Source: Lachnospiraceae bacterium
GTDB lineage: Bacteria > Bacillota > Clostridia > Lachnospirales > Lachnospiraceae
Length of the DNA stretch: 48,850 bases
Direction: 5' to 3'
Assembly (NCBI GenBank): GCA_022796475.1
Contig: JAAWIS010000019.1
Location: forward strand, 1 to 48,850
How positions within the stretch are numbered: position 1 is the first letter of the stretch; the number at the start of each line of letters is the position of its first letter. Below, in pieces: positions 1 to 48,850 of this stretch. The notes under the pieces were generated by a model. That model was not told the DNA's origin, ran no database searches, and was given only the letters and a program-made list of their open reading frames with translations. The translations under genes and the position numbers were made by a program.

Positions 1-145
1 GTTGGAATATTCGCACTTGAAAAAGCGGGAAAGAGGGCATAGAAAATAGGGGGTTTTTGGATAGGGAGGGGAGTTGAATGAGAAAAATGAAGCATTATGC
101 TTAGAAAACTGAAGAAAAGTTAGAAAAAATTGGTAGAAATTGCTG
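1..145 (+). promoter_or_regulatory. Probable CRISPR leader
   Basis: This A/G-rich stretch has no convincing gene and runs directly into the first CRISPR repeat. In subtype I-C loci the leader lies between cas2 and the first repeat, on the side where the repeat begins with GTCG and away from the ATTGAAAT end. The position and orientation fit that. No cas gene is inside the window, so the leader call is inference from the array polarity. Confidence 0.5.
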
Positions 146-380
146 GTCGAGGCCCGCGAGGGCCTTGTGGATTGAAATTTATGTCAATAGCATTTTTATT
201 AATTAAATTACCGTCGAGGCCCGCGAGGGCCTTGTGGATTGAAATGCAGAATATTCTAATTCATGGGTTTTTCCAAGTAAGTCGAGGCCCGCGAGGGCCT
301 TGTGGATTGAAATATAAATGTAGGAACAGCATCCTGTATTGTCCATCGTCGAGGCCCGCGAGGGCCTTGTGGATTGAAAT
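146..380 (+). CRISPR. CRISPR array, subtype I-C-like repeat, 4 repeats
   Basis: Four identical 33-bp repeats lie at 146-178, 213-245, 281-313 and 348-380, separated by spacers of 34, 35 and 34 bp. The repeat starts GTCGAGGCCC, ends GTGGATTGAAAT, and holds an internal hairpin (GGCCC-GCGA-GGGCC). The GTCG start and ATTGAAAT end are typical of subtype I-C repeats processed by Cas5d. No cas genes are visible; they would lie to the left. The last repeat is not degenerate, and only 14 bases of a next spacer (381-394) remain before an IS end, so the old, leader-distal end of the array has been lost. Confidence 0.95.
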
Positions 381-394
381 GGAAACACTAGTTC

Positions 395-426
395 TGATGT
401 TGTATCATTTTAGTTGACACCTCAAA
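395..426 (+). repeat. IS terminal inverted repeat (left type), left copy
   Basis: This 32-bp end matches the reverse complement of 1221-1252 at 31 positions. It directly abuts the 14-base spacer remnant of the CRISPR array, which places the insertion inside the array. Confidence 0.8.
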
Positions 427-473
427 CGGAAGGAATTGATGTATAATCAAAGAGAACTAAGGAGGCAATTAAA

Positions 474-770
474 TTGGCAAAAAAACAACGGAACTATGAC
501 ATGGAGTACAAAATTCAGGCAGTAAAGCTGGCAAAGGAAATTGGCGGAGCAAATGCAGCTGCTGAATTAGGAATCCCTGAAAACACCTTGTATGCGTGGA
601 TGAAAGCCGCAAGGGAAGGACGGCTGGACATCGGTTCCGGAACGCATACACCACAGACAGCCATGAATCTGGCGGAAGAACTTACACTCCTGCGCAGACA
701 GGTCAGGGAGCAGGAAAAAGAAATACTGATATTGTCAATATTGGTTTACACATCTTTCACAAGGATATAA
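474..770 (+). pseudogene. IS3-family OrfA, 3'-truncated
   Basis: The product is the small DNA-binding protein of an IS3-family transposase. It begins at a TTG codon preceded by AAGGAGG at about 459-465. Residues 1-50 form the helix-turn-helix (MEYKIQAVKLAKEIGG... LGIPENTLYAWM), and residues 65-85 start the leucine-zipper region (LAEELTLLRRQVREQEKEI). After KEI the frame runs into the inner right terminal repeat, so the normal C-terminal zipper is replaced by about 11 unrelated residues. The missing continuation (KEIRRLKE) appears instead on the opposite strand near 1200, showing that the element was rearranged here. Confidence 0.8.
731..760 (-). repeat. Internal IS right terminal repeat
   Basis: The sequence starting TGATATTGTCAATATTGG resembles the element's left terminal repeat (shared TGAT-TTGT and GTT-ACAC blocks). 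It lies just beyond the stop codon of the minus-strand orfB remnant, where the right end of an IS3-type element is expected. It is now inside the composite instead of at its edge. Confidence 0.6.
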
Positions 771-774
771 ATAC

Positions 775-1233
775 CTAAACTGCAATGTCCAGAGATTCAT
801 AATATCTCTGCCGCTTGACCATCGGAGGAAGTCCTTCATTGGAGGAGCATATCCTCCTGTTATTCCAATAAATGATAAAATATCTAAAGATGAGGGGTTT
901 CAGTTCTTCCACAGTCATCTTTTCTGTAGCATGCCTCTCATAGATGAGTTCCTCTTTCATACGTGCCCACATGCTTTCACACCGGGCATTGTCATGGCAG
1001 CGTCCACCGGCACTGTTCATGCTCTGGAGGATGCCGTATTTTGCAATGCTCTTACGATAGGTTTCACTGGTGTGCTGCGATCCCTGGTCAGAGTGGATGG
1101 CCGCTCCCCTGAGCGCCGGATAGGAATGGGCGGCATTGGCAAGCGTGCGGTTACACAATGCGGCTTTCATGTTCGTGCCCATTGCCAGACCTAAAACTTC
1201 CTTTAAACGGCGGATTTCTTTTTGAGGTGTCAA
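775..1233 (-). pseudogene. IS3-family OrfB C-terminal integrase fragment
   Basis: This encodes the C-terminal half of the DDE integrase-type transposase. Visible motifs are IHSDQGSQHTS (second catalytic Asp) and GRCHDNARCESMWARMKEEL (catalytic Glu in the last region). The first catalytic Asp region and the N-terminal HTH_21 part are missing. Its first residues (KEIRRLKE) are in fact the C-terminal zipper of OrfA, joined directly to OrfB at about GLAMGTNMKA, so at least one internal deletion removed the end of orfA and the first half of orfB. The apparent TTG start falls within the terminal repeat. Not functional on this evidence. Confidence 0.8.
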
Positions 1234-1252
1234 CTAAAATGATACAATATCA
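1221..1252 (-). repeat. IS terminal inverted repeat (left type), right copy
   Basis: This is an inverted copy of 395-426 with one mismatch. In an intact IS3-family element the two ends differ; here both outer ends are of the left type, which supports fusion of two copies. Confidence 0.8.
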
Positions 1253-1276
1253 GAAATTATTCCTTCGAAATTACCT

Positions 1277-1930
1277 TTAGTTTACCGGGATCTGCTCATT
1301 GATAAAGGACTGAATTGCTGCTTCCTTTGATTTTATCAAATGATTAATCGTATGTTTTACCGCTTCTTCAATATCATAATTCATAATCGCTGTCATCAAA
1401 TCTAAATGTTCTTTTGCTGCTTCCACATGCCGTTCCCAGATATTTCTGCCGGATAAAATACGAATTCGCATATTTTGGTTATAAATATGCTCCAAGGTTT
1501 CCAAAATATATTTATTGGGACAGGCGGAGCTGATTACCCGGTGAAGGACATCATCCAGGTGGCAGAAACCGTCAGGATTAGGCTTGGCTTCGATAAGTGC
1601 TTTGTTTTCGGTATAAAGTTGTGTCAGCCGGTTTAAGTCGATGCTTTGAATATAATGAGTGATAATGTAGGGCTCTAATAGCAGGCGAACTTCAAAGGTT
1701 TGGTGAATTTCAGTCATTGTGACATTCGTAACGATAACGCCACGCTTGGCCAGAATCTGGACAAAGCCCTCCTGTTCTAATTTATTCAGGGCTTCCCGGA
1801 TCGGTGTACGGCTGGCATCGATTTCCTGAATTAAGGAGGTTTCATTTAAAAAAGTATTTGGTTTATATTCACAGTGAATAATGCGCTGTTTGATAATATC
1901 GTAAGCTTTGTTTTTTAAATTGATTCCCAT
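1277..1930 (-). CDS. GntR-family (FadR/FCD type) transcriptional regulator
   Basis: This cytoplasmic regulator has an N-terminal winged helix of the GntR class (about residues 8-72, with SRTPIREALNKLEQEGFV and the wing AKRGVIVTNV) and a C-terminal all-helical FCD ligand-binding domain (about 80-210, with acidic and His residues in HLDDVLHRVI and the last helices). At 217 residues it has normal family length. GGAGG lies 8 bases before the ATG. It is divergent from the TRAP transporter genes, so the family rule suggests that it represses this uptake and catabolic locus and is released by a carboxylate effector. The effector is unknown. Confidence 0.9.
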   Translation of the reverse strand: MGINLKNKAYDIIKQRIIHCEYKPNTFLNETSLIQEIDASRTPIREALNKLEQEGFVQILAKRGVIVTNVTMTEIHQTFEVRLLLEPYIITHYIQSIDLNRLTQLYTENKALIEAKPNPDGFCHLDDVLHRVISSACPNKYILETLEHIYNQNMRIRILSGRNIWERHVEAAKEHLDLMTAIMNYDIEEAVKHTINHLIKSKEAAIQSFINEQIPVN

Positions 1931-1988
1931 GAATCATCCTCCTTTTGGGGTATGCACATTTTCTGTTGTTCTTATTATATCTGTTTTT

Positions 1989-2018
1989 ATTATAGCATTT
2001 CCATTTTCTCTTTGTGAA
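1989..2018 (-). promoter_or_regulatory. Promoter of the GntR regulator
   Basis: On the minus strand, TTCACA (2013-2018) and TATAAT (1989-1994) are 18 bases apart, about 60 bases upstream of the regulator start. This is a good match to a housekeeping sigma-A promoter. Confidence 0.55.
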
Positions 2019-2046
2019 GCATCGTGAGATGATACAAAATACATTC

Positions 2047-2062
2047 ATGTTGTATATAACAT
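2047..2062. promoter_or_regulatory. Candidate GntR operator palindrome
   Basis: ATGTTGTATATAACAT is a near-perfect palindrome in the divergent regulator-transporter intergenic region, close to the likely dctP transcription start. FCD-type GntR regulators commonly bind short palindromes of the TTGTATACAA type. The assignment rests on position and symmetry only. Confidence 0.4.
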
Positions 2063-2144
2063 ATATCCTTTGAAGGGAAAAAATGGGTGTGTTATGATAA
2101 AAGTGCATAAAAAATATTTATTTTTACAGGGAAGGGGAAAATAT

Positions 2145-3257
2145 ATGTACAAAAAAACAAGTGTAGGTTTAGCAATTCTTTTGATGGCAGTTTCATTGGC
2201 GGCCTGTCAGAAAACAGCGGATAGTCCTACAAAAGCAAATTCTGCTGCCCCGGTTCAAACGGAACAGACAGAAACAGCAAAGCCGGATGGAGCGGCGGAT
2301 AATAGTGGTGGAGATGATAAGGATGCCGCATCAAATCTTGACCCAGTGGGTGATCCGATTACTCTGACCTTCGGACATGGACAGGCAGAGGGCCATCCCT
2401 ATCAGACAGCAGCACTTTATTTTAAAGATCAGGTGGAAAAGGAATCTGGCGGGGCGATTACTGTTGATGTATCGCCAAATGGCACATTGGGAGATGAGCG
2501 TGAACAGATTGAAGGCCTGCAAATGGGGACAATTGATATTACGGTAGCTGTGGCTGCCGCGCTAAGCGGCTTTGACTCTAACATGGATGTCTTTAACATG
2601 CCTTATCTGTTTGGAAGCCGCGAGGAGGCCTTTAAGGTGCTGGACGGCGAGGTTGGGCAGGAGATCTTTAAGGGTCTGGAAAGCCAGGGGATTCGTACAT
2701 TTGGTACGTTTGACCTGGGGTTTCGCAGTATGACAAATTCCATCCGGCCGATTGCAACACCTGAGGATTGCCAGGGGATACGGATGCGGACTCTGGAAAG
2801 TTCGGTTTGTGTGGATGCCTTAGGATGTCTTGGCATTGATGCAGTTTCTATGAGCTTTAGTGAACTGTTTACTTCGCTGCAGACCGGAGCAGTGGATGGC
2901 CAGGAAAATCCTTTATTTACCATTTATAATTCCCGCTTTTATGAGGTTCAGAAATATCTTTCCCTGACGGAACATTTTTATCCAGTTTGTCCGGTTATGA
3001 TGAGCGACATTACTTGGAATAAATTAAGCCCTCAGCAGCAGGAAATTGTCAGCAAAGCTATGGCAGAGGCGGTTGCCTATGAGCGTGAGTTAAGCGGCCA
3101 GGAGCTGGATAAGATGCGTACAAGCTGTGAGGAAGCCGGAATGGAAGTAAATGATGTGGACAAGGCCCCATTTGTTGAGGCAGTTGCTCCAGTTTATGAG
3201 AAATATGAGTCACAGTTTGGCGATTTAATTCGTCAGATTCAGGAAGCAGTTCAGTAA
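2145..3257 (+). CDS. dctP: TRAP transporter substrate-binding lipoprotein DctP
   Basis: This is the extracytoplasmic solute receptor of a tripartite ATP-independent periplasmic (TRAP) transporter. The start at 2145 follows AGGGAAGGGG and gives a clean lipoprotein signal (MYKKTSVGLAILLMAVSLAAC, lipidated Cys at 21). A low-complexity, acidic linker of about 45 residues follows. The mature DctP fold begins at about residue 72 (LTFGHGQAEGHPYQTAA) and contains the conserved GIRMRTLES segment, whose Arg normally binds the substrate carboxylate. An in-frame ATG at 2070 would only add an unlikely extension. Substrate unknown; TRAP ligands are usually sugar acids, keto acids or C4-dicarboxylates. Confidence 0.92.
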   Translation: MYKKTSVGLAILLMAVSLAACQKTADSPTKANSAAPVQTEQTETAKPDGAADNSGGDDKDAASNLDPVGDPITLTFGHGQAEGHPYQTAALYFKDQVEKESGGAITVDVSPNGTLGDEREQIEGLQMGTIDITVAVAAALSGFDSNMDVFNMPYLFGSREEAFKVLDGEVGQEIFKGLESQGIRTFGTFDLGFRSMTNSIRPIATPEDCQGIRMRTLESSVCVDALGCLGIDAVSMSFSELFTSLQTGAVDGQENPLFTIYNSRFYEVQKYLSLTEHFYPVCPVMMSDITWNKLSPQQQEIVSKAMAEAVAYERELSGQELDKMRTSCEEAGMEVNDVDKAPFVEAVAPVYEKYESQFGDLIRQIQEAVQ

Positions 3258-3288
3258 GTGGATTTGATGGGAAGGAGAAAAGGAGAAG

Positions 3289-3771
3289 ATGATGACAAAG
3301 GCTGTAAAAGCATTGGATAAACTGCTCAATACTCTGATTTCCTGTACGGCAGTTGCGATGCTTGCCGTGATGTCTGTGGTAGTGTTTGCCCAGGTGGTTT
3401 TCCGCCTGGTGCACGCCTCCATCCCCTGGAGTGAGGAGGTGTCCAAATATTTGCTGGTATGGTGTACTTTTTTAGGTGCAGCGCTGTGCGTCAGGCGAAA
3501 ATCATTAGTCGGACTGGAGCTTTTGTCCATGCTGATTCCCAAAAAACTTAATCGTCACCTTCAGCTTTTTGTGTACCTTTTATCGGTGATTATTTTGGGC
3601 GTGATTACGGTTGTGGGGATACGGACACTTCCCATGATCTGGCGGCAAAGTACGCCGGTTTTAAAGATATCGATGGGATTAGTTTATGCGGCAATTCCTG
3701 TGGGCAGCATACTTATGTTAGTGAATACCCTGATTGTCGCCTATTATCACATTGCAGGGGAGGAGGAATAG
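3289..3771 (+). CDS. dctQ: TRAP transporter small permease DctQ
   Basis: This is the small membrane subunit of the TRAP system, 160 residues with four predicted membrane helices. WSEEVSKYLLVWCTFLGAA is the diagnostic DctQ motif at about residues 45-63. AGGAGA precedes the ATG, with a second ATG three bases downstream. It lies 31 bases after dctP and 3 bases before dctM in the same orientation, so the three are one transcription unit. DctQ bridges or stabilises the large permease in the cytoplasmic membrane. Confidence 0.92.
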   Translation: MMTKAVKALDKLLNTLISCTAVAMLAVMSVVVFAQVVFRLVHASIPWSEEVSKYLLVWCTFLGAALCVRRKSLVGLELLSMLIPKKLNRHLQLFVYLLSVIILGVITVVGIRTLPMIWRQSTPVLKISMGLVYAAIPVGSILMLVNTLIVAYYHIAGEEE

Positions 3772-3774
3772 CAG

Positions 3775-5049
3775 ATGGCAGCAGTATTATTTCTTAGTAT
3801 GGTTGTATTTTTGCTTTTGGGTCTGCCAATTGCATTTGTTCTCTGCGGGTCTTCTGTTCTTGCCCTGGCAGTGGATGGAAGGATGAGCTTAAATATTGTG
3901 ATCCAGAGAATGTTTTCCGGATCGGGAAGCTTTACCCTTCTGGCTGTCCCTTTCTTTGTGCTGGCAGGGAATTTAATGAGTGCAGGGGGAATTTCCCGGC
4001 GTCTGGTAAATCTGTGCAATCGTTTTTTGGGACATATTTCCGGCGGACTTGCCATGGCTGCAGTTGTAACCTGTGCTTTTTTTGCGGCAATTTCCGGCTC
4101 AAGTGCGGCTACAGCGGCAGCAGTGGGCGCTATTATTATCCCGGAAATGCTGAAAAACCGTTATGACCGAAATTTTGCAGCCGCAACCATTGCTTCGTCA
4201 GCAGAACTTGGGGTGATTATTCCGCCTAGCATTGGCTTGATTCAGTATGGTGTGGCAGCGGAGCAGTCCATTAGTGATTTGTTTATGGCAGGTTTTTTAC
4301 CTGGAATTTTTATCTGTATTACAATTATGGCAGCTGCCCATGTTCTTGCCAAAAAACAAGGTTTTATTCCAAATGAAAAGGCCAGCGGTGCACAAAGGGC
4401 AGTAGCCTTTAAAGAAGCGATTTTAGCCCTTTTAATGCCAGTGATAATCCTGGGCGGCATTTACAGCGGATTTTTTACTCCAACTGAAGCAGCCGTTGTT
4501 TCTGTATTTTACGGCCTGGTGGTGGGAATGTTTGTCTACAAGGAGATTAAACCAAAGGATTTACAACGGATTTTTTATGAATCGGTTCTTACCATGGCTA
4601 CGGTGCTGTTTATTATGTCAGCTTCTACGGTGTTTGGCTGGATTTTGGCAAAAGAACAGGTTCCACAGACAGTAGCCCATGTTTTTTTAAGTGTATCAGG
4701 GAGCAAGTACGTGTTCCTGATTTTAATTAATATTATGCTGCTGGTGGTAGGGATGTTTTGCGAGGCAGGAGCTGCCATGGTAATTTTAGCGCCATTGCTT
4801 GCACCGATTGCACAAACATTAGGAATTGATTTAATTCATTTTGGCATTATCATGATGACGAACCTGGCCATTGGAATGATGACGCCACCAGTAGGTGTAA
4901 ATCTGTATGTTGTATGTGACAGCGCAAAGGTGAAAATCGAGGGGATGATGCGGTATCTGATTGTGTATTTTTTAATTTTGGTGTTGGATCTGATGCTGAT
5001 TACCTTTATTCCGCCCCTTTCCCTGACGCTTCCCCATTTGCTGAAATAA
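3775..5049 (+). CDS. dctM: TRAP transporter large permease DctM
   Basis: This is the sodium- or proton-coupled transport subunit, 424 residues with about 12 hydrophobic helices, matching the usual DctM length of 425-430. Characteristic segments include LPIAFVLCG near the start, AISGSSAATAAAVG at about residue 105 and GMMTPPVGVNLYV near residue 363, all conserved in the family. The start follows GGGAGGAGG and almost abuts dctQ. Immediately downstream are three tandem copies of a structured repeat, which separate the transporter genes from the enzymes of the locus. Confidence 0.93.
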   Translation: MAAVLFLSMVVFLLLGLPIAFVLCGSSVLALAVDGRMSLNIVIQRMFSGSGSFTLLAVPFFVLAGNLMSAGGISRRLVNLCNRFLGHISGGLAMAAVVTCAFFAAISGSSAATAAAVGAIIIPEMLKNRYDRNFAAATIASSAELGVIIPPSIGLIQYGVAAEQSISDLFMAGFLPGIFICITIMAAAHVLAKKQGFIPNEKASGAQRAVAFKEAILALLMPVIILGGIYSGFFTPTEAAVVSVFYGLVVGMFVYKEIKPKDLQRIFYESVLTMATVLFIMSASTVFGWILAKEQVPQTVAHVFLSVSGSKYVFLILINIMLLVVGMFCEAGAAMVILAPLLAPIAQTLGIDLIHFGIIMMTNLAIGMMTPPVGVNLYVVCDSAKVKIEGMMRYLIVYFLILVLDLMLITFIPPLSLTLPHLLK

Positions 5050-5063
5050 TTTCCATAGAATAA

Positions 5064-5191
5064 AGAGTCCGGCTTTCTGGACTCTCGCGCCGGAGCGCGT
5101 CTGCGCCAGCAGACAGTTTCATTAGGCGCGAAGTGCGCATCCCTCTGGAGGGTTTGTTCTTTATTAGGAAGCAATTTCTTATAAAGAACAA
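5064..5191 (+). repeat. 128-bp structured repeat, unit 1 of 3
   Basis: This is the first unit of a tandem array with an exact 128-bp period. In order it can form AGAGTCC...GGACTCT, GCGC-CGGA-GCGC, TCTGC-GCCA-GCAGA, GCGC-GAAGT-GCGC, CCCTC-TG-GAGGG and a long TTGTTCTTTAT...ATAAAGAACAA hairpin. It is non-coding: short frames through it are just translations of the palindromes. Function unknown. Confidence 0.9.
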
Positions 5192-5319
5192 AGAGTCCGG
5201 CTTTCCGGACTCTTGCGCCGGAGCGCGTCTGCGTCAGCAGACAGTTTCATTAGGCGCGAAGTGCGCATCCCTCTGGAGGGTTTGTTCTTTATTAGGAAGC
5301 AATTTCTTATAAAGAACAA
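5192..5319 (+). repeat. 128-bp structured repeat, unit 2 of 3
   Basis: This unit is nearly identical to unit 1, differing at only a few bases, including changes within hairpin loops. The near-identity suggests recent tandem duplication. Confidence 0.9.
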
Positions 5320-5445
5320 AGAGTCCGGTTTTCCAGACTCTTGCGCCGGAGCGCGTCTGCGTCAGCAGACAGTTTCCTTAAGCGCGAAGTGCGCATCTTT
5401 CGGAGGTTTTTTGCTTTATAGGCGTAATTACCTATAAAGTAAAAA
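5320..5445 (+). repeat. 128-bp structured repeat, unit 3 of 3 (divergent)
   Basis: The first two thirds match units 1 and 2, but the end differs: CTTAAGCGCG replaces ATTAGGCGCG and the last hairpin becomes TTTTTGCTTTATAGG...CCTATAAAGTAAAAA. Both arms changed together, so pairing is kept. This version is closest to the inverted copy at 36809-36936. Confidence 0.85.
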
Positions 5446-5487
5446 GTTTAGTGATAAGTAAAAACTATGATACAAGGAGGATCGAAT

Positions 5488-6663
5488 GTGAAAATTACAG
5501 AAATAACCCCCATAAGCCTGCGCTATCCGTATTCGGCGTTTATTGCTGACGGGTGCAGTGCATGCTTTGCAAGAGGATCTCTTCTGGTGGAGATAAAGAC
5601 AGATAAAGGGATAACAGGGATTGGAGAGTGTGCTACCTTTGGCTGTTCCATGTCGGCCATGGCCGATGTGATAAAACACCAGTTAAAACCACTTTTAATC
5701 GGGGAAAATCCGCTTGCCATAGAATACTTGTGGAATCGAATGGTGTGGAGTAATTGGGCAAATGGGCATAGGGGTATCGTGATGGGGGCTATCAGCGGTA
5801 TCGATATTGCACTGTGGGATATTTTGGGTAAAGCTGCCGGGATGCCTGTTTACCGCCTTCTTGGAGCAAACCGGGATTCGGTAAAGGCCTATGCAAGCGC
5901 TGGATTTTATGCAGAAAATAAAGGAATAGATGGGCTGAAGGCCGAGATGGAGGGCTACATAGATAAGGGATACACGGCATTTAAGATGAAAGTGGGAAGG
6001 ACTTTAAACAAATTGGAAATGCCTCATCATTATATTCCAAAAGGCGATTTTTATTTTTCAGCCAGGGAGGATCGAAAGCGGGTGCAGGCTGTCCGGGAAA
6101 CGATAGGGCCGGATTGTGTGCTGATGCTGGATATGAATTGCACTTGGAACGCTTCTGAGGTTCTTGCTTCAGAATCCATGTTTGATGAATATAACATTTA
6201 CTGGATTGAGGAACCAGTGCGCTCAGATGATTTAGAGGGTTATTCTGCCATCGCAGCAGGGTTAAAGAGGACCCTGGTTGCCGGCTGTGAATCAGAGCAG
6301 GGGTTATCCCGATATAAGGAAATGCTGGAAAAGGGGGCTGTCGATGTGGTTCAGGCTAATCTTGGCTGGAGCGGAGGCTTTACCGAGTGCCGGAAAATTG
6401 CTGCTCTTAGCCTAGCCTATAATAAGATGTTTACCCCCCACACGTTTTTTTCTGCAGTGCTTACTGCAGCTAATATCCATTTTGCCGCATCTCTTCCGAA
6501 TGTGCCGTTTATTGAGTCTGAGGAAAATGAAAATCCGCTCCGAACGGATTTGCTGAAAACGCCGCTGGAACATGACGGAGAGATGAATTATTTTGTACCG
6601 CAGGCCCCGGGATTGGGTATTGAGCTAAATTGGGATGTGGTGGAGCGTTATCTGGTGCGCTGA
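5488..6663 (+). CDS. Mandelate racemase/muconate lactonizing enzyme family protein
   Basis: This enolase-superfamily enzyme has an N-terminal capping domain (about residues 1-125) and a TIM barrel. The barrel shows the mandelate-racemase-type KxK base motif (FKMKVG, K166/K168), metal ligands D215 (LDMN), E241 or E242 (WIEEP) and E268 (GCESEQ), and the catalytic His H318 (TPHTF). The Asp that normally pairs with this His (QPDVG in the family) is Asn here (QANLG, about N291). I chose the GTG at 5488 because AAGGAGG lies 7 bases upstream; an ATG at 5467 would place that ribosome site inside the gene. Likely a sugar-acid dehydratase or racemase; substrate unknown. Confidence 0.85.
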   Translation: MKITEITPISLRYPYSAFIADGCSACFARGSLLVEIKTDKGITGIGECATFGCSMSAMADVIKHQLKPLLIGENPLAIEYLWNRMVWSNWANGHRGIVMGAISGIDIALWDILGKAAGMPVYRLLGANRDSVKAYASAGFYAENKGIDGLKAEMEGYIDKGYTAFKMKVGRTLNKLEMPHHYIPKGDFYFSAREDRKRVQAVRETIGPDCVLMLDMNCTWNASEVLASESMFDEYNIYWIEEPVRSDDLEGYSAIAAGLKRTLVAGCESEQGLSRYKEMLEKGAVDVVQANLGWSGGFTECRKIAALSLAYNKMFTPHTFFSAVLTAANIHFAASLPNVPFIESEENENPLRTDLLKTPLEHDGEMNYFVPQAPGLGIELNWDVVERYLVR

Positions 6664-6723
6664 CCGGTGCTATCTGGTGAACGCTACAGGATAGTAAAAA
6701 TTAGGAAAGGATAAGAAAGAGTC

Positions 6724-8238
6724 ATGGGTGAAGCCGTAAAAAAACTGGGATATTACGCTGGAGGAGAGTGGAAAACCTCAAAGACCTCCAACTATACAAA
6801 AGCTTATAATCCAAGTACTGGAGAAGTAATCGCAATGGTTCCCTGCTGTCTTCCCGAAGAGGTGGAGGAGGCCGTTGAGGCAGCAAACAAAGCGTTTCCT
6901 GGCTGGGCAGCGACTCCGGTGATCAAGCGGGTACAGATTCTTTACCGTGTGCGGGAGCTGCTGATTGAGCATATGGATGAACTGACGATGTTAGTTGCAC
7001 AGGAGAATGGAAAGGCCTGGGATGAGGCACAGGGAGATGTATTAAAGGCTAAGGAAGGCACAGAACAGGCGATTTCTGCTCCGTCATTGATGATGGGGGA
7101 GAGTCTGATGGATGCCTCAAAGGGGTATGATACCGTGCTTTACCGGATGCCACTGGGTGTATTTGCCGGAATTATTCCGTTTAATTTCCCGGCAATGATT
7201 CCAATGGGATGGATGACGCCCATGTGCATTGCCTGTGGAAATACGATTGTGCTGAAAGCGGCAACTTTTACTCCGCAGACCTGTATGCGGATAGCCCAGT
7301 TGTACAAAGAAGCCGGGCTGCCTGAGGGTGTTATTAACATTGTTACCTGTTCAAGAAATGAGGCAGAAATTCTGCTGACGCATCCGAAAATAAAAGGAAT
7401 CAGCTTTGTCGGATCCACAAGCGTAGGAATGCATATTTATTCGGTAGCTGCGGCATCAGGAAAGAGAGTTCAGGCACTTTGTGAAGCAAAAAACCATGCT
7501 CTGGTACTGAATGATGTTCCAGTAAAGCGGGTAGCAGCAGGAATTATTAACTCTGCCTTTGGCTGTGCTGGGGAAAGGTGCATGGCGCTTCCGGTGGTAG
7601 TGGCACAGGAAGGAATTGCAGATGCACTGGTGGAAGAGATTGTCCGACAGGCAAAGACAATCACTGTTGGTCCGGCCTGGGAAAAAACGACTAAGCTGGG
7701 ACCGGTGGTAAATCAGGCCCATAAAGATTCCGTTATCCGCTGGATTGAACAAGGAATTGCTGAGGGCGCGAAGCTGGTGCTGGATGGCCGTGAAACAGTC
7801 GTTGAGGGATATGAACAAGGATTTTATCTCGGCCCGACTATTTTTGACCAGGTAAAGCCGGGGATGAGCATTGGGGAAAAGGAAATCTTTGGGCCGGTAC
7901 TCTGCATTAAGCGGGTTACAAGTTTTGAGGAAGGCCTGTCAGTAATGAATGGAAATCCCTATGCAAATGGATCGGTGATCTTTACACAGAACGGACATTT
8001 TGCACGTGAGTTTGCACGTCATACCGATGGCGGAATGGTAGGAATTAATGTGGGGATTCCGGTTCCTGTGGGTATGTTTCCGTTTAATGGAAATAAGCTT
8101 TCGTTTATTGGTGATCTGCATTGTTTGGGAAAGGATGGAATCCGTTTTTATACAGAAAATAAGGTGGTTACAAGCCGGTGGTTTGATGAAGAAACAGCAA
8201 ATTCCACCAGTGTAAGCACTTGGGACGGTACGATATAA
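6724..8238 (+). CDS. CoA-acylating aldehyde dehydrogenase (methylmalonate-semialdehyde type)
   Basis: This 504-residue NAD-dependent aldehyde dehydrogenase resembles MmsA/IolA. The catalytic Cys lies in FGCAGERCMAL (about residue 285). The position usually held by the general-base Glu carries the AKNH signature (CEAKNHALVL), as in methylmalonate-semialdehyde dehydrogenases that use CoA in place of water for deacylation. The N-terminal motifs (IPFNFPAMIPMGWM, KAATFTPQT) fit the same family. It lies 60 bases after the enolase-type gene with AGGAAAGG upstream. In context it probably converts a semialdehyde from the imported substrate into an acyl-CoA; malonate or methylmalonate semialdehyde are the best guesses. 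Confidence 0.85.
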   Translation: MGEAVKKLGYYAGGEWKTSKTSNYTKAYNPSTGEVIAMVPCCLPEEVEEAVEAANKAFPGWAATPVIKRVQILYRVRELLIEHMDELTMLVAQENGKAWDEAQGDVLKAKEGTEQAISAPSLMMGESLMDASKGYDTVLYRMPLGVFAGIIPFNFPAMIPMGWMTPMCIACGNTIVLKAATFTPQTCMRIAQLYKEAGLPEGVINIVTCSRNEAEILLTHPKIKGISFVGSTSVGMHIYSVAAASGKRVQALCEAKNHALVLNDVPVKRVAAGIINSAFGCAGERCMALPVVVAQEGIADALVEEIVRQAKTITVGPAWEKTTKLGPVVNQAHKDSVIRWIEQGIAEGAKLVLDGRETVVEGYEQGFYLGPTIFDQVKPGMSIGEKEIFGPVLCIKRVTSFEEGLSVMNGNPYANGSVIFTQNGHFAREFARHTDGGMVGINVGIPVPVGMFPFNGNKLSFIGDLHCLGKDGIRFYTENKVVTSRWFDEETANSTSVSTWDGTI

Positions 8239-8281
8239 AAGATAAAAGAAAGCCGTTATTAATTTAAACAGATTTTAAAAA

Positions 8282-8319
8282 CAGGGTGATGGATGAAATA
8301 ATTCGTTGCCCTGCTTTTA
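8282..8319 (+). terminator. Possible terminator after the aldehyde dehydrogenase
   Basis: CAGGG and CCCTG flank a 20-base loop followed by a short U-rich run (GCTTTTATT). The stem is short and the tract is interrupted, so this is only a candidate end for the catabolic operon. Confidence 0.35.
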
Positions 8320-8348
8320 TTGCATTTCCGGTGCCTTTCGATTATAAT
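8320..8348 (+). promoter_or_regulatory. Promoter of the MATE gene
   Basis: TTGCAT (8320-8325) and TATAAT (8343-8348) are 17 bases apart, an excellent sigma-A match. It predicts an untranslated leader of about 115 bases before the MATE start codon, in which I see no clear regulatory structure. Confidence 0.65.
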
Positions 8349-8467
8349 ATGGATATAAAGGGGCACATTTGTAAAATGAGTATAGCCAGTATTTCACCGC
8401 ATGTTGGGAGATAAAATAAGAACCCTAAAAACTTAGAGAAAGTTCATTTAAGGAATCAACAGAAACT

Positions 8468-9829
8468 ATGAAATTGACAATTGTAAAAGAAAAAGAATTT
8501 TATCGTTCCGTTTTAGCTATTATGCTTCCTGTGGCTTTGCAGCAGGCGATTAACATGGGTGTTAATATGCTGGATACCATGATGCTTGGTTCTTTCGGAG
8601 AAGTTCAGTTGTCAGCGTCTAGTTTGGCTAACCAGTTTTATAATCTGTTTACCATATTCTGTATGGGAATTATCGGAGGATGCAGCGTACTGTCTGCACA
8701 GTATTGGGGAGCAGGCGAAAAAGATAAAGTTCGTGAAACTTTTAATATGGCCATTCGTCTGGCAGCCGGATTGGCATTACTCTTTGCACTTGTGACATTT
8801 TTCTTTCCAGAATGGATTATGAGCGTTTATACATCAGAAGAAGAGGTTATTGTCCAGGGTGTCCGATATCTGAAAATCACCACATTTGTCTACCTGCTCC
8901 ATGGCACCAGCCTGGTAGCGGCACAATTGATGCGTTCTGTAGGGCAGGCACAATTAGGACTGATCGTATCAATCCTATCCTTTGTGGTAAATATTGCAGG
9001 CAATTATGTTTTCATCTTTGGAGCCTTTGGCGCTCCGCGCATGGAGATTGCCGGTGCAGCGCTGGGAACTTTTTTTGCCAGAACCACAGAATTTCTGGTT
9101 ACATTTGTTTATATTATAGGAATTGACAAAAAGCTTGGATTAAGAGCAAGGCACTTGCTGAAATCTCCTTCCAGTACGTTTTACAGCAATTATTTCCGCC
9201 TGGGGGCTCCGGTGCTTGTCAGCGACGGACTGCTGGCGCTGGGAGATAGCATATTATCTGTGGTTTTAGGCCATATGGGAACGGCTGCAGTGGCTGGCAA
9301 TGCCATCTGCATGGTAGTACAGCGTCTGTTTACAGTGATTATCCAAGGTATTTCCAATGCATCCAGTATTATTACCGGAAATACCATTGGAAAGGGTGAA
9401 CGGGAGAAAGCGATGAAACAGGGGCAGACATTCTATCTGCTTAGTATCCTGTTTGGCGTGATAACATCAGGACTTGTTATGATTTTTGGTCCTATGACCA
9501 TTTCGATATATTCACTGACGCCAGAAACGGTTATTGTTACCAGACAGCTAATGAATACATATGTGGTGATTGTTTTCTTCCAGGCGATTCAGTCAGTTAT
9601 GACAAAAGGAGTGCTGCGAGGCGGCGGTGACACAAAGTTCCTGATGATTGCAGATATCTTGTTTTTGTGGCTGGTATCCATTCCATTAGGAGCTGTGGGA
9701 GGCTTATTGTTTGGATGGCCCCCATGGTTAACAATGCTGTGCCTGCGGATAGATTTTGCTATCAAATCAGTTTGGTGTGTATCCAGGCTTCTCAGCGGAA
9801 AGTGGATTCGTCAGGTGAGCCGGGAGTAA
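8468..9829 (+). CDS. MATE-family multidrug/toxin exporter
   Basis: This cytoplasmic-membrane antiporter of the MATE family is 453 residues long, with the expected 12 hydrophobic helices. N-terminal features are typical: PVALQQAINMGVNMLDTMMLGSFG (helix 1) and GCSVLSAQYWGAGEKDKV (helix 2 and following loop), mirrored in the second half by ISNASSIITGNTIGKGEREKA. Such proteins export cationic drugs or metabolites using sodium or proton gradients. It has its own promoter and is followed by a strong terminator, so it is monocistronic. The ribosome site (TAAGGAATC) is weak. Its link to the catabolic genes upstream is only positional. Confidence 0.9.
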   Translation: MKLTIVKEKEFYRSVLAIMLPVALQQAINMGVNMLDTMMLGSFGEVQLSASSLANQFYNLFTIFCMGIIGGCSVLSAQYWGAGEKDKVRETFNMAIRLAAGLALLFALVTFFFPEWIMSVYTSEEEVIVQGVRYLKITTFVYLLHGTSLVAAQLMRSVGQAQLGLIVSILSFVVNIAGNYVFIFGAFGAPRMEIAGAALGTFFARTTEFLVTFVYIIGIDKKLGLRARHLLKSPSSTFYSNYFRLGAPVLVSDGLLALGDSILSVVLGHMGTAAVAGNAICMVVQRLFTVIIQGISNASSIITGNTIGKGEREKAMKQGQTFYLLSILFGVITSGLVMIFGPMTISIYSLTPETVIVTRQLMNTYVVIVFFQAIQSVMTKGVLRGGGDTKFLMIADILFLWLVSIPLGAVGGLLFGWPPWLTMLCLRIDFAIKSVWCVSRLLSGKWIRQVSRE

Positions 9830-9840
9830 TCTTAAAATCA

Positions 9841-9887
9841 AGCTGGAAAAACAGGAACTCTTTTAGAATGTTTTTCCAGCTTTTTTG
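9841..9887 (+). terminator. Rho-independent terminator after the MATE gene
   Basis: AGCTGGAAAAAC and GTTTTTCCAGCT form a 12-bp stem around a 17-base loop, followed by a run of T. This is a classic intrinsic terminator. Confidence 0.88.
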
Positions 9888-9990
9888 AATTTAATATTCC
9901 AACCAGGTTCCAAGCAGCAGGAACTGAATTCTATTTTTTACTGCACTTATATGCGTTCTTGATTATGCCGTCATTTGGCGCAAAGTTTTG

Positions 9991-10019
9991 TTGTTCTTTC
10001 CGGCAAGTTGTGCTATACT
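9991..10019 (+). promoter_or_regulatory. Promoter of the miaB-mutS-mutL-miaA operon
   Basis: TTGTTC (9991-9996), a 17-base spacer and TATACT (10014-10019) form a good sigma-A promoter. Its predicted start near 10026 lies downstream of the earliest in-frame ATG at 9988, which argues for the miaB start at 10066. Confidence 0.6.
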
Positions 10020-10065
10020 ATTCAAGATTATTTTCCAAAATATCAATTCAATAGCAGGGGTAACG

Positions 10066-11571
10066 ATGACGAAAAGGAAGTCATATGATAGAAAGGGAGA
10101 AAAGTCAAGGAAAATGTATAATGAAATTGATTTAGATAAAATAAACATTCATGCAGAGCCTCCTATAGAAGAACCAGCCCGTCAATATTACTTTATGGCA
10201 AAGTGCCGGGAATGGGTTCGGGAGTTTGAACGGAAAAACGGCCGTCGCCCAGTCTTTTTTACTCAAACCTTCGGGTGCCAGATGAATGCCAAAGATTCTG
10301 AAAAACTCACAGGGATTTTAGAAGCAGTGGGATTTGCTGAAACTGATTCAGAGGAGGCAGATCTTGTCCTATATAATACTTGTACTGTCCGGGAAAATGC
10401 CAATCAGCGCGTTTACGGACGGCTTGGCCAGCTTGGCGTCATAAAAAAGAAGCGGCCGGATATGATAATTGCTTTATGCGGCTGTATGATGCAGGAAAAA
10501 GAAGTGGTAGATAAAATAAAGTCCAGCTACCGTTTTGTAGATTTGATTTTTGGCACACACAATATTTTTCAATTGCCGGAACTGCTGTTTTGCTGTTTTA
10601 TGCGGGACAATCCCAAAAAAATGATTGCAGAGATTTGGGACGGTACGGATAAAATTGTGGAAAATCTTCCGGCTGAGCGAAAGTACTCCTTTAAATCCGG
10701 CGTAAATATTATGTTTGGATGTAATAATTTCTGCAGCTATTGTATCGTTCCGTATGTAAGGGGAAGGGAACGGAGCCGAAATCCAAAAGAAATTATCAGG
10801 GAAATCGAAAAACTGGTTGCAGACGGGGTAGTGGAAGTGATGCTTTTGGGGCAAAATGTAAATTCCTATGGAAAAACATTGGAGAATCCCATATCCTTTG
10901 CACAGCTTCTTCAAATGGCGGAGCAGGTGGAAGGCTTAGAGCGGATTCGTTTTATGACGTCCCATCCAAAGGATTTATCCGATGAGTTAATTGAGGTTAT
11001 GAAGCATTCCAAGAAAATCTGTCCTCATATCCACCTTCCCCTTCAGTCTGGCAGCAGCCGGATTTTAAAGCAGATGAACCGGAATTATACAAAAGAGCAG
11101 TATTTAAAGCTGACAGATAAAATAAAGGCAGCCATACCGGAAATTTCATTGACGACAGATATTATCGTAGGGTTTCCAGGAGAAACAGAAGAAGATTTTT
11201 TGGAAACCATGGAAGTGATAAAAAGGGTAGGCTTTGACAGTGCGTTTACTTTTATTTATTCTAAGCGGACTGGAACTTTGGCAGCAACTATGGAAAATCA
11301 GGTTCCTGAGGATGTGGTAAAGGAGCGGTTTGAACGCTTGCTGAAACAGGTTCAAACAATTGGCGCCAAAGTTTCCGGCCGTCAGGTGCATACGGTACAG
11401 AAGGTATTGGTTGAGGAAAGAAACAGCCATGACAGCCGGCTGCTAACCGGACGTTTAGGAAATAATACAGTAGTGCATTTCCCAGGAGATCCGAAACTGA
11501 TCGGAACTATTGTTAAGGTATTTTTAGATGAGTTTAAAGGGTTTTACTATATGGGAACGATGACTCATTGA
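10066..11571 (+). CDS. miaB: tRNA-2-methylthio-N6-dimethylallyladenosine synthase MiaB
   Basis: MiaB is a radical-SAM methylthiotransferase that adds the 2-methylthio group to i6A37 in tRNAs reading UNN codons. The N-terminal UPF0004 domain holds three cluster Cys residues (C71 in TFGCQMN, then CTVREN and CGCMMQ). The radical-SAM motif is CNNFCSYC (C219, C223, C226), followed by IVPYVRGRERSR, and a C-terminal TRAM domain ends the protein. The start at 10066 fits the promoter; the next ATG, at 10114, is an alternative with a similar ribosome site. It heads an operon with mutS, mutL and miaA; MiaA makes the i6A substrate of MiaB. Confidence 0.95.
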   Translation: MTKRKSYDRKGEKSRKMYNEIDLDKINIHAEPPIEEPARQYYFMAKCREWVREFERKNGRRPVFFTQTFGCQMNAKDSEKLTGILEAVGFAETDSEEADLVLYNTCTVRENANQRVYGRLGQLGVIKKKRPDMIIALCGCMMQEKEVVDKIKSSYRFVDLIFGTHNIFQLPELLFCCFMRDNPKKMIAEIWDGTDKIVENLPAERKYSFKSGVNIMFGCNNFCSYCIVPYVRGRERSRNPKEIIREIEKLVADGVVEVMLLGQNVNSYGKTLENPISFAQLLQMAEQVEGLERIRFMTSHPKDLSDELIEVMKHSKKICPHIHLPLQSGSSRILKQMNRNYTKEQYLKLTDKIKAAIPEISLTTDIIVGFPGETEEDFLETMEVIKRVGFDSAFTFIYSKRTGTLAATMENQVPEDVVKERFERLLKQVQTIGAKVSGRQVHTVQKVLVEERNSHDSRLLTGRLGNNTVVHFPGDPKLIGTIVKVFLDEFKGFYYMGTMTH

Positions 11572-11590
11572 TCGAGAAGAGAGGTAATTC

Positions 11591-14266
11591 ATGGCTGGTA
11601 TGACACCAATGATGACACAGTATTTGGAAACGAAGAAACAGTATCCTGACTGCATTTTATTTTACCGTCTGGGTGATTTCTATGAAATGTTTTTTGATGA
11701 TGCACTGAAGGCATCAAAAGCTTTGGAGATTACCCTGACTGGAAAAGACTGCGGCTTAAAAGAGCGGGCGCCCATGTGCGGCGTCCCTTTCCATGCAGTG
11801 GATTCTTATTTGAACAAATTGGTTCAAAAAGGATTTAAGGTTGCCATAGCAGAACAAATGGAAGATCCGAAAGCTGCGAAAGGACTGGTAAAACGGGAAG
11901 TAATCCGGGTAGTAACTCCTGGAACGATTACCAGCGCTCAGGCATTGGACGAAACACGGAACAACTATTTGATGGGAATTGTTTATTTGGGTGAAATTTT
12001 TGGCATTGCTTCGGCTGACATCAGCACAGGTGACTTTTTTGTAACAGAGGTAGAATCCGAACGGGACCTGTTTGATGAAATTAATAAATTTTCTCCATCA
12101 GAAATTATCTGCAATGAAGCGTTTTATATGTCTGGCGTGGATATAGACGATTTAAAGGAGCGGCATCAAGTATCCATTGCCCCCCTGGACAGTCATTTTT
12201 TCGGAGATGAAACCTGCCGCAAAATTTTGCGGGAACATTATCATGTAGGAAATTTAGATGGTTTGGGTCTTGGGGATTACGATACTGGTGTGATTGCTGC
12301 CGGATGTGTTATGCAGTATCTTTATGAAACACAAAAAAGCACACTGGAGCATCTGACTACCTTAAATCCCTACCAGGTAGGGCAGTATATGGTAATTGAT
12401 ACCTCTACCAGAAGGAACCTGGAGCTGGTAGAAACCCTTCGGGAGAAGCAGAAGCGGGGCAGCCTTCTTTGGGTATTGGATAAAACAAAGACCGCTATGG
12501 GCGCCAGACTTTTAAGAAGCTATATGGAACAGCCTTTAATCCGCCGGGATGAGATTTTAGAACGGCAGGAAGCAATCCAGGAATTTAACCTTAATTATAT
12601 TTCCAGGGAAGAAATCTCAGAGTATTTGAACCCGGTATATGATTTGGAGCGTTTAATTGGGAGAATCAGCTATAAAACAGCAAATCCAAGGGATCTTTTG
12701 GCCTTTAAAAATTCCTTGTCAATGATCCCTTACATTAAAAGCATTTTAGAGGAATTTACCAGTCCGCTGCTTAAAAATCTCCGGGAGGAGCTGGATCCTT
12801 TAAGTGATTTAAAGGATTTAATTGAGCAGGCAATTCTGGAAGAGCCGCCTGTTTCCATCCGGGATGGAGGAATCATTAAAGAGGGATTTCATGAAGAAGC
12901 AGACAAGCTTCGGCATGGGAAAACTGAGGGGAAAACATGGCTGGCAGAACTTGAGGCAAGAGAAAAAGAAAAGACTGGTATCAAGACCATGAAGATTAAG
13001 TTTAACAAGGTATTTGGATACTATTTTGAGGTCAGCAATTCTTTTAAAAATCAGGTTCCGGATTATTATGTGCGAAAACAGACGTTAGTAAATGGAGAAC
13101 GGTTTACTACAGATGAATTGAAAAATTTAGAAGATATCATTATGGGAGCAGAAGAAAAACTCATTTCCCTGGAATATGAACTGTTTTGTCAGGTTCGGGA
13201 TACCATAGCAGCGGAAGTGGTGCGAATCCAGAAAACAGCCAAGGCTTTGGCAGGGATCGACGTATTTGCAGCGCTGTCTGCCGTTGCTACGAAGAATAAC
13301 TATGTGAAACCTTCCATTAATGAAAAAGGACTGATCCAGATTAAAAATGGACGTCATCCTGTGGTAGAGCAGATGATGCGGGATGATCTGTTTGTTTCCA
13401 ATGATACCAGCCTGGATAATGGAAAAAACAGAATTTCGATTATCACAGGCCCCAATATGGCAGGAAAGTCTACTTATATGCGGCAAGTAGCTTTAATCGT
13501 ACTGATGGCGCAGATTGGAAGCTTTGTACCGGCAGAAGAGGCAAATATAGGAATTTGCGATCGGATTTTTACACGAGTAGGCGCTTCTGATGATCTTGCC
13601 AGCGGCCAAAGTACATTTATGGTGGAAATGACAGAGGTTGCCAATATTCTTCGCAATGCCACCAAAAACAGTTTATTAGTTTTAGATGAGATTGGCCGGG
13701 GAACCAGTACCTTTGATGGCCTGTCCATTGCCTGGGCAGTGGTGGAGCATATCAGTAATACCAAACTGTTAGGCGCAAAGACCTTATTTGCAACCCATTA
13801 TCATGAGCTGACAGAATTGGAAGGAACCATTAACGGGGTAAATAATTACTGTATTGCAGTGAAGGAACAGGGAGATGATATCGTATTCTTACGGAAAATC
13901 ATTAAAGGGGGAGCCGATAAAAGCTATGGGATTCAGGTAGCAAAGCTGGCAGGCGTGCCCGACTTTGTTATTGCCCGTGCAAAGGAGATTGCGGAAGAGT
14001 TAAGCGGGGCGGATATTACCGTCCGTGCGAAAGAAATTGCCCAGGTGAATGCTGCCGTTTCCCAGAGGAAAGCCGTTCCAAAGCCGGATGAGGTGGATTT
14101 GCAGCAAATGTCTTTATTTGATACGGTAAAAGATGATGATATTATCCGGGAGCTGGGAGAACTGGAAATTTCCAAAATGACCCCCATTGATGCGATGAAT
14201 ACCCTGTACCGGCTGCAGACCAAACTGAAAAACCGGTGGGAGGGAAATCGAGATAGCCGCCTGTAA
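11591..14266 (+). CDS. mutS: DNA mismatch repair protein MutS
   Basis: MutS recognises mismatches and small loops and recruits MutL. Visible features are the mismatch-reading F-Y-E motif (F30 and E32 in DFYEMFFDD), connector, lever and clamp regions, a Walker A GPNMAGKS at 620-627, the Walker B LLVLDEIGRGTSTFDG and a final helical tail that ends the dimerisation and MutL contact region. At 891 residues it is of usual MutS1 length. It starts 19 bases after miaB with AGAGAGG upstream and is followed 13 bases later by mutL, so the repair pair is co-transcribed. Confidence 0.97.
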   Translation: MAGMTPMMTQYLETKKQYPDCILFYRLGDFYEMFFDDALKASKALEITLTGKDCGLKERAPMCGVPFHAVDSYLNKLVQKGFKVAIAEQMEDPKAAKGLVKREVIRVVTPGTITSAQALDETRNNYLMGIVYLGEIFGIASADISTGDFFVTEVESERDLFDEINKFSPSEIICNEAFYMSGVDIDDLKERHQVSIAPLDSHFFGDETCRKILREHYHVGNLDGLGLGDYDTGVIAAGCVMQYLYETQKSTLEHLTTLNPYQVGQYMVIDTSTRRNLELVETLREKQKRGSLLWVLDKTKTAMGARLLRSYMEQPLIRRDEILERQEAIQEFNLNYISREEISEYLNPVYDLERLIGRISYKTANPRDLLAFKNSLSMIPYIKSILEEFTSPLLKNLREELDPLSDLKDLIEQAILEEPPVSIRDGGIIKEGFHEEADKLRHGKTEGKTWLAELEAREKEKTGIKTMKIKFNKVFGYYFEVSNSFKNQVPDYYVRKQTLVNGERFTTDELKNLEDIIMGAEEKLISLEYELFCQVRDTIAAEVVRIQKTAKALAGIDVFAALSAVATKNNYVKPSINEKGLIQIKNGRHPVVEQMMRDDLFVSNDTSLDNGKNRISIITGPNMAGKSTYMRQVALIVLMAQIGSFVPAEEANIGICDRIFTRVGASDDLASGQSTFMVEMTEVANILRNATKNSLLVLDEIGRGTSTFDGLSIAWAVVEHISNTKLLGAKTLFATHYHELTELEGTINGVNNYCIAVKEQGDDIVFLRKIIKGGADKSYGIQVAKLAGVPDFVIARAKEIAEELSGADITVRAKEIAQVNAAVSQRKAVPKPDEVDLQQMSLFDTVKDDDIIRELGELEISKMTPIDAMNTLYRLQTKLKNRWEGNRDSRL

Positions 14267-14279
14267 AGGAGAGGACAGT

Positions 14280-16232
14280 ATGGCAAATATTACGGTATTA
14301 GACCAGAATACCATTAATAAAATTGCTGCCGGAGAGGTAGTAGAGCGTCCGGCTTCTGTTGTTAAGGAGCTTCTGGAGAATGCTATTGATGCAAAGGCCA
14401 CAGCCATTACAGTAGAAATTAAAGACGGGGGAATTTCTTTTATACGGGTAACCGATAACGGAAGCGGAATCCCAAAAGAAGAGATTCCACTGGCCTTTCT
14501 TCGTCATGCCACCAGTAAAATCCAATCAGCAGAAGATCTGATTACCGTTTCCTCTTTAGGCTTTCGGGGAGAGGCATTGGCAAGTATTGCTGCTGTATCC
14601 CAGGTAGAATTGATTACCAAAACTTCAAATGCTCTTACTGGATTCCGATATCAGATAGACGGAGGGGCAGAAAAAGGAATAGAGGAGGTAGGCGCTCCGG
14701 AAGGTACTACCTTCATTGCCAGAAATCTTTTTTACAATACGCCTGCCAGGAAAAAGTTTTTAAAAACAGCAGCTACAGAAGGGGCCCATGTGGCAGAATT
14801 AGTAGAAAAAATTTCTATGTCCCGCCCGGATATCTCCATTCGCTTTATCCAAAATAATCAGAATAAGCTTCACACCTCAGGAAACCATAATTTAAAAGAT
14901 TTAATTTATACGGTATTCGGACGTGAAATCGCTGCCAATCTCCTTCCTGTTGATCAGGTCATGGGAGATGTGGCAGTAACCGGATTTGTAGGTAAACCGG
15001 TGATAGCAAGAAGCAACCGGAATTTAGAACATTATTTTATTAACGGACGGTATATTAAAAGCAGCATCATTGCCAGAGCCATAGAAGAAGCCTACAAGCC
15101 TTTTATGATGCAGCATAAATATCCATTTGTTATGCTCCATTTTACCATGGAGCCGGAATCTTTGGACGTTAATGTACATCCTACCAAAATGGAGCTGCGG
15201 TTTCGGGATGGGGAGCTGATATATGGGATGGTAAAGGATGCCATATCAGGCGTTTTAGCTCATAAAGAACTGATTCCGGATATGGAACTTTCTCAGCCGG
15301 ACCGAGATTTAAAACGAGCTGAAGAAAAAGAAAAAAGCCGGAAGCTGTCAGAAAGCCCAGAGCCCTTTGAAAAAAAAAGAAGGGGTGTTTATGAACAGAC
15401 TTTAAAGGAGCTTACTTCTATGCCGGAGGGCGTTTTTTTGCGGGAAGAAAGAAGAGGAGAAAACGTAAGGGATCGGAAGCTGAAGCCTTTGCAGTCTGAA
15501 TATGCCGGAGCAAACAGGGGAGAGGAACGGAAAGAAACACCAATACAAAAGGACAAAACGGAAACAAAGCCATTGCAGGAAGAAACAAAGAACATGTCAG
15601 ATGCCACTGTCCAGCTGGAGCTGTTTGATGATAAGTTTCTGGCTAAAAAGGCCAGGACAAAGCATCGCTTGATTGGACAATTGTTTGATACCTATTGGCT
15701 GGTGGAATATAATCAGCAGCTTTTTATTATTGACCAGCATGCTGCCCATGAAAAGATCTTGTTTGAAGCTACCATGAATTCATTAAAAACAAGAGAATTT
15801 GGGACACAGATGGTTAATCCGCCTATTATCCTGACCCTTAGTATGACAGAAGAAGTGCTGATTAAACAGTATATGGAATATTTCCATGGACTTGGTTTTG
15901 AGATTGAACATTTTGGCGGAAAGGAATACGCGGTTCGCGGGATTCCGGCAAATTTATTTTCCATTGCCAAAAAAGAACTGCTTTTGGAGCTGCTGGATGG
16001 GCTGTCAGAAGATACTTGGGCCCAAAAAGCAGATCAAATTTATGAGAAAGTTGCTTCCATGTCCTGCAAAGCAGCAGTAAAAGGGAATCATACCATGTCG
16101 GCTGCCGAGGCAGATGCGCTGATTGATCAGCTTTTGGATATGGAAAACCCATACGCCTGTCCTCATGGAAGGCCTACAATTGTTTCTATGAGCAAATATG
16201 AATTAGAGAAAAAGTTTAAGCGGATTGTGTAG
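14280..16232 (+). CDS. mutL: DNA mismatch repair endonuclease MutL
   Basis: MutL couples mismatch recognition to strand incision. The GHKL ATPase occupies about residues 1-330, with IAAGEVVERPASVVKELLENAIDA (ATP/Mg site), DNGSGI and GFRGEALASIAAV. A poorly conserved charged linker at about 340-450 leads to the C-terminal dimerisation domain. That domain carries DQHAAHEKILFE, matching the DQHA(X)2E(X)4E endonuclease motif, and ACPHGRP, a second metal-site motif. This predicts an active nicking MutL, as in organisms lacking MutH. GGAGAGG precedes the ATG. The stop codon lies in a small hairpin (16223-16243) before miaA. Confidence 0.97.
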   Translation: MANITVLDQNTINKIAAGEVVERPASVVKELLENAIDAKATAITVEIKDGGISFIRVTDNGSGIPKEEIPLAFLRHATSKIQSAEDLITVSSLGFRGEALASIAAVSQVELITKTSNALTGFRYQIDGGAEKGIEEVGAPEGTTFIARNLFYNTPARKKFLKTAATEGAHVAELVEKISMSRPDISIRFIQNNQNKLHTSGNHNLKDLIYTVFGREIAANLLPVDQVMGDVAVTGFVGKPVIARSNRNLEHYFINGRYIKSSIIARAIEEAYKPFMMQHKYPFVMLHFTMEPESLDVNVHPTKMELRFRDGELIYGMVKDAISGVLAHKELIPDMELSQPDRDLKRAEEKEKSRKLSESPEPFEKKRRGVYEQTLKELTSMPEGVFLREERRGENVRDRKLKPLQSEYAGANRGEERKETPIQKDKTETKPLQEETKNMSDATVQLELFDDKFLAKKARTKHRLIGQLFDTYWLVEYNQQLFIIDQHAAHEKILFEATMNSLKTREFGTQMVNPPIILTLSMTEEVLIKQYMEYFHGLGFEIEHFGGKEYAVRGIPANLFSIAKKELLLELLDGLSEDTWAQKADQIYEKVASMSCKAAVKGNHTMSAAEADALIDQLLDMENPYACPHGRPTIVSMSKYELEKKFKRIV

Positions 16233-16260
16233 TCTGCACAATCGTTTAAGGAGATAAAAA

Positions 16261-17232
16261 ATGACCAAAAAGCCTCCGCTTATTATTCTGACCGGTCCTA
16301 CTGCTGTAGGAAAAACAGAACTTTCAATAAAACTTGCCAAAGCTATTGGCGGTGAAATTATCAGTGCAGATTCTATGCAGGCATACCGGCATATGGATAT
16401 CGGCTCTGCAAAAGTTACTCCTGAGGAAATGGATGGAATCCCTCATTATCTAATTGATGTGCTGGAGCCTACGGAGGATTTTAATGTAGTGGTCTTCCAG
16501 CAGATGGCAAAAGAGGCTTTGAACCAAATCTATTCCCATGGAAATATTCCGATTGTTGCAGGAGGAACTGGTTTCTATATCCAGGCGCTTCTCTATGATA
16601 TTGATTTCAGGGAAAATCCGGAAGATAATTCGATTCGCATGGAGCTGGAAGCGGCTGCAAAAGAAAAAGGTACGGAATATCTTCATCAGCTTTTAGCAGA
16701 AGTGGATCCGGAATCAGCAAACGCGATCCACAGCAATAATAAAAAGCGGGTGATCCGGGCCTTGGAATATTTTCGGCAGACAGGAGAACCCATATCTCTT
16801 CATAATAAGCTTCAGCATCAAAAGGAATCGCCTTATCAGTTTCTTTATTATGTTGTGAATACGGAACGAAGTCTGCTTTATGAGCGGATAGAAAAACGAG
16901 TTGACAAAATGATAACACAGGGACTGGTGAAAGAGGTTGAAAAGCTGAAAGAAATGGGCTGCCGGCGAGAAATGGTTTCCATGCAGGGGCTTGGATATAA
17001 GGAACTGTTGGACTATTTAAACGGCGAGAGTACCTTAGAAGAGGCAGTTTCCGTTTTAAAACGGGATACCCGACATTTCGCCAAGCGTCAGTTAACCTGG
17101 TTTCGGCGGGAGCGGGATGTTTGCTGGCTGAATCTGCCGGAATTTGACTATGACCTGGAGCGGGTGCTCCAATATGTGACAGCACAAATATCAGATACCT
17201 TTCCGGAGAGAAGTATTTTTGGAAAAAGATAA
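16261..17232 (+). CDS. miaA: tRNA dimethylallyltransferase MiaA
   Basis: MiaA transfers the dimethylallyl group of DMAPP to A37 of tRNAs that read UNN codons, making the substrate for MiaB. The P-loop is GPTAVGKTELS (about residues 11-21), followed by the ISADSMQAYRHMDIGSAK segment with the catalytic Asp, and GGTGFYIQALL later. Length is 323 residues against a usual 300-320. AAGGAG lies just upstream. It closes the miaB-mutS-mutL-miaA operon. Confidence 0.97.
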   Translation: MTKKPPLIILTGPTAVGKTELSIKLAKAIGGEIISADSMQAYRHMDIGSAKVTPEEMDGIPHYLIDVLEPTEDFNVVVFQQMAKEALNQIYSHGNIPIVAGGTGFYIQALLYDIDFRENPEDNSIRMELEAAAKEKGTEYLHQLLAEVDPESANAIHSNNKKRVIRALEYFRQTGEPISLHNKLQHQKESPYQFLYYVVNTERSLLYERIEKRVDKMITQGLVKEVEKLKEMGCRREMVSMQGLGYKELLDYLNGESTLEEAVSVLKRDTRHFAKRQLTWFRRERDVCWLNLPEFDYDLERVLQYVTAQISDTFPERSIFGKR

Positions 17233-17265
17233 GACAAAAGGCAGAAAGAAATCGATGAAAAGAAA

Positions 17266-17294
17266 TTGACAATCACACTGGAAATGTGCAAAAT
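17266..17294 (+). promoter_or_regulatory. Possible promoter before the methionine gamma-lyase family gene
   Basis: A perfect TTGACA (17266-17271) is followed after 17 bases by CAAAAT, a weak -10. The spacing is right, but the weak -10 leaves doubt. Confidence 0.4.
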
Positions 17295-17361
17295 AAAAGA
17301 GAAAATGGAAAATAAGTGAATATCAGAGCAGGAATGACAGCTTAGAAAGAAGATAAGAGGA

Positions 17362-18645
17362 ATGAACACAAACGAGATTTACCAAAGTCTGGGAATTAGT
17401 CCCAAGGTACTGAATTTTTGTAAAGAAGTAGAGGAATCCCTAAAATCCAGGTTTGAACAGATTGATCAAACTGCAGAATACAACCAGATGAAGGTTATTA
17501 AAGCCATGCAGGATAACCGGGTCAGCGACGTTCATTTTGCTGCTACTACCGGATATGGATATAACGATTTGGGACGGGATACACTGGAGCAGGTCTATGC
17601 GAATCTGTTTCATACAGAAGCAGCCCTGGTGCGCCCTAATTTAATCAGCGGAACTCATGCTCTTCATATTGCTCTTTCCGGAAATTTGCGTCCGGGAGAT
17701 GAATTGCTCTCACCAGTAGGAAAACCTTATGATACGTTGGAAGAAGTAATCGGAATTCGGGAGTCTTCCGGTTCTCTAAAAGAATATGGCGTTTCTTACC
17801 GGCAGGTAGATTTGCTTGAGGATGGGACATTTGATTACGAAAACATTGAGGCGGCGATTCACGAAAATACAAAAATGGCAACAATTCAGCGCTCCAAAGG
17901 TTATGATCCCCGTCCTACATTTTCTGTAGAGCAGATTGGGGAATTAATCCGTTTTATTAAAAAGAAAAAGCCGGATATTATCTGCATGGTAGATAACTGC
18001 TATGGGGAATTTGTAGAAAAAATAGAGCCCACCGATGTAGGAGCAGATATCATAGTCGGTTCCCTGATTAAAAATCCGGGAGGCGGTTTAGCACCCATAG
18101 GCGGATATATTGCCGGGAAGAAAGAATGGATTGAACGTGCCTCTTACAGGCTGAGTGCTCCAGGGCTTGGAAAAGAAGTTGGAGCAAGTTTAGGGCTTAA
18201 CACAGCTTTTTATCAGGGACTGTTTTTAGCCCCCACAGTAGTTGCGTCTGCATTAAAGGGGGCAATTTTTGCTGCCAATGTATATGAGAAATTAGGGTAT
18301 GCGGTAGTCCCTGACAGTAAGGAAGAACGGTTTGACATTATTCAGGCGATAACGTTTGGAAATCCGGAAAGTGTGATTGCGTTCTGTCAGGGAATTCAGG
18401 CAGCGGCTCCAGTAGACAGCTTTGTAACTCCGGAACCCTGGGACATGCCAGGTTATGATGCTCCGGTGATTATGGCAGCAGGGGCGTTTGTTCAGGGTTC
18501 CTCCATTGAGCTGAGTGCCGACGGTCCCATCAAACCGCCATATGCCGTTTATTTTCAGGGCGGATTAACTTGGTATCACGCAAAACTTGGAGTTATGATG
18601 TCACTGCAGAAAATAGCTGACAAAAAGTTACTGTTCATACCATGA
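17362..18645 (+). CDS. Methionine gamma-lyase / aluminium-resistance family PLP protein
   Basis: This is a PLP-dependent enzyme of fold type I in the Cys/Met metabolism group, similar to B. subtilis YnbB, which also sits near miaA. Key segments are YGYNDLGRDTLEQVYANLF near the N-terminus, NLISGTHALHIALSG (cofactor-phosphate region, about residues 93-107), MVDNCYGEFVE (PLP-ring Asp) and SLIKNPGGGLAP with the likely Schiff-base Lys. Family members are annotated as methionine gamma-lyase or aluminium-resistance proteins, but a defined physiological reaction is not established. AGATAAGAGG precedes the start. The stop codon lies inside a 12-bp hairpin. Confidence 0.88.
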   Translation: MNTNEIYQSLGISPKVLNFCKEVEESLKSRFEQIDQTAEYNQMKVIKAMQDNRVSDVHFAATTGYGYNDLGRDTLEQVYANLFHTEAALVRPNLISGTHALHIALSGNLRPGDELLSPVGKPYDTLEEVIGIRESSGSLKEYGVSYRQVDLLEDGTFDYENIEAAIHENTKMATIQRSKGYDPRPTFSVEQIGELIRFIKKKKPDIICMVDNCYGEFVEKIEPTDVGADIIVGSLIKNPGGGLAPIGGYIAGKKEWIERASYRLSAPGLGKEVGASLGLNTAFYQGLFLAPTVVASALKGAIFAANVYEKLGYAVVPDSKEERFDIIQAITFGNPESVIAFCQGIQAAAPVDSFVTPEPWDMPGYDAPVIMAAGAFVQGSSIELSADGPIKPPYAVYFQGGLTWYHAKLGVMMSLQKIADKKLLFIP

Positions 18646-18772
18646 CGAATCACCACGCTGATTCGTCATGAGCCAGTACCGTTATGGCGGCAAAGCATAT
18701 GCCCCATCGCCGCCAGGCGATTTTAAATGGGCATATGCTGTTACGTTCACAAGGTACCTGTGAACAGTAACG
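18641..18772. repeat. Intergenic cluster of nested inverted repeats
   Basis: Four pairings are visible: CATGACGAATCA with TGATTCGTCATG (18641-18670, including the stop codon of the gene before it), TGGCGGC with GCCGCCA (18685-18715), AGCATATGCCC with GGGCATATGCT (18694-18739), and GTTACGTTCACA with TGTGAACAGTAAC (18740-18771). The second and third overlap and cannot both form, as in a switch or pseudoknot. There is no clear U-tract, so it is not a plain terminator. Function unknown. Confidence 0.7.
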
Positions 18773-18888
18773 ACAAAAAACTTAAAGTATTATAAATATT
18801 TTTCAAAACATATACAGAAGTGAAAACTTATGGTAGAATAAATCAGGATCAGCGTACAAAATCCTGTACACTGGAGGATCGGGGGAAT

Positions 18889-19140
18889 ATGAGAGAGAAA
18901 AATTGCTGGGTGATGCTGCTGTTTCTGCTGGCAGGAATTGTGCTGGGAGGCTTTGTGGGAAGCCTGACAGAAGGTGTGCCCTTTCTTTCCTGGCTGAATT
19001 TTGGCGATTCCTTCGGGTTAAATACTCCTTTCATCCTGGATTTAGGAATCCTTGTAATTACGTTTGGATTGTCGATTCGAATAACCATGGCCGGACTAAT
19101 CGGAATGGCCTTGGCTGTACTGATTAGCCGCTGGCTGTAA
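18889..19140 (+). CDS. DUF4321-type small membrane protein
   Basis: This 83-residue protein has two predicted membrane helices (about residues 6-24 and 50-79) separated by a polar loop with SLTEGVPFLSWLNFG. It matches the pattern of DUF4321 proteins, which occur beside radC and mreC in many Clostridia. I chose the ATG at 18889, preceded by GGAGG; an upstream ATG at 18820 would add a non-hydrophobic leader. It begins the shape and division cluster. No function is known. Confidence 0.75.
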   Translation: MREKNCWVMLLFLLAGIVLGGFVGSLTEGVPFLSWLNFGDSFGLNTPFILDLGILVITFGLSIRITMAGLIGMALAVLISRWL

Positions 19141-19189
19141 CGTTCATAAATTCCCGGGCATTCGTACTTGGAGAGTGGAAAGCGGGGAT

Positions 19190-19915
19190 ATGGATACTAA
19201 AAATGAAATAAAAAAAGAAACAAAACGAAAAAATATGAAAGACCTTCCGGCAGAAGAACGCCCATACGAGCGCTGCCTGAAGATGGGGCCGGAGCATCTG
19301 ACCGATTCGGAACTTCTGGCTGTCATCATCCGAACCGGCTCTACAGAAGAAACTTCCCTGGAACTGGCACAGAAGATACTAGCCTTAAATTATCCGAATA
19401 CGGGTATTTTAGGGCTTTTGCATCTTTCTCTGGCAGAATTCATGAAAGTAAAAGGAATTGGAAAAGTAAAAGCCATCCAGCTTTTATGTGTGGGAGAACT
19501 GTCAAGGAGAATTTGGAGGCAGGCGGCAAAGGCAAAACAGCCGATTTTAAAAGACCCGCCGGAAATTGCAAACTATTGCATGGAAGATATGCGCCATTTA
19601 GAGCAGGAACAGGTCAGGGTATTATTTTTTGACACAAAGCAGCATTTGCTTCAGGATACGGTTCTTTCCAAAGGAACAGTAAATGCTTCGGCGATTTCCC
19701 CAAGAGAAATTTTTATCGAAGCGCTCCGCTGCGGTGCGGTAGCGTTGATCCTGGTGCATAATCATCCAAGCGGCGATCCGACTCCCAGTCGAAATGATGA
19801 GCTGTTAACCAGGCGGGTGTTGGAATCCGGCCAGGTTTTGGGAATTCTTTTGCTGGATCACATTATTATTGGCGATACTACTTATATAAGTTTACGGGAA
19901 CGAGGAATAATATAG
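19190..19915 (+). CDS. radC: RadC family JAB-domain protein
   Basis: This is a RadC/UPF0758 family protein. It has N-terminal helix-hairpin-helix-like sequence (LSLAEFMKVKGIGKVKAIQLLC, about residues 85-106) and a C-terminal JAB/MPN metalloprotease-like domain with the metal motif HNHPSGDPTPSRND (His-x-His and downstream Asp). Despite its name a repair role is unproven; it is often found next to mreBCD. The ATG at 19190 is preferred, though a GTG at 19175 in the same frame is possible because the ribosome site is poor. It directly abuts mreC (stop and next ATG adjacent). Confidence 0.92.
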   Translation: MDTKNEIKKETKRKNMKDLPAEERPYERCLKMGPEHLTDSELLAVIIRTGSTEETSLELAQKILALNYPNTGILGLLHLSLAEFMKVKGIGKVKAIQLLCVGELSRRIWRQAAKAKQPILKDPPEIANYCMEDMRHLEQEQVRVLFFDTKQHLLQDTVLSKGTVNASAISPREIFIEALRCGAVALILVHNHPSGDPTPSRNDELLTRRVLESGQVLGILLLDHIIIGDTTYISLRERGII

Positions 19916-20776
19916 ATGGAAAAAAAGCGCAGCAAATATCTGTTAACCGCCCTTACGGTTATCTGTATCCTGCTGATAGGAATAACTTCAATTAAAGACG
20001 GAGTGATGGAACCTTTAAGAACTGGTGTAGGATATGTTCTGGTTCCCCTTCAGACTGGTGTAAATGCAGTGGGAAAGGGGATTTATAGGGAAATCCGTGA
20101 TTACAGCCAGTTAAAAAGCGCTCTTGCTGAGAATGAGCGGCTAAAGGAGGAAATCGCACGTCTTACTGAGGAAAATAACCGTCTTCTGGCTGGTGAGTTT
20201 GAGCTTGACAGACTGCGGAGCCTGTATCAGCTTGATCAGGATTATATGGAATATGAAAAAATCGGAGCCCGAATTATTGCTAAGGATTCCGGAGACTGGT
20301 TTCAGGTTTTTCGGGTCAATAAAGGTTCAGCCGACGGGGTTGAGGTTGATGATAATGTGATGGCCGGAGGCGGGCTGGTTGGAATTGTAACGGATGTAGG
20401 TGCAAATTATGCTACAGTACGTTCCATCATTGACGATTCCAGCCGTGTCAGCGCTATGGCCATTCAGTCAGGGGATAACTGTATCGTGGCAGGCGATTTA
20501 ACGTTGTTTCAGGAAGGGCGGCTCCGGATTACAAATATTACAAAGGATGGGGATGTAAAGGATGGGGATCAGATTATTACATCCAATATCAGTTCGAAAT
20601 TTCTTCCCGGTATCCTGATCGGATATGCGGCAGATATTACAGTGGATCCTAAACGGCTGACCAAATCAGGCTATCTGATCCCAGTAGCGGATTTTGATAA
20701 TTTGCAGGAAGTCCTGATCATTACCGAAACCAAACGAACAGGGGATGAAGCCCTGGGAGAGGGGGCAGGTTCATGA
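19916..20776 (+). CDS. mreC: Rod shape-determining protein MreC
   Basis: MreC is a membrane-anchored scaffold that activates the elongasome, contacting the class B PBP. It has a short cytoplasmic start, one membrane helix (about residues 7-25), a coiled coil (about 60-100, QLKSALAENERLKEEIARL) and two beta domains with the typical VNKGSADGVEVDDNVMAGGGLVGIV segment. Length 286 is normal. mreB is not adjacent, which is common in this group. The gene overlaps mreD by four bases, indicating translational coupling. Confidence 0.95.
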   Translation: MEKKRSKYLLTALTVICILLIGITSIKDGVMEPLRTGVGYVLVPLQTGVNAVGKGIYREIRDYSQLKSALAENERLKEEIARLTEENNRLLAGEFELDRLRSLYQLDQDYMEYEKIGARIIAKDSGDWFQVFRVNKGSADGVEVDDNVMAGGGLVGIVTDVGANYATVRSIIDDSSRVSAMAIQSGDNCIVAGDLTLFQEGRLRITNITKDGDVKDGDQIITSNISSKFLPGILIGYAADITVDPKRLTKSGYLIPVADFDNLQEVLIITETKRTGDEALGEGAGS

Positions 20777-21291
20777 AGCGGATAGTTGCTAACCTGCTTT
20801 TGATGATTCTGGCCTTTACGGTTCAGATATGCATTTTTCCAATGATCCCTTTTTTGTCAGCAGCCCCAAATCTGCTTTTAATCCTTACGTTTTCCTTTGG
20901 CTTTATTCATGGAAGCTGGGCTGGCATGCTGTATGGGCTGTTTGCCGGATTTCTTTCTGACTTATTTTACAGCGGCCCTTTCGGCTTTTATATGCTGATA
21001 TTTGTTTATATCGGATATGTGAATGGTATTGGAACCAAATATTATTATGAGGAGTACATTACCCTGCCGCTGATCTTGTGTGTGCTTAATGAGCTGGCAT
21101 ATAATATGTATATGTATGTATTTCGTTTCCTGATTCGGGGAAAGCTGAATCTGCTGTACTATTTTAGGGAAATTATGGTGCCGGAAATTATTTTCAGTGT
21201 TGTAACCACGCTATTCGTATACCGGCTGTTTTTGTTTACCAGCCGATTGCTGGAAGAACTGGAAAAAAGGAGAGATACTACGATTGTTTGA
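20773..21291 (+). CDS. mreD: Rod shape-determining protein MreD
   Basis: MreD is a small polytopic membrane protein of the elongasome; here it has 172 residues and about five hydrophobic helices. FGFIHGSWAGMLYGLFAGFLSDLFYSGPFG is the conserved MreD core, in which the GL-GFL-D pattern is typical. It overlaps mreC by 4 bases at its start and the PBP gene by 8 bases at its end, so the three products are made in a coupled way. Confidence 0.93.
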   Translation: MKRIVANLLLMILAFTVQICIFPMIPFLSAAPNLLLILTFSFGFIHGSWAGMLYGLFAGFLSDLFYSGPFGFYMLIFVYIGYVNGIGTKYYYEEYITLPLILCVLNELAYNMYMYVFRFLIRGKLNLLYYFREIMVPEIIFSVVTTLFVYRLFLFTSRLLEELEKRRDTTIV

Positions 21292-24175
21292 AGATTTACG
21301 TGAGGTACTGAGAGAATTTATTCATAAAGTTGCTTATTCCAGACTATTCGCCCTTACGGTTGTGTTTACCTGCTTATTTGCAGTTTTGGCAGCCCATCTG
21401 TTTCATCTGCAGATTGTCCAGGGGGAGGATATGCTGAATAATTATATTCAACAGACAGAGGAAACCTTGTACACGCCCGGTACAAGAGGAAATATATATG
21501 ATACCAATGGAAATCTGCTGGCATATAATGAGCTTGCATATTCGGTTACCGTACAGGACAATGGAGCTTACCGTACTACTACAGAGATGAATGAAATGCT
21601 CCTGCGTCTTGTGACGATTTTGGAAAAGCACGGGGCCAGAGTAGAAGGGAAATTTGAAGTAGGCTTAGATGAAAGCGGAAATATGATTTACACATCCTAC
21701 AGTGATACCAGCAGACTTGGATTTCTGAGGGATATTTTCGGAAAGCGGAACATAAGTGAGTTAAGCGAAGAATTAGACAAGGATTTGGGCAAATATCTTG
21801 TTGACATAACCGCAAGAGAACTTTTTGAAAAAAAGAAACGCGAGTACGGATTGGAAAATTTAAAGGATGAAAAGGGCAACACCATTATGCTGGATGATAA
21901 AACAGCATTGGAGATTATCAATATCCGGTATACGATGTCACTGACATCCTTTCAAAAATACTTACCCACCACCGTTTCCTCTTATATTGATGATGAAACG
22001 GTAGTGGAAGTAATGGAAAATATGGCAGATCTTCAGGGAGTAAATATTGAGGAATCTTCCGTTCGAGTTTACAATGACAGTATTTACTTTGCTGCTATCT
22101 TAGGCTATACAGGAAAAGTACAAAAAGAACGGCTGGACGAGCTGCAAAAGTCTAACCCGGATTACGATATTAATGATACCGTGGGATTAATCGGCATTGA
22201 AGATTCTATGGAACTGAAACTGCAGGGAAAAAAGGGATACCGGGTGGTAAATGTAGATAACCGTGGGCGGATCCGGGAGGTAAAAGAAGAAGTGGATCCA
22301 GTGGCAGGCCATGATATTTACCTTACTTTGGATACCAACCTGCAAAAGGGAATATACCATCTGATTGAGCGGCAGCTGGCCGGTATTTTGGTAAACAAGC
22401 TGGTTCCGGAGGATGAGCCCAATACGGAAAAAACGGATTCCACGAATCTGAAAATACCAATCAAAGATGCGTATTACCAGTTGATTAACAATAATGTTCT
22501 TTCTATAAAGGAATTTGAAGCAGAAGATGCTTCCGATACAGAACGGCAGATACAAAGCACATTTGAAAGCTCCAGGGAAAGGATTATGGCTCAGCTCAGA
22601 GCTGAGTTAATGAGCGAACATGCTACCATGATGAAGGATCTGCCGAAAGATATGGCGAATTATATGGTTTATATTTATTCGTATTTGTCATCTTCAGCAG
22701 TAGGGATTATTAATGAGTCAAAAATTGATGTCACAGGAGAAGCTTATCTGGCATGGAAGGCAGACGAAATTAGTTTAAGGGATTATCTCTATTCCGGAAT
22801 TGCCGACAGTTGGATTGATACGACAAAACTGAATGCTGACAGCCGGTATTCCAGCGCTGATGATATCTATAATCATTTAGTGGATTACTGTCTGGAACAG
22901 TTAATGGAAGATACCCGGTTTACTAAAAGGATTTACCGTTTTCTGATTAATGATAATATTATTACCGGAAAAATGCTTTGCCTGGCGTTATATGATCAGG
23001 GAGTTTTGGAAGAAGAACCGGATCAGATTGCCGCATTGAAAAGCAGCGGGGAGCCTTACGCCTACACGTTCCTTTTGGACAAGATATCGAATATCCAGAT
23101 TACTCCGGCACAACTGGCTTTGGACCCGTACAGCGGCGCTTGTGTAATCACAGATGTAAATACCGGGAAAGTAAAAGCCCTGGTTACGTATCCAAGCTAT
23201 GATAATAACCGGATGTCAGGAACCGTTGACAGCGAATATTTTTCAAAGCTTCAGAATGATTTATCCCAGCCCCTTTATAATAATGCAACACAGGCGCAGA
23301 AAGCGCCAGGGTCTACATTTAAGCCAATCACTGCAGTTGCCGGTCTGGAAGAAGGGGTGATCAGCCTTGGCGAAGTGATTACCTGTACCGGTGTTTATGA
23401 TGAAATTGCACAGCCGATCCGATGCTGGATTAGTCCGGGCAATCACGGCTCTCTGGATGTGGTAGGCGGATTGAAAAATTCCTGCAACTTTTTCTTTGCA
23501 GATGTGGCCCACCGGTTATCAATGGACGAAAACGGGATTTATAATACGGAAAAAGGCCTTGAAACCTTGAGAAATTATGCTACCATGTTTGGTCTGGATC
23601 ATGATTCCGGAGTGGAAATTTCGGAACGGGATCCGGAAATTTCAAACATTGACCCGGAACGTTCCGCTATGGGGCAGGGAACCAATAACTATACCAATGT
23701 ACAGCTTTCCAGATATGTGGCAGCGCTGGCAAACCGGGGAACGGTATTTGAATTAAGTCTGCTGGAAAAAGAAACCGATTCAGACGGGAATTTGATCGAA
23801 AGTTTTACACCGGTAGCCAGTTCTCATATTAATATCCAAAGTTCCACCTGGGATGCAGTTGCACAGGGAATGCGGGCTGTGATTCAGGAAAGTTCCGCTT
23901 CCAGGATTTTCCGGGATCTGCCTATCGAAATTGCCGGAAAGACTGGTACGGCCCAGGAATCCAAAAGCCGTGGAAATCATGCGTTTTTTATTTCTTACGG
24001 GCCTTATTCCAATCCGGAAATCTGTGTAACAGTGAATATTCCATACGGATATTCTTCCTCAAATGCGGCAGAAGTGGCTAAAAATGTATATCAACTGTAT
24101 TATGGATATACCAGTGTGGATGAAATCATTAATACCGGTGCACTGAAGACATCTAATGTGACCATCGGTGATTAA
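21284..24175 (+). CDS. mrdA: Class B penicillin-binding protein 2 (elongasome transpeptidase)
   Basis: This D,D-transpeptidase crosslinks lateral-wall peptidoglycan with RodA and MreC/D. One N-terminal membrane helix (about residues 22-44) precedes the PBP dimer domain starting at RGNIYDTNGNLLAYNE. Active-site motifs are STFK (about 677-680), SCN (about 732-734) and KTGT (about 886-889). At 963 residues it is much longer than the 600-700 of typical PBP2. The extra length comprises charged regions at about 120-200 and a mostly helical insert of roughly 230 residues just before the transpeptidase domain. The start codon is TTG, inside the end of mreD. Confidence 0.93.
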   Translation: MFEDLREVLREFIHKVAYSRLFALTVVFTCLFAVLAAHLFHLQIVQGEDMLNNYIQQTEETLYTPGTRGNIYDTNGNLLAYNELAYSVTVQDNGAYRTTTEMNEMLLRLVTILEKHGARVEGKFEVGLDESGNMIYTSYSDTSRLGFLRDIFGKRNISELSEELDKDLGKYLVDITARELFEKKKREYGLENLKDEKGNTIMLDDKTALEIINIRYTMSLTSFQKYLPTTVSSYIDDETVVEVMENMADLQGVNIEESSVRVYNDSIYFAAILGYTGKVQKERLDELQKSNPDYDINDTVGLIGIEDSMELKLQGKKGYRVVNVDNRGRIREVKEEVDPVAGHDIYLTLDTNLQKGIYHLIERQLAGILVNKLVPEDEPNTEKTDSTNLKIPIKDAYYQLINNNVLSIKEFEAEDASDTERQIQSTFESSRERIMAQLRAELMSEHATMMKDLPKDMANYMVYIYSYLSSSAVGIINESKIDVTGEAYLAWKADEISLRDYLYSGIADSWIDTTKLNADSRYSSADDIYNHLVDYCLEQLMEDTRFTKRIYRFLINDNIITGKMLCLALYDQGVLEEEPDQIAALKSSGEPYAYTFLLDKISNIQITPAQLALDPYSGACVITDVNTGKVKALVTYPSYDNNRMSGTVDSEYFSKLQNDLSQPLYNNATQAQKAPGSTFKPITAVAGLEEGVISLGEVITCTGVYDEIAQPIRCWISPGNHGSLDVVGGLKNSCNFFFADVAHRLSMDENGIYNTEKGLETLRNYATMFGLDHDSGVEISERDPEISNIDPERSAMGQGTNNYTNVQLSRYVAALANRGTVFELSLLEKETDSDGNLIESFTPVASSHINIQSSTWDAVAQGMRAVIQESSASRIFRDLPIEIAGKTGTAQESKSRGNHAFFISYGPYSNPEICVTVNIPYGYSSSNAAEVAKNVYQLYYGYTSVDEIINTGALKTSNVTIGD

Positions 24176-24211
24176 AAGAAAAGAAACACAAAACAAGCTG
24201 AGGTGATTATA

Positions 24212-24877
24212 TTGCGCAGTACCGTTGTAATTAAAGGAAATAAATCGGGTATGAGTGTATATCTGGATCCTTCTGTACCCTTTCAGGAGATTTTGGCTGA
24301 TATCGAAAAAAAGTTTCGGGAAAGCGCAAAATTCTGGGGATCCGTCCAGATGGCCCTGGCGTTAGAGGGACGCAGCCTGACTCCGGATGAAGAGTATCAA
24401 ATTGTAAATGCAATTATGGGTAGCTCTCAAGTGGAAATCCTGTGCCTGATTGACCAGAATGGCGAGCAAATCAGACGGTGCGAAAAAGCGCTTAATGAAA
24501 AACTGATGGAATTAAGCGCTCAAACAGGGCAGTTCTATAAAGGTGATTTAAAGCGGGGCGACAGTTTAGAATCAGAAGCCAGCATCGTAATAATCGGCGA
24601 TGTCAATTACGGCGCCAGGGTAACGGCAAAAGGCAATATTATCATATTGGGAGAGCTTAAGGGTTCTGTTTTTGCCGGAGCTGCCGGGAACACCCAGGCA
24701 GTCGTAGTGGCCCTCGACATGGCTCCTGCTCAAATCCGGATAGCGGATCAGATAAGCCGGAACGGGGAAAAAACGAAGCGCCTTGGCCGCGGCCCAATGA
24801 TTGCCAGTATTGAAAATGGCGCAATTTATACAAAAGTAATAAAAAAGAACTGGTTAAGTATGTTTAATTTTAATTAG
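24212..24877 (+). CDS. minC: Septum site-determining protein MinC
   Basis: MinC inhibits FtsZ assembly at the poles when recruited by MinD. The N-terminal FtsZ-inhibiting domain covers about residues 1-100 and the C-terminal beta-helix, which binds MinD, begins near residue 108 (GDLKRGDSLESEASIVIIGDVNYGARVTAKGNIIILG). I chose the TTG at 24212 because GAGGTGAT lies just upstream; a GTG at 24203 overlaps that ribosome site. minD and minE follow, giving the complete Min system. Confidence 0.93.
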   Translation: MRSTVVIKGNKSGMSVYLDPSVPFQEILADIEKKFRESAKFWGSVQMALALEGRSLTPDEEYQIVNAIMGSSQVEILCLIDQNGEQIRRCEKALNEKLMELSAQTGQFYKGDLKRGDSLESEASIVIIGDVNYGARVTAKGNIIILGELKGSVFAGAAGNTQAVVVALDMAPAQIRIADQISRNGEKTKRLGRGPMIASIENGAIYTKVIKKNWLSMFNFN

Positions 24878-24880
24878 CAC

Positions 24881-24909
24881 TGGAAAAAATTATGGTTATA
24901 TAGTATAAT
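24881..24909 (+). promoter_or_regulatory. Possible internal promoter before minD
   Basis: A perfect TATAAT (24904-24909) is preceded at 17 bases by TGGAAA, a moderate -35. It would allow minDE and rodA to be transcribed apart from minC. Confidence 0.4.
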
Positions 24910-24942
24910 AAAATAGCTATTTTATGCAGGAGGATAACAGTT

Positions 24943-25734
24943 ATGAGTGAAGTCATCGTTATTACTTCCGGAAAAGGAGGGGTCGGCAAGACCACTACTT
25001 CTGCAAACGTAGGAACCGGCCTGGCTATACTGGGGAAAAAGACGGTACTGATTGATACAGATATCGGACTTAGGAACCTGGATGTAGTGATGGGGCTGGA
25101 AAACCGGATTGTCTATAATCTGGTGGATGTTGTAGAAGGAAACTGCCGAATGAAACAGGCCCTTATAAGAGACAAAAGATATCCGAACCTGTATTTACTT
25201 CCATCTGCCCAGACCAGAGATAAAACAGCGGTCAGCCCAGAGCAGATGAAAAAGCTGGTGGATGATTTGCGGGATGAGTTTGAATACATACTGCTTGATT
25301 GTCCGGCAGGAATTGAACGAGGCTTTCAAAATGCCATAGCAGGAGCAGACAGAGCTTTGGTGGTAACAACTCCTGAAGTTTCTGCCATCCGTGATGCGGA
25401 TCGCATCATCGGGCTATTGGAAGCGGATGAAATGGGCACAATTGATTTAATTGTTAACCGTATTCGAATGGATATGGTAAAGAGGGGGGACATGATGTCC
25501 ATGGATGATGTAATGGATATCCTGGCTGTGAATGTAATCGGTGTAATCCCTGATGATGAATCAATCGTAATCTCGACGAACCAGGGAGAACCTCTGGTAG
25601 GGATGGGCTCCATGGCCGGGCAGGCCTATTTAAATATCTGCCGCCGGATTATGGGAGAGGAGATTCCGTTCTTAAGCCTGGATACCCAGCCTAAGTTCTT
25701 TGTGCGGCTTTCCAGCCTATTAAGAAGAGCCTAG
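24943..25734 (+). CDS. minD: Septum site-determining ATPase MinD
   Basis: MinD is the membrane-associated ATPase that positions MinC. It has the deviant Walker A motif GKGGVGKTTTSANVG (about residues 10-24), DTDIGLRNLDVVMG, the switch region LLDCPAGIERGF and a C-terminal amphipathic tail (FFVRLSSLLRRA) for membrane binding. The length of 263 is typical. AGGAGG precedes the ATG. minE starts 13 bases after it. Confidence 0.97.
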   Translation: MSEVIVITSGKGGVGKTTTSANVGTGLAILGKKTVLIDTDIGLRNLDVVMGLENRIVYNLVDVVEGNCRMKQALIRDKRYPNLYLLPSAQTRDKTAVSPEQMKKLVDDLRDEFEYILLDCPAGIERGFQNAIAGADRALVVTTPEVSAIRDADRIIGLLEADEMGTIDLIVNRIRMDMVKRGDMMSMDDVMDILAVNVIGVIPDDESIVISTNQGEPLVGMGSMAGQAYLNICRRIMGEEIPFLSLDTQPKFFVRLSSLLRRA

Positions 25735-25746
25735 GAGGGATGCAGG

Positions 25747-26013
25747 ATGATTTGGGATGTATTTCAGAAAATCCGGAAAAACCATTCCGGCAGTCTGGCT
25801 AAAAAAAGGCTGAAGGTTGTGTTGGTCACAGACAAGGTGGATTGTTCACCGGAACTGATTGACAGGATGAAGGATGACATGATCCGTGTCATATCGAAAT
25901 ACATGAAGATCGACCGGGACGGCATTGAGATTAAGATAGTAAACAGCCGTCCGGGAACAGCCCTTTATGCTGCATTTCCGATTCTTGATATACCAAATAA
26001 GGGGATCTGTTAA
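25747..26013 (+). CDS. minE: Cell division topological specificity factor MinE
   Basis: MinE stimulates the MinD ATPase and sets the position of the Min inhibitor. The 88-residue protein has the short N-terminal MinD-contacting helix region (about 14-32, SGSLAKKRLKVVLVTDK) and the C-terminal topological specificity domain (YMKIDRDGIEIKIV). rodA starts 3 bases after its stop. The Min system occurs in many Clostridia, while Bacillus lacks MinE. Confidence 0.93.
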   Translation: MIWDVFQKIRKNHSGSLAKKRLKVVLVTDKVDCSPELIDRMKDDMIRVISKYMKIDRDGIEIKIVNSRPGTALYAAFPILDIPNKGIC

Positions 26014-26015
26014 TT

Positions 26016-27140
26016 ATGCTGTTTAACTACAAGATTCGAAATTTTAACTTTCGTCTGGTGATTTATGTTCTGGTTTTAAGCGGAATCGGAGTCCTGATTA
26101 TCCGGAGTGCCTCAGGATCTGCGGAAGATACCAGGGTAATGCGGCAGATAATTGGAATTTGTGCAGGCTTATTTATTGCGCTGGCCCTTTCCCTGATTGA
26201 TTACCATCGGCTGATGAATTTAAGTACAATCATCTATCTGATCTGCACCGGAATGCTGGCATGGGTACTGCTGAACGGGGTTATGAGGGGAGGCGCAACA
26301 AGATGGATTGTGCTTCCCGTTTTAGGGCAGCTTCAGCCGTCAGAATTTACAAAAATAGGACTTATCATTTTCTTCTCCTGGTATTTTGACAAATACCAGG
26401 AGCGGATTAACCAGTTTTCAATCCTGGCAGCAGCAGCCGTTTTGTTTGGAATTCCAGTTCTTTTGATCCTGGCAGAACCAAATCTTTCTACCAGCTTAAT
26501 CATGATTATGATGTTTACTGCTATGATATTCGCTGCCGGATTGAGTTATCGCTGGATTTTCAGCATTTTGGCAGTTTTGACGCCGGTTGTTGCAATTTTT
26601 ATTTATCTGCTGCAGTATGAGATGGTTCCTTTTTTAAAAGATTACCAGGCAAGGCGTATTTTAAGTTTTATCAATCCTGTAAAGTATCAGGAGAATAATC
26701 TTCAGCAGGATAACTCGGTTATGGCTATCGGATCCGGTCAGTTATGGGGAAAAGGGCTGAATAATACTACAATTGCTTCAGTCAAAAACGGCAATTTCCT
26801 GTCAGAGGAATCCACAGATTTTATTTTTGCTGTAATTGGAGAGGAGTTAGGATTTGTAGGGAGTATGGTTGTATTGGGATTGTTTTTGCTGATTATTTAT
26901 GAATGCCTGCTGATGGCCAGAAGAGCGAAAGATGCCGGCGGAAAATTATTGTGTACTGGCATGGCTGCTTTGATTGGTTTTCAAAGCTTTTCAAATATAG
27001 CGGTTGCAACCAAATTGTTTCCCAATACTGGACTTCCTCTTCCGTTTATCAGTTATGGTGTAAGCTCTCTCCTTAGTATTTATCTTGGGATAGGGATTAT
27101 ATTAAATGTCGGACTACAGAGAAAGAACACTCACAATTAA
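26016..27140 (+). CDS. rodA: Peptidoglycan glycosyltransferase RodA (SEDS family)
   Basis: RodA is a SEDS-family membrane glycosyltransferase that polymerises lipid II with its partner class B PBP. The 374-residue protein has about ten membrane helices. Signature segments are QLQPSEFTKIG (about residue 108) and the C-terminal FPNTGLPLPFISYGVSSLL. The nearby mreCD and PBP2 genes support the RodA assignment over FtsW. It follows minE by 3 bases and is probably translationally coupled. Confidence 0.93.
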   Translation: MLFNYKIRNFNFRLVIYVLVLSGIGVLIIRSASGSAEDTRVMRQIIGICAGLFIALALSLIDYHRLMNLSTIIYLICTGMLAWVLLNGVMRGGATRWIVLPVLGQLQPSEFTKIGLIIFFSWYFDKYQERINQFSILAAAAVLFGIPVLLILAEPNLSTSLIMIMMFTAMIFAAGLSYRWIFSILAVLTPVVAIFIYLLQYEMVPFLKDYQARRILSFINPVKYQENNLQQDNSVMAIGSGQLWGKGLNNTTIASVKNGNFLSEESTDFIFAVIGEELGFVGSMVVLGLFLLIIYECLLMARRAKDAGGKLLCTGMAALIGFQSFSNIAVATKLFPNTGLPLPFISYGVSSLLSIYLGIGIILNVGLQRKNTHN

Positions 27141-27154
27141 GGAGGAGTATGTTA

Positions 27155-27550
27155 ATGAATATCGGACTAATCGCACATGACGCAAAAAAGAAACTGATGC
27201 AGAATTTCTGTATTGCATACAGAGGGATTCTGAGCAAACACGAGCTTTATGCAACCGGAACTACAGGGAGGCTGATTGAAGAGGTTGCCAATTTAAATGT
27301 CCATAAATATCTGGCCGGGCACTTAGGCGGTGAGCAGCAGATGGCTGCTCAGATTGAGCATAATGAGATTGATTTGGTGATTTTTCTTCGGGATCCATTG
27401 ACTTCTAAGATTCATGAACCGGATGTCAATAATTCAGTAAAACTTTGTGATACTTATAACATTCCCCTGGCTACCAATTTGGCCACGGCAGAGCTTTTGA
27501 TTAAAGCTCTTGACAGAGGCGATTTAGAGTGGCGTGAAATGTACCGGTAA
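27155..27550 (+). CDS. mgsA: Methylglyoxal synthase
   Basis: MgsA converts dihydroxyacetone phosphate to methylglyoxal and phosphate. The 131-residue protein has the phosphate-binding ATGTTGRLIEE segment, the catalytic-region loop and the His and Asp of KIHEPDV. The loop that reads GGDQQ in E. coli, where its Asp is catalytic, reads GGEQQ here, a conservative Asp-to-Glu change. I chose the ATG at 27155 because AAGGAGG is 9 bases away; the ATG at 27149 is only 3 bases from it. It sits at the end of the rodA operon, as in related Clostridia. Confidence 0.93.
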   Translation: MNIGLIAHDAKKKLMQNFCIAYRGILSKHELYATGTTGRLIEEVANLNVHKYLAGHLGGEQQMAAQIEHNEIDLVIFLRDPLTSKIHEPDVNNSVKLCDTYNIPLATNLATAELLIKALDRGDLEWREMYR

Positions 27551-27571
27551 GTTTTTACAGGCGGTAATCAA

Positions 27572-28537
27572 ATGGTGAAAAAAAATAAAATTTTATTTGG
27601 CTGCCTGCTGACTATGTTTTTGATTGCGACAGGCTGCAGCAGAAAAGGGCTGGAACAGCCTTATAATTGGGAAGAACGTGATTTTTCCATTCAAAGTGCA
27701 GAAGAAGACAGACGGGCGGCTGGCTTTGCAAGTGAGCTTTGTGTATTAAGTCCCTATGATACCTGGGAGGATGGTACGGTAGATGCAGAAGCTGCCGCTG
27801 TTTTCAGTCTTTCTGACAGCAGCGTAATCTATGGAAAAAATGCCTTTGAGCAGCTTTATCCTGCCAGCATTACAAAGGTAATGACAGCCATGATTGCGAT
27901 CAAATACGGAAATCTTGAAGATTTAGTAACAGTACCTCAGGAAGCTGTAATAACAGAACCTGGAGCGACTTTGTGCGGTATTAAACCGGGAGAACAGTTG
28001 ACATTAGAGCAGCTTTTGTACGGTCTTATGCTTCCTTCCGGAAATGATGCTGGGGCGGCGATTGCAGTTCATATGGCAGGCAGCATAGAAGGATTTTCCG
28101 AGATGATGAATCAGGAAGCATTTCAGATTGGAGCCACACAAACACATTTTATGAATCCTCATGGATTGACAGACCAGGATCATTATACCACAGCTTACGA
28201 TCTGTATCTGATTTTTAATGAGGCGTTAAAGCTTCCGAAATTCAGGGAAGTTACAGGAACTACTGCATATACAGCGAATTATACGAATGCTGCCGGAGAG
28301 GCAGTTTCAAAGGAGTGGAAAGGCGGAAACTGGTTTATGACAGGAGAGCGGGAAACTCCGGCGGGACTGACTGTATTTGGCGGAAAGACTGGCACAACAC
28401 AGGCAGCAGGTTATTGTCTGATTATGGCAAGCCGTGATGAAGAGGAAAAAGAATATATTTCTGTAGTGCTTAAGGCTGCAAGCCGTCCGAAGCTATATGA
28501 GAACATGACAGAAATAATTCAGAAAATTGTCAATTAA
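27572..28537 (+). CDS. D-alanyl-D-alanine carboxypeptidase lipoprotein
   Basis: This low-molecular-mass serine PBP (DacF/peptidase S11 type) trims the terminal D-Ala of peptidoglycan stem peptides. A lipoprotein signal ends in LIATGCS, so it is probably anchored outside the membrane. Active-site motifs are S99-I-T-K102, S156-G-N158 and K272-T-G. The usual C-terminal S11 beta domain is absent, and the protein ends about 40 residues after the KTG, so it is a short form. It follows mgsA by 21 bases and belongs with the neighbouring wall genes. Confidence 0.88.
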   Translation: MVKKNKILFGCLLTMFLIATGCSRKGLEQPYNWEERDFSIQSAEEDRRAAGFASELCVLSPYDTWEDGTVDAEAAAVFSLSDSSVIYGKNAFEQLYPASITKVMTAMIAIKYGNLEDLVTVPQEAVITEPGATLCGIKPGEQLTLEQLLYGLMLPSGNDAGAAIAVHMAGSIEGFSEMMNQEAFQIGATQTHFMNPHGLTDQDHYTTAYDLYLIFNEALKLPKFREVTGTTAYTANYTNAAGEAVSKEWKGGNWFMTGERETPAGLTVFGGKTGTTQAAGYCLIMASRDEEEKEYISVVLKAASRPKLYENMTEIIQKIVN

Positions 28538-28540
28538 CTG

Positions 28541-28569
28541 TTGCGTTTTTTAGATAGTTATACTATAAT
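28541..28569 (+). promoter_or_regulatory. Promoter of the small P-loop gene
   Basis: TTGCGT (28541-28546), 17 bases, TATAAT (28564-28569). A second -35-like TTGACA occurs a little downstream. Good spacing and -10 match. Confidence 0.55.
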
Positions 28570-28627
28570 TGTTTTATAATTAATTGACATTTTATACAAC
28601 TTTAATAAACCTAAGGAGGAGATTGTT

Positions 28628-29047
28628 ATGGTTCAGATTATAGCAGGAAATAAGGGGAAGGGTAAGACAAAGCATCTGTTAGAAAAGGCCAACAGCTCAA
28701 TTAAAACTGCAAAGGGTTCCATTGTTTATTTGGATAAAAGTTCCAAACACATGTATGAATTAAGCAACAAAATTCGTTTGATAAATGTAAATGAATTTCC
28801 AATTAGTTCCAGTGAAAGTTTTATTGGTTTTATCAGCGGAATTATTTCCCAGGATCACGATTTGGAAATTATGTTTCTGGACAGCTTTTTAAAGCTGGCA
28901 AGCCTTGAGGGAGAAGATATCTCCCAGACGGTTTCAAGTTTGAAAAAAATTGGTGAGAAATATCATGTAACCTTTGTATTAAGTGTTTCTCTGGATGCTC
29001 ATGAGCTTCCAGAAGAGGTAAGGGATGACGTGATTATTTCCTTATAA
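28628..29047 (+). CDS. Small P-loop NTPase-like protein of unknown function
   Basis: This 139-residue protein begins with a Walker A-like motif (IIAGNKGKGKTKHL, about residues 4-17) and has a hydrophobic strand ending in Asp (LEIMFLDSFLKL, about 77-88) that could act as Walker B. It lacks the rest of a RecA or AAA domain. AAGGAGG lies a few bases before the ATG. It has its own promoter and a strong terminator, so it is monocistronic. I do not recognise a named family beyond a generic P-loop NTPase. Confidence 0.7.
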   Translation: MVQIIAGNKGKGKTKHLLEKANSSIKTAKGSIVYLDKSSKHMYELSNKIRLINVNEFPISSSESFIGFISGIISQDHDLEIMFLDSFLKLASLEGEDISQTVSSLKKIGEKYHVTFVLSVSLDAHELPEEVRDDVIISL

Positions 29048-29062
29048 CTTATAGATGATACG

Positions 29063-29092
29063 GCTGCTGCAAAAGTTTGCAGCAGCTTTTTT
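29063..29092 (+). terminator. Rho-independent terminator
   Basis: GCTGCTGCAAA and TTTGCAGCAGC form an 11-bp stem directly followed by TTTTTT. Very strong intrinsic terminator for the P-loop gene. Confidence 0.92.
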
Positions 29093-29227
29093 ATCATTTT
29101 CTTACCTTTTTCTTAGTATGGTATCTTTGCTTGCAATTTTGCCTACTTCCTTTTATAATAGTCATCATATGCAATTATTTAGCCTCCACAGGACGGACTT
29201 GAATTTTGAAGGAAAGGGAAGCTTTTT

Positions 29228-30745
29228 ATGGGCGGCAGAAAATTAAAGAAGCATACAAATAAGATTGTGCCATATAAACGTTCCAGAACTCTAAACGTAG
29301 GCATGATTATTTTTGCCATTATTTTTATTTATATGAGCTTCAGTGTCTATTCTTATATGACCCGTGAAAAAATCCAATTTTACGAGGTGACAGAAGGCGG
29401 TATTGTAAATGAACAGAATTACACTGGTATTATTCTGCGGGATGAAAGGGTAAAATATTCGGATAGGGCAGGAAATATTAATTATTATATAAGAGAAGGA
29501 AAACGTGCCAGTGTGGGAACCAGCATTTATTCTATTGATGAAACAGGAGCCCTTGCATCTTTTATGGCGAAGCATCCTGAAGCAACTGCAACACTGAATG
29601 AAGAAAATCTGATCGATTTAAAAAAATTTTTGTCTTCTTTCAGCATTACCTATGATGACGAGGCATTTCACACCGTTTATGATACGAAATATTCTCTGGA
29701 AGCCCAGGTATTAGAATACGGCAATTTTAATGCATTGGATAACTTGGATGCTATGATGGCGGCAGATGGGATAAATTTTCAGCAGGTGCGGGCAGATGAG
29801 GCAGGAGTAATTTCCTACCGCATCGATTCCTATGAAGATATGGATGTTTCTCAGATTTCAGAAGAAGTTTTTGACCGCAGCGCTTATTCTGGCTCCATTA
29901 CTCAATCCGGTCAGCAGATCCCGGCAGATTCACCAGTATACAAAATTATAACTTCTGATGCTTGGTCAGTGGTGTTTCCGATGACAGAAGATGATGTGAA
30001 GGAATATGGGGAAGAAACCTGGCTGAAGGTAAAGTTTAACGGAAGAAAACTGACCGCAACCGGTGATTTTTCTACGTTTCTCGGAATGGATGGAAAGACA
30101 TACGGTAAACTGGATTTTAACAAATATATGGTTCAGTTTGTTTCAGAACGTTACGTTGAATTTGAAATTGTATCTCAAAAAGTTTCCGGCTTAAAAATTC
30201 CAATCAGTGCTGTAACTACGAAAAGTTTTTATCTGGTGCCTTTGGGATATTTGGCACAGGGAGGAGATGGGGACCATTCTACCACCGGCTTTATGAAGGA
30301 AACTTACTCGGAACAGGGGACATCGGCCGTATTTGTTCCGACTGAAATTTATTACTCCACAGAAGAGTATTATTATATCGATATAAGTGAGGATGGGGAA
30401 TTAAAAGCTGGAGATTATCTGGTAAAACCGACAGGGGAACATGTGGCAGAAGAAGAACTGCTTCCAGAAGAGGAAGGCAGCACAGAAGAAGAAACGAATG
30501 AAGCAGCATCAGAAACTGCCCGGGCAGCCGAACAGGACGGAAGATTTCAGATTGGTGCCAGCGCTTCCCTTCAGGGTGTTTATAGTATTAATAAAGGCTA
30601 TGCTGTATTTAAGCAGATTGAGGTACTGGCTTCTAATGATGAATACTATACAATTAAAACAGGTATGCGATACGGTTTGACTGTATATGATCATATTGTA
30701 TTGGACGGAGCTGCTGTAGAAGAAGGAAAACAAATTTATCAATAA
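29228..30745 (+). CDS. HlyD-like single-pass membrane protein
   Basis: This 505-residue protein has a basic cytoplasmic N-terminus, one membrane helix (about residues 22-43, LNVGMIIFAIIFIYMSFSVYSY) and a long external part. The external start (EVTEGGIVNEQNYTGIILRDERV) resembles the biotinyl-lipoyl/HlyD adaptor hairpin of efflux periplasmic adaptors. An acidic, low-complexity stretch at about 405-435 precedes a final beta-rich region. No exporter gene is nearby; instead it heads the yggS-sepF group, as in many Lachnospiraceae. A role in envelope or division is possible but unproven. The ribosome site is AAGGGAAG. Confidence 0.7.
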   Translation: MGGRKLKKHTNKIVPYKRSRTLNVGMIIFAIIFIYMSFSVYSYMTREKIQFYEVTEGGIVNEQNYTGIILRDERVKYSDRAGNINYYIREGKRASVGTSIYSIDETGALASFMAKHPEATATLNEENLIDLKKFLSSFSITYDDEAFHTVYDTKYSLEAQVLEYGNFNALDNLDAMMAADGINFQQVRADEAGVISYRIDSYEDMDVSQISEEVFDRSAYSGSITQSGQQIPADSPVYKIITSDAWSVVFPMTEDDVKEYGEETWLKVKFNGRKLTATGDFSTFLGMDGKTYGKLDFNKYMVQFVSERYVEFEIVSQKVSGLKIPISAVTTKSFYLVPLGYLAQGGDGDHSTTGFMKETYSEQGTSAVFVPTEIYYSTEEYYYIDISEDGELKAGDYLVKPTGEHVAEEELLPEEEGSTEEETNEAASETARAAEQDGRFQIGASASLQGVYSINKGYAVFKQIEVLASNDEYYTIKTGMRYGLTVYDHIVLDGAAVEEGKQIYQ

Positions 30746-30766
30746 CCATCAGGGAGGAGTTTGCTT

Positions 30767-31447
30767 ATGGTAAAAGACAGAATTGATACAGTGCGGGAAA
30801 ATATAAAAGCGGCCTGTATCAGGGCTGGCCGGGATCCGAAAGAAGTAACATTAGTTGCAGTCAGTAAGACCAAGCCGATTGAATTAATTCAGGAGGCTTA
30901 CAGGGAAGGTATCCGGGATTTTGGTGAAAATAAGGTTCAGGAAATTGTAGAAAAACATGGGGCTATGGCGGATGATATCCGCTGGCATATGATCGGGCAT
31001 CTGCAGCGCAACAAAGTAAAACAGGTGATTGGAAAAGCTGTTTTGATTCATTCTGTGGATTCTGTCCGGCTGGCGGAACAAATCGAAGAGGAAGCAGCAA
31101 AGCAAAATATACTTGTAAATATTTTGCTGGAGGTAAATGTGGCAAAGGAGGAGAGCAAATACGGATTTTTATTGGAGGAAACGGAAGAAGCAATTTTAAA
31201 AATCAAGAAATTTCCTCACATTAAGATTAGAGGATTCATGACAATTGCACCTTTTGTCGAAAATTCCGAAGAAAATCGAAATGTTTTTCAAAAATTATTT
31301 CAATTTTATGTTGACATGAAAAGTAAAAACATTGATAATGTTAGTATGGACATGCTTTCAATGGGGATGTCCGGTGATTATGAAGTGGCAATCGAAGAAG
31401 GAGCTACTATAGTTCGGGTAGGCACAAGTATCTTCGGTGCCCGTTAA
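30767..31447 (+). CDS. YggS/YlmE family PLP-binding protein
   Basis: This is the PLP homeostasis protein of the alanine-racemase N-terminal fold (COG0325). The PLP Lys lies in LVAVSKTKPIE (about K36), and GENKVQEIVEK, HMIGHLQRNKVK and LSMGMSGDYEVAIEEGATIVRVGTSIFG are diagnostic. It binds PLP without a clear enzymatic activity and affects amino-acid and vitamin B6 balance. The ATG at 30767 is 9 bases from GGGAGG. It is 20 bases before sepF, the usual ylmE-sepF arrangement of Firmicutes. Confidence 0.93.
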   Translation: MVKDRIDTVRENIKAACIRAGRDPKEVTLVAVSKTKPIELIQEAYREGIRDFGENKVQEIVEKHGAMADDIRWHMIGHLQRNKVKQVIGKAVLIHSVDSVRLAEQIEEEAAKQNILVNILLEVNVAKEESKYGFLLEETEEAILKIKKFPHIKIRGFMTIAPFVENSEENRNVFQKLFQFYVDMKSKNIDNVSMDMLSMGMSGDYEVAIEEGATIVRVGTSIFGAR

Positions 31448-31466
31448 AGATTGGAGAGAGCGCAAA

Positions 31467-31985
31467 ATGAGTCTTTTAAGCAAGCTGATAAGTTCTATGC
31501 GTCTAAGCGGCGGAGATGATGAAGACGATTACTATTTAGATGACGACGATTCATTTGAGGATGAACTTCCAAGGAAAGGGTTTTTCTCTAAAAGAACGGA
31601 TGATGATGAGTACGAGGAAGAAATGGACAATCGCTCCCGTTTTCTCGGCAGCAGAAATAATAACAGTAAAGTAGTTCCAATGAGAAGAAGCATGGAAGTT
31701 ACGATGATCAAACCTACTTCTATGGAGGATTCCAGCGAAGTCTGCGATTATCTGCTTGCAGGGAAGGCTGTCGTGTTGAATTTAGAAGGGATACATATGG
31801 AGATTGCTCAGAGAATAATTGATTTTACTTCTGGTGCAACGTATTCCATTGGCGGTAATCTCCAAAAGATTTCCAACTATATTTTTATTGCAACACCTCA
31901 GTCAGTTGAATTATCTGGTGATTTCCAGGATTTGCTTTCTGGCGGGAACTTAGGCGGTGTATCCGGGATGAATATCCGTTTATAA
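31467..31985 (+). CDS. sepF: Cell division protein SepF
   Basis: SepF is an FtsZ-bundling protein that tethers the Z-ring to the membrane. The N-terminal amphipathic helix (MSLLSKLISSMRLSG) is the membrane anchor, followed by a highly acidic linker (about residues 16-50) and the globular SepF core (about 72-155, including the SEVCDYLLAGKAVVLNLEG segment). The ATG at 31467 is preceded by GGAGAG and gives this canonical anchor; an ATG-less upstream extension is unlikely. Length 172 is somewhat above the usual 150. Confidence 0.93.
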   Translation: MSLLSKLISSMRLSGGDDEDDYYLDDDDSFEDELPRKGFFSKRTDDDEYEEEMDNRSRFLGSRNNNSKVVPMRRSMEVTMIKPTSMEDSSEVCDYLLAGKAVVLNLEGIHMEIAQRIIDFTSGATYSIGGNLQKISNYIFIATPQSVELSGDFQDLLSGGNLGGVSGMNIRL

Positions 31986-32077
31986 ACGGGGGAGAAAAAG
32001 AAATTGTTGTGTATGGAGAAGCAAACATTTTTTTTCGGAAGGAAAGGATGCTTGCTTTTTCCAATTTTTAGAGAGAT

Positions 32078-32105
32078 TTGTAAAAGAGAGATTTTTAAGT
32101 ACAAT
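32078..32105 (+). promoter_or_regulatory. Possible promoter of aroB
   Basis: TTGTAA (32078-32083), 16 bases, TACAAT (32100-32105). It would start transcription near 32112, shortly before the ribosome site of aroB. Confidence 0.4.
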
Positions 32106-32135
32106 TGTAAAAAAGATTATCAGGAGGGAAATACG

Positions 32136-33233
32136 ATGGCAGACCGTTTATGCGTGCATTTAGATGGAAATCCTGTTTATGATATTGTGTTAGAGCAAAG
32201 CTTTGAATCATTGGCTGATGAGGTCAAAAAGTTGGGAACCGAAACGAAAAAGCTGTGTATTGTAACAGATTCAAATGTAGCGATGCTTTATCTTGACGAA
32301 GTGAAAAGCAGACTTTCAAAGGTTTGTCAAGAGGCAGATGTTTTTATTTTTCCAGCAGGAGAAGAGAATAAAAATTTAAATACAGTAAGGGATCTGTACG
32401 AAACTTTAATTCAAAAGGCTTACCAGCGTAATGATATGCTGATTGCACTGGGCGGCGGTGTAACCGGGGATTTGTGCGGTTTTGCAGCGGCAACCTATCT
32501 GCGGGGAATTTCTTTTATTCAGATTCCTACCACATTACTGGCACAGGTAGATTCCAGCATCGGAGGAAAAACAGGGGTTGATTTCGATGCATATAAAAAT
32601 ATGGTAGGAGCATTTCATATGCCAAGGCTGGTATATACTAATGTAAAAACGTTAGCTACACTGCCACAGGAACAGTTTATTTCCGGAATGGGGGAAGTTG
32701 TAAAACATGGCTTAATACAAAATAAAGATTACTATCACTGGCTGATTTCCAACAGTGCAAAAATCATGGAGCGGGATCTTTTTGTTTGTCAGCATATGAT
32801 TCTGGAAAGCAACAAGATTAAGCAGAATGTGGTGGAAGCAGATCCAACGGAGAAGGGAAACCGGGCTCTTTTGAATTTTGGACATACATTAGGCCACAGC
32901 ATAGAAAAATTGAAAAATTTTTCTATGCCTCATGGGCACTGTGTAGCCATAGGATGCCTGGCAGCAGCCCGGATTTCGGTGAACAGGGGCTATTTATCGG
33001 AAGATGAATTGGATGCCCTTAAGCGTGCAATGAGTACCTTTCAGATGCCTTTGCAAATTGAAGGAGTTTTGTCCGATTCCGTGTTAGAAGCTGTGAAGCA
33101 TGATAAAAAGATGGAGGCAGGGAAAATTAAATTTATTTTGCTGAAGTCTTTGGGGCAGGCAGTTGCAGATCCAACTGTCAGCCGTGAGGAAATGCTTCTT
33201 GGCCTTTCTGAAATTCTAGCGCGGGACGTGTAG
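32136..33233 (+). CDS. aroB: 3-dehydroquinate synthase
   Basis: AroB converts DAHP to 3-dehydroquinate, the second step of the shikimate pathway. It uses NAD and a divalent metal. Visible motifs: ALGGGVTGDLCGFAAATYLRG (nucleotide region), PTTLLAQVDSSIGGKTGVD (substrate site), GMGEVVKHGLI and LNFGHTLGHSIEK (metal-binding His residues). The start at 32136 follows CAGGAGGG and gives 365 residues, the normal size; earlier in-frame ATGs add a non-conserved leader. No other aro gene is near. Confidence 0.95.
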   Translation: MADRLCVHLDGNPVYDIVLEQSFESLADEVKKLGTETKKLCIVTDSNVAMLYLDEVKSRLSKVCQEADVFIFPAGEENKNLNTVRDLYETLIQKAYQRNDMLIALGGGVTGDLCGFAAATYLRGISFIQIPTTLLAQVDSSIGGKTGVDFDAYKNMVGAFHMPRLVYTNVKTLATLPQEQFISGMGEVVKHGLIQNKDYYHWLISNSAKIMERDLFVCQHMILESNKIKQNVVEADPTEKGNRALLNFGHTLGHSIEKLKNFSMPHGHCVAIGCLAAARISVNRGYLSEDELDALKRAMSTFQMPLQIEGVLSDSVLEAVKHDKKMEAGKIKFILLKSLGQAVADPTVSREEMLLGLSEILARDV

Positions 33234-33261
33234 ATGGCAGAAATGAATTTTAAGACGCGAT

Positions 33262-33318
33262 CTAGTGTTCTGTCCGTATTGTAATAGTTTCCTGAATAGA
33301 CTGCGGACAGTACACTAG
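33262..33318. repeat. 57-bp palindromic element with 15-bp ends
   Basis: CTAGTGTTCTGTCCG (33262-33276) and CGGACAGTACACTAG (33304-33318) are inverted repeats with one mismatch, around a 27-base loop. The same end, continuing into TATT-TAATA, recurs at about 40510-40539. It resembles a miniature inverted-repeat element or a remnant of one. It lies between aroB and lspA. Confidence 0.7.
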
Positions 33319-33357
33319 CGGAATCGAAATCATATAATGGGAGAACAATAATTAATT

Positions 33358-33894
33358 ATGCAGGATATAACGAATACATTAAGACAAAAATGGAAAGGGC
33401 TGGCTGCTTTTTTTGTAAGTACAGCCGTTTTAATTTGGTTTGATCAGTGGAGTAAAAAGTTAGCTTCGGTCAGCTTAAAAAATCAGAGCGAAATTGTAGT
33501 CTGGAAAGGCGTATTTGAATTTCGTTATCTGGAAAACCGCGGCGCGGCTTTTGGGATGCTTCAGGGGCGTCAGGTATTTTTCTTCCTGGTTGCAGCAATT
33601 GTGCTGGCTGGGGTAGGTTATGCTCTTTACCGAATGCCTTTTACAAAGCGTTACCTTCCTCTTGGAGGCTGTATGGTTCTTCTTACAGCAGGAGCATTGG
33701 GAAATATGATTGATCGAATCAGCCAGCAGTTTGTGGTGGATTTTTTGTATTTTTGTCTGATTGATTTTCCAATTTTTAATGTAGCAGACTGTTATGTTAC
33801 GATTGCCGCATTTTTTCTTGTTATCCTGGTTATGTGGTATTACAAAGATGAGGATTTGGAGGTCTTTTCCAGAAAGAGGGTGAAACAGGCTTGA
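33358..33894 (+). CDS. lspA: Lipoprotein signal peptidase II
   Basis: LspA removes signal peptides from prolipoproteins after lipidation. The 178-residue protein has four membrane helices and the two catalytic Asp regions, GNMIDRIS and FNVADCYVTI, with YLENRGAAFGML before helix 2. In this window its likely substrates include DctP and the D,D-carboxypeptidase. The ribosome site (GGGAG) is 14 bases from the ATG, a little far. It overlaps the next gene by 4 bases. Confidence 0.95.
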   Translation: MQDITNTLRQKWKGLAAFFVSTAVLIWFDQWSKKLASVSLKNQSEIVVWKGVFEFRYLENRGAAFGMLQGRQVFFFLVAAIVLAGVGYALYRMPFTKRYLPLGGCMVLLTAGALGNMIDRISQQFVVDFLYFCLIDFPIFNVADCYVTIAAFFLVILVMWYYKDEDLEVFSRKRVKQA

Positions 33895-34814
33895 ACCTTA
33901 ATTTTGTGGTATCAGAAGAGGAGCAGGATATTCGAATTGATAAGTATCTGACAGATTGCTGCAGCGGTATGTCACGTTCTTTTTTGCAGAAACTATTAAA
34001 ATCCGGAAATATACTGGTAGATGGGAAGCTGGTAAAAAGCAGCTACAAAGTCAGTGAAGGAAATCAAATTTCCTGCCAGGTACCAGAAGCAGTAGAACCA
34101 GAGATTTTGGCGGAACCTATGGATTTGGATATTCTGTATGAAGATCAATCGGTACTTTTAGTGAATAAGCCGAAAGGAATGGTAGTCCACCCAGCAGCAG
34201 GCCATTTAAGCGGTACTCTAGTTAATGGGCTTATGTATCATTGCCGGGGCCAATTATCTGGCATTAACGGTGTTCTAAGGCCTGGTATCGTCCATCGGAT
34301 TGATATGGATACCACAGGTGTTTTAATCGTATGCAAAAATGATTTTTCCCATCAGCATATTGCAGCGCAGTTAAAAGAGCATTCCATTACAAGAAGGTAT
34401 CAGGCAATTGTTTACGGCGTACTGAAAGAAGATTATATGACTATAGACGCCCCTATTGGACGTCATCCCTCAGAACGGAAAAAGATGAGCATTAATACGA
34501 AAAATGGGAAGCGTGCAGTTACTCATGTGTCTGTGCTGGAACGGTTTAGGAACTATACATATATTGAATGCCGTTTAGAAACTGGCCGTACTCATCAGAT
34601 TCGTGTGCATATGGCCAGCATTCACCATCCGCTTGTAGGCGATATGCTTTATGGGCCAGGCCGCAGCCCTTTTTCGGAGCTTCAGGGACAGACTCTCCAT
34701 GCAGGCGTTCTTGGTTTTATCCATCCGGAAAGCGGTCAATATATGGAGATTGCTGCTGACCTTCCGGAATATTTTGAAGCAATGTTGTGTAAACTTCGTA
34801 ATATAAAATATTAG
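33891..34814 (+). CDS. RluA-family 23S rRNA pseudouridine synthase
   Basis: This enzyme converts uridines to pseudouridine in RNA, most probably 23S rRNA as for RluD. It has an N-terminal S4 RNA-binding domain (about residues 14-70, IDKYLTDCCSGMSRSFLQKLLKSG) and the catalytic domain with HRIDMDTTGVLIV, which contains the catalytic Asp. LETGRTHQIRVHMASIHHPLVGD is also typical. The start is a TTG overlapping the lspA stop, with GAGGGTG upstream. lspA-rluD coupling is common in Firmicutes. The exact target uridines cannot be read from sequence. Confidence 0.92.
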   Translation: MNLNFVVSEEEQDIRIDKYLTDCCSGMSRSFLQKLLKSGNILVDGKLVKSSYKVSEGNQISCQVPEAVEPEILAEPMDLDILYEDQSVLLVNKPKGMVVHPAAGHLSGTLVNGLMYHCRGQLSGINGVLRPGIVHRIDMDTTGVLIVCKNDFSHQHIAAQLKEHSITRRYQAIVYGVLKEDYMTIDAPIGRHPSERKKMSINTKNGKRAVTHVSVLERFRNYTYIECRLETGRTHQIRVHMASIHHPLVGDMLYGPGRSPFSELQGQTLHAGVLGFIHPESGQYMEIAADLPEYFEAMLCKLRNIKY

Positions 34815-34851
34815 TGAAAGAAAAATTTTCTGTAAAGTTCTGTATCCTATC

Positions 34852-34880
34852 TATACTTTTCTGGAAATTTATAGTATAAT
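34852..34880 (+). promoter_or_regulatory. Weak promoter candidate before the cytidylate kinase-like gene
   Basis: A TATAAT at 34875-34880 has only a poor -35 (TATACT) at 17 bases. If used it leaves a leader of about 175 bases, in which one plus-strand frame stays open without a start codon (34885-35064). Confidence 0.3.
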
Positions 34881-35060
34881 TATAGCAGCGGAACACAGAT
34901 ATACGGTTTATTCCAAAGGAAATGTTCGAATTTTCTATAGAATAGATAATAGTTATCACACTGCGGCCGGTAAGGAACATATTGTTTACAGGCTTGCTGC
35001 AGATGGAGTTTCCTCAAAGCAGGATTTTTTTAAATCGGGTTCCGGAAAGGAGATATGGAT

Positions 35061-35696
35061 ATGAACGGAAATTTGGTTATTACGATTGGGCGTCAGTGCG
35101 GAAGCGCAGGGCGGAAAATTGGCATGAAGCTGGCAGAAGAATTAGGGGTAAAGTGCTATGATAAAGAACTATTGTCCTTAGCAGCAAAACACAGTGGACT
35201 ATGTGAAGAACTGTTTGAAACTCACGATGAAAAACCTACCAGCAGTTTTCTCTATTCACTGGTAATGGATACCTATTCTATGGGATACACTTCTTCGGCA
35301 TATATGGATATGCCCATCAATCATAAGGTTTTCCTGGCACAATTTGATACCATAAAAAAACTTGCAGCAGAAGAATCCTGTGTAATCGTAGGGCGCTGTG
35401 CAGATTATGCCCTTGCAGATTATCCAAATACAGTAACTGTTTTTATTTCTGGCGATGAAAAAGATAAACTGGCTTATTTAAAAGATTTATATCAGCTAGA
35501 TCATGCAAAGGCGAAAGATACTATGATTAAAACTGATAAAAAGCGGGCCAGCTACTATAATTATTATTCCAGCAAAAAATGGGGAGATGCCAAAGGCTAT
35601 GATTTGTGTATTAACAGCAGCGCAGTAGGATATGACGGAGCTGTTAAAATTATACGGGCATTTGCTGAAGCAAAGCAGGCGTGGAAAAATAAATAA
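35061..35696 (+). CDS. Cytidylate kinase-like family protein
   Basis: This 211-residue P-loop kinase-like protein belongs to the cytidylate kinase-like (AAK6/Cmk2) family. It starts with a modified P-loop (ITIGRQCGSAGRKIG, about residues 6-20), followed by KCYDKELL, CVIVGRCADYAL (about 113-124) and a late Arg/Lys-rich lid (KTDKKRASYYNYYS). It is distinct from the main cytidylate kinase, and its true substrate is unknown. The ATG at 35061 is 8 bases from AAGGAG; the ATG at 35055 is too close. Confidence 0.82.
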   Translation: MNGNLVITIGRQCGSAGRKIGMKLAEELGVKCYDKELLSLAAKHSGLCEELFETHDEKPTSSFLYSLVMDTYSMGYTSSAYMDMPINHKVFLAQFDTIKKLAAEESCVIVGRCADYALADYPNTVTVFISGDEKDKLAYLKDLYQLDHAKAKDTMIKTDKKRASYYNYYSSKKWGDAKGYDLCINSSAVGYDGAVKIIRAFAEAKQAWKNK

Positions 35697-35714
35697 AATA
35701 TTAATAGAATTTTG

Positions 35715-35743
35715 TTGACAATAAAATCCATACATGCTATCAT
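35715..35743 (+). promoter_or_regulatory. Promoter of the rplU operon
   Basis: TTGACA (35715-35720), 17 bases, TATCAT (35738-35743). Close to consensus, as expected for ribosomal protein genes. It predicts a start near 35750, at the beginning of the L21 leader. Confidence 0.7.
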
Positions 35744-35750
35744 ATCTAGG

Positions 35751-35823
35751 TATGCCGCACAACGAGGTTATAAGGCTGCATTTTGCAGGCACCACAGTTG
35801 GCGAGTAATGATAATAGGAGGTC
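35751..35823 (+). ncRNA. Probable ribosomal protein L21 leader
   Basis: The 5' leader of rplU carries CCGCACAACGAGG, a small hairpin CTGCA-TTT-TGCAG, and GGCGAGTAATGATAATAGGAGGT running into the ribosome site. This order resembles L21 leaders of Firmicutes, which bind L21 and repress their own operon. The assignment is from memory of the motif and context, not from a covariance search. Confidence 0.6.
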
Positions 35824-35829
35824 CCTAAA

Positions 35830-36138
35830 ATGTATGCGATTATTGCAACTGGCGGAAAGCAGTACAAAGTATCCGAGGGCGATATCATTAAGGTAGAGAA
35901 GCTTGGCGTTGAAGCTGGTGAAACCGTTACCTTTGATCAGGTATTAGCTGTAAGCAACGGTGAGTTAACCGTAGGATGCCCAACTGTAGCAGGCGCAACT
36001 GTAACTGCTTCTGTAGTAAAAGAAGGTAAGGGCAAGAAAGTCATCGTTTACAAGTATAAGAGAAAATCTGGCTATCATAAGAAGAATGGCCACAGACAGC
36101 TCTATACTCAGGTAAAGATTGATAAGATCAATGCATAG
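35830..36138 (+). CDS. rplU: Large subunit ribosomal protein bL21
   Basis: This 102-residue ribosomal protein binds 23S rRNA in the 50S subunit. It begins [14 protein letters not shown], the typical L21 start, and ends with the conserved basic [29 protein letters not shown] precedes the ATG. It heads the rplU-prp-rpmA unit. Confidence 0.98.
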
Positions 36139-36141
36139 TTT

Positions 36142-36474
36142 ATGATTCGTGTAACTGTATTTCAGGATTCCGAAAGACTGATAAAAGGAATTGAGTACAT
36201 TGGCCATGCAGGATACGGCGGCGACGATGGAGCAGATATCGTTTGTTCGGCTGTATCGGCACTGACCCTTAATATGGCAAATTCAGTAGAAGAATTTACA
36301 GAAGATGGGTTTCAGGGACAAGTAGATGAAGAAAATGGAGGGTTCTCCTTTTTCTTTACAAAGTCTGTCAGCAAGGAATCAAAACTTTTAATGGATTCTC
36401 TGATATTAGGACTTACTAATATCAAGGAAACCTATGGAGAAGAATATATTACGATTGGATTTAAGGAGGTGTGA
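36142..36474 (+). CDS. prp: Ribosomal-processing cysteine protease Prp
   Basis: Prp (YsxB) is the cysteine protease that removes the N-terminal extension of L27 before ribosome assembly. The catalytic dyad is visible as His in YIGHAGYG and Cys in DIVCSAVSAL. The 110-residue length is typical. It lies between rplU and rpmA, 3 bases from each, as in Firmicutes that make extended L27. The rpmA product here does carry the extension, so enzyme and substrate match. The gene has a poor ribosome site and may rely on coupling to rplU. Confidence 0.95.
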   Translation: MIRVTVFQDSERLIKGIEYIGHAGYGGDDGADIVCSAVSALTLNMANSVEEFTEDGFQGQVDEENGGFSFFFTKSVSKESKLLMDSLILGLTNIKETYGEEYITIGFKEV

Positions 36475-36477
36475 AAG

Positions 36478-36768
36478 ATGTTTCAGATGAACCTTCAGTT
36501 ATTTGCTCATAAAAAGGGTGTTGGTTCTACGAAAAACGGACGTGATTCAGAGGCTAAGCGTCTTGGCGCAAAAAGAGCAGACGGACAGTTCGTACTGGCA
36601 GGAAATATCCTGTACAGACAGCGTGGAACTAAGATTCATCCAGGCAACAACGTAGGAAGAGGCGGAGATGATACCTTATTCGCTTTAGTTGACGGTGTTG
36701 TAAGGTTTGAACGGAAGGGCAGGGACAAGAAGCAGGTTTCTGTTTATCCAAGGGTTATCAATGAATAA
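36478..36768 (+). CDS. rpmA: Large subunit ribosomal protein bL27 with cleavable N-terminus
   Basis: L27 reaches the peptidyl transferase centre through its N-terminal tail. The encoded protein begins [30 protein letters not shown]. The first nine residues are the Prp-removed extension, with cleavage expected after LQLF to leave AHKKG. The start is preceded by AAGGAGG. It is followed by a strong terminator and then an inverted copy of the 128-bp repeat, so the obgE group downstream may be transcribed separately. Confidence 0.97.
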
Positions 36769-36778
36769 TGAGCAAAAT

Positions 36779-36812
36779 GAGCTTCATACTGATAGGTATG
36801 AGGCTCTTCTTT
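36779..36812 (+). terminator. Rho-independent terminator after rpmA
   Basis: GAGCTTCATAC and GTATGAGGCTC pair with one G-T wobble around a 6-base loop and are followed by TTCTTT. It directly abuts the 128-bp repeat copy that starts at about 36809. Confidence 0.75.
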
Positions 36813-36936
36813 GCTTTATAGGAAATTGCTTTCCTAATAAAGCAAAAACCCTCCGGGGGATGCGCACTTCGCGCTTAAGGAAACTGTCTGCTGGCGCAGA
36901 CGCGCTCCGGCGCGAGAGTCCGGCTTGCCGGACTCT
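36809..36936 (-). repeat. Inverted fourth copy of the 128-bp structured repeat
   Basis: Read on the minus strand, this copy has the same series of hairpins as the three units at 5.06-5.45 kb and is closest to unit 3 (shared CTTAAGCGCGAAGTGCGCATC). Its first hairpin, AGAGTCCGGC-AA-GCCGGACTCT, is longer than in the other copies, and its last stem is TTTGCTTTAT...ATAAAGCAAA. Arms vary together across copies. It lies between rpmA and obgE. Confidence 0.88.
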
Positions 36937-37054
36937 TTGGTTCTATCAGAGAAAGTTTGCGGTTTCTCTCCGCCGGGACAGCAAGATGGGGTGTAAGAAG
37001 GAGAGCTTTGTCCATGGAGGATATCCAAGCATAAAAAGAAAGGTATAAGATCAT

Positions 37055-38347
37055 ATGTTTTGTGACAGTGCGAAAGTATTTATCAAATCCGGAAAAGGCG
37101 GAGATGGTCATGTATCATTTCGGCGTGAGCTTTATGTACCTGCTGGAGGGCCTGACGGCGGCGATGGCGGAAGGGGAGGAGATATTATCTTTGAAGTAGA
37201 AGATGGATTAAATACCCTGACAGATTTTCGCCATGTAAGGAAATATGTGGCTTCCAGCGGACAAGAGGGAGGAAAGCGCCGCTGCCATGGAGCAAGCGGG
37301 GAAGATTTAGTGATTAAAGTACCTGAGGGAACGGTAATTAAAGATTTTCAGTCCGGAAAGGTAATTGCTGATATGTCCGGAAAAAACCGCCGTGAAGTCA
37401 TTTTAAAAGGCGGAAAAGGCGGACTGGGAAATATGCATTTCGCAACCTCAACCATGCAGGCGCCTAAATATGCGCAGCCAGGCCAGCCGGCTCAGGAACT
37501 GTGGGTGCAGTTGGAACTTAAGGTAATTGCCGATGTAGGTTTGGTAGGCTTTCCAAATGTAGGAAAATCAACCCTTTTATCCAGAGTTAGCAATGCCCGC
37601 CCTAAAATAGCAAATTATCATTTTACCACGCTGAATCCCCATCTTGGCGTTGTTGATTTAGGAAGCGGTGCAGGCTATGTTATGGCAGATATTCCCGGAT
37701 TAATAGAAGGAGCTTCTGAGGGAGTTGGATTAGGACATGCATTTCTTAGGCATATTGAGCGCACCAGAGTATTGGTTCATGTTGTAGATGCTGCATCTAC
37801 AGAAGGCCGAAATCCGATTGAAGATATTCATGCCATCAATAAAGAACTGGAAAGCTATAATCCGGAACTTGCAAAAAAACCTCAGGTAATTGCTGCAAAT
37901 AAAATCGATGCAATCTATGAGGATGGAGAGGATCAAAATCCAGTGGCAATCCTAAAGGAGGAATTCGAGCCGAAAGGCATCCGGGTTTTCCCTATTTCTG
38001 CTGTAAGCGGAAAAGGAGTACAGGAATTGCTGTATTATGTGAATGAATTGCTGAAAACAGCAGAACAGGAACCGATTATTTTTGAGAGAGAGTTTGATCT
38101 TTCTTCTGTTAATATTCAGCCGAATTTACCATATACAGTGGAAAAGGATTCAGATGGTATTTATATTGTAGAAGGACCACGGATTGAAAAAATGCTGGGA
38201 TATACAAACCTGGAATCAGAAAAAGGGTTTGACTTTTTTCAGAAATTCCTGAAAGATAATGGGATTTTAGACGATCTGGAAAAAGCGGGAATCCAGGAAG
38301 GCGATACAGTCCGCATGTATGGTTTGGTATTTGATTACTATAAATAA
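37055..38347 (+). CDS. obgE: GTPase ObgE (CgtA)
   Basis: Obg is an essential ribosome-associated GTPase that acts in 50S maturation and stress control. The glycine-rich Obg fold (about residues 1-158, GGDGHVSFRRELYVPAGGPDGGDGGRGGDI) is followed by the G domain with GFPNVGKSTLLSR (G1), DIPGLIEGASEG (G3) and NKID (G4). The OCT domain forms the last 70 residues. Length 430 is normal. The ribosome site (AAAGAAAGG) is modest. yhbY, nadD and yqeK follow. Confidence 0.97.
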   Translation: MFCDSAKVFIKSGKGGDGHVSFRRELYVPAGGPDGGDGGRGGDIIFEVEDGLNTLTDFRHVRKYVASSGQEGGKRRCHGASGEDLVIKVPEGTVIKDFQSGKVIADMSGKNRREVILKGGKGGLGNMHFATSTMQAPKYAQPGQPAQELWVQLELKVIADVGLVGFPNVGKSTLLSRVSNARPKIANYHFTTLNPHLGVVDLGSGAGYVMADIPGLIEGASEGVGLGHAFLRHIERTRVLVHVVDAASTEGRNPIEDIHAINKELESYNPELAKKPQVIAANKIDAIYEDGEDQNPVAILKEEFEPKGIRVFPISAVSGKGVQELLYYVNELLKTAEQEPIIFEREFDLSSVNIQPNLPYTVEKDSDGIYIVEGPRIEKMLGYTNLESEKGFDFFQKFLKDNGILDDLEKAGIQEGDTVRMYGLVFDYYK

Positions 38348-38358
38348 AGGAGATACCT

Positions 38359-38652
38359 ATGACAAGCAAACAACGATCCTATTTAAAAGGTTTAGCTATG
38401 AACATTGATCCGATTTTTCAAATCGGAAAGTCCAGCCTTACACCTGAAATAACAGATGCTGTAGATGAAGCGTTAGAAGCCAGGGAATTAATAAAAATTA
38501 CCATATTAAAAAGCTGCATGGACGACAGCAGCTCGATTGCTGAGATACTGGCAGAACGAACCCGTTCTCAGTTAGTTCAGGTAATTGGAAGAAAAATCGT
38601 TCTTTACCGTCCGGCTAAAGATGAGGCAAAAAGGAAAATACAGCTTCCATAG
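38359..38652 (+). CDS. yhbY: YhbY family RNA-binding (CRM domain) protein
   Basis: This 97-residue protein is a single CRM domain, the fold of YhbY/YqeI that associates with pre-50S particles. It begins with LTSKQRSYLKGLAMNIDPIFQIGKSSLT-type sequence (here MTSKQRSYLK) and carries VDEALEARELIKITILK and VQVIGRKIVLYR. AAAGGAG precedes the ATG. Its place between obgE and nadD is standard in Firmicutes. Confidence 0.93.
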   Translation: MTSKQRSYLKGLAMNIDPIFQIGKSSLTPEITDAVDEALEARELIKITILKSCMDDSSSIAEILAERTRSQLVQVIGRKIVLYRPAKDEAKRKIQLP

Positions 38653-38681
38653 AGAATTCTTATCATAAGGAGAAAGCAGCA

Positions 38682-39287
38682 ATGAGCAAAATTGGAATTA
38701 TGGGCGGAACCTTTGATCCGATTCATAATGGACATCTGTTCATCGGACGAAAGGCTAAGGAAGAGTATCAATTGGATCAAATCTGGTATATGCCATCCGG
38801 ACAGCCGCCCCATAAGAAGGATCACAGAATAACGGATAAAAATCATCGCTGCAATATGGTAAAACTTGCATTGGAAGGGCAAAACGGGATGATATTTTCT
38901 GATTTTGAAATCCAGCGTCCGGGGAATACTTATACTGCAAAAACATTGTCTTTGTTAAAAGAAGATTATCCCAATGATAAATTTTATTTTATTTTAGGTG
39001 CAGACTCTCTGTATGAAATTGAGCAGTGGTACCATCCGGAACAAATTATGGAATATGCTGTTATTTTGGCTGCCTGCCGTGAATACAGCCATGCTCACCT
39101 AAGTTTAAAAAAGCAAATCGACTATTTGATTCAAAAATATAACGGAGAAATTTATCCGATTCATAGTCAGGAAATTCATGTTTCATCGGAAGAGATACGA
39201 GCTATGATTTCAGAGGGAAAAAGACCTGAACGATTACTGCCTAAAACTGTCTATGAATATATTCAGGAATATCATCTATATCTGTAG
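38682..39287 (+). CDS. nadD: Nicotinate-nucleotide adenylyltransferase
   Basis: NadD adenylylates nicotinate mononucleotide to deamido-NAD in NAD synthesis. The nucleotidyltransferase motif GGTFDPIHNGHLFIG (about residues 8-22) and the late SSEEIRAMISEG (ISSTxxR-type) are clear. Length is 201 residues. AAGGAGAAAG lies upstream. It is followed by yqeK, as in Bacillus and many Clostridia. Confidence 0.96.
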   Translation: MSKIGIMGGTFDPIHNGHLFIGRKAKEEYQLDQIWYMPSGQPPHKKDHRITDKNHRCNMVKLALEGQNGMIFSDFEIQRPGNTYTAKTLSLLKEDYPNDKFYFILGADSLYEIEQWYHPEQIMEYAVILAACREYSHAHLSLKKQIDYLIQKYNGEIYPIHSQEIHVSSEEIRAMISEGKRPERLLPKTVYEYIQEYHLYL

Positions 39288-39332
39288 TATTTAACAGATT
39301 GTAAAGTGAATTACAGCAAGGAGGAAGTAGAA

Positions 39333-39926
39333 ATGACAGAAGCATTAAACTTGATTTTATCTTACCGAAAAAATCTGGAAATGAAACTGGATCCTATGCG
39401 TTATGAACATTCTTTAAGTGTATCATTTACCTGCATCAACCTTGCCATGCGTTATGGATATGATTTAGAGAAAGCAGAAGTGGCAGGTTTGCTTCATGAC
39501 TGCGGGAAACGGTATTCTGATGATATTATACTGAAAAAATGCAAAAAACACGGTATTGCTGTTTCGCCAGAAGAGGAGGAAGCTCCGGCTGTACTCCACG
39601 CTAATTATGGAACTTGGCTGGCAAAACATAAGTACGGAATTAGCGATCCGGAAATATTATCAGCAATTCTTTATCACACAACAGGAAAACCTGAGATGAG
39701 CGTTTTGGAAAAGATCGTGTATATAGCGGACTATATTGAACCAAGAAGAAATAAGGCATCTAATTTGCCGGAAATCCGAAAATTAGCTTTTGAAGATCTG
39801 GATGAAACTATGTATCAAATATTAAGAAGCACTTTGATGTATTTGAAAAAGAAAGGCGGAAAATTAGAGCCGATAACAGAAAAGGCATATGAATATTATA
39901 ATCAGCTTCACAAATGTTCTCTCTAA
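39333..39926 (+). CDS. yqeK: YqeK-type HD-domain hydrolase
   Basis: This 197-residue HD-domain protein is of the YqeK family, which hydrolyses diadenosine tetraphosphate symmetrically. The metal-binding HD residues are in RYEHSLSVS (first His), AGLLHDCGKRY (His-Asp) and a later LYHTTGK. The ATG at 39333 is 7 bases from AAGGAGG; an ATG at 39306 has no ribosome site. It follows nadD with a short gap, so they are likely co-transcribed. Confidence 0.92.
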   Translation: MTEALNLILSYRKNLEMKLDPMRYEHSLSVSFTCINLAMRYGYDLEKAEVAGLLHDCGKRYSDDIILKKCKKHGIAVSPEEEEAPAVLHANYGTWLAKHKYGISDPEILSAILYHTTGKPEMSVLEKIVYIADYIEPRRNKASNLPEIRKLAFEDLDETMYQILRSTLMYLKKKGGKLEPITEKAYEYYNQLHKCSL

Positions 39927-40013
39927 AGTATGTCTATATGTGAGGAAAATGTGTTTTAGTGAGAACATAGTTTGAAAAATTGATTTGGTATATTTAAAAA
40001 TTAGGAGATTTTT

Positions 40014-40367
40014 ATGGAAGATTCAAAAAAAATGGTAAAGTTGGCCGTGAAGGCTTTGGAAGAAAAAAAAGGAGAAGATATTCAGATCATTGATATCCAT
40101 GAGATTTCTGTTTTGGCTGACTATTTTATTATTGCAAATGGTAATAATTCCAATCAAGTACAGGCTATGGCAGATCAGGTACAGGAAGATCTGGAAAAAG
40201 CCGGATACGAGTGTAAGCAAATAGAAGGCTACCAAACAGCAAATTGGATTTTAATGGACTACAAAGATATTATCGTCCATGTATTCTGCAGAGAAGATCG
40301 TCTGTTTTATGATCTGGAAAGAATCTGGAGAGATGGAAAAACGATTATCAATGCAGATGAATTATAG
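40014..40367 (+). CDS. rsfS: Ribosome silencing factor RsfS
   Basis: RsfS binds L14 on the 50S subunit and blocks 30S joining when nutrients are scarce. The 117-residue protein has the typical IIDIHEISVLADYFIIANGNNSNQVQAMADQV and a C-terminal NWILMDYKDIIVHVF segment. TAGGAG lies upstream. It ends the obgE-yhbY-nadD-yqeK-rsfS series. Confidence 0.95.
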   Translation: MEDSKKMVKLAVKALEEKKGEDIQIIDIHEISVLADYFIIANGNNSNQVQAMADQVQEDLEKAGYECKQIEGYQTANWILMDYKDIIVHVFCREDRLFYDLERIWRDGKTIINADEL

Positions 40368-40540
40368 TACTGACACGTTTACATTTCACCAAATGACTTG
40401 CCTGAATTTCCTTCTGCTGCGTTGTTGTTGGGAAACGATGGGGTGGCACCGCCTCCCTCCGCCGCCTTGCAGACTGAAAATTCATTCTGTGCTATTTGGC
40501 TGAAAGTAAGCCTGTATTATAATAGGGACAGTACACTAGC
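40368..40540. repeat. Remnant of a dispersed non-coding element
   Basis: This stretch holds no convincing gene and has a different composition from its neighbours (a GC-rich tract with CCGCCTCCCTCCGCCGCC). It ends in TATTATAATAGGGACAGTACACTAG, which matches the reverse complement of the left half of the 57-bp palindrome at 33262. It is probably a decayed mobile or repeat element. I recognise no transposase. Confidence 0.45.
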
Positions 40541-40600
40541 ATCAATTTGTAACGATAACCGATCTATGGATAATATGAATAAAATAGTATAAAAATGGGT

Positions 40601-40704
40601 GCTGCAAAACGGTCAAAACCACATAATATGTAGCTGTAGCCTGAATATCGGAGGATATTTCTGCTATATCTTATTGTAAGAATTTCGTTTTGCAGCGCTT
40701 TTTT
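40601..40704. terminator. Inverted repeat with T-run between rsfS and lexA
   Basis: GCTGCAAAACG (40601-40611) and CGTTTTGCAGC (40686-40696) form an 11-bp stem closing a 74-base loop that has its own small hairpin (GAATATC-GGAG-GATATTT). TTTTTT follows on the plus strand, and a shorter T-run exists on the minus strand. It lies just beyond the lexA stop codon, so it may end lexA and plus-strand transcripts. The long loop is unusual. Confidence 0.5.
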
Positions 40705-40708
40705 GCAG

Positions 40709-41323
40709 TCACATCATACGTATCAGACCGATTACCTTTCCGATAATCTGGACATCAGTTACAATAATTGGATCCATTTGGTCATTTTCCGGCTGAAGCC
40801 GTATATATTCTCCTTCCCTATAGAAACGTTTCACTGTAGCAGAATCCTCCATCAATGCTACAACAATTTCCCCGTTTTCTGCCGTATTCTGCTGGGCAAC
40901 TATAATTTGATCTCCATCAAAAATCCCTGCATTTATCATACTTTCTCCCTTTACTCTCAGCATAAAGGCTTCCTGATTAGGAAGAATCTCAGCCGGAACA
41001 GGGAAATAATTTTCGATGTTTTCCTGGGCTAAAATTGGCTGACCTGCTGCGACAGTGCCAATTAAAGGAATGTTTACCAGTTCCCGTCTGGTAAGGTTAA
41101 AGCAGTCATCTAAGATTTCAATTGTTCTTGGTTTAGTTGGATCACGGCGAATGTAACCATTTTCTTCCAATGTTTCTAAATGAGAATGAACGGAAGAAGT
41201 GGATTTTAAATGGACTGCTTCGCAAATTTCACGGACAGACGGTGGATACCCTTTTCTTAAAATCGTGTCCTTGATATATTCTAAAATTTCCTGCTGCTTT
41301 GCAGAAATTTTTCTGTGAGTCAT
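40709..41323 (-). CDS. lexA: SOS repressor LexA
   Basis: LexA represses DNA-damage genes and cleaves itself when RecA is activated. The N-terminal winged helix (about residues 1-70) contains GYPPSVREICEAVHLKSTSSVHSHLETLEENGYI. The cleavage site is A93-G94 in IGTVAAGQPI, and the catalytic pair is S128 (VKGESMI) and K165 (SATVKRF). The ATG at 41323 is 7 bases from GGAGGT; an ATG at 41338 overlaps that site. A LexA box lies between the -35 and -10 of its promoter, so it is autorepressed. Confidence 0.97.
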   Translation of the reverse strand: MTHRKISAKQQEILEYIKDTILRKGYPPSVREICEAVHLKSTSSVHSHLETLEENGYIRRDPTKPRTIEILDDCFNLTRRELVNIPLIGTVAAGQPILAQENIENYFPVPAEILPNQEAFMLRVKGESMINAGIFDGDQIIVAQQNTAENGEIVVALMEDSATVKRFYREGEYIRLQPENDQMDPIIVTDVQIIGKVIGLIRMM

Positions 41324-41376
41324 ATACAATACCTCCATAATTAAAAATGCCGAATTTTAATCCTATTCTATTTATA

Positions 41377-41405
41377 ATAGTAACATATGTTCGGAAAAAA
41401 TGCAA
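41377..41405 (-). promoter_or_regulatory. lexA promoter
   Basis: On the minus strand, TTGCAT (41400-41405), 17 bases, TACTAT (41377-41382). The LexA box at 41380-41393 covers the spacer and part of the -10. Confidence 0.6.
41380..41393. promoter_or_regulatory. LexA box 1
   Basis: GTAACATATGTTCG matches the Gram-positive LexA consensus CGAAC-N4-GTTCG at all but the first two bases. It overlaps the lexA promoter. Confidence 0.8.
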
Positions 41406-41413
41406 ATAAAATA

Positions 41414-41427
41414 CAAACGATTGTTCG
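41414..41427. promoter_or_regulatory. LexA box 2
   Basis: CAAACGATTGTTCG is a one-mismatch match to CGAAC-N4-GTTCG, lying just upstream of the lexA -35 element and between the two divergent promoters. Confidence 0.75.
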
Positions 41428-41456
41428 AAAAAAATAAAGAAAAATGGCAAAAAGAA

Positions 41457-41485
41457 TTGACAAACAGATGTTCGCCTGATATGAT
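41457..41485 (+). promoter_or_regulatory. Promoter of the YneA-like gene
   Basis: TTGACA (41457-41462), 17 bases, TATGAT (41480-41485). A LexA box covers the end of the -35 and the spacer, a classic SOS arrangement. Confidence 0.75.
41461..41474. promoter_or_regulatory. LexA box 3
   Basis: CAAACAGATGTTCG, one mismatch to CGAAC-N4-GTTCG, placed over the -35/spacer of the YneA-like promoter. Confidence 0.8.
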
Positions 41486-41499
41486 TGTAGATACAGAAT

Positions 41500-41513
41500 A
41501 GAACATTTGTTCG
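41500..41513. promoter_or_regulatory. LexA box 4
   Basis: AGAACATTTGTTCG, one mismatch to CGAAC-N4-GTTCG, just downstream of the predicted transcription start of the YneA-like gene. Confidence 0.75.
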
Positions 41514-41578
41514 CAACATGTTTTCGGATCAGTGTGTATTGTAGATAATTGCTGTTATGTCGGCTAGGAGGTAGGGGT

Positions 41579-42082
41579 ATGGAAGGAACTGCAATAGAGT
41601 ATGCTATGGAAGTTATTTTGAAGAAAGAGATGAGGGCAGAAGAGCAGCGCTGCCAGCGAAGACAGCAGGTCTATGCACGAATTGTTTTGACCATTGCCAT
41701 AATTTTGCTGCTTGGTCTTTCTATTAAAAATTTGATGCTGATTCATGTTTTCGCCAATGAAGCCACAGCAGCAGTATGGGCATCAGGAAAACAAGATACA
41801 GAGCTTTCTGGAATAGAAAATCAGTCAGATGAAATTTCAGCAATAATACCACAAAGCAAATCGGGGGATACTGATTCAGCAGTAATGTCTGTTTTTTCAC
41901 AACCGCATTATACCAGCATTTTGATTGAAAATGGAGATAGTTTGTGGAGTATCGCTTCCCGATATGCCTCCATGACTCATATGGATGTTCGGGAATATGT
42001 GGAAGAGCTGAAGCGAATCAATCGTCTGACTACCGATCGAATCCATGCCGGGCATTATCTAATTGTAGTGTACTATGAGTAG
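41579..42082 (+). CDS. YneA-like SOS-induced LysM membrane protein
   Basis: This 167-residue protein has a charged cytoplasmic N-terminus, one membrane helix (about residues 33-58, ARIVLTIAIILLLGLSIKNLMLI), a Ser/Thr-rich linker and a C-terminal LysM domain (about 113-165, SILIENGDSLWSIASRYAS... AGHYLIVVYYE). Divergence from lexA, LexA boxes over its promoter and this architecture are the hallmarks of YneA, which delays division after DNA damage. The N-terminal tail is longer than in B. subtilis YneA (about 105 residues in total). The ATG at 41579 follows AGGAGGTAGGGG. Confidence 0.82.
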   Translation: MEGTAIEYAMEVILKKEMRAEEQRCQRRQQVYARIVLTIAIILLLGLSIKNLMLIHVFANEATAAVWASGKQDTELSGIENQSDEISAIIPQSKSGDTDSAVMSVFSQPHYTSILIENGDSLWSIASRYASMTHMDVREYVEELKRINRLTTDRIHAGHYLIVVYYE

Positions 42083-42187
42083 GAATTAATATGATAGTTG
42101 TTACATAAATTCATTATTGATATTTCATATATAGAAAATAGTTTACATAAAATAGTTATGTTAATTCGAAAGAAAAGAAAATTATAT

Positions 42188-42258
42188 ACTGCCGTATTCG
42201 ATTTTTTAACAGTTTTGTCATATATAAAGGCTGCAGCCGAAAAATCCAATACAGCAGT
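42188..42258. repeat. 19-bp imperfect inverted repeat
   Basis: ACTGCCGTATTCGATTTTT (42188-42206) and AAAAATCCAATACAGCAGT (42240-42258) pair at 17 of 19 positions around a 33-base loop. It lies in the gap between the YneA-like gene and the convergent PH-domain gene. It may be a bidirectional terminator, since the stem has A/T tracts, or a small palindromic element. Confidence 0.55.
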
Positions 42259-42303
42259 TGTCAGAATGCAGAAACATAGTTCAATTTCAGTTTTAATTTG
42301 CTT

Positions 42304-42732
42304 CTAATCTGTTTCTTCAGAATCACAGATTCCGTTATCATCAAAGTCGTGGTGATGAATATTGCCGCCTGTTCCATAAAATTCTTTTCCTACTACATTG
42401 CGATTTAGACGGCTTTCTTCTACCAGTTCTGACAGCATGGTACGAATTTTTTTGGGATTTACAATATTTTGGAGTATGATTTCAGGGGAACTGTCTACAG
42501 TTGCTTTTATTATAATATCACCAGTATTAAATAATTTTCCGGCCAGCGACTGGTGCATGGTGATATCTACGATGCGATAAAGCAGGGTTTCATCCAATGT
42601 GGTATGAAGCAGACCGGATTCCAGCATCAACCGATCATTTTGGATATAATACTTTGTAAATGACCAGGGAAACCACATAAAGTGTTTTCTGTCTTTCCAT
42701 AGTATATCCTGAGTTTGATTTTTATTTCTCAT
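42304..42732 (-). CDS. Bacterial PH-domain protein with EF-hand-like tail
   Basis: This 142-residue protein matches the bacterial PH (bPH2/YdbS-like) pattern: WFPWSFTKYYIQNDRLMLESGLLHTTLDETLLYRIVDITMHQSLAGKLFNTGDIIIKA at about residues 19-76, then a helix (NPKKIRTMLSELVEESRL). No membrane helix is evident. The C-terminal tail reads HHHDFDDNGICDSEETD and fits a 12-residue EF-hand loop (D1, D3, N5, G6, D9, E12). A His triplet precedes it. Function unknown. AGGAGG lies upstream on the minus strand. Confidence 0.75.
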   Translation of the reverse strand: MRNKNQTQDILWKDRKHFMWFPWSFTKYYIQNDRLMLESGLLHTTLDETLLYRIVDITMHQSLAGKLFNTGDIIIKATVDSSPEIILQNIVNPKKIRTMLSELVEESRLNRNVVGKEFYGTGGNIHHHDFDDNGICDSEETD

Positions 42733-42786
42733 TATGTAAGCCTCCTAATTTTTATTAACAATGAACATAATCGTTCAAATGTGGTT

Positions 42787-43839
42787 TTATTCTTCTCGCA
42801 GGCGAACCACATTTCTGGCGCTTCTCCGCCGTTCATCTTCCATAGCAGCATAGTGCTTTTTTGTTGTATTGACATCGGAGTGCCCTAATACATCCGCAAC
42901 AAGATAAATATCTCCAGTTTCACGGTATAAGTTGGTGCCATAGGTACTTCTTAATTTATGAGGTGTAATTCTTTTTAAGGGAGTTACTGTTCGGGCATAT
43001 TTTTTAACCAGATTTTCAACACTTCGCACAGATATCCGTTTGTTTTGAAGAGAAAGAAAGAAAGCATCTTCATGCCCCAATTCCGGAACTATGCTTTTTC
43101 TCTGTTCCAGATAGTCCTTTAAAGCATATTCTACCTCGGTTCCAAAATAAACCGTGACTTCTTTTCCGCCTTTTCGATGAATTTGAATGCCGCCATTTTT
43201 AAAATCGATATCTTGAATATTTAATCCGATACATTCTGATACACGAATCCCGGTTCCAAGCAGGAGAGTAAGAAGCGCCAAATCGCGAATCTTGGTTTTC
43301 GCGTGATATGATTTTTGCTTTTCTGTCAAATGTTCGCCCTGTTCAACTGCATCTAAAAGAAGCGCTACTTCATCAATATCCAGGCGGATGATTTCTTTGT
43401 CATGAATTTTTGGAAGCTGTACTAGGGCAGGAGGGTTGGTTTTAAGCTCTTCCAGGCGGAAAAAATAATTATAAAAACTTTTCAGTGAACAAATTTTCCG
43501 CATAATCCCTCGTTCTTTATTAATAATTTCCTGGTTTTTTTCGTTGAACCGATATTTCAGATATTCCATATATTCTTCAATATCTACAGAACGGAGTTCA
43601 TCTAATTGCTCCAATTTAATTTGCCTTAAATCTTGCTTATAAAAAGCGGGGTGTTCCTGAATTAAAAATTCAAAAAACACTTTTAAATCAAATGCATAAG
43701 CAATCCTGGTTCTGGATGAAGTTCTTGGCTCAATTCCACGGAAAAATTGAGAACAGAAGGGTGGAAGTGCCTGAATCAATTGGCGCAAATGAAGAACATT
43801 ATTTCTGTCAATTTGTTCGTGGTATGGTAAATTGCTCAT
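42787..43839 (-). CDS. Tyrosine site-specific recombinase (XerC/D/S-like)
   Basis: This 350-residue protein is a tyrosine recombinase with an N-terminal SAM-like core-binding domain (about 30-155) and a catalytic domain. Active-site residues are R199 (GTGIRVSEC), H294-x-x-R297 (HKLRS), the His in LGHSDVNTT and the nucleophile Y330 (HYAAM). I start at 43839 (AAAGGA upstream); earlier starts overlap ttcA. The long N-terminal half (about 170 residues) resembles single-recombinase XerS/XerH-type proteins more than XerC. It could resolve chromosome dimers or be an orphan. No attachment site or prophage gene is nearby. Confidence 0.85.
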   Translation of the reverse strand: MSNLPYHEQIDRNNVLHLRQLIQALPPFCSQFFRGIEPRTSSRTRIAYAFDLKVFFEFLIQEHPAFYKQDLRQIKLEQLDELRSVDIEEYMEYLKYRFNEKNQEIINKERGIMRKICSLKSFYNYFFRLEELKTNPPALVQLPKIHDKEIIRLDIDEVALLLDAVEQGEHLTEKQKSYHAKTKIRDLALLTLLLGTGIRVSECIGLNIQDIDFKNGGIQIHRKGGKEVTVYFGTEVEYALKDYLEQRKSIVPELGHEDAFFLSLQNKRISVRSVENLVKKYARTVTPLKRITPHKLRSTYGTNLYRETGDIYLVADVLGHSDVNTTKKHYAAMEDERRRSARNVVRLREE

Positions 43840-43925
43840 AGATTTTCCTTTCATTCTGATAGATTTGCAGTGTATCAGCGTGTGTTTGCATTGTATTTGT
43901 GAAACAAGGCACAGGAATCCCAAGC

Positions 43926-44663
43926 CTAAGGCAGCTTCATTGAATTCGGATCCGGCCATCCTTTTATGTTTCCGTCAATAATAGCCCGGAACATGCGATT
44001 TTTTGCACCAGGGTTTTCAAATTCCAATTGCTTTGATAATTTTTTAACATATTCACGTTTCGTATGACCATCCACAGGACATGGATTTTTACATACAGGA
44101 AGCTGGTATTTGTTACGAAAACCGATTACTTCAGCTTCTGTTACAAAAATCAGCGGACGAATCAGTGTCAAATCCATGCGGTCAAGATAAGTACAGGGAG
44201 AAAACGAATAAAACCGTCCCTCATATAACATAGACAACAACATGGTTTCAATTACATCATCGCGGTGGTGTGCATATGCAATTTTATTGCAGCCCATTTC
44301 TTTTGCAGCGCGATTAAGCGCCCCTTTGCGCATTTTCGCACATAATGAACATGGGTTTGATTCATTTCTGGATTCAAAAAGAATCGGGCCTATGTTGGTA
44401 GAAATGATCTGATAAGGAACGGAAAAATTATGGCAAAGAGATCTTATTGGCTCTAAATCCATATTTCCAAAACCTAAATCAACTGTAATTGCAGAGATTT
44501 TAAAATGGTTTGGATAAAAATTCCTTAGGTTCCCAAGGGCGTAAAGCAAAGTTAAACTGTCTTTACCGCCAGAAATGCCAAGTGCAATATGATCATTTTG
44601 TGCAATCATATGATATGCATCAATGGCTTGCCGAGTTAAGCTGAGTAAACGTTGAAGTTTCAT
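43926..44663 (-). CDS. ttcA: TtcA-like tRNA thiolation enzyme
   Basis: This 245-residue PP-loop ATPase is of the TtcA/TtuA group, which thiolates tRNA bases (2-thiocytidine-32 in the case of TtcA). The pyrophosphatase loop is SGGKDS (residues 31-36). The cluster-binding Cys pair is CSLC (C105, C108), with candidate third ligands C191 and C195 in PVCKNPCPVDG. It lies upstream of the recombinase gene on the same strand with an 86-base gap. The exact tRNA target is inferred from family only. Confidence 0.85.
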   Translation of the reverse strand: MKLQRLLSLTRQAIDAYHMIAQNDHIALGISGGKDSLTLLYALGNLRNFYPNHFKISAITVDLGFGNMDLEPIRSLCHNFSVPYQIISTNIGPILFESRNESNPCSLCAKMRKGALNRAAKEMGCNKIAYAHHRDDVIETMLLSMLYEGRFYSFSPCTYLDRMDLTLIRPLIFVTEAEVIGFRNKYQLPVCKNPCPVDGHTKREYVKKLSKQLEFENPGAKNRMFRAIIDGNIKGWPDPNSMKLP

Positions 44664-44817
44664 AAATAAAGTCCGTTAATAAGTGATGATATGATGCCAG
44701 GGTTAAAAGGTTATATAGTTAATATATAAGTAAAGCAGTGCAAAAAAGCCTATAACTATTCGTTAAAGTATTCTTTCGCGCATAGTTGAATATCAGTTCC
44801 TGCTGCTATTATATAAC

Positions 44818-44876
44818 GGAAAACCAAAAACCACAAGACTTCTTAATCAATTCTGTACCGTGGTTTTTGGTTTTCT
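44818..44876 (-). terminator. Terminator of the LCP gene
   Basis: GGAAAACCAAAAACCAC and GTGGTTTTTGGTTTTC form a 16-bp perfect stem with a 25-base loop. It is T-rich on the minus strand toward its end and lies downstream of the LCP gene on that strand. Confidence 0.55.
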
Positions 44877-44918
44877 GCTTTAAGTTTTTCTGTTTTAAAT
44901 GTTTCTTGTTTCTTTTTT

Positions 44919-45002
44919 GAATCAATAGATTTCTTTTTCTTTTAATAATTAATTATTATTTTTTCTTTCAATAATTAATTATTAACAATTAACTATTGAT
45001 TC
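44919..45002. repeat. AT-rich inverted repeat with duplicated palindromes
   Basis: GAATCAATAG (44919-44928) and CTATTGATTC (44993-45002) enclose two identical 14-bp palindromes, AATAATTAATTATT, at 44944-44957 and 44970-44983. It lies just past the LCP stop codon. Function unknown. Confidence 0.6.
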
Positions 45003-45010
45003 AAATTTAT

Positions 45011-46798
45011 TTATTCAAAACCTGGTCCGTAAGCTTCTGTAGTGGTTTCTGCCGGCTTTGTATAGTCGGTGGAAACGGTTGGATTTACGGATCCGGGGCC
45101 TTGATGTATTTGATCGTCAGACAATGTAGGTTCTTTGTCAATTATTGTAGATGATGGTTCAGAAATTCCATTACTTTCTTCAATCGTTGTAATTTCTCCA
45201 GTTGTTTCCTTTGTATTCCCGTCATCTTGTTTGTCTTGTTCCGTTTCCGAAGGAATGGATTCTGCAGAAGTTTCCGATTCATCAGATGCTTCTGTTGGTT
45301 CTAAATCAACTGCTGCTCCATTTTCCGGTTCCTTCTCTTCTGCCTGAGCAGTATGGTCTGAAGGAGGATCTGGATTTGGGGAAGGATTGTTCGTTGTACC
45401 AGATAAGTTTTTATCAGGGCCTGTTACCTTTCCTTCTTCGTAAATACCAGTCCGCTCACTGATTTTGCTGCTGATAGATTTAACTGATGCAGATGGCTGG
45501 AAATTTTCTGTATCAAACAAGAATTGATGTAAAATTACCACATTTGATTCTAATGTCATGGGAATTACGCAGTCTAACTTCCCGATATCTGCTGTAGTTT
45601 TGGCAAATGGAAACCCTCCGCTTTGTCCCAGATGGTATCGCTTTACATCTTTTGCCAGAGGGATGACATCTTCTATTCCAATGCTGGTAGAAATTTCCGG
45701 TATCACAGTTCCAACAATCGTGCTTAATGTTTGGAAATCAGCTTCTTTTGCTTTCTCCATAGCCAGGGAAACCACTTTTCTCTGGCGCTCTGTCCGGTTG
45801 AAATCAGTATCCATTAACCGCAGACGGCTGTAGGCTACAGCTTGGACACCATCTAAGTGATTCCAGCCTGCATGTTCCAGATGTGTGGAATAGATGCCAG
45901 TGGATTCTACGGTTGCTGTAATAAATGAATTAATATAACGGAATTCGCTGTCCGTAATTTCCAGATCAATTCCTCCTAAAATATTAATTGCGTCAGCTAC
46001 CGCTTTCCAGTTAAATGTAGCATAGTCATCTACCTGAATATCAAAGTTTCTCTTTAATGTTTCAACTGCCTGCTCATGGCCGCCTTTAAGATAAGCTTCA
46101 TTAATTTTATGAAATTCGCCATCAGCATTTATTTGTACATATGTATCACGAAATATAGAAACCAGGCGGATTTCTCCTGTTTTTTTATTTATGCTTGCAA
46201 TCATCTGCACATCCGCTAATGTACCTTTTTCCAGTTTATTATTATCACGGGCATCCACTCCAAAAACAGCAATATTCCAGTATCCATCCCGATCTTTCAT
46301 CCAGCGCTTTCCATATAAAACAGCGCTTATCAGAAGAATTCCTAAAAGCAGAATTTTAAATCCATGACGCTTTTTTCGTACCTTTGTTATTCGAACGGAA
46401 GATCGAACAGAAGAATGCCGTTTTTGCTTTGCTGCCTGCTGAGAATGAGCGGTTTGGGAATAAATCTGCTTTTCCTGTCTGCTGTGTTCCGGCCTTTGGA
46501 AGCGTTTATTTGGGTAGTTCGTATTATTATATGCCATATTTCGGTATTGTTTTGGCTTGCGGGTTAAATCATTATCCTGCTGCACATCAAAAAATTGGAA
46601 ATCTGGATCAAACTCCTGGCTGATGTAACTGTCCTCTTCTGCTTCATCTTCTAAATCGTAATATTGTGTTCGGCGGCTGTGATTAGTGGTTCTTTGTGTG
46701 TACTGCTCTTTTTTGTGTCTTCGGGCCCTCATACGATCTAACTCATCGCCGTAATCATCATAATTACCATGTTTATCATTAAATCCATTTTTTAACAT
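45011..46798 (-). CDS. LytR-CpsA-Psr (LCP) family cell-wall ligase
   Basis: LCP proteins attach wall teichoic acids or capsular glycans to peptidoglycan. The 595-residue product has a long polar cytoplasmic N-terminus (about 1-145), one membrane helix (about 147-164, GFKILLLGILLISAVLYG) and the LCP domain (about 172-425) with FGVDARDNN, SIFRDTYVQ and YSRLRLMDTDFNRTERQRKV, where the Arg and Asp residues bind the polyprenyl-pyrophosphate substrate. A C-terminal tail of about 140 residues is rich in Glu, Ser, Thr and Pro. Both disordered extensions are longer than usual. TGAGG precedes the ATG. Confidence 0.92.
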   Translation of the reverse strand: MLKNGFNDKHGNYDDYGDELDRMRARRHKKEQYTQRTTNHSRRTQYYDLEDEAEEDSYISQEFDPDFQFFDVQQDNDLTRKPKQYRNMAYNNTNYPNKRFQRPEHSRQEKQIYSQTAHSQQAAKQKRHSSVRSSVRITKVRKKRHGFKILLLGILLISAVLYGKRWMKDRDGYWNIAVFGVDARDNNKLEKGTLADVQMIASINKKTGEIRLVSIFRDTYVQINADGEFHKINEAYLKGGHEQAVETLKRNFDIQVDDYATFNWKAVADAINILGGIDLEITDSEFRYINSFITATVESTGIYSTHLEHAGWNHLDGVQAVAYSRLRLMDTDFNRTERQRKVVSLAMEKAKEADFQTLSTIVGTVIPEISTSIGIEDVIPLAKDVKRYHLGQSGGFPFAKTTADIGKLDCVIPMTLESNVVILHQFLFDTENFQPSASVKSISSKISERTGIYEEGKVTGPDKNLSGTTNNPSPNPDPPSDHTAQAEEKEPENGAAVDLEPTEASDESETSAESIPSETEQDKQDDGNTKETTGEITTIEESNGISEPSSTIIDKEPTLSDDQIHQGPGSVNPTVSTDYTKPAETTTEAYGPGFE

Positions 46799-46867
46799 AG
46801 CATAACCTCATTATAGATATACTTGCTGCAAAGATAGTATGTTTTTGCATGTTGTGGTTTTATATGA

Positions 46868-46883
46868 TGTGAATTTGTTCACA
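46868..46883. promoter_or_regulatory. CRP/FNR-like palindrome upstream of the LCP gene
   Basis: TGTGAATTTGTTCACA fits TGTGA-N6-TCACA exactly, the consensus of CRP-type regulators. It lies about 70 bases upstream of the LCP start. No such regulator is encoded here, so the factor is unknown, and symmetry alone could be chance. Confidence 0.35.
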
Positions 46884-46977
46884 CATCTTTCACACATTTT
46901 CCGATATAGTATATCATATTATATTTTTAAAAAACAGAGAAGAATCATTAATAAACATTAAATTATCTTTAAGAAAG

Positions 46978-47006
46978 TTGACCTTCAGACTGACCTGGGA
47001 TATAAT
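46978..47006 (+). promoter_or_regulatory. glmS promoter
   Basis: TTGACC (46978-46983), 17 bases, TATAAT (47001-47006). Nearly ideal sigma-A promoter, starting transcription about 40 bases before the ribozyme cleavage site. Confidence 0.8.
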
Positions 47007-47044
47007 GGGAGAAATCTGTGCACAATTTAGGAGGGGCAGATTAA

Positions 47045-47240
47045 GAAAGAAGCGCCATGCACCGGTTTTTGCAGCGTGAACAGTCTTCTGTATTTCAAAA
47101 GACTTTAAAAACCGGTTAACGAGGTGGAGAGAGAATCGAAATTATTCGGCGGATGCTCTCCCGTGCTGCTTTGGGCATGTGATCCTTGCTGAAAATATGC
47201 AGGCAACTGCAAAACAAAAGGCAGGGAATCAAAGCAAGAA
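47045..47240 (+). ncRNA. glmS ribozyme/riboswitch
   Basis: The glmS leader contains AGCGCC at 47051-47056, ACCGG/CCGGT pairing and the core AACGAGGTGGAGAG... ATCGAAATTATTCGGCGGATG... CTCCCG (47118-47163), which are the conserved parts of the glucosamine-6-phosphate-activated self-cleaving ribozyme. Cleavage is expected between A47051 and G47052. When GlcN6P is high, the mRNA is cut and degraded, so glmS is turned down. The 3' limit (P3/P4 region) is approximate. Confidence 0.93.
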
Positions 47241-47305
47241 AATTGAAAAAATGAAAGAAAGAATGAAAGAACAGTGAAAGTAAAACAAAAAGGAGAATGA
47301 ATATT

Positions 47306-48850
47306 ATGTGCGGGATTATTGGATATACTGGGCCTTTGGAGGCAAAAAAGCTGTTAATTCAAGGACTTGCTGGTTTGGAATACCGTGGATATGACAGTGC
47401 GGGAGTTGCTTTTTTTAATACGAATTCCCAGATTCAACTAATAAAACAGGTAGGCAAAGTGGCGGCCTTAAAGGAAGCTTGCCAACTGGCCTCAAATGAT
47501 ACCCACTCCCATTGCGGTATTGGCCATACCAGATGGGCTACCCATGGAGGGGTAACAAATGCCAATGCCCATCCTCATCAAGCAGGAAGCGTTACTTTGA
47601 TTCATAATGGAATTATTGAAAACTATCATCAATTAACAGAGGAATTTCGCCTTCAGGAAAAATTAGTTTCTCAGACTGACAGCGAAGTGGCAGCCTGGGT
47701 TTTAGACCATTATTATCATAACGATCCGTTTACTGCAATCAAGGCAATGGTAAAAAAGCTGGAAGGATCCTATGGATTTTGCATTATGTTTTCAAACCGG
47801 CCTGGAGAGATTTATGCGATTCGAAGCGTAAGCCCGCTTGTTGCGGCATATACCCACTCCGGAGCTGTGATTGCATCAGATTTAACAGCATTAATTCCGT
47901 ATACACAAAATTATTTTGTAGTCCCGGAAGGCGAAATTGTCCGGCTAACGCCGTATAAGGTTCAGACCTATTCATTGGATACGTTTGAAAAAACTCAGCC
48001 GGAACAAATGACGGTTAACTGGAATATGGATGCTGCAATGAAAAATGGATTTCCCCATTTTATGCTGAAAGAAATCCATGAACAGCCGGAAGCTATGAAA
48101 CAGACTATATTGCCAAGATTAAGCAAAGGGTTACCAGACTTTACAGATGATGCCATTTCTGATGATGCATTCCTCTCCTGCTCTCAGATTCATATTATTG
48201 CATGTGGAACCGCTATGCATGCAGGAATGGTTGCAAAAACCATCATAGAGCCACTCCTTCGCATTCCGGTATCAGTTACAATTGCATCGGAGTTTCGTTA
48301 TCAGCAGCCGTTGATTGATGAAAAAACTTTAGTGATCGTAATTTCCCAGTCTGGTGAAACGATTGACACATTAGCAGCCATGAGGCTTGCTCAAAGTTAC
48401 GGTTCCAAAACCCTTGCTATTGTTAATGTGAAAGGTTCTACGATAGCAAGAGAAAGTGGATGGGTACTATACACTCATGCTGGCCCTGAGATCGCTGTAG
48501 CCAGTACGAAAGCATATTCAGTTCAATTGGCAGCACTTTACCTGATTACATGCCGTATGGCTCTGGTACGCAAGATTTATACAGCGGATCAGGCAAGGGA
48601 ATTCCTGGCTGAATTTCTAGATGTAATTCCAGCTATGGAATCTGTGATCCAAAAAAAGGAAGAAATGAAATCAGTAGTCACCCATATTATCAACAGTCCG
48701 GATGCTTTTTTTATCGGAAGGGGGCTGGACTATGCCTTTTCGCTGGAAGGGGCATTAAAGCTGAAAGAGATTTCCTATATCCATGCAGAAGCATATGCAG
48801 CCGGTGAATTAAAGCATGGAACAATTGCCTTGATTTCTGAACAAGTTCCC
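47306..48850 (+). CDS. glmS: Glutamine-fructose-6-phosphate aminotransferase (truncated by window edge)
   Basis: GlmS makes glucosamine-6-phosphate from fructose-6-phosphate and glutamine, the first step to UDP-GlcNAc for the cell wall. 515 of about 610 codons lie in the window. The N-terminal glutaminase begins MCGIIGYTG, with Cys2 as the nucleophile after Met removal, and shows RGYDSAG and HTRWATHG. The SIS isomerase domains follow, with ACGTAMHAG and SQSGETIDT. AAAGGAG precedes the ATG. It is controlled by the glmS ribozyme just upstream. Confidence 0.97.
   Translation, partial: MCGIIGYTGPLEAKKLLIQGLAGLEYRGYDSAGVAFFNTNSQIQLIKQVGKVAALKEACQLASNDTHSHCGIGHTRWATHGGVTNANAHPHQAGSVTLIHNGIIENYHQLTEEFRLQEKLVSQTDSEVAAWVLDHYYHNDPFTAIKAMVKKLEGSYGFCIMFSNRPGEIYAIRSVSPLVAAYTHSGAVIASDLTALIPYTQNYFVVPEGEIVRLTPYKVQTYSLDTFEKTQPEQMTVNWNMDAAMKNGFPHFMLKEIHEQPEAMKQTILPRLSKGLPDFTDDAISDDAFLSCSQIHIIACGTAMHAGMVAKTIIEPLLRIPVSVTIASEFRYQQPLIDEKTLVIVISQSGETIDTLAAMRLAQSYGSKTLAIVNVKGSTIARESGWVLYTHAGPEIAVASTKAYSVQLAALYLITCRMALVRKIYTADQAREFLAEFLDVIPAMESVIQKKEEMKSVVTHIINSPDAFFIGRGLDYAFSLEGALKLKEISYIHAEAYAAGELKHGTIALISEQVP

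Follow-up and report, generated by a model that had tools for sequence, protein, structure and literature searches.

Class C group II introns insert behind intrinsic terminators, in the same polarity as the repeat described here (accessible text of PMC4424553); they are ribozymes with a reverse transcriptase, whereas the repeat is 125 bp of DNA without either. In the "mobile attenuators" of Naville and Gautheret, as presented in the accessible part of PMC2965389, a mobile element likewise brings a terminator upstream of unrelated genes, but insertion is possible at nearly random sites, whereas here the terminator itself appears to be the target. REP, BIME and REPIN sequences resemble the repeat as high-copy intergenic hairpins, and their movement is assumed to depend on Y1 enzymes acting in trans (accessible text of PMC3733652). 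Unlike them, however, the repeat is longer, has several hairpins and no GT[AG]G foot, and is fixed behind terminators; no associated RAYT was found. With IS200-type elements and their non-autonomous PATE derivatives the repeat shares, in the sets tested, a target, the T-tract behind a terminator hairpin, and the polarity relative to it; it also resembles them in lacking terminal inverted repeats, in having hairpins near both ends and in carrying A-rich sequence on the 5' side of a left hairpin. The left hairpin of IS608 is preceded by a guide that base-pairs with a target in the left flank (PMC5934647 and PMC6006769, in their accessible parts). Unlike the IS200 copies examined, which end in ..GGTGG then TGATT or alike, the repeat has different end hairpins and a right terminus reading TTTGTTC or TTTTTA; it has no transposase gene, its carriers may be without any Y1 gene, and no right-end guide was seen in it.

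Results

The window, that is, the whole stretch of 48,850 nucleotides analysed (contig JAAWIS010000019.1 of the Lachnospiraceae assembly GCA_022796475.1), holds an array of the repeat between dctM, a TRAP transporter gene (3775..5049, plus strand, PF06808), and a gene for an enolase-superfamily enzyme (MR_MLE; 5467..6663, plus strand, PF13378 and PF02746). The three tandem units with an exact 128-bp spacing that an earlier note had described are there, starting at 5057, 5185 and 5313 (array 5057-5440). A further copy noted at 36.8 kb is real as well and lies on the opposite strand to the array. We define the R strand as that reading TTTATAGG...GGACTCTTTGTTC, which is minus for the array and plus for the 36.8-kb copy; the strand used in the earlier note is the reverse of this polarity. 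All three units lie in R polarity on the minus strand: unit 3 (5313..5440; covariance-model match 5314-5444) is outermost on the left (R) side, next comes unit 2 (5185..5312; match 5186-5319), and the right end of unit 2 is the left flank of unit 1 (5057..5184; match 5058-5191). Terminator-like hairpins on the minus strand form the right ends of unit 3 (5319..5342, tail TGTTCTTTAT), unit 2 (5191..5214, tail TGTTCTTTAT) and unit 1 (5063..5086). Pairwise identity is 124/128 between units 1 and 2, 92/128 between 1 and 3, and 96/128 between 2 and 3, and the A-rich segment reads GAACAAA in units 1 and 2 and GCAAAAA in unit 3. Local duplication may have produced the tandem arrangement, as units 1 and 2 have private bases in common. 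Unit 3, and with it the array, is preceded by a weak hairpin alone (-0.9 kcal/mol). No empty site was found for the array, whose genes had no match (E<=1e-20) in ten congeneric genomes, repeat copies aside. Elsewhere the window contains a 26-bp AT-rich repeat in two near-perfect copies (44934-44984) and a glmS ribozyme-riboswitch (47040-47237; RF00234, 72 bits).

The single copy (36809..36942, R polarity on the plus strand) occupies the gap between rpmA, encoding ribosomal protein L27 (36478..36768, plus, PF01016), and the obgE GTPase gene (37055..38347, plus, PF01018). On the plus strand, the host rpmA terminator, a hairpin with TTCTTT (36779..36812), is followed by the palindrome H1 at the left end of the copy (36815..36841), the A-rich segment GCAAAAA, a putative T-tract guide (36842..36848), and the short hairpin CCCTCCGGGGG, the proposed left-end hairpin (36849..36859). 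Then come a covarying core hairpin, GTCTGC..GCAGAC (36886..36901), a nearly invariant one, GCGCTCCGGCGC (36902..36913), and the right-end hairpin GAGTCCGG..CCGGACTC with its tail TTTGGTTC (36916..36943), which covaries between subfamilies. On the opposite strand the CCCTCCGGGGG hairpin is terminator-like, the A-rich segment then serving as T-tract.

A unit is about 125 bp long, contains no gene, and folds at -58.8 kcal/mol (z = -5.8), a value as low as which none of 200 shuffles reached. The earlier count of about six hairpins holds approximately: RNAalifold supports three, located in the 3' half of the R strand, and H1 and CCCTCCGGGG are seen in single folds. Hairpins thus lie near both ends, H1 and CCCTCCGGGG on the left and the covarying GAGTCC..GGACTC on the right; H1 varies in sequence among copies with its pairing kept. 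The H1 search was passed by 98 of 128 copies, from which 7 tandem ones were set aside, leaving 91. The last stem does change in both arms, as the note had observed: 22 different five-base arm pairs occur among the 91 single copies, which were selected for pairing at that stem, and TTTAT/ATAAA accounts for 54 of them. Covariation extends to the rest of the model, 15 of whose 18 pairs change on both sides. In the 74 matches from relatives (64 distinct), 97.2% of cells are paired versus 80.0% after shuffling, and sliding the partners destroys pairing; this alignment (A3) was fitted to the model structure, which favours the covariation result, and a MAFFT alignment (A1) shows two-sided changes in 8 of the 18 pairs. 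Comparison of the ends by eye in all listed copies revealed no terminal inverted repeats, and no shared flanks that would point to target duplication were seen by eye.

The repeat is abundant and widespread. BLAST found 48 matches in the 3.77-Mb source genome, and a covariance model (R1) made from 34 copies found 111 there at E<=0.01; of these, 97 reached E<=1e-4 and 70 scored more than 73 bits. Copies are present far beyond the source strain: 60 of 150 Lachnospiraceae genomes (drawn evenly from the family at a completeness of at least 90%, with at most 22 candidates scored per genome) had a covariance-model match at E<=1e-4, the source genome included, and the matches in these carriers were inspected in part. 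A 21-base core pattern had at least 114 matches in named genomes; the 80 listed are mostly labelled Lachnospiraceae or bear the names of genera of that family, some being named to a higher rank alone. Among the matches listed, three unrelated organisms (Nonomuraea, Azovibrio and Aeromicrobium) also carry the pattern, which by its surroundings looks like chance, as does an IMG/VR match. In a class-wide sample, 2 of 147 genomes matched, namely the source genome and another of Lachnospiraceae. Plasmid records held no match to the repeat, and among phage records eight virome scaffolds matched at 73-81% identity. The copies on four of these scaffolds, deposited as bacteriophage (MT835478, MT835504, MT835487 and MT835472, in records marked UNVERIFIED and unannotated), all end in TTTGTTC. 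Genome-specific subfamilies exist, and the copies range by degrees from near-consensus sequences to decayed fragments. The earlier note knew of no named family for the repeat, and indeed no Rfam match above the gathering cut-off covers it; lax E-values returned microRNA matches alone, far under their cut-offs, and we found no description of it in the open-licence PMC literature. Some variants deserve mention. In the congeneric genome G006, two copies (L014, 1478-1639; L027, 1478-1641) are longer by an insert of about 26 bases that separates left hairpin and core, and three loci (L137, L035 and L059) have a third left-end type, TTTATAGGATTAGGGTGTCAAAAGGGTGC..., fused in L137 to the usual right end. 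Two other structured repeats of the source genome, B (TTACTGTGAAAGTCCTGCC...) and C (TTACTGTGAAAGCTCAGCG...), lie behind terminators in several loci, joined to halves of the present repeat, as judged by eye and without a control (L050, L068, L039, L161, L133, L135, L131 and L134; no acceptable Rfam match).

What the copies have in common is their position. We scored a terminator where a hairpin of at least 5 pairs and -8 kcal/mol or lower ended within 14 bases of the copy start and at least 4 T followed in the next 7 bases. This arrangement directly precedes the R-strand start in 47 of 60 single copies of the source genome and in 51 of 57 copies from relatives, the other 13 and 6 having no terminator by the rule. 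Controls gave 70/1500 at random sites, 34/600 (source genome) and 31/600 (relatives) at random non-ORF sites, 4/57 and 2/56 at 200 nt upstream, 4/59 and 3/56 at 200 nt downstream, and 0/60 and 1/57 on the converging strand at the other end. The source-genome set comprises 67 copies, made up of 63 of 79 rows plus 4 overlapping units from the covariance-model list, with 16 partial, weak or contig-cut rows left out; the 60 exclude 7 units flagged as tandem, among them the three of the window, and include some neighbours of partial units. The relatives' set takes 57 of 74 rows, leaving out 8 second listings, 1 at a contig start and 8 partial or weak ones. In the source genome, the nearest upstream ORF is co-directional in 43 of the 55 cases with such an ORF.

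Conserved loci with and without the repeat bear on its mobility. The rpmA terminator hairpin and its T-rich tail are kept in all ten congeneric genomes, and the repeat was seen there in none of them. The source-genome copy begins after TTCTTT(GC), and the empty site of G006 and G007 reads CTTTTGC, so the whole proposed target can pre-exist insertion. On the right side the empty sites of relatives gave no alignment, and the right border of the repeat was set by comparing copies, without an exact empty site. At pheS, which has one match per genome in 11 genomes, the source genome has two units, one full and one truncated, in the interval from the T-box terminator to the gene, and G007 carries one unit; the leaders of G004, G010, G002 and G003 have none. 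In five other genomes a short AGGAAA-like piece, which may be a remnant of the repeat, follows the T-box terminator.

In the source genome, the A-rich segment that links H1 to the short hairpin usually reads GCAAAAA, and the flank is mostly TTTTTGC or TTTTTAC. We measured complementarity between flank and segment at seven positions beyond the five basal H1 pairs; since the five inner pairs had served to choose the register, the test is fair only at positions outside them. It averages 6.14 of 7 versus 5.12 shuffled in relatives (49 copies) and 5.00 of 7 versus 4.59 in the source genome (42 copies), and none of 2000 shuffles reached the observed value in either set. The two bases next to H1 are fully complementary in 56 of the 91 single copies and not in 35. 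Variant segments with a matching flank include GAACAAA/TTTGTTC (window units 1 and 2), GCCACAA/TTGTGGC (L063), TCAAAAA/TTTTTGA (L160) and ACAAAAA/TTTTTGT (L141), and variants without one occur in L057, L065 and L151. In window units 1 and 2, GAACAAA is the complement of TTTGTTC, with which the adjacent unit ends on its right side. As read from the sequences, this pairing is as compatible with a selected stem that includes the flank as with a DNA guide.

The same rule, with a window reaching 7 bases further and the left boundary set by alignment, was applied to IS200-type elements of Lachnospiraceae, chosen as multi-copy (loci L340-L353, L370-L378, and L069 on contig C62 of the source genome). 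Here 21 of 22 copies lie directly behind a terminator hairpin in the same polarity as the repeat: 8/8 in G149, 3/3 in G077, 2/2 each in G128, G015 and G099, 3/4 in G189, with one of these scored at a partial copy next to it, and 1/1 in the source genome, where the boundary was placed by analogy. The strand of the host transcript is that of tnpA and corresponds to R. IS605-type elements, likewise chosen as multi-copy, gave 0/7 (G036 and G035; L360-L362, L366-L369). Several single IS200 copies seem to be placed in the same way and others do not; their boundary was not fixed and none was counted. We found no account of terminator targeting by IS200 in the accessible open-licence PMC literature.

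PF01797 has three matches in the source genome, of which two lie at contig ends and the third contains stops; one of them is an IS200 copy directly behind the terminator of the upstream gene. Across the family sample, a PF01797 match is present in 41 of the 60 carriers as against 50 of the 90 non-carriers (p = 0.13), a distribution in which Y1 genes do not follow the repeat, and 19 of the 60 carriers have no Y1 gene at E<=1e-5, including G113, G166, G180 and G188 with at least 11 repeat matches each. Searches for an autonomous parent or mobiliser of the repeat found none. The three Y1 loci of the source genome gave no meaningful match to repeat-like ends, 24 Y1 loci searched for the repeat gave two matches alone (E 0.096 and 0.11), and the surroundings of eight right-half copies of the source genome, covered for up to 4 kb in either direction by an ORF listing with no family search, contained no parent with a gene between left and right half.

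By a crude rule that misplaces some hairpins, 50 of 67 copies of the source genome and 32 of 57 from relatives have a right-end hairpin with 4 or more T among the 8 bases after it. Judging from these terminator-like sequences, an effect on transcripts is possible. An antiterminator pairing of the core with the right-end hairpin was considered by eye and not adopted. Eight copies, in 7 of the 40 loci scanned (L011, L031, L107, L112, L124, L181 and, with two copies, L138), have a T-box leader (RF00230) directly upstream, and so has the pheS copy of the source genome; by eye, the ORFs downstream include leuS (L011, L107) and pheS (L031). Because each genome has one pheS match, transcription has to be able to pass the right-end hairpin there, always or under some conditions, unless a promoter that escaped notice follows it. 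The right-end terminators in T-box leaders showed no clear trend towards weakness; their T-tracts vary, and the rule picks the wrong hairpin in several rows.

Discussion

The main finding of this study is that the repeat is, very probably, a mobile element aimed at terminators. The earlier suggestion that the array could regulate the adjoining transporter and enzyme genes was not supported in that form: copies adjoin many different genes, and what they share is a site behind a terminator. Since the shared trait is insertion behind a terminator and the neighbouring genes are diverse, we regard mobility as its primary nature. How it moves is less certain. IS200/IS605-like movement seems to us slightly favoured, and with moderate confidence we adopt the composite reading, in which the repeat is an element of about 125 bp, non-autonomous and IS200/IS605-like, that targets terminators, perhaps through its A-rich segment. 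Under that reading, the element, with H1, the A-rich segment and the short hairpin on the left and a terminator-like hairpin with a T-rich tail on the right, would be moved as single-stranded DNA by a Y1 (IS200/IS605-type) transposase acting in trans, and would insert with a fixed orientation immediately after a host terminator's T-tract. The A-rich segment would act as a DNA guide choosing the T-tract, like the left guide of IS608. Because the element brings its own terminator, the upstream gene should still be terminated after an insertion, which would also create a new target behind the element, making tandem copies possible. In favour of this reading are the target and polarity shared with IS200-type elements and the complementarity of flank and A-rich segment. 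Against it stand the missing autonomous parent, the lack of any tie between Y1 genes and the repeat, ends unlike those of the IS200 copies found, the failure to see a right-end guide, the 35 of 91 copies without full complementarity next to H1, and the copies that start at no terminator by the rule or, in the array of the window, at a weak hairpin.

The position of the copies also weighs on the other explanations. The repeat could be a selected RNA or DNA device, a terminator, attenuator or transcript stabiliser whose mobility is incidental, as might be argued from its strong covariation, from the terminator-like hairpins kept under our crude rule in 50/67 and 32/57 copies, and from the nine copies directly behind T-box leaders. 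Yet presence differs among genomes at a given conserved terminator, the linked genes are many and unrelated, the copies grade from near-consensus to decayed, and hairpins of mobile elements covary too, so that we consider this account unlikely. Somewhat more improbable, and already disfavoured, is a REP-like element moved by a RAYT (TnpA_REP), with the terminator position a by-product of gene spacing. Many short intergenic hairpin copies with genome-specific subfamilies would suit it, and Y1 genes with open frames of 253-279 aa are present in Lachnospiraceae, but the 34-copy consensus has no GT[AG]G foot, no repeat copy lies at seven long Y1 loci (L380-L386, a subset of such genes), and copies start exactly at the T-tract rather than being merely intergenic.

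Two further accounts strike us as highly improbable. A MITE moved by a DDE transposase would be short, dispersed and non-coding, as the repeat is, and might have a palindrome at one end, but the ends are not mutual inverted repeats, and the flanks of one copy, inspected by eye, contain no duplicated target. A link to a group IIC intron or another retroelement, of which the repeat would be a remnant or a passenger, could be argued from the target and polarity that it shares with class C introns (PMC4424553, accessible text). This account too is already disfavoured: the source genome has no reverse transcriptase domain (RVT_1), the repeat is far too short for a group II ribozyme, and no group II intron Rfam match was found in the scanned loci.

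Returning to the IS200/IS605-like reading, a bolder extension of it can be put forward, tentatively and with considerable doubt. The repeat might be a DNA-guided terminator parasite in which a changeable guide picks the T-tract, an altered guide aims at the element's own right end and so builds arrays, and landings in T-box leaders convert single into double attenuators ahead of essential tRNA synthetase genes. If this were true, landing behind a terminator and bringing a terminator would be a general strategy of harmless insertion, IS200-type elements included.

Where mobile elements can land without harm is a central question, for which class C group II introns are, in the accessible literature, the described case behind terminators; a family-wide repeat and IS200-type transposons are now added. 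Our analysis gives a testable rule of guide and target, and a name for many intergenic repeats of gut Lachnospiraceae that are absent from Rfam. It also calls for caution in these genomes, where terminators and T-box leaders can precede a second, mobile terminator.
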